Part shown: positions 1 to 33,902 of the stretch, in pieces | Layout of the letters: each line of letters begins with the position of its first letter | Position numbering within the stretch: position 1 is the first letter of the stretch | Origin: Gammaproteobacteria bacterium | Lineage (GTDB): Bacteria > Pseudomonadota > Gammaproteobacteria > SZUA-152 | Direction: 5' to 3' | Length of the DNA: 33,902 nt | Assembly: GCA_011051685.1 (NCBI GenBank) | Contig: DRKQ01000094.1 | Span: 1 to 33,902 of the forward strand | Notes under the pieces: generated by a model | What the model saw: only the letters and a program-made list of their open reading frames with translations | Told to the model about the DNA's origin: nothing | Databases searched by the model: none | Program-made: the position numbers and the translations under genes

Positions 1-1
1 G

Positions 2-76
2 ATGGTGATCGTGCTGGATGTGGACCGTCTGCTCAATGCCAATGAGCTGGCCACGGTCAGTCGAGCAGCACAGTAA
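2..76 (+). CDS. cheW: CheW, C-terminal end only
   Basis: Only the last 24 codons and the stop are in the window; the gene begins upstream. The visible end reads VIVLDVDRLLNANEL, which matches the usual C-terminus of CheW-type coupling proteins, where a final strand and helix follow the SH3-like fold. CheW bridges chemoreceptors to the CheA kinase. The following genes (ParA, receptor, cheR, cheD, cheB) fit a chemotaxis operon, which supports the call despite the short fragment. The next gene begins 14 nt after this stop, so the two are probably co-transcribed. A CheW-like domain of another protein cannot be excluded. Confidence 0.7.
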   Translation: MVIVLDVDRLLNANELATVSRAAQ

Positions 77-90
77 CCCGCTGTCAGAGT

Positions 91-849
91 ATGAGCAGAA
101 TGATTGCGGTGATCAACCAGAAAGGTGGCGTAGGCAAGACCACCACGGCCATCAACCTGGCTCATGCCCTGGCGTTGTCGGGGCATCGTGTGCTGGCGAT
201 CGATCTTGATCCGCAGGGACACCTCAGCGTGGGGTTGGGCATGCAGCAGCGCGAGCAACCGGGCATGGACGAGGTACTGGTGAATGGTGAGGCAATGGAA
301 GACTTTGTTGTGCCCAGTCGTGACAATCTCGACATGGTGCCCTCCGGTCCGGGGTTGTCCAATATGGAACATCTCACCGAGGGCGGCACACAGCGCGGCC
401 TGCGCTTGAAAAAGGCACTGCAATCGGTGGCCGGCGACTACCAGACTATTATTTTTGATTGTCCACCATCGGCAGGCCTGCTGGGCATGAATGCCCTGTT
501 TGCCGCCAATGACCTGATCATCCCGGTATCCAGTGATTTTCTTGCCCTGCAGAGCCTTTCAAGCTTCATGGCGACATTGCAGTTTGCGGAAAAGGCCTGC
601 AAACGCAGTCTGCGCAAGCATGTATTGATGACCCGTTTCCACACTCAACGACGCCTGGCGCGGGAGGTGCGGGAGAGCCTGCAGACACATTTCCCCGGAC
701 AATTGATGAAGACATCCATTCGTGAAAACGTGGCCCTGGCGGAAAGTCCCAGTTATGGCGAAACAATTTTTGAATATCAGGATGTGAGTCATGGCGCCGA
801 CGATTATCGCCACCTGGCATCAGAACTGACCACTGAGAGATGGCACTGA
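91..849 (+). CDS. ParA/MinD-family ATPase of the chemotaxis operon
   Basis: 252 residues. Residues 11–18 (KGGVGKTT) form the deviant Walker A motif, DLDPQG near residue 40 is the A' motif, and FDCPPSAG is the Walker B region, so this is a complete ParA/Soj-type ATPase that should dimerise on ATP and bind DNA non-specifically. No parB or centromere-like repeats are near it. Its place between cheW and a receptor gene points to positioning of chemotaxis proteins. Characterised relatives by role are ParC of Vibrio (polar arrays) and PpfA of Rhodobacter sphaeroides (cytoplasmic clusters). The adjacent receptor has no membrane segment, so a PpfA-like role is the better inference. ATG at 91 is used; a second ATG three codons on is possible, and neither has a strong ribosome site. 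Confidence 0.9.
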   Translation: MSRMIAVINQKGGVGKTTTAINLAHALALSGHRVLAIDLDPQGHLSVGLGMQQREQPGMDEVLVNGEAMEDFVVPSRDNLDMVPSGPGLSNMEHLTEGGTQRGLRLKKALQSVAGDYQTIIFDCPPSAGLLGMNALFAANDLIIPVSSDFLALQSLSSFMATLQFAEKACKRSLRKHVLMTRFHTQRRLAREVRESLQTHFPGQLMKTSIRENVALAESPSYGETIFEYQDVSHGADDYRHLASELTTERWH

Positions 850-851
850 TT

Positions 852-1016
852 ATGAGCACTGAAAAGCAATCGACGATTGTTCGTCTTAGCGTAAAAAACA
901 CAAAAGCCGAATGTCCGCTACGCCCACCGGCGCGGCGGGTTAAAAAAAGCCTGTTAAGTATTTACCTGACCATCATGATGGATGTTTTTTCGCACTCTTG
1001 CTGGAACGGCTGCTAA
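852..1016 (+). CDS. Possible 54-residue protein between parA and the receptor gene
   Basis: An ORF begins 2 nt after the ParA stop and ends 22 nt before the receptor start, which is the spacing expected of an operon gene. The predicted product starts [14 protein letters not shown] and has a basic middle (PPARRVKK). I recognise no family. Against it: codon use is less GC-rich at third positions than in its neighbours, and the last third reads like untranslated sequence. It may instead be an intergenic spacer. If it is translated, the position suggests a partner of ParA or the receptor, but nothing in the sequence proves that. Confidence 0.3.
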
Positions 1017-1038
1017 ACGGAAGCACGGAGAAGACACA

Positions 1039-3942
1039 ATGGCACCGAGAAAAAAGGCAAAGATGGGCGCAGACCCGCTGGCATGGATGAAGGATGGTGA
1101 CAAACCGCCTGTTCAAGAGGTCAAGACCAAACCGCCGGAGCGTAGGCGTAGGCCGCGCAAGAAAAAGTCCGAGCTGGGCCTGGATATCGATCTGCTGGAG
1201 AAGACCTTTGCCGCCCTGGCGCCACAAGGTGAGGCCCTGGTGCAGCGTTTTTATGAAGAACTGTTTGCACGCTTTCCCGAGGTGCGGCCCATGTTCGCCA
1301 ATACCAGTGTGCAGGAACAGGAAAGGAAATTGCTGGGCGCTCTGGTGCTGGTGATCAACAGCCTGCGAGACCCTGAGGCCCTGGTCACGGCCCTGACCCA
1401 GCTTGGCGCGAAACACCATGCCTATGGGGCCCGGCCGGAACATTACACGGCAGTGGCCGAAACCCTGCTGGACGTGATGGCGGAATTTGCCGGTGAGCTG
1501 TGGACCGATGAGGTACACAAGGCTTGGAGTGAGGCACTGAATACTGTCGCAACCACCATGTTGGCTGCGGAACAAACTGGAACAATGACTACAGAGGACA
1601 AGACAATGGCGGCGAGCAAAAAGGTGGTAGAGACCCAACTGGGCACGGTTGGAGTCATGGGTGATCTGGAATCCATGAAGAACATTCTGGAGTATGCACC
1701 GATCAATATCATGATTGCCGATGCCGATGAAAACATCGTCTTCGTCAACAAGAAGGCCATGGAGGTGTTGACGCAGGTGGAGGACGAACTGGCCACCTAT
1801 CTGCCGGGGTTCAAAGCCAGTGAGGTGGTTGGTGGTAGCATCCATCGCTACCACAAGGATCCCGATGCCATCAAAGGTATCCTGGCCAACCTGGGACCCA
1901 ATGATTCCCGCAAGGGTGAAATCACTCCCGGACGTTTCATCTTTGAACATGAGACACGCCCCTTGACCGATGCCAATGGCAATCGTCTTGGCTACGTGGT
2001 GCAGTGGAACGATGTCACCGAGCAGCGCATCAAGCAGGAACAGGCCAACCGCCTGCAAAAGGCCATCGATGGCGCACAAACGGCAATGATGACCATCGAT
2101 CGTGACCTGGTCATTACCTACCTGAACGAGGCTACCAAAAAGGTGCTCAGGGATAACGAGGCTGCCTTGCAGGAAATCTACCCCAGCTTTTCTGCCGACA
2201 ATATTCTGGGCACCTGCATTGATATGTTCCACAAGAATCCGGCGCACCAACGCCAATTGCTGAGTAATCCAAACAATCTACCCTTCGAGACCGACATCCA
2301 TGTGGGCCCGCTGACCTTCCATATTCGGGTGTCGGCGATCATCGATCTGGCGGGTGAGTATGTGGGCTGTACCCTTGAATGGGCGGACGTCACCGCAACA
2401 CGGGTGAAGGAAGTGGAAGTGGCGCGTCTGCAGTCGGCCATCGATGGCGCCCAGGCCAACCTGATGATTTGCGATGCCGATCTGAACATAACCTATGTGA
2501 ACCCGGCAGTGGTGGAGATGATGCGTCCACGGCAGAATGAACTGCGCAAGATTTGGCCCGGTTTTGATGTAACCAATCTTGTAGGGACGAACATCGATGG
2601 CTTCCACAAGAACCCGGCACACCAGCGTGCATTGTTGAAAGACCCCAGCCGTCTGCCGGCCAAGGCCGAAATCAAGGTGGCGGATGTGGAATTCGAGGTA
2701 AACGCCACCATGATCACCGGCCCCAATGGCGAATACATGGGCAACATGGTGGAATGGAAAGACATTACCGAACAAAAAGATGCCGAGCGTCAGATTCAGG
2801 GCATGATCGAGGGCGCGGTGGCCGGCCAGCTGGACAACCGCATCGATGTAGAAAACTATGTGGGCTTTCTCAGGGGCCTGGGTCAGGGTATCAACGAGCT
2901 GATGGATGCGGTAGTGGAGCCCCTGCAGGAGAGCAAGCGGGTTATTTCAGGACTTGCGGAAGGCGATTTGACCCAGAACATGAATGGTGAATTCCAGGGC
3001 GAGTTTGCCGAATTGCGTGAGGCCGTGAATGCCACCATGGCCAAGTTGTCGAGCATGGTAGGTGAAATCACTACAGCGAGCGGTACTATCGCCTCGGCGG
3101 CCAATGAAATTTCCCAAGGTACTGCCGACCTCAGTCAACGTTCTGAAGAACAGGCTTCATCGCTGGAAGAAACAGCCTCGAGCATGGAGGAGCTCACTGG
3201 CACTGTACGCCAGAACGCCGACAATGCCCGAGAGGCCAATCAACTGGCCAGCGGTGCACGTGATGAGGCCACCAAAGGCGGTGAGGTGGTAGGCAAGGCC
3301 ATCGAGGCCATGTCGGAAATCAACACCTCCAGCAAGAAGATCGCGGACATCATTGGTGTCATCGACGAGATTGCCTTCCAGACCAACCTGCTGGCCCTGA
3401 ATGCCGCAGTGGAAGCGGCGCGTGCCGGCGAGCAGGGCCGTGGCTTTGCGGTGGTGGCGGCGGAAGTGCGCAATCTTGCCCAACGCAGTGCCTCGGCGGC
3501 CAAGGAGATCAAGACACTCATCAATGAGAGTGTGGAGAAGGTGGGTGAAGGCAGCAAACTGGTGGATCAGTCCGGTGAAACCCTGGAGGCCATTGTCAGC
3601 TCGGTAAAGAAGGTGAGCGACATCATTGCCGAAATTGCCTCCGCCAGCCAGGAGCAGGCCAGTGGCATCGATCAGGTCAACAAGGCCGTATCCCAAATGG
3701 ATGAAATGACTCAGCAGAATGCCGCTCTGGTGGAAGAGGCCGCGGCCTCTAGTGAATCCATGAGTGATCAGGCAGCTGCTCTGGATGAGTTGGTGGGCTT
3801 CTTCAAGACGAATAATGACGCTGGACAGGCTGCCCCAACCGCACCTGCGCCAGGCAATTCGCGTCCCGCGACACGACCTGCGCCGAGTCGCCGTCCCGCA
3901 CCGCGGAATGATCAGGGCGATAGTGAGTGGGAGGAGTTTTAA
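1039..3942 (+). CDS. Soluble chemoreceptor: basic tail, globin, three PAS, HAMP, MCP signalling domain
   Basis: 967 residues from ATG 1039, chosen because GGAG lies 8 nt upstream; an in-frame ATG at 982 would overlap the preceding small ORF. Order: Lys/Arg-rich tail (1–45, with RRRRPRKKK at about 35–43); single-domain globin (about 48–180), proximal His most likely H126 in [11 protein letters not shown]1 (about 210–335); PAS2 (335–455) and PAS3 (462–580), which share the motif [13 protein letters not shown]-like segment (584–670); MCP hairpin (671–930) with the conserved tip [21 protein letters not shown]. The tail is Pro-rich and ends in EWEEF, matching the xWxxF tether for CheR/CheB. There is no signal peptide or membrane span, so it should be cytoplasmic. 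Oxygen or another haem ligand is the likely globin signal; the PAS cofactors are unknown. A second in-frame start at 1606 may give a globin-less form. Confidence 0.93.
1594..1608 (+). promoter_or_regulatory. Possible internal translation start inside the receptor gene
   Basis: GAGG at 1594–1597 sits 8 nt before an in-frame ATG at 1606 (Met190), just after the globin domain. The local context closely resembles the true start at 1039 (both have GAG/GGA, then ACAATGGC). Use of this start would make a 778-residue receptor with the three PAS domains but without the basic tail and globin. This is inference from sequence resemblance only. Confidence 0.35.
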
Positions 3943-3967
3943 GTCACAGGATAGAGCAGGTGGAGCT

Positions 3968-3999
3968 GAAGACAGAGGTCAGGCAGACCTTCTGTCTTC
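3968..3999 (+). other. Long RNA hairpin between receptor gene and cheR
   Basis: Arms 3968–3980 and 3986–3999 pair over 13 bp with one bulged base, around the loop AGGCA. No run of T follows, so it is not a standard intrinsic terminator. It could protect the 3' end of the receptor message, be an RNase processing site, or lower expression of cheR, cheD and cheB relative to the receptor. Confidence 0.6.
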
Positions 4000-4039
4000 C
4001 TGAATCTCAGGACATTTCTCTTGCGTAGCGAGCACACCC

Positions 4040-4909
4040 ATGAACAGTATTGTTGAACAGAATCCTGAGAAGATCCGTGAGTTCCGCTTTACGGGGGCTG
4101 ATTTCCGCTTCATCCGCGACCTGGTGGGTGAACGCACTGGAATCGTGCTGTCGGACAATAAACGTGACCTGGTGTACGGCCGGCTTTCACGGCGCCTGCG
4201 GCAATTGGGCCTGTCGCGCTTTCGTGACTATTGCGACCTGCTGCAGGATGGCAATGATGAGGAAATGGTGAACTTCGTCAATGCCATCACTACCAATCTC
4301 ACCTCCTTTTTTCGGGAAAACCATCACTTCGAATTCCTCGCCAAGGATTTGTTGCCCAACCTGTTGCAGAAAAAAGTGGCAACCAATGCTCCCCGGCGTC
4401 TGCGTATCTGGTCCGCCGGTTGTTCGACAGGTGAGGAGCCTTATTCCATCGCCATGGTGCTCAAGGAGGTACTCGGCGACGATGGGAACTGGGATGCACG
4501 TATCCTGGCGACCGACCTGGATACCCGGGTGCTGGCCAAGGCCAGCAGTGGTATATACGAACAAGAGCGAGTGGAAGGACTTTCAAAGCCACGCCTGCGC
4601 CGCTGGGTTAAAAAGGGCAGTGGCAAGAATGCCGGGATGGTCCGTATGTCGCCGGAGTTGCGGGAGCTCATCACCTTTAAACAGCTCAACCTGATGGATG
4701 AATGGCCCATGAAGGGGCCCTTCGACTTCATTTTTTGTCGCAACGTGGTGATCTATTTTAACAAGCCGACCCAGCAACAGCTGTTTGATCGTTATGCCGA
4801 CCTGCTGGACGAGCAAGGCCATATCTTTCTGGGGCACTCGGAAACCATGTTTCAAAAAACCGATCGCTACAAGTTGATCGGCAAAACCATTTACCAAAAA
4901 GAATATTAA
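4040..4909 (+). CDS. cheR: CheR, chemoreceptor glutamate methyltransferase
   Basis: 289 residues, the usual length. CheR transfers methyl groups from S-adenosylmethionine to glutamates of chemoreceptors during adaptation. The N-terminal helical domain (about 15–80) is followed by the Rossmann methyltransferase fold; SAGCSTGEEPYS at about 125–136 is the SAM-binding motif, and DFIFCRNVVIYF is a typical later motif. The gene follows the receptor across a 97-bp gap containing a hairpin, and cheD starts 4 nt after its stop. The receptor ends in EWEEF, a plausible docking peptide for the CheR beta-subdomain. Confidence 0.96.
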   Translation: MNSIVEQNPEKIREFRFTGADFRFIRDLVGERTGIVLSDNKRDLVYGRLSRRLRQLGLSRFRDYCDLLQDGNDEEMVNFVNAITTNLTSFFRENHHFEFLAKDLLPNLLQKKVATNAPRRLRIWSAGCSTGEEPYSIAMVLKEVLGDDGNWDARILATDLDTRVLAKASSGIYEQERVEGLSKPRLRRWVKKGSGKNAGMVRMSPELRELITFKQLNLMDEWPMKGPFDFIFCRNVVIYFNKPTQQQLFDRYADLLDEQGHIFLGHSETMFQKTDRYKLIGKTIYQKEY

Positions 4910-4913
4910 TGTC

Positions 4914-5555
4914 GTGACTACCCTCAACGCAGGTCAACCGCCCGTTTTGCCGCGCCCCCTGCGCGGTTTTGAGCATGTCAAACGCTACTGGGACAAAACC
5001 AATGAAGCGGTGGTGGCGAAGATTCTTCCGGGAGAACTGTATGTGACCCGTATCAATGAAATGATCACCACGGTATTGGGTTCCTGCATCTCCGCCTGTA
5101 TCCGTGATCCCTATGCCAAGGTAGGGGGGATGAATCATTTTATGCTACCCATGTCGAAGGCGGATAATGTTAATGGTGATAAATTTGGTAGTGCGATGCG
5201 TTATGGAAATTTCGCCATGGAGCACTTGATCAATGAAATCATCAAGAATGGTGGACAACGTAAGAATCTGGAGGTCAAACTTTTTGGTGGTGGTCGAGTA
5301 CTGGCACACATGACCGATGTTGGTCAGCGCAACATCGAGTTCGCCCTCGAATATGTACAGGTGGAAGGCCTGAAACTGATCGCCGATGACCTGGGAGACC
5401 GCTTTCCCCGCAAGGTGCAATATTATCCTGCCAGCGGTGTGGCGCGCATGAAAAAGCTGCGTAGTATGCATAATCGCACGATTGTCGAACGGGAGGAGGC
5501 CTATATGAAGAATATTGTGCAGACGCCCGTGAGTGGAGAAATCGAGTTGTTCTGA
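4914..5555 (+). CDS. cheD: CheD, chemoreceptor glutamine deamidase
   Basis: 213 residues, starting at GTG 4914; the ATG at 4909 that overlaps the cheR stop closes after two codons. CheD deamidates receptor glutamines to glutamates and in many bacteria links CheY-P to adaptation. ITTVLGSC carries the catalytic Thr52 and Cys58, and GGMNHF carries His75; this spacing equals that known for Thermotoga CheD (T-6-C-17-H). FGGG near residue 125 is also typical. The N-terminal 40 residues before the core are longer than in minimal CheD proteins. Translational coupling to cheR is likely. Confidence 0.95.
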   Translation: MTTLNAGQPPVLPRPLRGFEHVKRYWDKTNEAVVAKILPGELYVTRINEMITTVLGSCISACIRDPYAKVGGMNHFMLPMSKADNVNGDKFGSAMRYGNFAMEHLINEIIKNGGQRKNLEVKLFGGGRVLAHMTDVGQRNIEFALEYVQVEGLKLIADDLGDRFPRKVQYYPASGVARMKKLRSMHNRTIVEREEAYMKNIVQTPVSGEIELF

Positions 5556-5588
5556 AAATCTTCGTTACCTTGTTTTGTGGTGTTCTGA

Positions 5589-6662
5589 ATGAGCAAGATA
5601 AAAGTATTGATTGTGGATGACTCCGCATTGGTTCGGCAGATGCTGAGCGAGATGCTCAATAGCGCACCCGATATCGAGGTGGTAGGTGTTGCGCATGATC
5701 CGCTGATGGCCCGGCAGAAAATAAAGGCCCTGAATCCCGATGTGCTGACTCTTGATGTGGAGATGCCACGCATGGACGGATTGACATTTTTGTCGAACCT
5801 CATGCGGCTGCGCCCCATGCCGGTGGTGATGGTGTCCTCACTGACGGAAAAAGGCGCCGATATTACCCTGGAGGCGATGGAGCTGGGGGCGGTGGATTTT
5901 GTTTCAAAGCCCAAGACGGATCTGGCGCATACCCTGGATGATTATGCCGAGGAAATCATTGAAAAGGTACGCATCGCGGCAACTGCCCGAGTGAGGGCAC
6001 TGGAGCGAACCCCGTCCAGCCTCAAGGCAACGGAGCGTCATTCCGCAGATGCCGTCCTCAAACAAAAAACTCCCCTGCGGCATTTCAAAACCACAGACAA
6101 AATTGTTGCCATCGGTGCATCCACTGGCGGTACCGAGGCCATCAAGGAGGTACTAATGGGCCTGCCTGCCGATACACCAGGCACAGTGATATCACAGCAT
6201 ATCCCGGAAGCCTTTAGCGGACCCTTTGCCAGGCGCATGGATGGATTGTCAGCGATGACGGTGTGTGAGGCGCAGGATGGGCAGCAGATAGTCACCGGGC
6301 ATGTCTATATTGCCCCGGGGAACCGTCACTTGCTGGTGGAACGGGATGGCGCAAGGTATGTTTGTCGCTTGAACGATGGCCCCGAGGTCAACCGACACAA
6401 GCCTTCCGTAGACGTGATGTTCCGCTCCCTGGCACAGAATGTCGGGACGAATGCCATTGCGGTAATCTTGACCGGTATGGGCAATGACGGCGCGCAAGGC
6501 ATGAAGGAAATGCACGAGGCCGGTGCGCCGACCCTCGCCCAGGATGAAAAAAGCAGTGTCGTATGGGGGATGCCGGGGGAAGCCGTCAAGCTGGGTTGTG
6601 TCGATCAGGTCCTGGGGCTGCAGCGCATCGCCGGGGCCCTGCGAAAGCTCGTCAAAAGCTAG
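5589..6662 (+). CDS. cheB: CheB, receptor methylesterase/deamidase response regulator
   Basis: 357 residues. The receiver domain (1–120) has acidic pocket Asp10/Asp11 and phospho-acceptor Asp56 in LTLDVEMP. A linker of about 40 residues leads to the methylesterase domain, with catalytic Ser178 (GASTGG), His204 (ISQHIPE) and Asp300 (GMGNDG). CheB removes receptor methyl groups when phosphorylated by CheA. It is the last recognisable chemotaxis gene here. No CheA, CheY or CheZ lies in the window; they are presumably upstream of cheW. Confidence 0.96.
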
Positions 6663-6727
6663 ATTGTCAAGACATAGCCTGTCGTTTAAGCAAGCCCTCT
6701 GATTTTGGAGTGGCTGTGGCTTACATA

Positions 6728-6743
6728 TTGGGGTGAATTTTGC
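6728..6743 (+). promoter_or_regulatory. Weak candidate sigma-54 promoter
   Basis: TTGG at 6728–6731 and TTGC at 6740–6743 give the GG-N10-GC spacing of sigma-54 sites, about 90 bp before the GldG-like gene. The central CAC of the consensus is not matched, and no activator gene is adjacent. It lies in the 173-bp gap after cheB, where a new transcript should begin. Confidence 0.25.
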
Positions 6744-6835
6744 TAGATTGCCTCGCGGAGAGGTGAGCCATTGGGTTTGTCCCGGTGGTCATCGTTCCTG
6801 TTTAACCCCGCTCCCGGTGTTTATCTCAATACTCA

Positions 6836-8209
6836 ATGTTAGTTTCCACAAAAACCCGTCGCCATGTCCGTCTGCAAAACATGCTGTTCAGCCTGTTGTT
6901 TCTGGCCGTGATGGGTGTGTTGGCCTATCTGGGCACGCGTTACAGTTTCACCGCGGACTGGACTGCCAATGGGCGCAACACTCTGTCGTCGGCGAGTAGC
7001 GCTCTGCTTGAACAAATGCCCGGCCCCATCACTATTACCAGTTATGCCACGGAGGATCAGGGGGTGCGCCAAGCGGTGCGCGAGCTGGTGGATCGTTATC
7101 GGCGTCACAAGGCTGACCTGACCCTGCGTTTCGTCAACCCCGACCTGGAGCCGGAGACGGTGCGCGCCCTGGGCATCCGCGTCAATGGTGAGCTGCGCGT
7201 GGAATATCAGGGACGTGGAGAAAACCTGCAAAACCTTTCCGAGCAGGGTCTCACCAATCTGTTGCAACGCCTGGCGCGCAGCGGTGAACGCTGGCTGGTG
7301 TTTGTTGAGGGCCACGGTGAGCGCAAGCCTCTGGGCAAGGCCAATTTTGATCTGGGGCAATGGGGCCAACAACTGACCACCAAGGGTTTCAAGGTGCAGA
7401 CCCATAACCTGGTGCAGAATCCGCAGCTGCCGCAAAACACCCGGGTGTTGGTGATTGCCGGGCCACAGGTGAACATGCTGCCGGGAGAAGTGGCCATGAT
7501 CAATCAGTATGTGGCTGCTGGCGGTAATCTGTTGTGGCTCACCGATCCCGGCGGCGATGACAAGCTACACGGCCTGGAACCCCTGGCAGCCCAGTTGGGT
7601 ATCGACTTTCAGCCGGGAATGATTGTGGATCCCACCACCCAGGTGCTGGGGGTGAGCGATCCACGCTTTGCCCTGGTGGCCGACTATCCCAGTCATCCCA
7701 TTACCAAGGGTTTTGATATGCTCACCCTATTTCCGCAAAGCCATGGGCTGATCATTACGCCCCCCCAGGAATGGCAGGCGAGGGTGTTGTTGCAGACGGA
7801 GAAACGCAGCTGGTCTGAAACCGGCGATCTGTCGGGCTCGGTGAATTTCGATGCCGGTAGTGATGTGCCGGGGCCGTTGGTGCTGGGAGTTGCGCTGACA
7901 CGGGCACTTGGTTCCAGTGATGGTGACGCTCCACAACCTCAACAGCGGGTGGTGGTCACGGGTGATGGGGATTTCCTCTCCAATGCCTATTTAGGTAATG
8001 GCGCCAACCTGTTGCTGGGGATGAACATGGTCAACTGGCTGGTCAACGACGACCGGCTGATCAACATCCCGGTGAAAACGGCAACGGATAAAAATCTGCA
8101 ACTGTCGCCCCGCGCCCAGGCGGCGATCGGCTTCGGCTTTCTTGTCGCTCTGCCCCTTGTGCTGACGATCAGCGGCCTGCTGATCAGCTGGCGTCGGCGT
8201 CGGCGGTGA
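6836..8209 (+). CDS. GldG-like ABC-transporter auxiliary membrane protein
   Basis: 457 residues. A short basic N-terminus and one membrane helix (about 15–34) are followed by a large extracytoplasmic domain containing FVEGHGERKP and LWLTDPGG, typical of the GldG/IftA-like family, then a C-terminal helix (about 430–451) ending in a run of arginines. Two helices with the large domain between them match GldG of the GldAFG-type ABC system. Such genes usually follow an ABC ATPase and permease; here the gene upstream is cheB, so it appears to be an orphan. The next gene, a DUF4340 protein, is its common companion and starts 30 nt later. Confidence 0.8.
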   Translation: MLVSTKTRRHVRLQNMLFSLLFLAVMGVLAYLGTRYSFTADWTANGRNTLSSASSALLEQMPGPITITSYATEDQGVRQAVRELVDRYRRHKADLTLRFVNPDLEPETVRALGIRVNGELRVEYQGRGENLQNLSEQGLTNLLQRLARSGERWLVFVEGHGERKPLGKANFDLGQWGQQLTTKGFKVQTHNLVQNPQLPQNTRVLVIAGPQVNMLPGEVAMINQYVAAGGNLLWLTDPGGDDKLHGLEPLAAQLGIDFQPGMIVDPTTQVLGVSDPRFALVADYPSHPITKGFDMLTLFPQSHGLIITPPQEWQARVLLQTEKRSWSETGDLSGSVNFDAGSDVPGPLVLGVALTRALGSSDGDAPQPQQRVVVTGDGDFLSNAYLGNGANLLLGMNMVNWLVNDDRLINIPVKTATDKNLQLSPRAQAAIGFGFLVALPLVLTISGLLISWRRRRR

Positions 8210-8239
8210 AGCAGGTTTTTCAGATGCGGCGCAACGCTC

Positions 8240-9124
8240 ATGAATAGCAGGGGCTGGATAAATCTGTTGCTCGTCCTGTTGTTACTCGGACTATTGGCGA
8301 TAGCGATTTACGAGCCAGGTAAGCCGAACAAAGCCGAGGTTCCGAGAATCACTGGGTTGATGCCGCAGAATGTGCACAAGTTGCGCATTGAAGATACTGG
8401 CCGGACACCGGTACTGCTGAGAAAAGATAATGGGCGCTGGATGATGACCTCGCCATTGCGAGTGCCGGCCGATGAGGGACGCATCGAATCCCTGTTGAGG
8501 GTGCTGCAGGCGAAGAGCATTGCGCAATATCCCATGAGTCAGGTGGATGCCAACCAATTGCAGTTAGACTCACCTGTCTTGGTGTTGCGTGTGGATGATA
8601 TGACTTTGCGTTTTGGTACAACGGATGCCCTGGGTGGCAGCCGCTATGTCCAGGTGGGTAATACGGTACACCTGATCACCGATCGATACAGCCACCTCGT
8701 TCGGGGGCCGGCAACAAACCTCATCAGTCCATTATTGTTGCCCATGCAGGAGGCCGCAGCGATTGTTGCCCTGGAATTGCCCGGCTTGCATTTGCAGCAG
8801 GAGGAAGGCCGCTGGACAGCCGATGGCAAGATGGTACCTGGCGATGCAAGGCAAACCCTGCTGGATGAATGGCGTCACGCCCGCGCCTTGCGCGTGACCA
8901 TTGCGGCGACGTCACCAGGGGCTTCACAGGCAACGCAGCATGTCCGGATATGGTTGAAACATAAGGATACATTGCAGTCGGTTGATTTTAGTTTGCTGGC
9001 AGGTGACTCGGAAGTGATCTTGCGGCGTGATGATCTGGATATCCAGTATCATCTGCCCACGGATGCAGCCCGGCGTCTGCTAGCCCTGCCTGCGGCACAC
9101 CCAGGCAGACAGACGGCAAAATAG
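8240..9124 (+). CDS. DUF4340-family membrane-anchored protein
   Basis: 294 residues. One N-terminal membrane helix (about 8–25) is followed by an extracytoplasmic region with repeated segments of the DUF4340 type: an [18 protein letters not shown] beta unit, then [14 protein letters not shown]. These proteins usually follow GldG-like genes and are thought to act with that ABC-type system; the biochemical function is unknown. It sits 30 nt after the GldG-like gene and 2 nt before mutM, so the three form one transcription unit. The family call rests on pattern and context rather than on a catalytic motif. Confidence 0.75.
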
Positions 9125-9126
9125 AC

Positions 9127-9942
9127 ATGCCTGAATTACCTGAAGTGGAAACCACCCGCCGCGGGATTGCGCCGTACATCGAGGGCAAGACCGTGCAGGA
9201 CGTGGTGCTGCGTCAGCGGCGTTTGCGCTGGCCGGTGCCCGCGCGCTTGCAAAGTGCCCTGCCTGGACAAGTGGTGATCTCAGTGGGGCGGCGGGGCAAG
9301 TATCTGTTTTTGTGCACCGCCGTGGGCACAGTGGTCATCCACCTGGGCATGTCCGGCAGCCTGCGCCTGGTGGGCCACGACGAACCGGCCGGCAAACATG
9401 ACCACGTGGATATCGTTTTTGCTGGGGATATTGTGCTGCGCCTGCGCGATCCCCGTCGTTTCGGTGCGGTGCTGTGGACCTCACGCCCGCCCCTGCAGCA
9501 CAAGTTGTTGGCTGCCCTGGGGCCGGAGCCACTGGGTGAGGCCTTTGATGCAGAGTATCTGTACCGTCGTTCACGTGGGCGCCGGCTGGCCATCAAGCCC
9601 TTCATCATGGACAGCAAGATCGTGGTGGGGGTGGGTAATATCTACGCCAGCGAGGCGTTGTTCCGTGCCGGTATCCGTCCGGGCATGGCGGCCGGGCGGC
9701 TGAGCCGGCCACGCTGCGCGTGCCTGGTGTCGGCCATCCGTGAAGTATTGGCGGAAGCCATCGAGGCCGGCGGCACCACCCTGCGCGACTTTGTTAGTGG
9801 CGAGGGCCGGCCGGGGTATTTTCAGCAGGCGTTGCAGGTTTATGGCCGGGGCGGCGAGCCCTGCGAGGTCTGTGCGACGGCCATCAGACAGGTGATGCAG
9901 GGCCAGCGGGCGACCTATTATTGCCCGCAGTGCCAACGCTGA
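9127..9942 (+). CDS. mutM: MutM/Fpg, formamidopyrimidine-DNA glycosylase
   Basis: 271 residues, the usual length. The bifunctional base-excision repair enzyme removes 8-oxoguanine and ring-opened purines, then cleaves the abasic site. The N-terminus [14 protein letters not shown] provides Pro2 (Schiff-base nucleophile after Met removal) and Glu3; Lys58 lies in RRGKYLF. The helix–two-turn–helix contains the conserved [15 protein letters not shown]. The C-terminal zinc finger has Cys pairs at 246/249 and 266/269. It starts 2 nt after the DUF4340 stop. The convergent gene's stop lies 3 bp beyond its own, with no visible terminator between. Confidence 0.98.
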
Positions 9943-9945
9943 ACA

Positions 9946-10773
9946 TCACCAACCAAAGACCATGTTGTCGTGCAACAGGTTCTTGCCCACGTATTCCGTC
10001 TGCCGTGCCGGCACAAAGGCTTCCGCCTTGTGGGCGAAGCGGTCGAGGATGGGACGCATGGCGCTATTGCCGGATTTGGTGGTGAGGGCGCGAAGCATTT
10101 TTCGTTGTGCGCCTGGGCCCACCCGTCGGCTGACCGTGATGCCCTGGTTGATGATGGGCCGGCTCTCCCGTAGCACCCTGAACTGGTCACGGGTATCCGC
10201 GGGCAGTTTTTTGTAATAGAAAGAGCTGCGCAGAATCGCCCCCCGGCAGTCGCCGGCCAGCAGTCGCTCGGCCACTTGTCTGGCGCCACCGCTGACCGGA
10301 ATAAAATCCGGCTGAATCACCGGGTTGGGGTACATGGAGTATAGGGTGAGGGCGCCGAGGTTGGGGGAGGGCAGGGTACACACCGGCTTGCCCACCAGAT
10401 CATTGATTCGCTGTATAGTCTTATCTTTGCGGGGCGTCACCAGCACAAAACGCAGACTGCCCGGCAGGCGCACCAGGGGTTTGGCTTGCAAAGTAGCCAT
10501 GCGCCAGGCGGCAAAATGGGGACCATCGAAGACGATGTCATAGGCATCGTTTTGCAATTGCTTCTGATAGTTTTGCCACGAGCCGGGGTGTTGATAAACG
10601 ACCTTTTCACCCAGCAATTCAGAGAGGCTTTTGGCCAGAGGCTCATAGAGTTTCGCACCGGCCTTGGCAGATTCGCGGGGTGGCGCGCTGAGGATGATGT
10701 CGGCCAGTACCGTATTGTGACTCAGGGCGATCAGCAGGAGACCAAACAGGCCTTGGGTTGCGGGGTGTGACAT
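9946..10773 (-). CDS. PhnD-like periplasmic substrate-binding protein
   Basis: 275 residues with a probable signal peptide cleaved after Ala24 (TVLA/DI). The mature part resembles the phosphate/phosphite/phosphonate binding family: opening PPRESAKAGAKLYEPLAKSL, then YDIVFDGPHFAAWR, where the chain often contacts ligand, and GKPVCTLPSPNLGALT. No ABC permease or ATPase gene is adjacent, so this is an orphan binding protein; orphans of this family often act as sensor inputs or have unknown ligands. It is read divergently from the aldo-keto reductase and converges on mutM. The ligand cannot be told from sequence. Confidence 0.82.
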   Translation of the reverse strand: MSHPATQGLFGLLLIALSHNTVLADIILSAPPRESAKAGAKLYEPLAKSLSELLGEKVVYQHPGSWQNYQKQLQNDAYDIVFDGPHFAAWRMATLQAKPLVRLPGSLRFVLVTPRKDKTIQRINDLVGKPVCTLPSPNLGALTLYSMYPNPVIQPDFIPVSGGARQVAERLLAGDCRGAILRSSFYYKKLPADTRDQFRVLRESRPIINQGITVSRRVGPGAQRKMLRALTTKSGNSAMRPILDRFAHKAEAFVPARQTEYVGKNLLHDNMVFGW

Positions 10774-10877
10774 CCGGGTACCTCCTTTTCCATTTCGGGG
10801 TGGATTACGGGCAGCCTTTTTTCTTGTTATAGCTTTTTATACGACACTGCAGTTTGCAGGACGTCACCGCCGAACCC

Positions 10878-10897
10878 AGGGCCTGTTAACAGGCCCT
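10878..10897. promoter_or_regulatory. 20-bp perfect palindrome in a divergent intergenic region
   Basis: AGGGCCTGTTAACAGGCCCT equals its own reverse complement. It lies between the divergently read PhnD-like and Tas-like genes, about 105 bp from one start and 110 bp from the other. It could be an operator for both genes or a copy of a short dispersed palindromic repeat; one window cannot decide. Confidence 0.5.
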
Positions 10898-11007
10898 AGA
10901 TTGAACGCAAACCGTCGATGGTGCAAGTATGCCATGGGGCGCAGGAGCGGTATTATGAACCTCTGGTGCAACCCAAAGGTAGGACAAATAACAAAGTCGA
11001 GAGGACC

Positions 11008-12045
11008 ATGGAATACCGGACATTGGGCAGGACCGACATAGAGGTGAGTGTGATTTGTCTCGGCACCATGACCTGGGGCGAGCAGAACACCGAGGCTGAG
11101 GCCCATCAACAGCTGGATACGGCGCTGGCCGCCGGGGTGAACTTCATCGACACCGCGGAGATGTACCCGGTGCCGCCACGGGCAGAGACCTATACCCTCA
11201 CCGAGCAATATCTCGGTCGCTGGTTGAAAAAGCGCGGCCGGCGAGATGACATTGTGCTGGCCAGCAAGGTGGCCAGCCGCGCCGACTGGCTGGACTACAT
11301 CCGCGACGGTCACATCTGTCTCGACCGCAAGAATATCGAGCAGGCCCTGCACGGCAGCCTCGAGCGTCTGCAGACCGACTACCTCGATCTCTATCAACTG
11401 CACTGGCCGGATCGCAACACCAACTTCTTTGGTGAGCTGGGCTATCGGCACAGTCCGGGCCCCAGCGTGCCCATCGAGGAGACCCTGCGAGTGCTGGGGG
11501 ACCTGGTGGCGGTGGGCAAGGTGCGCTATGTAGGCCTGTCCAACGAGACCCCCTGGGGGGTGATGGAATTCCTGCGTCTGGCAGAAGAATGTGGCCTGCC
11601 GCGGATGGTGAGCATACAAAATCCCTACAGTCTGCTGAATCGCACCTTCGAGGTGGGTCTGGCGGAGATCGCCCACCGCGAGGACTGCGGCCTGTTGGCC
11701 TACTCGCCCCTGGGTTTCGGCGTGCTCAGTGGTAAATACCTGCACGGTCAGCGCCCCGCCAATGCACGAATCACCCTTTTCGAGCGCTTTTCGCGGTATT
11801 CTAATGCCCAGGCGGAGGAGGCCACCGAGGCCTACGTGGCCCTGGCCCGGGAGCATGGCCTGGATCCGGCGCAAATGGCCTTGGCCTATGTGAACAGCCG
11901 GCCGTTTGTCACCAGCAATATTATCGGCGCTACCAGTCTGGCGCAGTTGCAGAGCAATCTGGCCAGCGCGGAATTGGCGTTGACGGAAGAGATGCTGGCG
12001 GGCATCGAGGCCATTCATCAGCGCCAGCCCAATCCGGCGCCATGA
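11008..12045 (+). CDS. tas: Tas-like NADP(H)-dependent aldo-keto reductase
   Basis: 345 residues from ATG 11008, where GAGAGG lies a few nt upstream and MEYRTLGRTDIEVS is the normal start of this family; an upstream in-frame ATG at 10918 adds a tail unlike the family. The TIM-barrel catalytic tetrad is visible: Asp48, Tyr53 (DTAEMYPVPPR), Lys87 (LASKV) and His132 (LYQLHWPD). The MYPVPPRAETYTLTE stretch and the INPYSLLNRTFE-like segment (IQNPYSLLNRTFEVG) fit the E. coli Tas subgroup. The physiological substrate is not known; it should reduce aldehydes or ketones in the cytosol. The DUF2846 gene follows after 50 nt. Confidence 0.9.
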   Translation: MEYRTLGRTDIEVSVICLGTMTWGEQNTEAEAHQQLDTALAAGVNFIDTAEMYPVPPRAETYTLTEQYLGRWLKKRGRRDDIVLASKVASRADWLDYIRDGHICLDRKNIEQALHGSLERLQTDYLDLYQLHWPDRNTNFFGELGYRHSPGPSVPIEETLRVLGDLVAVGKVRYVGLSNETPWGVMEFLRLAEECGLPRMVSIQNPYSLLNRTFEVGLAEIAHREDCGLLAYSPLGFGVLSGKYLHGQRPANARITLFERFSRYSNAQAEEATEAYVALAREHGLDPAQMALAYVNSRPFVTSNIIGATSLAQLQSNLASAELALTEEMLAGIEAIHQRQPNPAP

Positions 12046-12095
12046 CGGGTTGAACAGAACATCCAACAAACAGCAGTCGCAGGGGGTGGGGCAAA

Positions 12096-12743
12096 ATGAG
12101 CAGTAGCCAGCGGATCAAACAATGGGTTGTAATGGCCGGGGTGATTCTTCTCTCAGGTTGTGCAACGGTAAACACCCAGCACCCAATGGTGATGAATGGC
12201 GATATTACCCCGGAGCTCAAAAACCAGCTGGCCACGGTGTACTTTATTCGACCCGAAGCCTACAAGACCAAGGGCGTGGCCAATGACACGGTGCGCATCA
12301 CCTTCCAGGGGAAAACCCTGCTGACCCTGGATGAGGGGGCCTACACCCTTTTATATATGAAACCCAGCAAAGGTGTGTTGCGGGTGTATTCCAAGACCCA
12401 GTTCATCAATTCCACCACACCGGTGGAGGTGTACCGCGAGCGGGAATACAAGTTCATTGCCAACAAAACCTATTTCGTCTACGTCCGTCAGATCAACGAG
12501 GAATTCCGCGGTGTGTACTATGATCCGCAACCCGTGACCCTGGCCGAAGCCAAGGAATTGATCAAACCTGGCCCCGGACGCTTTGGCAGCACCCGCCCCT
12601 CGGGGCTTGCCCGCAGCGCACCCATCGACGAGCTCGAAGAAGAAGCAGTGAATCCGCCGCCGTCCAGCGCGGTGAAGGGGCTGGCGCCGGCCCTCCCTGA
12701 ACATATCTACAAGCGGGAAAAATACCTGCACAAGGTGAAATAA
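12096..12743 (+). CDS. DUF2846-type lipoprotein
   Basis: 215 residues. A hydrophobic signal ends in the lipobox LLSGC with Cys22, so the mature protein is lipid-anchored. The region from about 48 to 150 (VYFIRPEAYKTKG, then strands ending in FVYVRQ) matches the DUF2846 pattern, a small beta-rich domain of unknown function. The last 50 residues are Pro-rich and probably flexible. AGGGGG upstream is a good ribosome site. It lies 9 nt before the large propeller lipoprotein, so the two are almost certainly co-expressed and may form an envelope complex. Confidence 0.8.
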   Translation: MSSSQRIKQWVVMAGVILLSGCATVNTQHPMVMNGDITPELKNQLATVYFIRPEAYKTKGVANDTVRITFQGKTLLTLDEGAYTLLYMKPSKGVLRVYSKTQFINSTTPVEVYREREYKFIANKTYFVYVRQINEEFRGVYYDPQPVTLAEAKELIKPGPGRFGSTRPSGLARSAPIDELEEEAVNPPPSSAVKGLAPALPEHIYKREKYLHKVK

Positions 12744-12752
12744 TTCCCGACG

Positions 12753-15700
12753 ATGCAGATTAAGCGAGGGTTTAGTTTGCGGCCCTGGGCTGTAGCGGCC
12801 GGGTTGTTTCTGGTGGGTATCATGTTGGCCGCTTGCGCCGTCACGCCGCCGGTGACGCTACCGCAGATTACCGGGCTGACACCACAGGTGCTGCAAGTGG
12901 GCAAGCCGGCCAGTGTCACCGTGCAGGTGCAGGACTGGCTGCCGGGCAGTCAGTTGGCCCTGCAACCGGCGGGGCCCTACGTCACCCATGAGCTGTCCCT
13001 GCCGGCCACGCCACTGGCCCTCGCCAGCGATGGCGTGCGGGCCTTTGTGGCCACTGCGCAGCGGGAGTTGCTGGTGGTTGAATTTCCGGCAAACCAATCG
13101 GCCGCACGCATTGTGGCGCGTCAGCGTCTGCCGAAGATGCCCCGGGATCTGGTGTATGCCGACGGGCATGCGCTGGTGGCACTGGCCGGGGGTGATGTGC
13201 AGTGGTGGTCGATGGTGCCCGGCCAAAGGCCCCTGCTGCAGACCTCATTGACCCTGCCGGGTGCCCTGCGTGACATGGCAGCATCCGCCGATGGCATCTA
13301 TTTTCTGTTAGATGGCAGAGGAGGCAACAGTGTGTTGCAACGCTGGCACTTGACCGCTGGCGAAGCCAGACGTGAGGCGCAGTGGACATTGCCGTTGGCG
13401 GCCCACGCCTTTGCTGTGCGTGGCCAGCGGCTGTGGGTGGTGGACGGTGATGGCGTGGCAGAGCTGGAACTCGGCACGGATGGGGCCCGACTCGTGGCCA
13501 GGCAGAACACCTCGGGCGTGGCCGACGATGTGCAATTGCAGGGCTCGCTGGTGCTGGTGGCCGATGGCCGGGGTGGCCTGGTGGTATTCGATATCGCTGA
13601 TCCGGCGCGGCTGAAGTGGCGGGGCAGTTTCAACAAGCGTGGCGCCATCAGCGGTTTTGCGGCCCAGGGGGAGAATGCCCTACTCAATCTGGCGGAGGGG
13701 GGCGTGCTGCGCCTGGGACTGGACAACCCCGCATTGCCCAGCAGCGGTGCGGCCTTTTACACCCCCACCCCGGTGACGGCCAGCACCCTGCAGGGTGATG
13801 TGGTCCTGCTGGCCAGCGGGCGGGGGCTGCAGCGGGTGATGATGGTGGGCAAGGGCGATGGCGCCATTTCCTCCGTGGGCCTGAACCTGGGTGGCAGCCG
13901 CCGGGGGGTGATTCGTGATGATATTCTTTATGTGGCCGACTGGTTCTCCGGCCTGCACCTGTACGATATCCGCCAGCCGCGCCGGCTGCGCCACCTGGGC
14001 AATTATCACACCCCCGGCTCCAGCAAGGGGGTGGCGCTGCTGGATCATTACGCCCTGGTGGGGGACGACGACCAGGGGCTGCAGATCATCGACATCGCCG
14101 ATCCCCGCCGTCCGCGCTGGGTCGCCGAACTGCCCCCCGAGGCCATGGCCCGCCTGGGCCTGGCCTACACCATGGATATCGTGGGCAGCACCCTTTATCT
14201 GGCCGACCACCGCGGCGGCTTTCACATTATCGACCTCAGCGACATTCGCCGTCCGCGCCGCCTCGGCGGCTACGACACCCCTGGCAAGGCCTGGGATATC
14301 GCGGTACGCGACCAGGTGGCCTACGTGGCTGACGACCGTGGCGGCCTGTTGATGTTCGATGTCCGCGATCCCGCCAGCCCCACGCCCTTCGCCCAGTTCA
14401 ACCCCGAGGGGCAGGCCGAGGATGTGCTCCTGCACGACGGCCTGGCCTACGTGGCCTTTTTCGACCAGGGCCTGTACGTGCTGGACGTGGCTGATCCCCG
14501 CCAGGCCCGGGTGCTGAGTCACATTCCCATCCCCGGCAATGCCCGCGGCCTGGCGCTGGACGGCGGCCTGCTGTATGTGGCCAGCTGGGAGGCGGGGCTG
14601 CAGGTGGTGGATGTGCGGGAGGCGCGCGCGCCCCGCATCATCGGTGCGTTCGACACCGATGGCGCCGCCTGGGGAGTGGAAGTGAAAGACAATTTTGCCT
14701 ATGTGCTGGACTGGTGGGGTGGTATCAAGGTCATTGACGTGAGCAACCCGCGGCGGCCGCAGTACGTGGATCGTTACCAGGCCCGCGGTGTACTCGCCCG
14801 GCTGCGCACCCGGGGCAATTATTTGTTTGCCGCCAGTGGTGGGGCCGGTCTGCAGGTATATGACATCAAGAATCCCCTCAATCCCATCTGGATGAATGGT
14901 GTGGACGTACCCGGCAATGTTAGTGACCTGTGGCTGGAGGATGATCGCCTGTACCTGGCGGCCGGCGATGGGGGAGTGGCCATCCTTGACATCCTCGACC
15001 CTTTTTACACCCATTCCCTTGGCCGGTTTCAGACCCCGGGGCGGGCGATGCGCATCGTGGCGGGCAATGATTATCTGTATATTGTCGATGACCAGGCGGG
15101 TCTGTTGCTGGTGGACGTGCGCGACCCCCAGGCAGCCAAGACAGTGGCGCAGTATTCTTTGCAACCGCGGGATCTGTGGCTGGAAGACCATACCCTTTGG
15201 CTGGTGGAGGATGCGGGGTTCTCTGCCTGGACCGTGGCCGATGATGGGCGGATCAAGCGCATCAAGGCAGTGGCGGGTCATTTCAGGCTGGTGCGTGCCC
15301 AGGGGGATTTGCTGGCCACCGTGTCCGCCCAGGGTGAGGTGCAACTCTGGCGGCTTGAAGCCCAGGGCCTGAAAAAACTGGGTCGTTATCACGCCGATGC
15401 GGGCTTGAGTGACATGCAGCTGGACGGTACCCGCCTCCTCCTGCTGGATAGCCGCCACGGCCTGCAGGTACTGGATATTCGGACACCACAGACACCCCGG
15501 CTGAGCACGGTCTATCCACCCACGGGCCGGCACACCACCGTGGCGAGCGCCCGGGGCGCGGTTTTTTTTGCTGGCGAGACCCGGCTGGCATCCGTCAGAC
15601 TGTTGCCCGTGCTGGATATCTCCCCTGCGGGCAAGGACAGGGATGCGCTGACGCTGCAGATTCCCACCACTCTTCCCCGTGGCGAGTACCATCTTCTGGC

Positions 15701-15866
15701 GCAGCATCCCCAGGGGCAGGCTCGCCTTTTTCCCCAGGCCCTGCGCCTGCAGCTTGCCCCCCCCGGCGGCAAAAACATCACCCTGGAAGCCTTTCGCCGC
15801 CTGCTCAAGGCACCTCTCAAGCCGCCGCCAGAGGTCAATACCGAGTTGCCTTCCACGGGGCCATAA
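12753..15866 (+). CDS. Large LVIVD-repeat beta-propeller lipoprotein
   Basis: 1037 residues. The signal peptide ends in LAAC with Cys28 as the lipidated residue. From about residue 90 to 920 the chain is built of units of roughly 40–45 residues with the pattern YVAD–GL–V-D–DP–P–, for example DNFAYVLDWWGGIKVIDVSN and DGLAYVAFFDQGLYVLDVAD. This is the LVIVD/choice-of-anchor type of beta-propeller repeat, with enough units for two propellers. The short segment at 35–85 and the C-terminal 100 residues look like separate beta domains. Function is unknown; surface or periplasmic scaffolding is the usual guess. Its long open antisense frame is a composition effect. Confidence 0.85.
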   Translation: MQIKRGFSLRPWAVAAGLFLVGIMLAACAVTPPVTLPQITGLTPQVLQVGKPASVTVQVQDWLPGSQLALQPAGPYVTHELSLPATPLALASDGVRAFVATAQRELLVVEFPANQSAARIVARQRLPKMPRDLVYADGHALVALAGGDVQWWSMVPGQRPLLQTSLTLPGALRDMAASADGIYFLLDGRGGNSVLQRWHLTAGEARREAQWTLPLAAHAFAVRGQRLWVVDGDGVAELELGTDGARLVARQNTSGVADDVQLQGSLVLVADGRGGLVVFDIADPARLKWRGSFNKRGAISGFAAQGENALLNLAEGGVLRLGLDNPALPSSGAAFYTPTPVTASTLQGDVVLLASGRGLQRVMMVGKGDGAISSVGLNLGGSRRGVIRDDILYVADWFSGLHLYDIRQPRRLRHLGNYHTPGSSKGVALLDHYALVGDDDQGLQIIDIADPRRPRWVAELPPEAMARLGLAYTMDIVGSTLYLADHRGGFHIIDLSDIRRPRRLGGYDTPGKAWDIAVRDQVAYVADDRGGLLMFDVRDPASPTPFAQFNPEGQAEDVLLHDGLAYVAFFDQGLYVLDVADPRQARVLSHIPIPGNARGLALDGGLLYVASWEAGLQVVDVREARAPRIIGAFDTDGAAWGVEVKDNFAYVLDWWGGIKVIDVSNPRRPQYVDRYQARGVLARLRTRGNYLFAASGGAGLQVYDIKNPLNPIWMNGVDVPGNVSDLWLEDDRLYLAAGDGGVAILDILDPFYTHSLGRFQTPGRAMRIVAGNDYLYIVDDQAGLLLVDVRDPQAAKTVAQYSLQPRDLWLEDHTLWLVEDAGFSAWTVADDGRIKRIKAVAGHFRLVRAQGDLLATVSAQGEVQLWRLEAQGLKKLGRYHADAGLSDMQLDGTRLLLLDSRHGLQVLDIRTPQTPRLSTVYPPTGRHTTVASARGAVFFAGETRLASVRLLPVLDISPAGKDRDALTLQIPTTLPRGEYHLLAQHPQGQARLFPQALRLQLAPPGGKNITLEAFRRLLKAPLKPPPEVNTELPSTGP

Positions 15867-16001
15867 CTCCCTTTCACCCCCCGTGGCATGGGGAAAGTTT
15901 GCCAACCGGTTCTCAATCCCGGGGGGCAGATATGGTGAAAAAACGAGCAGGCCGTTAGGCTTTTCTCAGGGAGTGATAGTTAATCAAGGGCTTATCTGGA
16001 T

Positions 16002-16019
16002 TTGCTCACCAATGAGCAA
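16002..16019. promoter_or_regulatory. Inverted repeat upstream of the YbaK-HDOD gene
   Basis: TTGCTCA and TGAGCAA face each other across CCAA. The site is 103 bp before the start codon and about 35 bp before a TATACT (16053–16058) that could be a -10 element, although no good -35 is spaced from it. It could be an operator or a small hairpin in a leader. The rest of the 255-bp gap shows no gene; a C-rich/G-rich pair just after the propeller gene (about 15872–15900) may be a weak terminator. Confidence 0.35.
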
Positions 16020-16121
16020 GAGTGGCCTCAGGGGTTTTACCGGGAGAGGGACTATACTTTTCCGGAACCCGGCCGCTAATGGCAGGACATCGGTCAACTC
16101 CATTCAAAGCAAAGGGTTAAC

Positions 16122-17552
16122 ATGTCTACTTCAATTACTGTCAGACGTTATCTCGATAAACAGGATGTACAGTACAGCGTCATTCAGTGTCCGGTGGATG
16201 AACACGGCCGCTGGCAGGGTGACATTGGCGACATTTCCCCGTTCCGTGTGGCCCGGGCGATGATTCTCAAAGATATCAACGGCCTGCTGATGGCCGTGTT
16301 GCCCATCACTCACCGGCTGAAACTGGATGCCCTGAATCGCCAACTGCATCGCAAATTGAAGCCGGCGGAGGAAAGCGATTATCGTGGAGTGTTCGCCGAT
16401 TGTACGCCGGGGATTTTACCGGCCCTGGGCGAGGCCTATAATTTCGAGACAGTGATCGACGATTCGCTGCTGGATCAGGATTATGTCTACGTGGCCTCGG
16501 GTAATGCCGGTGAGCTGATTCGTATCACTGGAGAAGATTTTCAGCTGCTGCACAGCAATGCCTGGTACGGCAACACGTTCTCGCAGATCTCGGAACGCCG
16601 CGCCGCGCAACAAAAGGCCGAACAGGCGGCAAAAGAAGCCCAATCGGCAAAGATGAAGAAGGAGGCTGACGTGGAAGACATCGACGTACCACCCATGGCC
16701 ACCATGCGCCAGCGCATCGAACGCATCACCCAATTGCCCGCCATGCCCACTTTGGCGCAGAAGATCATCCAACTCAACGCAAACCCCTACGCCCATGCCG
16801 AGGACCTGGCCAAGCTGGTGGAGAAGGATCCCAGCCTCACGGCGCAGATCGTACGCTACGCCCAGTCGCCGTTTTATGGCTACCAAGGCAAGGTGGCCTC
16901 GGTGCGCCAGGCCATCTCCCGCGTGCTGGGCTACGACATGGTGATGAACATCTCCCTGGGAGTGGCCGCAGCGCGCCCCTTCAAAGTGCCGCCGGACGGT
17001 CCGCTGGGACTCAATGCCTTCTGGCGCGACGCCACCTATAGCGCGGCCTTGTGTCAGGCCCTGTGCAACGTGGCGCCGCGGGAAAAGCGCCCGCGTCCCG
17101 GCACCGCCTACCTGGCCGGCCTGCTGCACAATTTCGGTTTCCTGTTGCTGGGACATTTGTTCCCGAAAGAATTTGCCGTGTTGAACAAGGCGGTGCGCAA
17201 CGAGCCGGAAACCCCCATCGTGGCGCTGGAAAAACGCCTCATCGGCGCCACCCACATGGAAATGGGCGCCTGGCTCATGGAGGCCTGGAACATGCCCACG
17301 GAAATCATCACCGTGCAGCAGGAGCACCACAACCCGGACTATGATGGTCCTCACGCCAATTACGTGCACGTAGTGGCCCTGGCCGACCACCTGCTCAAGG
17401 GGTTGGACATGGGTGACGCCGAGAGCGATGTCTTGCCCGCCGAGCTCCTGGCCAGCCTGGGGCTGGATACCGAGCAGGTGGCCAAGGTGCTGGAGCGCAC
17501 CGTAGAGAGCCGCGAGGAACTGGATACCATGGCCCGCCAACTGGTGGCCTGA
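16122..17552 (+). CDS. YbaK/ProX-like domain fused to an HDOD domain
   Basis: 476 residues. Residues 1–150 resemble the YbaK/aminoacyl-tRNA deacylase fold (short N-terminal strand-helix, VLPITHRLKLDALNR, then VIDDSLLDQDYVYVASG). A charged helix (155–185) leads to an HDOD domain (about 198–400) beginning RIERITQLPAMPTLAQKII. At the place of the HD motif the protein has HNFG (336–339), so the metal site is degenerate, as usual for HDOD proteins, which act as signalling scaffolds rather than phosphodiesterases. AAAGGG upstream of ATG 16122 is a good ribosome site. A strong terminator follows. Confidence 0.88.
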   Translation: MSTSITVRRYLDKQDVQYSVIQCPVDEHGRWQGDIGDISPFRVARAMILKDINGLLMAVLPITHRLKLDALNRQLHRKLKPAEESDYRGVFADCTPGILPALGEAYNFETVIDDSLLDQDYVYVASGNAGELIRITGEDFQLLHSNAWYGNTFSQISERRAAQQKAEQAAKEAQSAKMKKEADVEDIDVPPMATMRQRIERITQLPAMPTLAQKIIQLNANPYAHAEDLAKLVEKDPSLTAQIVRYAQSPFYGYQGKVASVRQAISRVLGYDMVMNISLGVAAARPFKVPPDGPLGLNAFWRDATYSAALCQALCNVAPREKRPRPGTAYLAGLLHNFGFLLLGHLFPKEFAVLNKAVRNEPETPIVALEKRLIGATHMEMGAWLMEAWNMPTEIITVQQEHHNPDYDGPHANYVHVVALADHLLKGLDMGDAESDVLPAELLASLGLDTEQVAKVLERTVESREELDTMARQLVA

Positions 17553-17568
17553 GTACATGCTGCCGCGC

Positions 17569-17604
17569 ACAACGCCAGTCTCGCCGAGGCTGGCGTTGTT
17601 TTTT
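17569..17604 (+). terminator. Intrinsic terminator after the HDOD gene
   Basis: ACAACGCCAG (17569–17578) pairs perfectly with CTGGCGTTGT (17590–17599), and a T run follows at once. It lies in the 72-bp gap between the HDOD gene and the diguanylate cyclase gene, so the cyclase probably depends on read-through or its own promoter. Confidence 0.9.
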
Positions 17605-17624
17605 GGCGCGGGGTACATTCGCGC

Positions 17625-18728
17625 ATGATGAGCGACGATCTCTATCACGAAAACCAACTGCTGCGCCGCAAGTTGCGCGCCTTTCTCAGCCAGGCCCGGG
17701 AGAACGAACAAAAACAGCGGCGTTTCCACGAACAGGAGTTGCGCCTGATCAGCACGCCGTCACTCAACGAGCTGGTGCAGCGCCTGCTGTTCAATTACCG
17801 CACCGCCTTTCGTCTGGATGTGGTGAGTCTGGTATTGCATGATCCCGAATACGAGATCCAGCGTATCCTCGAGGAAGAGGGTGTACGCCTGGACGAACTG
17901 GAACAGCTGCGCTTCCAGCATGATCTGGATGCCCTGGACAACCTGTTCGGGGTGTCCGCCGAACCCCGCCTGGGCAAGTACCGGGTACGCGAGCACCGTT
18001 TCCTGTTCGCCGATGCCACCACCGGCCTGCGCAGTGTCGCCCTGCTGCCCCTGGTGCGTTATGGGAGCCTGATTGGCAGTCTCAATCTGGGCAGCGTGCA
18101 AGAGGGCCGCTATCGTGAAGGCGCCGCCACCGATTTCCTGCAACGCCTGGCCACGGTGGTGGCCATTTGCGTGGAAAATGCCACCAACCACGAGCGTCTC
18201 AAGCGCGTGGGCCTCACCGATTCTCTTACCGGGGTGAATAATCGCCGTTTCTTCGACCAGCGCCTGCTGGAAGAGGTGGGCCGCGCCCGGCGCAGCCGGG
18301 AACCCCTGGCCTGCCTGTTCCTGGATGTGGATCACTTCAAGCGGGTCAATGACCAGTACGGCCACCAGACGGGCGACCAGGTGCTGCGCGTGGTGGCGGG
18401 GCTGATCCGCGACCAATTGCGCGCCAGTGACGTGCTGGGACGCTACGGCGGCGAGGAATTCGCCGCCCTGCTGGTGAATGCCCCGGCACCAGCCGCGCTG
18501 GAGATTGCCGAGCGCATCCGCGCGGTGATCGCCGATTATCCTTTCAAGACCCTGGAGGGGGAGTCGTTGGCCGCCACCATCTCCATCGGTGTGGCCAGCC
18601 TGGCACAGGATGACGGGGAGACCGAACTGGAGCCGCTGGCCAACGAGCTGGTGGAGCGCGCCGATCAGGCGGTGTACTGCGCGAAGAACCAGGGACGTAA
18701 CCGGGTGGTGCTGGCCGCCGGGGACTGA
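17625..18728 (+). CDS. DUF484/GAF-like sensor with GGDEF diguanylate cyclase
   Basis: 367 residues. An N-terminal coiled coil (8–40) and a DUF484/GAF-like domain (about 45–190) precede a GGDEF domain. The active site is GGEEF (275–279), with DVDHFK at about 234–239 as the metal-binding region, so it should make c-di-GMP from two GTP. RASD at 266–269 is an intact inhibitory I-site, five residues before GGEEF, implying product feedback. No membrane helix is seen, so it is cytosolic. ATG 17625 or 17628 could start it; neither has a clear ribosome site. Its TGA directly abuts the stop of rhlB on the other strand. Confidence 0.93.
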   Translation: MMSDDLYHENQLLRRKLRAFLSQARENEQKQRRFHEQELRLISTPSLNELVQRLLFNYRTAFRLDVVSLVLHDPEYEIQRILEEEGVRLDELEQLRFQHDLDALDNLFGVSAEPRLGKYRVREHRFLFADATTGLRSVALLPLVRYGSLIGSLNLGSVQEGRYREGAATDFLQRLATVVAICVENATNHERLKRVGLTDSLTGVNNRRFFDQRLLEEVGRARRSREPLACLFLDVDHFKRVNDQYGHQTGDQVLRVVAGLIRDQLRASDVLGRYGGEEFAALLVNAPAPAALEIAERIRAVIADYPFKTLEGESLAATISIGVASLAQDDGETELEPLANELVERADQAVYCAKNQGRNRVVLAAGD

Positions 18729-20030
18729 TCAGCGCCGGCGGGAGGGGCGTTTCTGTCCGCTGCTTCTGGGTCGGCCGCCGCTGCGTGAACGGTTGCCCGA
18801 GCGCCCCCGGCCCTGGGGACGGGGCTTGCGCTCGATGCGCACCGGTGGGGCCAGGTCTTCGGCCAGCAGTTCGCTGCTGATGCGCCCGCGGGGGATCTCG
18901 TAGCCGATGTAGTCCTGGATGTCCGCCAGGGAAAAGGCGTAATCCTCGCAGGCGAAGCTGATGGCGTCGCCGCTGGCGCCGGCCCGCGCGGTGCGGCCGA
19001 TGCGGTGCACGTAGTCTTCGCTGTCCTGGGGCAGGTCGAAATTGATCACGTGACTCACCGCGGGGATGTGCAGGCCGCGGGCCGCCACGTCGGTGGCCAC
19101 CATGATGGCCAGTTCGCCCTTCTGGAATTCATCCAGCAGGCGCAGGCGTTTTTTCTGCGGCACGTCACCGGAGAGCAGGGCAGCCTTGAAACCATTGCTT
19201 TCCAGATAACCCCAGACCTTCTCCGCGGCGCGCTTGGTGTTGACGAAGACGATGGTGCGGGTGGGGTCCATGTGGCGCAGCAGGCCGATGAGCAGGGGTA
19301 TCTTTTCCTCGTTGGACGGGCCGTAGACGATTTCCTCCACCCTGTCGGCGGTGACCTTGTCGGTCTCGATTTTCACCGTCTGCGCGTTGTTCATGTGCTC
19401 ATAGGCCAGCTCGGTGACGCGCAGCGGCAGGGTGGCGGAGAAACACATATTGAGGCGCTCAGTGGGTGGTGGCATGCGCCGCAGCATGTAACGGATGTCC
19501 TTGATGAAGCCCAGGTCGAACATACGGTCCGCCTCGTCCAGCACCATGGCCTGGACAGCCTTCAGGTCATAGACGTGTTGTTTGAAATAGTCGATCAGCC
19601 GGCCCGGGGTGCCGATGAGGATGTCCACCCCTGCCTCGATGTCCTTGCGCTGTTGTTCGTAGCCGGCGCCACCGTAGACCACACGGATATGCATGTCGCA
19701 GCCCTGAGCCAGAGGGATGGCATCCTTGTGGATCTGAACCGCCAGTTCGCGGGTGGGGGCGATAATGATGGCGCGGGGCTGGTTTGCCTCGCGTTGCGGT
19801 TTGGCGGGATGGGTCAGCAAATGGTGTAGCACGGCAAGCAGGAAGGCCGCGGTCTTGCCGGTGCCGGTCTGTGCCTGACCCAGAATATCCTGTCCCTCCA
19901 GGGCCAGGGGCAGGGTCTTGGCCTGGATCGGTGTACAATGGGAAAAGCCTGCGGCCTGGATGCCCTGCAACAGAGGTGTGGCGAGATTGAGATCCGAAAA
20001 TGTGATGTCTGTGGTGTGTGTATCGCTCAT
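18729..20030 (-). CDS. rhlB: RhlB, DEAD-box ATP-dependent RNA helicase
   Basis: 433 residues. Motifs in order: Q-motif region (HCTPIQAKTL, 31–40), motif I AQTGTGKT (53–60), PTREL, TPGR, DEAD (165–168), SAT (198–200), then HRIGRTAR near 345. The tail from about 398 is rich in Arg, Gly and Ser, an RNA-binding extension. In E. coli RhlB unwinds structured RNA for the degradosome. The gene order rhlB divergent from trxA, with rho next, is the E. coli order, which supports RhlB over other DEAD-box paralogues. Whether RNase E here binds it cannot be seen. Confidence 0.93.
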   Translation of the reverse strand: MSDTHTTDITFSDLNLATPLLQGIQAAGFSHCTPIQAKTLPLALEGQDILGQAQTGTGKTAAFLLAVLHHLLTHPAKPQREANQPRAIIIAPTRELAVQIHKDAIPLAQGCDMHIRVVYGGAGYEQQRKDIEAGVDILIGTPGRLIDYFKQHVYDLKAVQAMVLDEADRMFDLGFIKDIRYMLRRMPPPTERLNMCFSATLPLRVTELAYEHMNNAQTVKIETDKVTADRVEEIVYGPSNEEKIPLLIGLLRHMDPTRTIVFVNTKRAAEKVWGYLESNGFKAALLSGDVPQKKRLRLLDEFQKGELAIMVATDVAARGLHIPAVSHVINFDLPQDSEDYVHRIGRTARAGASGDAISFACEDYAFSLADIQDYIGYEIPRGRISSELLAEDLAPPVRIERKPRPQGRGRSGNRSRSGGRPRSSGQKRPSRRR

Positions 20031-20067
20031 GGCGCAAAAGAATAACAGGATTGTGCCGATATTGTGC

Positions 20068-20096
20068 TTGAAATATGCGAGCGATTAGGCTGAAAT
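20068..20096 (+). promoter_or_regulatory. Candidate sigma-70 promoter for trxA
   Basis: TTGAAA (20068–20073) and TGAAAT (20091–20096) are separated by 17 bp, in the 161-bp divergent gap between rhlB and trxA. Transcription would give a leader of about 90 nt ending in the strong ribosome site GGGAGG. The match at -10 is only moderate. Confidence 0.35.
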
Positions 20097-20191
20097 GAGC
20101 GAATAAGTCGTAACTAATGTTCTCTATGCGCGTCAGACCGCACGGCAGACAAAAATCATACACAGGTTAGATTCCTACGGGAGGCCCATCA

Positions 20192-20518
20192 GTGAGTGGA
20201 AACATCGTTTATCTCACAGACGATTCTTTTGAAGATGAAGTTGTGAAAGCAGAAGGTCCGGTGCTGGTCGATTACTGGGCGGATTGGTGCGGTCCCTGTA
20301 AGATGATCGCCCCCATCCTCGACGAGATCGCCGAGGAGTACAAAGACAAGATCAAGGTGGCCAAACTGAATATCGATGAGAATCCGGGCACGCCACCCAA
20401 GTACGGTATCCGCGGCATCCCCACCCTGATGTTGTTCAAGGATGGCAATGTGGAGGCTACCAAGGTGGGCGCGGTCTCCAAGTCGCAATTGACGGCGTTT
20501 ATCGACAGCAACATTTAA
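20192..20518 (+). CDS. trxA: Thioredoxin 1
   Basis: 108 residues, the usual thioredoxin length. The active site WCGPC is at 32–36, with [15 protein letters not shown] around it; the cis-proline loop GIPT has Pro77, and LFKDGNV follows. It reduces protein disulfides in the cytosol using thioredoxin reductase. The start is GTG 20192, supported by GGGAGG 8–13 nt upstream; no ATG is suitably placed. The order rhlB–trxA–rho is conserved in gammaproteobacteria. No intrinsic terminator is visible after its stop. Confidence 0.98.
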
Positions 20519-21044
20519 GAATCCTCTGAGCAATTCATGAACTCGTATCTTGCGCCTGAAATGCCCGGCTTCTGCGTTGCAAATCTTCGCAATAGTCGGT
20601 TGTTACGTGCGATTCGCGCCTTGAGTCTGAACATTTCGGGTTGCAATCTACTTCGTCCAGAATTAATCAGAGGTTGCATAAAACTGCCCTGCGCTTGAGA
20701 GGTGGTTTGCCGGTTGCCCTGTATCGATGGAATGGTGGGTCTTCCGGACTGGACGCCGATGTGGCTTCGTGATAGTTTAGCGGCAAATCAATGCTTCGCA
20801 GGCGTTTGCTCCGTGCCGATTTCCGGCCCTTCCGCGTAATACAAGCAAACCTGAAATTCCCGGTAGATCCTGCAGACCCTAAAGAACAAAAAACCCAAAA
20901 AGACCATTCCAGAGTATTTCGACAACTTTTTTCACAGAACTTGTACAGAGTCACCGATTCTGAATAATCCGGGTAGCCATCTTGGCACCGGTCAATCTTC
21001 CAAAAATCCCATTCCTGTAAACACGCCGAAGTGATCCTACGCCT
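20519..21044 (+). other. 526-bp gene-free leader in front of rho
   Basis: No convincing gene is present. A 54-codon ORF from ATG 20537 resembles the position of rhoL but has no family features. The region is less GC-rich than its surroundings. Two possible RNA stems are visible: CCTGAAATG (20555–20563) with CATTTCGGG (20632–20640), and AGGCGTTTGC (20800–20809) with GCAAACCT (20845–20852, one bulge). An A-rich patch (about 20880–20900) follows. Known rho genes are autoregulated by Rho-dependent attenuation in the leader, and a long leader here fits that. Confidence 0.6.
20941..20969 (+). promoter_or_regulatory. Candidate proximal promoter for rho
   Basis: AATAAT (20964–20969) is a good -10, but TTGTAC (20941–20946) matches the -35 consensus at only three of six bases; the spacer is 17 bp. 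It would start transcription about 70 nt before the rho ATG, inside the long leader. A longer transcript from an upstream promoter or from trxA is equally possible. Confidence 0.35.
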
Positions 21045-22301
21045 ATGAACCTGACCGAACTGAAACAGAAAACCGCCTCCGAACTCATTGAGCTTGCACA
21101 AAGCACCGGCGTGGAGGGCATGGCCCGCGCGCGCAAGCAGGACATCATCTTTGCGCTGCTCAAGGCGCATGCGAAAAACGGTGAAGACATCTACGGCGAC
21201 GGGGTGCTGGAGATTCTCCAGGACGGCTTCGGTTTTCTGCGCTCGGCGGACAGTTCCTACCTGGCCGGGCCGGATGATATCTACGTTTCTCCCAGCCAGA
21301 TTCGCCGTTTCAGTCTGCGCACCGGCGACACCATCTCCGGCAAGATTCGCCCGCCCAAGGATGGCGAACGTTATTTCGCCCTGCTCAAGGTGAGCGAGAT
21401 CAATTACGACCGGCCGGAGAATGCCAAGAACAAGGTGCCGTTCGAAAATCTTACTCCCCTGTTTCCCAATGACCGCCTGATCCTGGAAATGGGCAATGGC
21501 TCCACCGAGGATCTCACCGCGCGGGTCATCGACATGGCAGCGCCCATCGGCAAGGGGCAGCGTGGGCTCATTGTCTCGCCACCCAAGTCCGGCAAAACCA
21601 TGATGATGCAGAATATCGCCCAAAGCATCGCCGCCAATCATCCCGAGTGTTATCTCATCGTGCTGCTCATCGACGAGCGCCCGGAAGAGGTTACCGAGAT
21701 GCAGCGTTCGGTGCGAGGTGAGGTGGTTTCCAGTACCTTCGACGAACCCGCCAGCCGTCATGTACAGGTGGCGGAGATGGTCATCGAAAAGGCCAAGCGT
21801 CTTGTCGAGCATAAAAAGGATGTGGTGATCCTGCTGGACTCCATCACCCGTCTGGCGCGCGCCTACAATACGGTGATCCCGTCTTCGGGCAAGGTACTCA
21901 CAGGCGGTGTGGACGCCAATGCGCTGCACCGTCCCAAGCGCTTCTTTGGCGCGGCACGCAATATCGAGGAAGGTGGTAGCCTGACCATTCTTGCCACTGC
22001 CCTGGTGGATACCGGCTCGCGCATGGACGACGTGATCTACGAGGAATTCAAGGGTACCGGCAACATGGAGGTGCACCTGGATCGGCGCATCGCCGAGAAG
22101 CGTATCTATCCCGCCATCGACATCAACCGCTCCGGTACGCGCCGTGAAGAGCGCCTCACCAAGCCCGATGAACTGCAGAAGGTATGGATCCTGCGCAAGC
22201 TGCTGCATCCCATGGACGAGCTGGCGGCCATCGAATTCCTGTTAGACCGCCTCAAGGACACCAAGGTGAACGCGGAATTCTATGAGTCGATGAAGCGCTA
22301 A
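21045..22301 (+). CDS. rho: Transcription termination factor Rho
   Basis: 418 residues, close to the E. coli length. The N-terminal domain begins [10 protein letters not shown]; the cold-shock-like RNA-binding domain has GFGFLR at 61–66; the P-loop [10 protein letters not shown] lies at about 178–187, and [16 protein letters not shown] carries Walker B. All parts of the hexameric RNA-dependent ATPase are present. It releases RNA polymerase at untranslated C-rich transcripts. The long leader suggests autoregulation, as known for rho elsewhere. The ankyrin lipoprotein starts 34 nt downstream and may be on the same transcript. Confidence 0.99.
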
Positions 22302-22335
22302 ATCCCTGGCAGAAACTTTCCTCCGCAGGTTTCCC

Positions 22336-23094
22336 ATGAATCCGCTGTACACAAAATACATCACACGGCTGGTTGTGTTGCTGGGCATTTTGCTGCTCAC
22401 CGGTTGTTCACGTGAATACACCACCGAGCTGATGAACGCGGCCAAAGACGGCAATCTGCAGGCGGTGCAGGCTGCGGCCCAGAGGGATGCCGATATCAAT
22501 CAGCGCAGCAACAAGGGGAAAAGCGCCCTGATGTTTGCTGCCTCCGAGAACCATGCCGATGTGGTGCAATGGTTGCTGGAGCAGGGCGCCGATGTGAACG
22601 CGACCGACAATTACGGCACCACGGCGCTGATCGTCGCTGCCACCGCAGGCCATGACGAGGTTGTAAAATTACTCCTGGAAAACGGCGCCGATGCGACGTT
22701 GCGCGATGATAGTGGTGGTGCCGCCCTGGTCAACGCGGTGTACTTCGGGCGTGTCAAAACAGTGCAATTGTTGCTGGATTATTTACTGGCCGACAAGGGG
22801 CCGGGCCTGGAAAAACGGGATGCTGAAGAATTGCTGATGCTGGCCTCGGGGCTTGGGCATACGGATATCGTCAGCTTAATGGTAAAGGCCGGGATCGATC
22901 CCAATGGCCGGGGCCTGAAACAGCGCACACCCTTGATGGCGGCAGCGGCCTTTGATCGTCCCGAAGTGGCCAAGGTGTTGTTGGCGCTGGGGGCGGATCC
23001 TGAGATTCGTGACGAGGATGGTCAGACAGCCCTGGATGTGGCGCGGGATCGTGGCAGTGACGATGTTCTGGCTCTGTTGAGTAATGGCCGCTAA
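22336..23094 (+). CDS. Ankyrin-repeat lipoprotein (first copy)
   Basis: 252 residues. The signal peptide ends in LLTGC, with Cys24 as the lipidated residue. From residue 32 to the end there are about six ankyrin repeats, with typical KSALMFAASENHADVVQWLL and GTTALIVAATAGHDEVVKLL units. Ankyrin repeats bind protein partners, here in the periplasm. It is 34 nt after rho and converges on the triheme cytochromes. A second ankyrin lipoprotein of similar design lies on the other side of those cytochromes, so both probably serve the same envelope process. The partner is unknown. Confidence 0.92.
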   Translation: MNPLYTKYITRLVVLLGILLLTGCSREYTTELMNAAKDGNLQAVQAAAQRDADINQRSNKGKSALMFAASENHADVVQWLLEQGADVNATDNYGTTALIVAATAGHDEVVKLLLENGADATLRDDSGGAALVNAVYFGRVKTVQLLLDYLLADKGPGLEKRDAEELLMLASGLGHTDIVSLMVKAGIDPNGRGLKQRTPLMAAAAFDRPEVAKVLLALGADPEIRDEDGQTALDVARDRGSDDVLALLSNGR

Positions 23095-23136
23095 CGCAAG
23101 TCTGCAAGCGAACAACGATTTACAGTTAATCTTGTA

Positions 23137-23877
23137 TCACCACCATTTCGGCCCGGAGCCCTCGTGCGGCACACTGTGACAACGCTCGCAGGTGAACAGG
23201 GCAAAGGCCACTTTGTCGTGGCATACCCCACAATACTCACCGCGTAGCACCTTGTTCATGGAAATAGGGTTGGCGCCTTCCTTGGCCTCGAAGATGGCCG
23301 GGTGACAATTGGAGCAGGCCAGCCACTTGGTGTGACGGTCGTGAGGAAATAGCACCCAGGGCATGAATTGGGTGTTCTTCATGAGAATATCCAGATCCAG
23401 CTCGGTCATTTTGCCTTTACCCAGCAGGTCGGCGCGGGGGTTGATCAAACCATCGGCCAGGGTCTGCACCCAATCCACCTGATGTCGCCGGTCACGGGGA
23501 AAATCCTTCATCGCCACAGCGGGATTCTGCAACACCACGATGGCGTCGTTGATGGTGTCATGAATACCGTCGTTGCGAGGTGATTCGCTGGCACCCATTT
23601 CCACGGCATTGAGTACCTTGCCGGTGGCCAAAACCACCTTGTCGTCGCTGTCAGCATTGTCCTTGTCCGGTGTTGTCTCGGGCGCTGGTGTTGCCGGGCT
23701 GGAGGTGGCTTCCTGTGCGGCAGATTTGACAAATTCGGTGACCTTGTCGGGGCTGGTGACTATGGGTAGTGGATCGGGCTCTGGGGCGGTTTGTGGAGTA
23801 TTACAGGCACTCAGCAGCCATCCACCGAGTGTCAGGCAAAGCAGGCGTGATGTGAACGGTGTTGGAGACATGTGCAT
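23137..23877 (-). CDS. Triheme c7-like cytochrome lipoprotein (A)
   Basis: 246 residues. The lipobox LLSAC gives Cys25, followed by a Pro/Asp-rich linker (26–75). Three CxxCH haem sites are at 188–192 (CSNCH), 216–220 (CGVCH) and 230–234 (CERCH), with additional His in FPHDRH and SVPH as likely sixth ligands. This is the pattern of the c7-type triheme domain family, in which domains can form electron-conducting chains. It should be a lipid-anchored periplasmic electron carrier. It is the second gene of a two-gene minus-strand pair, 15 bp after a paralogue. The third codon is also ATG and could be the start. Confidence 0.93.
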   Translation of the reverse strand: MHMSPTPFTSRLLCLTLGGWLLSACNTPQTAPEPDPLPIVTSPDKVTEFVKSAAQEATSSPATPAPETTPDKDNADSDDKVVLATGKVLNAVEMGASESPRNDGIHDTINDAIVVLQNPAVAMKDFPRDRRHQVDWVQTLADGLINPRADLLGKGKMTELDLDILMKNTQFMPWVLFPHDRHTKWLACSNCHPAIFEAKEGANPISMNKVLRGEYCGVCHDKVAFALFTCERCHSVPHEGSGPKWW

Positions 23878-23892
23878 GACTGCCGTCCTGCC

Positions 23893-24552
23893 CTATTTTC
23901 CGTCGGGTCGCACACCCATGAATTCCATCCAGCGCTTGGGGGTGCCTTCGTGGGGTACGCTGTGGCAACGTTCGCAGGTCCACAGGGCAAAGGCCACCTT
24001 GTCGTGGCAGCGGCCACAGTATTCACCGGCAAGAATGCCATCCATGCCGATATCGCTGTTGGCACCTTTTTTCATGATGAAGATATTAGGGTGGCAGTTG
24101 GAGCAGGCCAGCCATTTGGTGTGGGCGATGTGCGGAAACTTTACCCAGGGCATTTGCCCGGTGTCCTTGAACAGGATATCCATATCCAGTACCTGCATCT
24201 GACTTTCACCCTTGAGGTCGGCGCGGGGTTCGATGATGCCCAGATCCAGTGCCTTGACCCAGTCCACGCCACCACGGCGATCCAGGGGGAAGGCGCTGAG
24301 CGCCTCGGCGGGTTCCTGCAGCGCGTTAATGGCGTCATTGGCGGGGTCGTGGATGCCATCGGTGGCCAGGGTTTCTGTTTTTACTTCATCGGCAAAATAA
24401 CGATTGTCCCGCCAACGCTTGCCTTCACCTACGCCGCCCTCGACCACGTATTGGGCGCTGCGGGTGGCGGAGTTTGGGGTGGGGGTACAGGCGATGAGCA
24501 GTGACGCAGATATCGCGCACGCGGAAAACAGGATGACCAAACCACGCATCAT
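23893..24552 (-). CDS. Triheme c7-like cytochrome lipoprotein (B)
   Basis: 219 residues. The lipobox LLIAC gives Cys22. Haem sites are CSNCH (150–154), CGRCH (179–183) and CERCH (193–197). It shares with copy A the stretch TKWLACSNCHP and DKVAFAL before the third site, so the two genes are paralogues by duplication. It lacks copy A's acidic Pro-rich linker, and ends in an extra WMEFMGVRPDGK. The middle part (about 60–115) is also conserved between the copies (DGIHD, then NDAI and DRR–VDWV), so the family domain extends beyond the haem region. Read toward copy A from the ankyrin gene upstream. Confidence 0.93.
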   Translation of the reverse strand: MMRGLVILFSACAISASLLIACTPTPNSATRSAQYVVEGGVGEGKRWRDNRYFADEVKTETLATDGIHDPANDAINALQEPAEALSAFPLDRRGGVDWVKALDLGIIEPRADLKGESQMQVLDMDILFKDTGQMPWVKFPHIAHTKWLACSNCHPNIFIMKKGANSDIGMDGILAGEYCGRCHDKVAFALWTCERCHSVPHEGTPKRWMEFMGVRPDGK

Positions 24553-24595
24553 AGTGTTGCTACCCCCCCTCTCTCGCCGCCGGTGTGACGAGTTG

Positions 24596-25159
24596 TTATT
24601 GTTTTGCGCCGGCCTTTTTCAAAAGTTCTACGATCTCGTTGTACCCTTCATTGCGTGCGAGGTACATGGCCGTGCGTCCATCCCGGGCCTTTACGGTAAC
24701 GTCAGCGCCCCGTGCAAGCAACTGTTTGACGATCCCCACGTGACCCCGGTTGCTGGCCCAAAGCAAAGGGGTCCAGCCATTCTTGTCGCTCAATTCGAGA
24801 TTGGCCTTGCGTTGCAGCAGTAGTTGGACTGCCTCCTGGTTGCCCTTGGCGGCAGCGCGCATCAAGGGTGTCCAGCCATCGTCATCCTGGGCATTGATGT
24901 CAGCGCCGGCGTCGATGAGCACGGCCATGGTGGCGGTCTGGTTCTGGCGGGCGGCATGCATCAGCGCGGTCCAGCCGAAATTATTGCGTTCGTCCACTGC
25001 GGCGCCCTTGGCCAGTTCGGCCTGTACCGCTGCGGGATCCCCGTCCAGGGTGCGCTTCATCAATTCGGTGTTGCCGTCGCAGGCCATCAGCAAGCCGGCA
25101 AGCGCGGCCAACAGGATGTGACGCAGACGGATTGAATTGGGTATTGCGCGGTTGTTCAT
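24596..25159 (-). CDS. Ankyrin-repeat lipoprotein (second copy)
   Basis: 187 residues. The signal peptide ends in LLMAC with Cys27. About four to five ankyrin repeats follow, for example FGWTALMHAARQNQTATMAV and DDGWTPLMRAAAKGNQEAV. It is 43 bp upstream of triheme cytochrome B on the same strand, so the three minus-strand genes ankyrin, B and A form a likely operon. The order is the mirror of the plus-strand ankyrin gene beyond the cytochromes. A periplasmic chaperone or anchor for cytochromes is my inference from context only. Confidence 0.92.
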   Translation of the reverse strand: MNNRAIPNSIRLRHILLAALAGLLMACDGNTELMKRTLDGDPAAVQAELAKGAAVDERNNFGWTALMHAARQNQTATMAVLIDAGADINAQDDDGWTPLMRAAAKGNQEAVQLLLQRKANLELSDKNGWTPLLWASNRGHVGIVKQLLARGADVTVKARDGRTAMYLARNEGYNEIVELLKKAGAKQ

Positions 25160-25270
25160 GTCAATGGTGTGTACCTAGGCAAAGTCAAAAGTGTACCAAG
25201 CCCTCCGTTGCGGGCATAGGGCGGATAGGCATTCGCGGTTGGCTCGGTTATTATGGGGTTACGGAGTATC

Positions 25271-25627
25271 ATGTTTGTGAGTATGGTTATGGCCTCGAAC
25301 CCCTGTCCCCACTGTGCGCAAAAAACCTTCAGCTGGTGGGATAAATACCTGGCGGGTAAATGGGTGTTGTTGTATTGCAAGGAATGTCGGGGTCGGGTCA
25401 GCGCTCAACCCATCGTGCTGGCCGTACTGTACTTTCTGTACACCTGGGACGTGGTATTGTTTGGCTACCTCGCTTACCTGGATTCCCTGTGGTACCTGGC
25501 GGTGCTGGCCGGAGGGTGGTTGATCCTGGACTTTTTTTCCCTGTATGTACCACTGAGTCCGTTGCGTCCGGCGGGAGGAGGGACAGCGCCGGCGCAGAAG
25601 CCGGCCGACTCCTCCCAGGACAACTGA
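25271..25627 (+). CDS. Small zinc-ribbon membrane protein, unknown function
   Basis: 118 residues from ATG 25271, which has GGAG 4 nt upstream; ATG 25253 and 25289 are also in frame, and 25289 would give the neat start MASNPCPHC. A CPHC (12–15) and CKEC (36–39) pair form a probable zinc ribbon around a Trp-rich stretch (SWWDKYLAGKW). Two hydrophobic segments follow (about 45–70 and 75–95), then a short Pro/Ala-rich tail. I recognise no named family. It lies 9 nt before the ketohexokinase-like gene and is probably co-transcribed with it. Confidence 0.65.
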   Translation: MFVSMVMASNPCPHCAQKTFSWWDKYLAGKWVLLYCKECRGRVSAQPIVLAVLYFLYTWDVVLFGYLAYLDSLWYLAVLAGGWLILDFFSLYVPLSPLRPAGGGTAPAQKPADSSQDN

Positions 25628-25636
25628 GAGCGCTTC

Positions 25637-26527
25637 GTGGCCCGAATCCTGGTGGTGGGTATCGCCACCCTCGACATCATCAATACCGTTGACGCTTATC
25701 CCGCAGAAGACAGCGAGGTGCGCGCCCGGGCCCGGTGTCTGCGCCGGGGTGGGAATGCGGCCAATACCGCGGTGGTGTTGGCGCAGCTGGGGCACCAGTG
25801 TCAGTGGGCCGGAACCCTGGCGGAAGATGCCAGTGGCGCACAAATACGCGAAGACCTTCTGGCGTCCGGCGTCAACCTGGATGCGGCCCAGACCGTGGCG
25901 GGCGGCGGCACGCCGACATCATACGTCACCCTCAGTGCGGCCAATGGGTCACGCAGTATCGTGCATTTTCGCCAGCTGCCGGAATACAGTTTCCCGGCGT
26001 TTTCGCGCATTGAGCTGGATGGATTGGATTGGATACACTTCGAGGGTCGCAATATCACCGAGACCCGTGCCATGCTCGATCATGTGCACGCCGTGCGGCC
26101 GGCGTTGCCCTGCTCCGTAGAGATTGAGAAGCCTCGCCCGGGTATAGAGGCCCTGTGTACGGGCCCGGCCCTGCTGCTATACTCCCGCGACTATGTGCGC
26201 GCACTGGCGGGTGGGGAGGATTCCGTGGATGACCCCGTTGACTTCCTGCAGACCAGGCATCGGCAGCTGCCGAGGGCGGAGCACGTTTGCGCCTGGGCCG
26301 AGGGGGGTGCCTGGGGGGTGGATCCCCAGGGTCAGCTGGTTCATGCGCCTGCTTGGGATATATCGCCAGTGGTGGATACACTGGGCGCGGGAGATACCTT
26401 CAATGCAGGGTTGATTGATGCAAGCCTGGCGGGTCTGCCACTGGCCACGGGTTTGCACAAGGCCTGCAGTCTGGCGGGAAGAAAATGCGCTCAACAGGGA
26501 TTTCAGGGGCTGTGCGCAACACAGTGA
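25637..26527 (+). CDS. PfkB-family sugar kinase, ketohexokinase-like
   Basis: 296 residues from GTG 25637. The PfkB signatures are present: RGGNAANT (37–44) and DTLGAGDTFNAG (247–258) with catalytic Asp253. Segments such as DWIHFEGRN, SVEIEKPR, VCAWAEGGAWG and the C-terminal AGRKCAQQGFQGL resemble animal ketohexokinase (fructokinase, making fructose 1-phosphate) as I recall that sequence, more than ribokinase or bacterial fructokinases. Substrate is therefore likely fructose or another ketose, but PfkB substrates are hard to assign. The downstream neighbour is thiO, with no sugar transporter or aldolase in the window. Confidence 0.82.
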   Translation: MARILVVGIATLDIINTVDAYPAEDSEVRARARCLRRGGNAANTAVVLAQLGHQCQWAGTLAEDASGAQIREDLLASGVNLDAAQTVAGGGTPTSYVTLSAANGSRSIVHFRQLPEYSFPAFSRIELDGLDWIHFEGRNITETRAMLDHVHAVRPALPCSVEIEKPRPGIEALCTGPALLLYSRDYVRALAGGEDSVDDPVDFLQTRHRQLPRAEHVCAWAEGGAWGVDPQGQLVHAPAWDISPVVDTLGAGDTFNAGLIDASLAGLPLATGLHKACSLAGRKCAQQGFQGLCATQ

Positions 26528-26542
26528 AACAGGGAATACAGT

Positions 26543-26576
26543 CATCATCCGTATCAAACGACATCACAGGATGATG
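26543..26576 (+). other. Inverted repeat in the thiO leader
   Basis: CATCATCC (26543–26550) faces GGATGATG (26569–26576) across 18 nt. It lies in the 73-bp gap between the kinase and thiO. No T run follows. It may be an operator or a leader stem; it does not resemble the thiamine riboswitch. Confidence 0.35.
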
Positions 26577-26600
26577 GCAGGTTAATCGAGAGAACAGGTC

Positions 26601-27698
26601 ATGGCAGATTTCATTATCATCGGCGGAGGCCTCATCGGCCTGCTCACGGCGCGCAGCCTCAGTGAAGGTGGCGCGCAGGTGACGCTGATTGAACGCAGCC
26701 GGCTGGGTCAGGAATCCTCCTGGGCCGGAGGTGGCATCCTTTCCCCCCTTTATCCCTGGAAATACCCTGCGGCCGTCAATCAGCTGGCCCACTGGAGCCA
26801 GGCTTATTATCCGACCCTGGTGGAAGAGCTGATACAGGCCACAGGTATTGATCCTGAATGGACGCAAAGCGGCCTGTTGGTGTTGGACAGCGATCAGCGC
26901 GAAGCTGCACAGGCCTGGGCCCCAGAGTTTGAGGCCGAAGTGCAGATTGTAGGTGCAGCGGACATTGCCAGGCTTGAACCCGCTCTGCAAACGGAACATC
27001 CGGCCGGCCTGTGGATGCCGGCAGTGGCGCAGGTGCGTAATCCGCTGCTGGTGCAGGCCCTGCGCGCGGACCTGAAATTACGCGGCGTGCGAGTGGCGGA
27101 GAACACCGAAGTAACGCACCTGTTGTCGAAAAAGGGTCGTATCCGCGGGGTACAGACAGAACTGAGCGAGGTGATGGCGGATCAGGTCATCGTCGCCTGC
27201 GGTGCCTGGAGCGCCACTCTGCTCAAGGAGTTGGGAGAGGAAGTGCCGGTGATGCCGGTGCGTGGGCAGATGATCCTCTTCCGGGGGCCTCCCGGGCTGT
27301 TGCAGCGCATCGTGCTGTGGGAAGGTCATTATGTCATTCCCCGGCGCGATGGACGGATACTGGTGGGCAGCACCATGGAAGAGGTGGGCTTCGACAAGGA
27401 AATAACCGAAGAGGCGCGGGAAGACCTGGCCCAGGTGGCTAGGCAGATGGTGCCCGTGCTGGAGGATCTGCCCATGGAACGGCATTGGGCGGGGCTGCGT
27501 CCCGGCTCACCCAGTGGCGTACCCTTCATTGGTCCCCATCCCCGGATTGAGGGCCTGTTCATCAATGCCGGGCATTTCCGCAACGGTGTTGTCATGGCGC
27601 CCGCCTCGGCCCGTCTGCTCACGGATATCGTGAGACAGCAGCCCACGGTGGTGGCCCCGGAACCCTTTGCCCCGGCAGGGAGATCCAGCGCCGCCTGA
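26601..27698 (+). CDS. thiO: ThiO-type glycine oxidase
   Basis: 365 residues. The N-terminus DFIIIGGGLIGLLTARSL is the FAD-binding Rossmann motif, followed by SSWAGGGILSPLYPW, a segment typical of glycine oxidase ThiO. HWAGLRPGSPSGVPFIG and the end GHFRNGVVMAPASARL fit the DAO/ThiO family. It oxidises glycine to the imine used to build the thiazole of thiamine. No thiS, thiG or thiamine riboswitch is adjacent. A general D-amino-acid oxidase is the main alternative. Confidence 0.9.
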   Translation: MADFIIIGGGLIGLLTARSLSEGGAQVTLIERSRLGQESSWAGGGILSPLYPWKYPAAVNQLAHWSQAYYPTLVEELIQATGIDPEWTQSGLLVLDSDQREAAQAWAPEFEAEVQIVGAADIARLEPALQTEHPAGLWMPAVAQVRNPLLVQALRADLKLRGVRVAENTEVTHLLSKKGRIRGVQTELSEVMADQVIVACGAWSATLLKELGEEVPVMPVRGQMILFRGPPGLLQRIVLWEGHYVIPRRDGRILVGSTMEEVGFDKEITEEAREDLAQVARQMVPVLEDLPMERHWAGLRPGSPSGVPFIGPHPRIEGLFINAGHFRNGVVMAPASARLLTDIVRQQPTVVAPEPFAPAGRSSAA

Positions 27699-27712
27699 GG
27701 ACACTGTACACA

Positions 27713-27742
27713 TTGCAACCACCAGCAATTCAGCTATATACT
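27713..27742 (+). promoter_or_regulatory. Sigma-70-like promoter of the Fur-family gene
   Basis: TTGCAA (27713–27718) and TATACT (27737–27742) are 18 bp apart (16 bp to an overlapping TATATA). The -10 ends only 7 bp before ATG 27750, so a transcript would begin at or within the first codons. This implies a leaderless message or a start further in. Confidence 0.6.
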
Positions 27743-27749
27743 TAGTCTT

Positions 27750-28184
27750 ATGCTAGGAAATACGGATGGACACTCCTGGGAAAATCCGCCATCAGTGAAC
27801 GAACTGTTGGCACGCCATCATATCGCCCCTACCCAGCAGCGACGGCAAATTGCCCAAATCCTCTTTGCCCGGCCGCAGCACCTTTCCGCGGATCAAGTGC
27901 TGGAGCGGGTCAATCAGCATGGCGCCGTGGCCTCCAAGGCCACCGTTTACAACACCCTGGGCCTGTTCGCCCGCAAGGGACTGATCCGTGAAGTGATCGT
28001 GGACCCCAGCAAGGTGTTCTACGATTCCAACACTAGCGTCCACCATCATTTTTACAACATCGACACCGGCGAACTGCGGGATATCCATAGCCAGGAACTA
28101 CATCTGCGTGGATTGCCGGAATTACCCCAGGGCATGGCGCTGGACGGTGTGGACATCATTGTTCGCGTCCGCAACAGCGACTGA
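27750..28184 (+). CDS. Fur-family regulator, Irr-like, without cysteine
   Basis: 144 residues. The winged helix (about 20–90) contains ATVYNTLGLFARKGLI, and the dimerisation half contains DPSKVFYDSNTSVHHHFYN with His98–His100. That block resembles rhizobial Irr, a haem-responsive iron regulator, more than Fur or PerR. The whole chain has no Cys, so it lacks both the CxxC structural zinc site and any Cys-based haem motif. The start at ATG 27750 lies almost on the predicted transcription start; GTG 27795 (Val16) is an alternative that keeps the whole DNA-binding domain. Targets cannot be read from the window. Confidence 0.88.
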   Translation: MLGNTDGHSWENPPSVNELLARHHIAPTQQRRQIAQILFARPQHLSADQVLERVNQHGAVASKATVYNTLGLFARKGLIREVIVDPSKVFYDSNTSVHHHFYNIDTGELRDIHSQELHLRGLPELPQGMALDGVDIIVRVRNSD

Positions 28185-28213
28185 CGCCACGCGTCCGGTC
28201 AACAACTTCACGG

Positions 28214-28243
28214 TTGTTTCCAACCCCTTGCATCTTTTATACT
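28214..28243 (+). promoter_or_regulatory. Promoter of tRNA-Thr
   Basis: TATACT (28238–28243) with TTGTTT (28214–28219) at 18 bp. The bases just after the -10 are CGCGC, a GC-rich discriminator typical of stable-RNA promoters under stringent control. It would give a 5' leader of about 60 nt. A weak stem AACAAC/GTTGTT overlaps the -35 and may end the preceding transcript. Confidence 0.6.
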
Positions 28244-28313
28244 CGCGCACCTTGTTCGGCGTGCAGCGTGAATTGTTCAGCGCGAAGCCATCCGCGACGC
28301 ATGTCCACCACAG

Positions 28314-28389
28314 GCCGGTGTAGCTCAGTTGGTAGAGCAGCGCATTCGTAATGCGAAGGTCGGGGGTTCAACTCCTCTCACCGGCACCA
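28314..28389 (+). tRNA. tRNA-Thr (anticodon CGT)
   Basis: 76 nt including an encoded CCA. The acceptor stem GCCGGTG pairs with CACCGGC; the D-loop has AGCTCAGTTGGTAGAGC; the anticodon loop TTCGTAA has CGT at 28347–28349, on the perfect stem GCGCA-like arm (GCAT/ATGC); the T loop is TTCAACT. It reads ACG threonine codons. The T stem has two G-U pairs. It is unusual in that its last 22 nt are copied again at 28512, in the tandem repeat that follows. Confidence 0.97.
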
Positions 28390-28656
28390 GTTTTTCCTTA
28401 CAGTCTTGATGGGTTCACGCCGTCAAGCCTGTCGGGGGTTGACCTGCGCCATCCCTGGCGCAGGCCCTGCGGGCGCACTTCGTGCGTCCCGTTTTGCTCC
28501 GGGCAAAACGGTCAACTCCTCTCACCGGCACCAGTTTTTCCTTACAGTCTTGATGGGTTCACGCCGTCAAGCCTGTCGGGGGTTGACCTGCGCCATCCCT
28601 GGCGCAGGCCCTGCGGGCGCACTGGCGTGCGTCCCGTTTTGCTCCCGGCAAAACGG
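28368..28656 (+). repeat. Tandem 144/145-bp repeat that begins with the 3' end of tRNA-Thr
   Basis: Unit 1 is 28368–28511 (starting inside the T loop of the tRNA), unit 2 is 28512–28656. They differ only by TTC versus TGGC near 28479/28623 and one G/C change in the last hairpin. Each unit holds 22 nt of tRNA-Thr end with CCA, then four potential hairpins: 28405–28427, 28443–28464 (9-bp stem), 28471–28490 and 28489–28511 (9-bp stem, alternative to the end of the previous one). Both differences fall in loops. The arrangement resembles the rtT repeats after E. coli tyrT. The repeat is probably in the tRNA primary transcript. Confidence 0.93.
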
Positions 28657-28660
28657 TGGT

Positions 28661-28728
28661 CTGCGCCATTTCTGGTGCGAACCCTTCGGGCGCACTTCGT
28701 GCGTCCCGTTTTGCTCCGGGCAAAACAG
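28661..28728 (+). repeat. Third, partial copy of the tRNA-Thr repeat
   Basis: This matches the second half of the unit: a diverged CTGCGCCA stem (G-U pairs keep most pairing), then the GGGCGCAC–GTGCGTCCC hairpin and the GTTTTGC–GCAAAAC hairpin, both identical to unit 1. It lacks the tRNA-derived part. A trace of the next unit (TTGCGCCATCC) follows at 28733–28743. From there to 28840 no gene or clear terminator is visible. Confidence 0.85.
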
Positions 28729-28840
28729 TGATTTGCGCCATCCATGACGTAGGCTTTTCTTGCGCGCGGTGTGTGTCATTTTGCCAAGTGGCATTGCCGG
28801 CGGGTTGTTCCCCGCGCAGCTGACCGTCTCTCTGCGCTGT

Positions 28841-31714
28841 TTATGGCGTGCTGTAAACGACGCTTAAGGCGAAAGCTTTACCGGAGGCTGGGTCAAGCAG
28901 GTCAAAATGGGCTTTGATGCCTTTATCGGTGATATCGGCTGGGAGGATGGCAATAATGCCCATTTTTAATCCGCCACTGAGCACATTGCCATTTAAATTC
29001 GCGGGGTCAGTGGTGCTGAACAGGATGTCGCTGCCATTGAGCAGTTCATACTGTGTCAACGGGAAATCCCGGTTGGACAGGTTAAATAGGAAGAGACCGA
29101 ATCGGCTGCCGCTGAGCACGGTTGTACCCGAGGTCTTGGCATCAGCAAAGGCACCACCGGCAATCACGTCGTAGATCGTGGCTGAACTATACAGGAACGT
29201 GCTGTTGTGAATGGTGCCGGCATCAACACTGGCGCTGATTTGTAACAGGCCGTTCTGTGTGGTTGTGAATGAGGTGTTGGCGATCCCACCCGAGGTGACC
29301 AGGTTTTGGCTGCTGATCAATGTGCCATTCTGACGGATCTCCAGATTGATCACGGTTCCATCGGCGACGGTGGCATTTGGGTCGGCGGCCCGTACCCGAA
29401 CCTCCAGGGTGCTGCTGTCGGCGCCATCGTTGAGCAGTACATTGGGGTTGGCGAGCACCACTAGGGAAACCGGCCGCTGGGGTGTGTTGTTAATCGTCAG
29501 GTCAAGCGTGGCCGACAGGCCTGCATAGTTGGCAGTAATGCTGACGTTGCCAGTGACGCCAATTCCCGCGGTAACCAACCCCCTTTGCGTCGGTTGGTTG
29601 TCGACGAAGGCCAGGGTCGGGGTGACCGACCGCCAAGCCGCCTGCTGGGTAAGATCCTGGCTGCTGCCATCGGAAAAGGTGCCGGTCAGCGTAAGCTGCT
29701 GTTGCTCGGCACTGTCAAGAATGGTTTTGCTGCTGCTGATGCTCAGGCTTACGAGGCTGGCGGTGGCGATGTTGATAGGTGTGCTGTCCTGCATCCCATC
29801 GAGCAAGGCGGTGACCGTGGTGGCGCCGCTGGCCAGGGCAACCAAGAGGCCTTGCTGTCCATCGCCGTTTAAGGCCCGCAGCAGGGCCTCGTCAGCGCTG
29901 CTCCATGTCACCTGGGTGGTGACGTCCTTCTGGCTGCCATCGGAATAAGTGGCGATAGCCCTGAGTTGCAACTGGGTGCCCACCACCAGGCTGGGTGTGT
30001 CAGGGGTAATTTGCAGACTGCTTAGGGTGGCGTTGCTGACGCTGACCGTGGCATTGCCGGAGATGCTGCCCAGGCTGGCGCTGATACGGGCCACGCCTGG
30101 AGTGAGAGCGTTCACAGAGCCCCCGTTGACGGTGGCAATAGAGAGATTATCGGACTCCCAAAGGACCTGCTCGTCCAGCATTTGCACGGACCCATCGGAA
30201 AAGCTTCCTTCCGCGTGCACATCCTGATTGGCGCCGGGGAAAAGATTCAGTTCTCCGGGCTGCACATTGATGGATAACAGTTGGGCGCTGCTGACCGTCA
30301 GAGAGGCTGAGGCACTGATGCCATATAAGGTGGCCGTCACGCTGGTGGCGCCAACGCCCAGGGCGTTGGCCAGGCCATGTTCGTCGGTGGCATTGCTGAT
30401 GGCGGCTAAGCCCGGGTTGGCGGTGGACCAGCTGACCAGCGTGCTGATGTCTCGTACCGTGCCATCTGAATAATAGCCGTTTGCCAGGAACGTGGTCTGT
30501 GTTCCCAGGGCAAGGCGTGCATCGGGTGGGCTGATGTCGATGCTGGTCAGGGTGGCGGGGCTGACAATGAGTTCGAGACTGCCGGAAACAGCCCCCAGGG
30601 TGGCCGTGGCGGTGGCACTGCCCACCGCCAGCGCCGTGGCCAGACCCCGCTTGCCGCTGGCGTTGTCGATGGCCAGTGTCGAGGGAGGGCTGCTTTGCCA
30701 GGTTACCTGCTCACTGATGTCCTGCAGGGTACCATCGCTGTAATGGCCCAGGGCACGCAGTGCCTGTTGCTGGCCCAGGGGAAGGCTGTCGTTAGCGGCG
30801 GAGATTTCGATGCTGTTTAATATGGCGCTACTGACGGTGATGGTGAGCGTGCGGCTGATTCCAGCAAGACTGGCGCTGACGTTGGTACTGCCGATACCTT
30901 GTGGTTGCACGAGACCCTTGGCATCAATGTCAACAATGCCGGTGTCGGCACTGTTCCAGTTGACTTGATCGCTGAGATCCTGGCTGCTGCCATCGCTGTA
31001 CAGGCCCAGGGCAGTCAGACTGAGTTGAGTACCCAGCGGCAGGTTGGGGGCCTCCGGGTTGAGTGTGATCTGGGTCAGTTCGGCGGCAGTAATGGTGACG
31101 CCGATTTGCGTGGATATACCGCCCATGCTGGCAGTGAGTTGGGTATTGCCCACGGAAAGGCCGGTCACCCTGGCGGAAGCGGACAGGCTGGCAATGGCGG
31201 TATCGGCAAGAGTCCAGCTTGCCTGATCCGTCAAGTCTTGTGTGCTGCCATCGCTGTATTGACCAATCAGGGTCAATTTACCGCTGGTGCCGTTGGCCAG
31301 CTGCAGACTCGGGGGGCTGATTTCCAGGCTGGAAAGGCTGGCACTGGTGACGGTGAGAGTGGTGCTGCCGCTGATGGCGCCAAGGGTGGCCAGTATCGTC
31401 ACCTGGCCCGCGGCCAGGGCATTTACCTCACCGCTGGCGGATATCGTGGCAATGGTGTTGTCGCTGGATTGCCAGGTAACGGACGTTGAGAGCGTGCTGG
31501 TACTGTTGTCGCTGTTAATGCCGGTGGCGACCAGAGTAAGCGTGGTGCCTGCGGCCAGGGAAGGTTGGCTTGGAGTGACTTCAATGCGCGAAAGGCTGGT
31601 GCCGGCTGTGCCATCGTTACCTCCACCACCTCCTCCGCAGGCGAGGAGAAGAAGGCAGCACAAAAATACCGGAAAATACCGCAGGGAAGTCAGGCTACCA
31701 ACTATTCGTGACAT
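28841..31714 (-). CDS. Lipoprotein with eight Ig-like (BID_2) repeats
   Basis: 957 residues. The lipobox LLLLAC gives Cys26, followed by a Gly run. From about residue 40 to 730 there are eight repeats of roughly 85–90 residues, each starting like LSSLEISPPSLQLANGTSGK and containing YSDGS–DLT–V-W-S, the bacterial Ig-like group 2 pattern. A further Ig-like domain (starting RPVSLVVLANPNV, closer to the invasin/BID_1 type) and a C-terminal domain of about 110 residues follow. It is probably a surface-exposed adhesin or matrix protein. Repeat sequences are well diverged, so the array is old. Start ATG 31714 has no strong ribosome site. Confidence 0.9.
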   Translation of the reverse strand: MSRIVGSLTSLRYFPVFLCCLLLLACGGGGGGNDGTAGTSLSRIEVTPSQPSLAAGTTLTLVATGINSDNSTSTLSTSVTWQSSDNTIATISASGEVNALAAGQVTILATLGAISGSTTLTVTSASLSSLEISPPSLQLANGTSGKLTLIGQYSDGSTQDLTDQASWTLADTAIASLSASARVTGLSVGNTQLTASMGGISTQIGVTITAAELTQITLNPEAPNLPLGTQLSLTALGLYSDGSSQDLSDQVNWNSADTGIVDIDAKGLVQPQGIGSTNVSASLAGISRTLTITVSSAILNSIEISAANDSLPLGQQQALRALGHYSDGTLQDISEQVTWQSSPPSTLAIDNASGKRGLATALAVGSATATATLGAVSGSLELIVSPATLTSIDISPPDARLALGTQTTFLANGYYSDGTVRDISTLVSWSTANPGLAAISNATDEHGLANALGVGATSVTATLYGISASASLTVSSAQLLSINVQPGELNLFPGANQDVHAEGSFSDGSVQMLDEQVLWESDNLSIATVNGGSVNALTPGVARISASLGSISGNATVSVSNATLSSLQITPDTPSLVVGTQLQLRAIATYSDGSQKDVTTQVTWSSADEALLRALNGDGQQGLLVALASGATTVTALLDGMQDSTPINIATASLVSLSISSSKTILDSAEQQQLTLTGTFSDGSSQDLTQQAAWRSVTPTLAFVDNQPTQRGLVTAGIGVTGNVSITANYAGLSATLDLTINNTPQRPVSLVVLANPNVLLNDGADSSTLEVRVRAADPNATVADGTVINLEIRQNGTLISSQNLVTSGGIANTSFTTTQNGLLQISASVDAGTIHNSTFLYSSATIYDVIAGGAFADAKTSGTTVLSGSRFGLFLFNLSNRDFPLTQYELLNGSDILFSTTDPANLNGNVLSGGLKMGIIAILPADITDKGIKAHFDLLDPASGKAFALSVVYSTP

Positions 31715-31857
31715 GATTGTGATCGCCAGCAGGAGTCAATGGGTTTAGGCTATCCGATAGGTTATCGACCGGGAAGGGTGGTTCTTGATGGCTTGCAGCG
31801 ATGACATGACACTGGTGGCTCTCTATGGGGGGTAAAATATGCCGGGATTGGGGCCGC

Positions 31858-32148
31858 TTATTTTCCGGTTTCGTCTGCCGGGGCTTCCCGTGAGAGCTGT
31901 ACCACCACGGTGTCCTGGGGCTCATCCACAAAACGCGGTTTGTAGGTGGATGGGCCGGCCAGTTCGTTTTCACGGGCGCTGATCAGCACCAGGCATTCGC
32001 GGATGCCGTTGATGGTGCTCTCCGAAAGGGGGTGGCGCAGGGCCGGCGGAGTGTAGGTGTCCTTGGCCACGTCGGTGAGCACCTTTTTCATCATGCGCAG
32101 GATGCGCAGTTCCGGGGATTCAGGGCCGTTCTCGGATTCAGTGGACAT
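31858..32148 (-). CDS. Small conserved-looking protein of unknown function
   Basis: 96 residues from ATG 32148. The centre, LRILRMMKKVLTDVAKDTYT and LSESTINGIRECLVLISARE, looks helical and protein-like, and codon use fits the genome; the tail is acidic and Pro-containing. An upstream in-frame ATG (32325) would add 59 residues of low-quality sequence over the divergent promoter region, so it is rejected. I recognise no family. It is divergent from the VTT–reductase gene. Confidence 0.7.
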   Translation of the reverse strand: MSTESENGPESPELRILRMMKKVLTDVAKDTYTPPALRHPLSESTINGIRECLVLISARENELAGPSTYKPRFVDEPQDTVVVQLSREAPADETGK

Positions 32149-32343
32149 GGGGTGGTCGCTCGCAGGTTGAAAAAACAATGGTGTGATTTTGGCACACTTT
32201 GCGCCCCCGACAGAACTGCCTGTTGTGGATAGATAGCGCCGATCTTCGCTTGGGCGTTGAGTGGACAGTTGGTTTCTGGCGGCTTGTAACGGTGTAGACT
32301 GGGCCGCGACTGCATGACACATCACTCAACAATAAAGGAAAAC

Positions 32344-33902
32344 ATGAAAAATCTGTTGAATGCCCGCGTCCTGCTGATCGTGCTGGTGTTGTCCCTGGTG
32401 GCGGCCTTCTTCATCTTCGACCTGGGCCAGTACCTGACCCTGGAATATCTCAAGTCCCAGCGCGCCGCCTTCCTGGACTATTACGCCCAGCATCGCCTGC
32501 TGACCATCGCCGTGTATTTCTGTATCTACGTGCTTGTGACCGCGCTGTCCCTGCCCGGCGCCACGGTGATGACCCTGGCCGGCGGCGCCATCTTCGGCCT
32601 GGCCACGGGCTTCGTGGTGATCTCCTTCGCCAGCACCATCGGCGCCACCCTGGCCTTTCTGGCCTCACGCTTCGTGTTGCGCGACTACGTGCAGACCCGT
32701 TTCCACGACAAGCTCGCCGCCATCAACGCCGGCATCGAGAAGGAGGGCGATTTCTACCTGTTCACCCTGCGCCTGATCCCGTTGTTCCCGTTCTTCGTCA
32801 TCAACCTGGTGATGGGCCTCACCTCCATGAAGACCTGGCGCTTTTACCTGGTGAGTCAGATCGGCATGCTGCCCGGTACCCTGGTGTACGTGAACGCGGG
32901 CAGCCAGCTGGGCGCCCTGGAGTCCCTGTCGGGCATCCTCTCGCCGGGGCTGATCCTGTCCTTTGCCCTGCTGGGCATCTTTCCCCTGCTGGCGAAAAAG
33001 GGCGTGGAGGCCATGAAGGCGCGCAAGGTGCTGAAAAACTATACCAAACCCAAACGCTTCGACTACAACGTGGTGGTCATCGGCGGCGGCTCGGCGGGGC
33101 TGGTATCGGCCTACATCGCCGCGGCGGTGAAGGCCAAGGTGTTGCTGGTGGAAAAACACAGGATGGGTGGCGACTGCCTCAACACCGGCTGCGTGCCCAG
33201 CAAGGCGCTGATCCGCTCCGCGAAGATGCTGCATTACGCCCGGCGGGCAACGGAGTTCGGTTTTAAAAAGACCACGGTGGAATTCGATTTCGCCGAGGTG
33301 ATGGCGCGGGTGCAGCGGGTCATCAGGCAGATCGAACCCCACGACTCCGTGGAGCGCTACACCCGTTTGGGCGTGGAGGTGATGCGGGCCGAGGCGAAGA
33401 TCCTCTCACCCTACCAAGTGGCGGTGGAGGGCAGGACCGTCACCACCCGCAACATCATCGTCGCCACCGGCGCCCGTCCGGCGGTACCGCCCATCCCCGG
33501 GCTGGAAGAGGTTGGTTATCTCACCTCGGACACGGTGTGGGATCTGCGCGAGCGGCCCAAGCGCCTGCTGGTGCTGGGCGGCGGCCCCATCGGCTGCGAG
33601 CTGGCGCAGGCCTTTCAGCGCCTGGGCAGCCAGGTGTTGCTGGTGCAGCGCGGCCCCCACCTGCTGCCGCGGGAAGACGTGGAAGTGGCCCAGCGGGTGG
33701 AGGAGCAATTCCGCGCAGAGGGCGTGCAGGTGCTCACCGGCCACAGCGCCCAACGTTTCGAGTTGCGCGAGGGCCAGCGCGTGCTGCTCTGCGAACACGA
33801 CGGTGGCGAGGTGACACTCGAGTTCGACCAGCTGCTGCTCGCCCTGGGCCGCAAGGCCAACGTGCGGGGCTTCGGCCTGGAGGCGCTGGGTGTGAAGATC
33901 GC
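32344..33902 (+). CDS. VTT/TVP38 membrane domain fused to a flavin disulfide reductase (3' end missing)
   Basis: 519 complete codons are visible; the gene continues past the window. Start ATG 32344 follows AAGGAAA. Residues 1–225 form a TVP38/TMEM64 (VTT, DedA-like) domain with several membrane helices and FTLRLIPLFPFFVINLVMG. From about 238 comes a pyridine nucleotide–disulfide oxidoreductase like mercuric reductase or dihydrolipoamide dehydrogenase: FAD motif VIGGGSAG, redox pair Cys278/Cys283 in CLNTGC, then ATGARP and the NAD(P)H motif LVLGGGPIGCELAQA. Such fusions are often annotated as mercuric reductases, but there are no mer genes here. The electron acceptor at the membrane is unknown. 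Confidence 0.92.
   Translation, partial: MKNLLNARVLLIVLVLSLVAAFFIFDLGQYLTLEYLKSQRAAFLDYYAQHRLLTIAVYFCIYVLVTALSLPGATVMTLAGGAIFGLATGFVVISFASTIGATLAFLASRFVLRDYVQTRFHDKLAAINAGIEKEGDFYLFTLRLIPLFPFFVINLVMGLTSMKTWRFYLVSQIGMLPGTLVYVNAGSQLGALESLSGILSPGLILSFALLGIFPLLAKKGVEAMKARKVLKNYTKPKRFDYNVVVIGGGSAGLVSAYIAAAVKAKVLLVEKHRMGGDCLNTGCVPSKALIRSAKMLHYARRATEFGFKKTTVEFDFAEVMARVQRVIRQIEPHDSVERYTRLGVEVMRAEAKILSPYQVAVEGRTVTTRNIIVATGARPAVPPIPGLEEVGYLTSDTVWDLRERPKRLLVLGGGPIGCELAQAFQRLGSQVLLVQRGPHLLPREDVEVAQRVEEQFRAEGVQVLTGHSAQRFELREGQRVLLCEHDGGEVTLEFDQLLLALGRKANVRGFGLEALGVKI

Follow-up and report, generated by a model that had tools for sequence, protein, structure and literature searches.

Electron crossing of the periplasm, from the respiratory chain to outer-membrane conduits, is poorly understood and largely explained by diffusing soluble cytochromes. 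In Ca. Tenderia electrophaga, triheme cytochromes (Tel_16515, Tel_16520 and Tel_16530) are encoded with a repeat protein (Tel_16525) and an undecaheme cytochrome (Tel_16545), and the repeat protein has been proposed to align the triheme cytochromes (PMC5371394). A review describes Cj1386 of Campylobacter jejuni as a haem-binding ankyrin protein that serves KatA (PMC11442138), and in Pseudomonas aeruginosa lacking the periplasmic AnkB, KatB activity is reported to be lowered (PMC2830190). Literature searches found no paper joining ankyrin and triheme and none joining ankyrin, multi-heme cytochrome and iron oxidation; in the text accessible to the search, ankyrin repeats and multiheme cytochromes came together only on Borg elements, which are unrelated. 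Within the accessible literature on ankyrin, extracellular electron transfer and c-type cytochromes, to which the review on Cj1386 also belongs, a Geobacter ankyrin gene appears in a table. The pairing of ankyrin proteins with triheme cytochromes described here is real and apparently undescribed in the literature searched, in keeping with the sequence-only reading of this DNA, which knew of no system of such make-up.

Results

The window, that is, the whole stretch of 33,902 nucleotides analysed, contains the following genes of interest.

21045 to 22301, forward strand: putative rho, the housekeeping gene that precedes ank1 (context only)
22336 to 23094, forward strand: ank1, ankyrin-repeat lipoprotein of 252 aa; lipobox LLTG-C, Ser at +2, predicted outer membrane
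23137 to 23877, reverse strand: cytA, triheme c7-type cytochrome lipoprotein of 246 aa with three CxxCH; optional cluster member
23893 to 24552, reverse strand: cytB, triheme c7-type cytochrome lipoprotein of 219 aa; constant cluster member
24596 to 25159, reverse strand: ank2, ankyrin lipoprotein of 187 aa; lipobox LLMA-C, Asp at +2, predicted inner membrane
25253 to 25627, forward strand: znr, transcribed divergently from ank2 and coding for a small Cys-rich, zinc-ribbon-like protein (context only)

The gene upstream of ank1 we take to be rho from its sequence and the conserved trxA-rho order. The sequence-only reading had given the order ankyrin (+), cytochrome (-), cytochrome (-), ankyrin (-), all lipoproteins; the open reading frames lie at those places and on those strands, and all four proteins have a lipobox at the signal peptide. 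From the coordinates, ank2, cytB and cytA share a strand with intergenic gaps of 43 and 15 bases, a spacing that is operon-like, and ank1 is convergent to them, starting 34 bases after rho. Promoter and terminator predictions were no commoner than in shuffled sequence. The znr product of the window had no Pfam match; a relative at another locus (L222) resembled a zinc ribbon weakly, with a score under the cut-off. Because all four cluster proteins are acidic (median pI 5.1-5.8), there is no charge complementarity among them, a point against docking between them.

The two window cytochromes scored 64.5 and 57.5 bits against TIGR04257 (curated cut-off 40) and 46.0 and 41.4 bits against PF14522 (curated cut-off 24.8), and each contains exactly three CxxCH motifs spanning about 60-70 residues. 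By these profile scores, CytA and CytB are members of the c(7)-type triheme cytochrome family. Both had been read as triheme cytochromes with a common TKWLACSNCHP and a common upstream block, and so they proved: motif and block (DGIHD...DWV...PR) occur in both, and the proteins are 63% identical over CytB residues 59-211. The cytA sequences form one clade in trees, and sequence comparison identifies the genes as true paralogues, with cytA a tandem duplicate of cytB. Sequence-profile matches were obtained to the solved c7 polymers 3ov0, 3oue and 1rwj and to PpcA, the closest solved relatives being c7-type multidomain cytochromes (3ov0, E 7e-42). Unlike the family and these relatives, CytA and CytB have a lipid anchor, ankyrin neighbours and, ahead of the triheme domain, the conserved N-terminal DGIHD block of about 70 residues. 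H68 and H144 (40/40 rows of the cytochrome alignment) and H141 (at least 90%) are candidate distal ligands; the three haems would be bis-His ligated by the His of DGIHD, FPH and HTxW together with those of the three CxxCH motifs. AlphaFold modelled CytB with low confidence (mean pLDDT 61). The lipoboxes read LLSA-C in CytA and LIA-C in CytB, and a permissive lipobox pattern was found in 30/30 CytB and 13/15 readable CytA homologues from clusters.

The source genome also carries a triheme operon on two contigs (C7 and C75), which matches Tel_16515-16545 of Ca. Tenderia electrophaga in gene order and haem counts only. Porin, repeat protein, beta-propeller proteins and undecaheme cytochrome are encoded on C7 and C75 and are missing from the window locus. 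The operon triheme cytochrome on C75 is 54% identical to a window cytochrome over residues 61-204, with homology backed by trees; across operons of matching order and haem counts, it is to the third triheme cytochrome that CytA and CytB are homologous. Such comparisons relate the lipid-anchored CytA and CytB to the soluble triheme cytochromes in the porin/triheme/undecaheme operon. A repeat protein is encoded alongside the cytochromes in both settings. However, the operon cytochromes are soluble, with the lipobox pattern in 4/39, probably by chance, and have no ankyrin neighbours, whereas the window pair is lipid-anchored and lies away from the porin and undecaheme genes.

Ank1 and Ank2 scored 241.6 and 111.6 bits against Ank_2 (PF12796; curated cut-off 27.3). 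Both gene types had been taken to be present as pairs, which holds for the cytochromes as paralogues; Ank1 and Ank2 share about 38% identity, a level that any two ankyrin proteins reach, and their genes differ in phyletic range, so that duplication of one into the other is not implied. Asp at +2 after the lipid Cys is an inner-membrane retention signal in E. coli. Ank2 homologues with a lipid Cys have Asp at this position in 43/43 cases, and Ank1 orthologues have Ser, Thr or Gly and never Asp (23 readable rows). The two ankyrin proteins may therefore occupy opposite membranes, with Ank1 predicted at the outer and Ank2 at the inner membrane. In the window, none of Ank1, CytA and CytB has Asp at +2; the earlier view that all four proteins are membrane-attached passes over the way in which Ank2 stands apart from the other three. 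In the ankyrin repeats, the positions that bind targets vary less than those of the convex side (mean top-residue fraction 0.70-0.72 vs 0.50-0.54), in favour of a docking role.

Predicted placement at opposite membranes, together with the position of cytA and cytB apart from the main conduit operon, would suit a redox or stress sensor in which the triheme cytochromes register redox conditions in the periplasm and the ankyrin pair hands the signal on to inner-membrane partners. Since none of the four proteins has a signalling domain and no regulator gene constantly adjoins the cluster, we consider such a sensor very improbable.

The ankyrin lipoproteins might instead help haem-protein maturation or protection, by delivering haem to apo-cytochromes or shielding holo-cytochromes. 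Cj1386-KatA (PMC11442138) and AnkB-KatB (PMC2830190) offer precedents; in these, an ankyrin protein is encoded with or serves a haem protein, and AnkB is periplasmic. An inner-membrane Ank2, as predicted, would lie close to the machinery that matures cytochrome c, and a different, diheme c-type protein is encoded close to ank2 at four loci (L228, L231, L233 and L236; families f71 and f23). Here, however, the partner is a multihaem electron carrier and not a catalase, and there are two ankyrin lipoproteins rather than one ankyrin protein. Moreover, the Ank1 and Ank2 alignments contain no unusual conserved haem ligand: most of the conserved His residues fall on consensus positions of the repeat, and the sole conserved Cys is the lipid Cys. 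As both cytochromes are also retained without ankyrins in three genomes, a haem-helper role is possible but rather unlikely.

Among the 24 genomes of the order, cytB is universal (24/24), cytA is found in 15 and absent from nine, and both ankyrin genes are present in 21 and neither in three, with no genome carrying just one. The proposed co-occurrence of the four genes thus extends to cytB and, in 21/24, the ankyrin pair, and only partly to cytA. The cluster is also present in three further families, with the same neighbours in f101 and f34 and away from rho and thiO in f53. Given its recurrence in 21/24 order genomes and in other families, the layout is not due to chance; the order-wide synteny may in part reflect vertical descent of a housekeeping block that changes slowly. 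The three ankyrin-less genomes form one clade, and one of them retains a decayed 5' remnant of ank2, which indicates that the loss is real; because all three keep both cytochromes, the ankyrins are dispensable there.

These observations bear on whether the genes are functionally linked at all: ank2 could be an old resident at znr-pfkB, beside which the cytochromes landed and ank1 settled after rho, the block then being inherited. Indeed, ank2 is older and has a neighbourhood of its own, made up of znr, pfkB and a pentapeptide gene on one side and sulfatase-modifying-factor-like proteins on the other, in families where the cytochrome lies elsewhere. In many families ank2 stands beside znr-pfkB with no linked cytochrome (znr adjoins it there too), across the order the arrangement keeps synteny with housekeeping genes, and the cytochromes outlive loss of the ankyrins. 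On the other hand, ank2, cytB and ank1 lie together outside the rho...fur gene block in f53, and ank2-cytB-cytA has operon-like spacing. In addition, neither ank1 nor ank2 occurs without the other in the order although they flank the cytochromes, so that joint loss needed separate deletions. At E<=1e-33, ank1 was found in 10/369 class genomes, nine of them cluster genomes and the tenth (G213) ending at a contig edge; no genome demonstrably without the cluster was found to have it. We therefore regard the absence of any functional link as unlikely. A cytochrome match occurs in 26/29 ank2 genomes vs 40/369 overall (Fisher p about 1e-26; 11/12 families), three f144 genomes having ank2 without one; as the variation is almost only between families and shared ancestry would suffice, this co-occurrence is taken as suggestive.

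The sequence-only reading also implied that homologues of the cytochromes would not regularly lack ankyrin neighbours. This failed: 25 of the 34 neighbourhoods read, from the 40 matching genomes less G099, G176, G191, G192, G225 and G327, have no ankyrin, which rules them out as a general trait. Ankyrin genes elsewhere in these genomes nevertheless show a leaning towards c7 cytochromes, which favours the docking reading: of 31 non-focal loci in five genomes, eight are near one, vs 1.4 expected. Separately, Sel1-repeat proteins lie beside solitary soluble cytochromes in f128 (three genomes, at most 152 bases) and f81 (about 2 kb); they are missing at others among the 14 of 24 loci scanned, and a general rule was rejected. 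Large Sel1-ankyrin proteins also occur near 21-haem and larger cytochromes in these bacteria.

Discussion

The cluster had been interpreted as encoding a membrane-attached electron-transfer complex. What holds is a conserved, linked set of the four lipoprotein genes whose cytochromes are related to those of an extracellular-electron-transfer operon. A single stoichiometric four-protein complex is unlikely, and as a general claim we reject it: cytA is missing from 9/24 genomes, the constant cytB and its partner outlive the ankyrins (lost in 3/24), ank2 occurs without linked cytochromes and most cytochrome neighbourhoods (25/34) are ankyrin-less.

We tentatively favour, at a probability of roughly 0.45, an accessory module for electron transfer in the periplasm, with the ankyrin proteins as partners in docking or assembly. 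In such a module, CytB and CytA would be anchored on the periplasmic face of the outer membrane and would carry electrons between the pool in the periplasm and the conduit of the outer membrane. Ank2 would be held at the inner and Ank1 at the outer membrane as non-redox partners that position the cytochromes or aid their folding. They would improve the module without being essential, by analogy with the Tenderia repeat protein proposed to align cytochromes. A bolder version, in which Ank2 and Ank1 form a periplasm-spanning bracket that holds the lipid-anchored triheme cytochromes as a dedicated scaffold for periplasmic crossing, is doubtful; if true, ankyrin and ankyrin-Sel1 proteins near multihaem cytochromes would be a recurrent device in these bacteria.

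Few periplasmic ankyrin proteins are on record as serving haem proteins, and the cluster adds candidates; should the docking reading fail, the ankyrin-less clade would still be a natural loss experiment on the role of such helpers. Its cytochromes are related to carriers used for electron exchange with electrodes, and it occurs in uncultured Gammaproteobacteria. Lipid-anchored triheme cytochromes with ankyrin proteins apparently at opposite membranes make a concrete, testable candidate for an organised crossing of the periplasm.

A cluster of four lipoprotein genes in the window

The window constitutes the complete contig C94 (33,902 bases) of a 3.36 Mb assembly in 308 contigs, and the cluster is arranged in it as follows:

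22336-25159: the cluster, ank1-cytA-cytB-ank2
22336-23094 (+): ank1, ankyrin lipoprotein
23137-23877 (-): cytA, triheme cytochrome lipoprotein
23893-24552 (-): cytB, triheme cytochrome lipoprotein, paralogous to cytA
24596-25159 (-): ank2, ankyrin lipoprotein

In family profile searches, CytA and CytB, each with three CxxCH motifs, exceeded the curated thresholds for TIGR04257 and PF14522 (c7-type), and ankyrin repeats were detected along the entire length of Ank1 and Ank2. A lipobox is present in all four proteins. The ank1 gene starts 34 bases downstream of rho, and 42 bases separate its 3' end from that of cytA; the ank2-cytB and cytB-cytA gaps are 43 and 15 bases. CxxCH counts, profile scores and lipoboxes agree with the sequence-only reading, which had described these four genes as one forward and three reverse lipoprotein genes.

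Elsewhere in the window, a GC-rich tandem repeat (28584-28743; 72-base unit, 2.2 copies) lies 3' of the fur-like gene, outside any convincing gene, and family profile searches found bacterial Ig-like (Big_2) domains in a 957-aa lipoprotein (28841-31714, -).

The ankyrin genes are kept or lost as a pair

The cluster neighbourhood was examined in all 24 sampled genomes of the host's order (one family, six genera). The gene order rhlB - trxA - rho - ank1> <cytA <cytB <ank2 - znr - pfkB - thiO - fur, in which znr encodes a small Cys-rich zinc-ribbon-like protein, is fixed except for lost genes, contig ends and, in some genomes of genus g1, an unmatched znr-to-fur side. CytB was found in 24/24 genomes. 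Both ankyrin genes were present in 21, including G018 (ank1 truncated at a contig end) and G005 (ank1 on a separate contig, directly 3' of rho); neither was present in three (G001, G003 and G006), and no genome had just one. These three form a single clade in the CytB tree (support 100/90) and retain both cytochromes; a decayed ank2 start persists in G003, and znr fragments in all three. cytA was present in 15 genomes and absent from nine, every one of them a g1 genome with both ankyrins. These counts show that the ankyrins come and go as a unit, with CytB as the constant member and CytA as an optional one.

One genome with the full cluster, G009, also has a second, unlinked cytB copy with no ankyrin neighbours (L105:5585-6214, contig C162).

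Lipid anchoring marks the ankyrin-linked cytochromes

CytB matched 40 of the 369 class genomes at E<=1e-45, and neighbourhoods were examined in 34 of them (four from the order and 30 others). Ankyrin genes lay beside the cytochrome in nine: the four order genomes, G338 and G123 (family f101; full cluster), G056 (f34; cluster without cytA), and G075 and G317 (f53), where ank2-cytB is followed by one or two other genes and then ank1, remote from rho and thiO. Plain hitchhiking, in which ankyrin and cytochrome genes merely travel together, is made less likely by this f53 arrangement and by the paired loss of ank1 and ank2. The other 25 neighbourhoods lacked ankyrins; in them the triheme cytochrome was soluble and stood alone (class III), belonged to a complete or partial operon (class II) or lay in another multihaem setting. 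The idea of an ankyrin neighbour as regular partner of the cytochrome homologues was therefore abandoned.

Under a permissive pattern, a lipobox was recognized in 30/30 CytB, 13/15 readable CytA (17 rows), 0/21 readable class III (22 rows) and 4/39 class II sequences, so lipid anchoring is a mark of the ankyrin-linked lineage. CytA formed one clade in both trees; CytB formed one clade in the first and was scattered at the base of the wider tree, from which a motif filter had dropped some rows (eight named). In the trees, classes II and III stand as separate relatives.

Solitary soluble CytB relatives in f128 (L164, L171 and L176) have a secreted Sel1-repeat protein at most 152 bases away, a further case of a repeat protein adjoining a triheme cytochrome.

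The class II operon (L030 and others) encodes, in order, a beta-barrel-like protein (~600 aa), two triheme proteins, a 524-aa protein, a third triheme protein, two beta-propeller-like lipoproteins (Pfam NHL in the one tested) and an 11-haem protein that weakly resembles MtrC/MtrF. In the window's genome it is divided between contigs C7 and C75. Its likeness to genes of Ca. Tenderia electrophaga, as described in PMC5371394, is one of gene order and haem counts: Tel_16515, 16520 and 16530 are triheme, Tel_16525 tetratricopeptide and Tel_16545 undecaheme. No TPR was found by Pfam in the L030 524-aa protein. The paper reports the Tenderia triheme genes to be among the highest-expressed on a cathode, and its authors suggested that the repeat protein aligns cytochromes into a bridge.

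Distribution, anchors and surfaces of the ankyrin proteins

The older of the two is Ank2, found in 29/369 class genomes (E<=1e-30). Ank1 was found in 10/369 (E<=1e-33); nine of these carry the cluster, and in the tenth the match lies at the edge of a contig. A cytochrome match occurred in 26 of the 29 ank2 genomes, with variation almost only between families. At cytochrome-unlinked loci, examined in 20 genomes (17 with a cytochrome match elsewhere and three from f144), ank2 mostly adjoins znr-pfkB on one side and sulfatase-modifying-factor-like proteins on the other, some with an N-terminal diheme stretch. Two such secreted proteins (L228:6350-7348 and L231:6561-7631) combine diheme CxxCH with a PF03781 domain near an ank2 homologue.

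Asp directly follows the lipid Cys in 43/43 Ank2 sequences (21 from the order, five from other clusters, 17 unlinked), within a generally conserved CDxNT start, and Ser, Thr or Gly does so in all 23 readable Ank1 rows. We take Asp at +2 to signal inner-membrane retention, an E. coli rule that may not be this host's. In three f22 Ank2 copies (L234, L235 and L237), Gly replaces the lipid Cys and Asp is kept; these would need another anchor, perhaps an uncleaved N-terminal helix, or would be soluble. Conservation at ankyrin positions 2, 3, 5, 13 and 14, presumably target-facing as in designed ankyrins, exceeded that of convex positions in Ank1 (0.72 vs 0.54; 17 rows) and Ank2 (0.70 vs 0.50; 25 rows). 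Trp, not rare at position 5 of bacterial ankyrins, occupies it in three successive Ank2 repeats.

Ankyrin loci near c7 cytochromes

Ank_2 and PF14522 loci were compared in five genomes. With the window's cluster and one G019 match below the family cut-off excluded, 8/31 ankyrin loci had a c7 cytochrome no more than 10 kb away (G000 3/6, G015 0/5, G023 2/4, G019 0/5, G010 3/11), versus 1.39 expected; p = 5e-5 is only a rough guide, because counts and covered fractions were tallied by hand and orthologous loci recur. In several of the eight, the ankyrin gene product is a large secreted Sel1-ankyrin protein, encoded close to cytochromes with 21 or more haems; in G019, the same protein had no cytochrome inside the 12 kb examined.

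Contigs C169 (L064), C243 (L065) and C70 (L063) of the window's genome carry clusters of cytochromes with 21 or more haems; one ORF has 55 CxxCH in 1358 aa. Every cluster has a gene for a large secreted ankyrin protein (Sel1-ankyrin in C169) within ~6.5 kb.

A putative electron path at the outer membrane

The cluster is real, conserved and built from known families. The combination of ankyrin and triheme lipoproteins is apparently undescribed: as the sequence-only reading had supposed, no such system was found in the literature searched, which comprised open-access papers. Ankyrins as helpers of haem proteins have real precedents in Cj1386 (review PMC11442138) and AnkB-KatB (PMC2830190), and the pair here could by analogy serve likewise.

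Family membership, paralogy, linkage, paired loss and lipoboxes are direct results of the analysis, whereas haem ligation, membrane sides, the direction of electron flow and any contact between ankyrins and cytochromes are inferred. Most likely, CytA and CytB, as bis-His triheme lipoproteins, would form an electron path at the outer membrane, on its periplasmic side, and the ankyrins, probably one from each membrane, would position these lipoproteins or aid their assembly.

Follow-up and report, generated by a model that had tools for sequence, protein, structure and literature searches.

The stretch of DNA analysed here (the window; 33,902 nucleotides, contig DRKQ01000094.1 from a gammaproteobacterium of the GTDB lineage SZUA-152) carries a single tRNA gene according to ARAGORN, an intact tRNA-Thr(CGT), which is followed by an array of near-identical repeats (Table 1). 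The same tRNA-Thr gene, identical in sequence, is found in congeners without the repeats. Directly 3' of the array, a large protein with six Big_2 Ig-like stretches is encoded on the minus strand (28841-31714), and sequence like that of this region is also located 3' of the tRNA in congeners.

Table 1. Features of the tRNA-Thr locus in window coordinates. E denotes the 72-nt hairpin element; the R1 scores of E copies 1, 2 and 3 are those of sequences on which covariance model (CM) R1 was trained.
Feature	Position	Strand	Evidence
Intact tRNA-Thr(CGT)	28314..28389	+	ARAGORN; Rfam tRNA, 67.3 bits
Unit 1 spacer, 41 bp, with hairpin CTTGATGG...CCGTCAAG	28390..28430	+	sequence; DNA fold
Partial tRNA copy: 5' strand of T-stem plus T-loop TT, GTCGGGGGTT	28431..28440	+	
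Element E copy 1, 72 nt, between TT and CAA of T-loop	28441..28512	+	CM R1, 95.1 bits
Partial tRNA copy, T-loop to CCA, CAACTCCTCTCACCGGCACCA	28513..28533	+	sequence; direct repeat
Unit 2 spacer	28534..28574	+	direct repeat of 28390-28430
Second copy of T-stem 5' strand	28575..28584	+	direct repeat
Element E copy 2, 73 nt, with TGGC in one apical loop and C in another	28585..28657	+	CM R1, 93.0 bits
Element E copy 3, adjoining copy 2, without tRNA tail	28658..28729	+	CM R1, 80.7 bits
Degenerate element E copy 4	28730..28793 (about)	+	CM R1, 20.2 bits, E-value 0.235

The two full units contain a perfect direct repeat of 112 nt, with copies starting at 28368 and 28512 (spacing 144), and the spacer of unit 1 is repeated in unit 2 without a single change. 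Comparison of the full units revealed only two differences, TTC/TGGC in the third hairpin and G/C in the last hairpin, both located in apical loops. An earlier note on this DNA had described a tRNA-Thr gene followed by near-identical 144/145-bp repeats, each opening with the 3' part of the tRNA (T-loop through CCA) and differing at two places in loops, and this layout was confirmed by ARAGORN, the direct repeats and the comparison of the units, with a tail of 21-22 nt. Overlooked at that time were, in each unit, the 10 nt of T-stem directly 5' of the hairpin block, along with two more such blocks (copies 3 and 4 in Table 1; the latter has 73% identity over 37 nt and also lacks a tRNA tail), and solitary blocks elsewhere in the genome.

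The order of the unit is the T-loop-to-CCA end, the 41-bp spacer, GTCGGGGGTT as the 5' strand of the T-stem, the 72-nt element E, and then CAACTCC...CCA. Element E lies exactly in the T-loop, with GGGGGTT on its left and CAACTCC on its right, and its removal restores the T-arm; the resulting junction at 28431..28440 shows 18/18 identity to the T-loop of tRNA-Thr. With E present, the T-stem runs on into the ends of E (TTGACC...GGTCAA) in the predicted DNA fold. Folding of the unit as DNA gave a z of -5.6 and folding of E copy 1 as RNA -41.5 kcal/mol with a z of -4.7, equal stability being reached in 0/200 shuffles in each case. We regard this composite anatomy of the unit as practically certain.

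Element E is about 72 nt long and consists of three to four hairpins in a fixed order, namely H1 (of the GCGCCATCCCTGGCGC type), CCCTNCGGG, H3 and H4, with the end NGTC. Standard pairs occupy 91% of the pair cells across 83 aligned copies. On this alignment, which was fitted to the model, double changes numbered 432 versus 116 in shuffled data, and the covariation score was 0.524 versus 0.161 for shuffled and below 0.08 for slid controls. The loop-only changes of the earlier note amount to two changes in two recent copies; the real structural evidence is the covariation across the family.

DNA searches together with model R1 identified about 29 copies of E in this genome at an E-value below 0.01. 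R1 also matched 15 of 24 genomes from the family and, for the class as a whole, 91 of 276 sampled gammaproteobacterial genomes, and a pattern scan of named genomes identified E in Woeseiaceae, Lysobacterales, Chromatiales, Zetaproteobacteria, Methyloversatilis, Legionella and others, with Ectothiorhodospira mobilis DSM 4180 among the carriers. Taken together with the conserved structure, this dispersal suggests that E is very probably a mobile element.

Copies of E are also located inside the open reading frames of protein genes and at other intergenic sites; the reading frame continues through E in dnaE of five genomes and in several further genes. The copies in dnaE (L068, L070, L071, L072 and L077, at 1501-1573) occupy nearly one place in five genomes of two genera, keep the frame open and lengthen the alpha subunit of DNA polymerase III by about 24 residues. 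At L109 and L150, in two genomes, E is read through in a gene for a putative ComEC-like (competence) membrane protein. At one further site (L062 at 1501-1582; C259:21699-21780), E is nested in the loop of another E, between CCCT and CGGG, and the outer E sits in the T-loop of an apparent partial tRNA copy. Several copies away from tRNAs (L043, L046, L107, L112 and L288) adjoin a TTTTGGTTACTTTTCTTTG...CAAAG-like sequence that recurs and may represent a further repeat family.

The association of E with tRNA genes was determined for 169 loci picked by score with their context ignored. An intact tRNA was located within 300 bp of E in 54 of these, nearly always at a distance of 41-114 bp; in an independent set, a tRNA lay within 150 bp in 26 of 67 named loci, versus 2.9% of random positions of the same loci. 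About two thirds of the E loci have no tRNA nearby, which counts against the explanation favoured below. Where tRNAs are present, the flanks of E are highly specific: for 18 matches, the junction left after removal of E was identical to a tRNA at 18/18 positions, mostly in the T-loop, and none of 400 random control junctions exceeded 16. When 51 interrupted copies, spanning 22 tRNA species and having a median spacer length of 80, were compared with the adjoining tRNA, 73% scored at least 18, versus 0% against other isotypes. The flank of each of these E copies is thus derived from the local tRNA, and the loci therefore represent separate events with one anatomy.

The T-loop is not the sole position used within tRNAs, as D-loop insertions were found in Ser and Arg-CCT and an anticodon-loop insertion in Ser-CGA. 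In these cases (L194, anticodon loop of a partial tRNA-Ser(CGA); L199 and L131, D-loops of a partial tRNA-Arg(CCT) and a partial tRNA-Ser), the partial copies lie upstream of the intact gene in tandem arrays. At non-tRNA sites, the left flank of E ends in T in 99/117 cases and has a T one position earlier in 70/117. Insertion thus shows a preference for sites 3' of TT. Hairpin-loop targeting as a general rule was rejected, as the flanks at non-tRNA sites have no clear excess of stems.

The Thr locus was compared with its counterparts in congeners, which keep tRNA-Thr and have no E beside it; an exact empty site was not found here, the congener sequence 3' of the tRNA being too different. Empty sites were found in congeners at three other tRNAs of this genome, Glu, Ser-GCT and Pro. 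At Ser-GCT, a relative reads GGGTTCGAATCCC...CCATTCAAATGAG, and in this genome GGGTTCG and AATCCC are separated by a block, the native tail and its flank being displaced beyond E; Glu and Pro are alike in this respect. The DNA that follows the intact tRNA at these three loci, a new spacer often with a terminator, is absent from the site in these congeners. The T-loop is therefore occupied by a block made up of a replacement tRNA 3' end plus E, and the original 3' end has been displaced. An empty site, a replacement 3' end and a displaced native end, the marks of a tRNA-integrating element, are present at all three tRNAs.

A different order of events is that duplication came first, the tail and the DNA downstream of it being copied by slippage or by a series of template switches at hairpins (T-arm, terminator); E would have landed later, in a T-loop that was by then dispensable. 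This order would account for the variation in the number of units among arrays, and an inverted tRNA piece, a signature of template switching, adjoins E in 25 of 41 downstream cases, its T-loop often reading TGAGAA instead of TTCGAA. In 15 of the 28 complete cases, the Thr window among them, similar DNA follows the two tails; this similarity is also explained by simple tandem duplication or by arrays. In the other 13 cases, however, the DNA after the two tails is dissimilar, at Glu, Ser and Pro congeners lack the spacer and the native flank is located beyond E, and the narrow distance of 41-114 bp together with a short T-stem remnant recurs at 22 tRNA species. We therefore regard duplication before the arrival of E as rather unlikely.

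The duplicated T-loop-to-CCA end also resembles attL/attR, and the earlier note had offered a remnant of site-specific integration as one alternative. In this explanation, the tRNA once harboured a prophage or a conventional integrative element, of which deletion left only the two attachment sites. The empty sites at three other tRNAs come close to this proposal; the integrase that it calls for was not found among the neighbouring window proteins tested, and the unit is too short to encode one. Likewise, no transposase or integrase recurs beside E, and any one Pfam family was present in at most 2 of the 99 ORF stretches around it. Random deletion would also not be expected to leave a uniform spacer (median 80) over unrelated tRNAs, nor a junction that is always marked by E, and a decayed conventional element is consequently very improbable. 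RAYT was likewise rejected as the mobiliser of E, since RAYT genes are found whether a genome is rich in E or lacks it.

The reading that we favour, and consider probable, is that E is a non-coding mobile palindromic element which inserts into T-loops with the tRNA restored, and that the array in the window was made by E. Insertion would take place 3' of TT, a tRNA T-loop (between TT and CRA) being a very frequent site. The block entering the T-loop would comprise the replacement tRNA 3' end, the spacer (often with a terminator), the T-stem and E, and would arrive or be assembled at once, such that the tRNA would never be lost, as with integrative elements that bring along a new 3' end for the tRNA; judging from the sequence comparisons, we lean towards such insertion of the block in one event. 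In the window, the block would then have been tandemly duplicated to give the 144/145-bp units, and two further copies of E would have joined them. The activity could be supplied by a recombinase or transposase acting in trans, or by the host replication machinery via template switching. Of the rivals, template switching at hairpins is the foremost, and it may itself be the way in which insertion occurs.

The closest known parallel is formed by the rtT repeats of E. coli tyrT and tyrV (Rfam RF00391, RtT; rttR), in which an intact tRNA is likewise followed by units with the tRNA 3' end. In MG1655, the sequence 3' of tyrT and tyrV reads, with minor variants, GGGGAAGGATGAGAAGCTTCGAC-AAGGTTC-[70-nt palindromic block]-AATCCTTCCCCCACCACCA; it is located about 87 nt past CCA and recurs after tyrV with a period of 178 bp. 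The E. coli unit thus comprises an inverted T-arm with the changed T-loop TGAGAA, AAGGTTC, a 70-nt palindrome and AATCC...CCA. It differs from the locus described here in that the tRNA is Tyr and that E is in the opposite orientation and strongly diverged; the Thr units, unlike it, have neither the inverted T-arm nor a match to RtT. The best matches of model R2, which was built without E. coli sequences, within the E. coli rtT locus are these same blocks in antisense, the best being full length at 20.3 bits, a score that would lack genome-wide significance; R1 reached only about 7 bits in the same locus.

The Rfam RtT model, derived from enterobacterial repeats, matched 62 of 274 gammaproteobacterial genomes, 19 of them above the curated score. 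Among the best 20 RtT loci, 18 have a tRNA (Tyr, Gln, Ser) on their own strand no more than 150 bp away. An R2 match was located inside 19 of these 20 loci, one of which belonged to the R2 training set, on the opposite strand and in most cases with its start 18 nt from the 3' end of RtT. This genome has RtT matches on C280, above the cut-off, and on C39, C259 and C253, below it, and the matches of RtT coincide in part with those of E at the Gln (C39) and Pro (C259) loci. On C280, at about 4568-4971 (L306), three E matches cluster with the RtT match on a stretch with no intact tRNA and with a tail resembling tRNA-Ser. Because of the shared anatomy, the exact boundaries and the overlap of RtT with E, the E. 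coli rtT repeats look like a diverged member of the E class with E in the opposite orientation. The Thr locus (28314-28657) has the anatomy of the rtT type, with tRNA-tail units and a palindromic block in the T-loop; it does not belong to RF00391, as no RtT match was obtained in 28250-28900 up to an E-value of 10, presumably because the orientation of E is reversed and the inverted T-arm is missing. Weak Rfam matches in the window (sX7, sX13 and RsmW) were far below the gathering scores and were taken as chance.

The comparison with E. coli tyrT had been made in the earlier note and was better founded than its author could know, given the common anatomy and the RtT/E overlap. Its suggestion that tRNA-tail repeats form a general class is likewise supported: the covariance search that it proposed returned many homologues behind other tRNA genes across gammaproteobacteria, and E-bearing partial copies at 22 tRNA species. 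What found no support is that the repeats are primarily an RNA gene like rtT, since the Thr unit has no RtT match and its hairpins constitute a dispersed element. As an explanation in its own right, a small-RNA gene under selection, in which a transcript shared by the tRNA and the unit would be processed to a stable RNA, draws on the annotation of E. coli rttR as an ncRNA made from such units, on the strong conserved structure of E and on the breadth of RtT matches noted above. The unit is, however, wholly absent from congeners, E occurs in protein-gene reading frames and elsewhere, and Paratyphi A strains vary by 175 bp in their rtT copy number (PMC2658671), leaving this explanation improbable. 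RepRanger places rttR among the sRNAs with a predicted REP (PMC12306157).

A broader reading, on which we are evenly divided, is that non-coding mobile units of about 140-190 bp target nearly all kinds of tRNA gene, entering the T-loop or at times the D- or anticodon loop, supply a replacement 3' end with a spacer/terminator and end in a 72-nt palindrome, with E. coli rtT as an unrecognised member. No description of T-loop insertion as a class was found in the literature searched, most of it outside subscription papers. The repeats behind E. coli tyrT would thereby gain an anatomy and origin common to dozens of genera, and tRNA-tail repeats become a class that can be searched by covariance model. 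The results point to an insertion process with a T-loop target, in which a very small non-coding unit leaves the tRNA gene whole. Truncated tRNA copies and VNTRs behind tRNA genes may also be explained by E blocks.

Among other known systems, the CGTC-tagged palindromic repeats, or Rickettsia palindromic elements, are described as ending in CGTC (or TGTC/CCTC), with a stem of 8-9 bp starting A-T and a loop of 4-5 nt (PMC3733652). In the passages of that source relevant here, they resemble E in the end (NGTC in E), the hairpin form, the presence in protein genes including dnaE and the lack of a known dedicated transposase (PMC3733652), and E likewise has their trait of lying in open frame within protein genes. 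Measured against this published description of the family, the last hairpin of E has about 8 bp and, in many copies, A-T first pairs and a loop of 4-5 nt (commonly AAATTC.../...GAATTT), but it starts C-G in the window copies. E differs in its length of about 72 nt, its three to four ordered hairpins and its presence in tRNA T-loops, insertion into which goes unmentioned in those same passages (PMC3733652). GTAG REP/RAYT systems resemble E as dispersed palindromes with possible mobilisation in trans; E differs from them in that its consensus has no GTAG end and that RAYT neither tracks E nor recurs beside it. The E block is set apart from islands and phages that integrate into tRNA genes by its size of about 140-190 bp and the absence of an integrase gene, and has in common with them the duplicated T-loop-to-CCA end and the restored tRNA.
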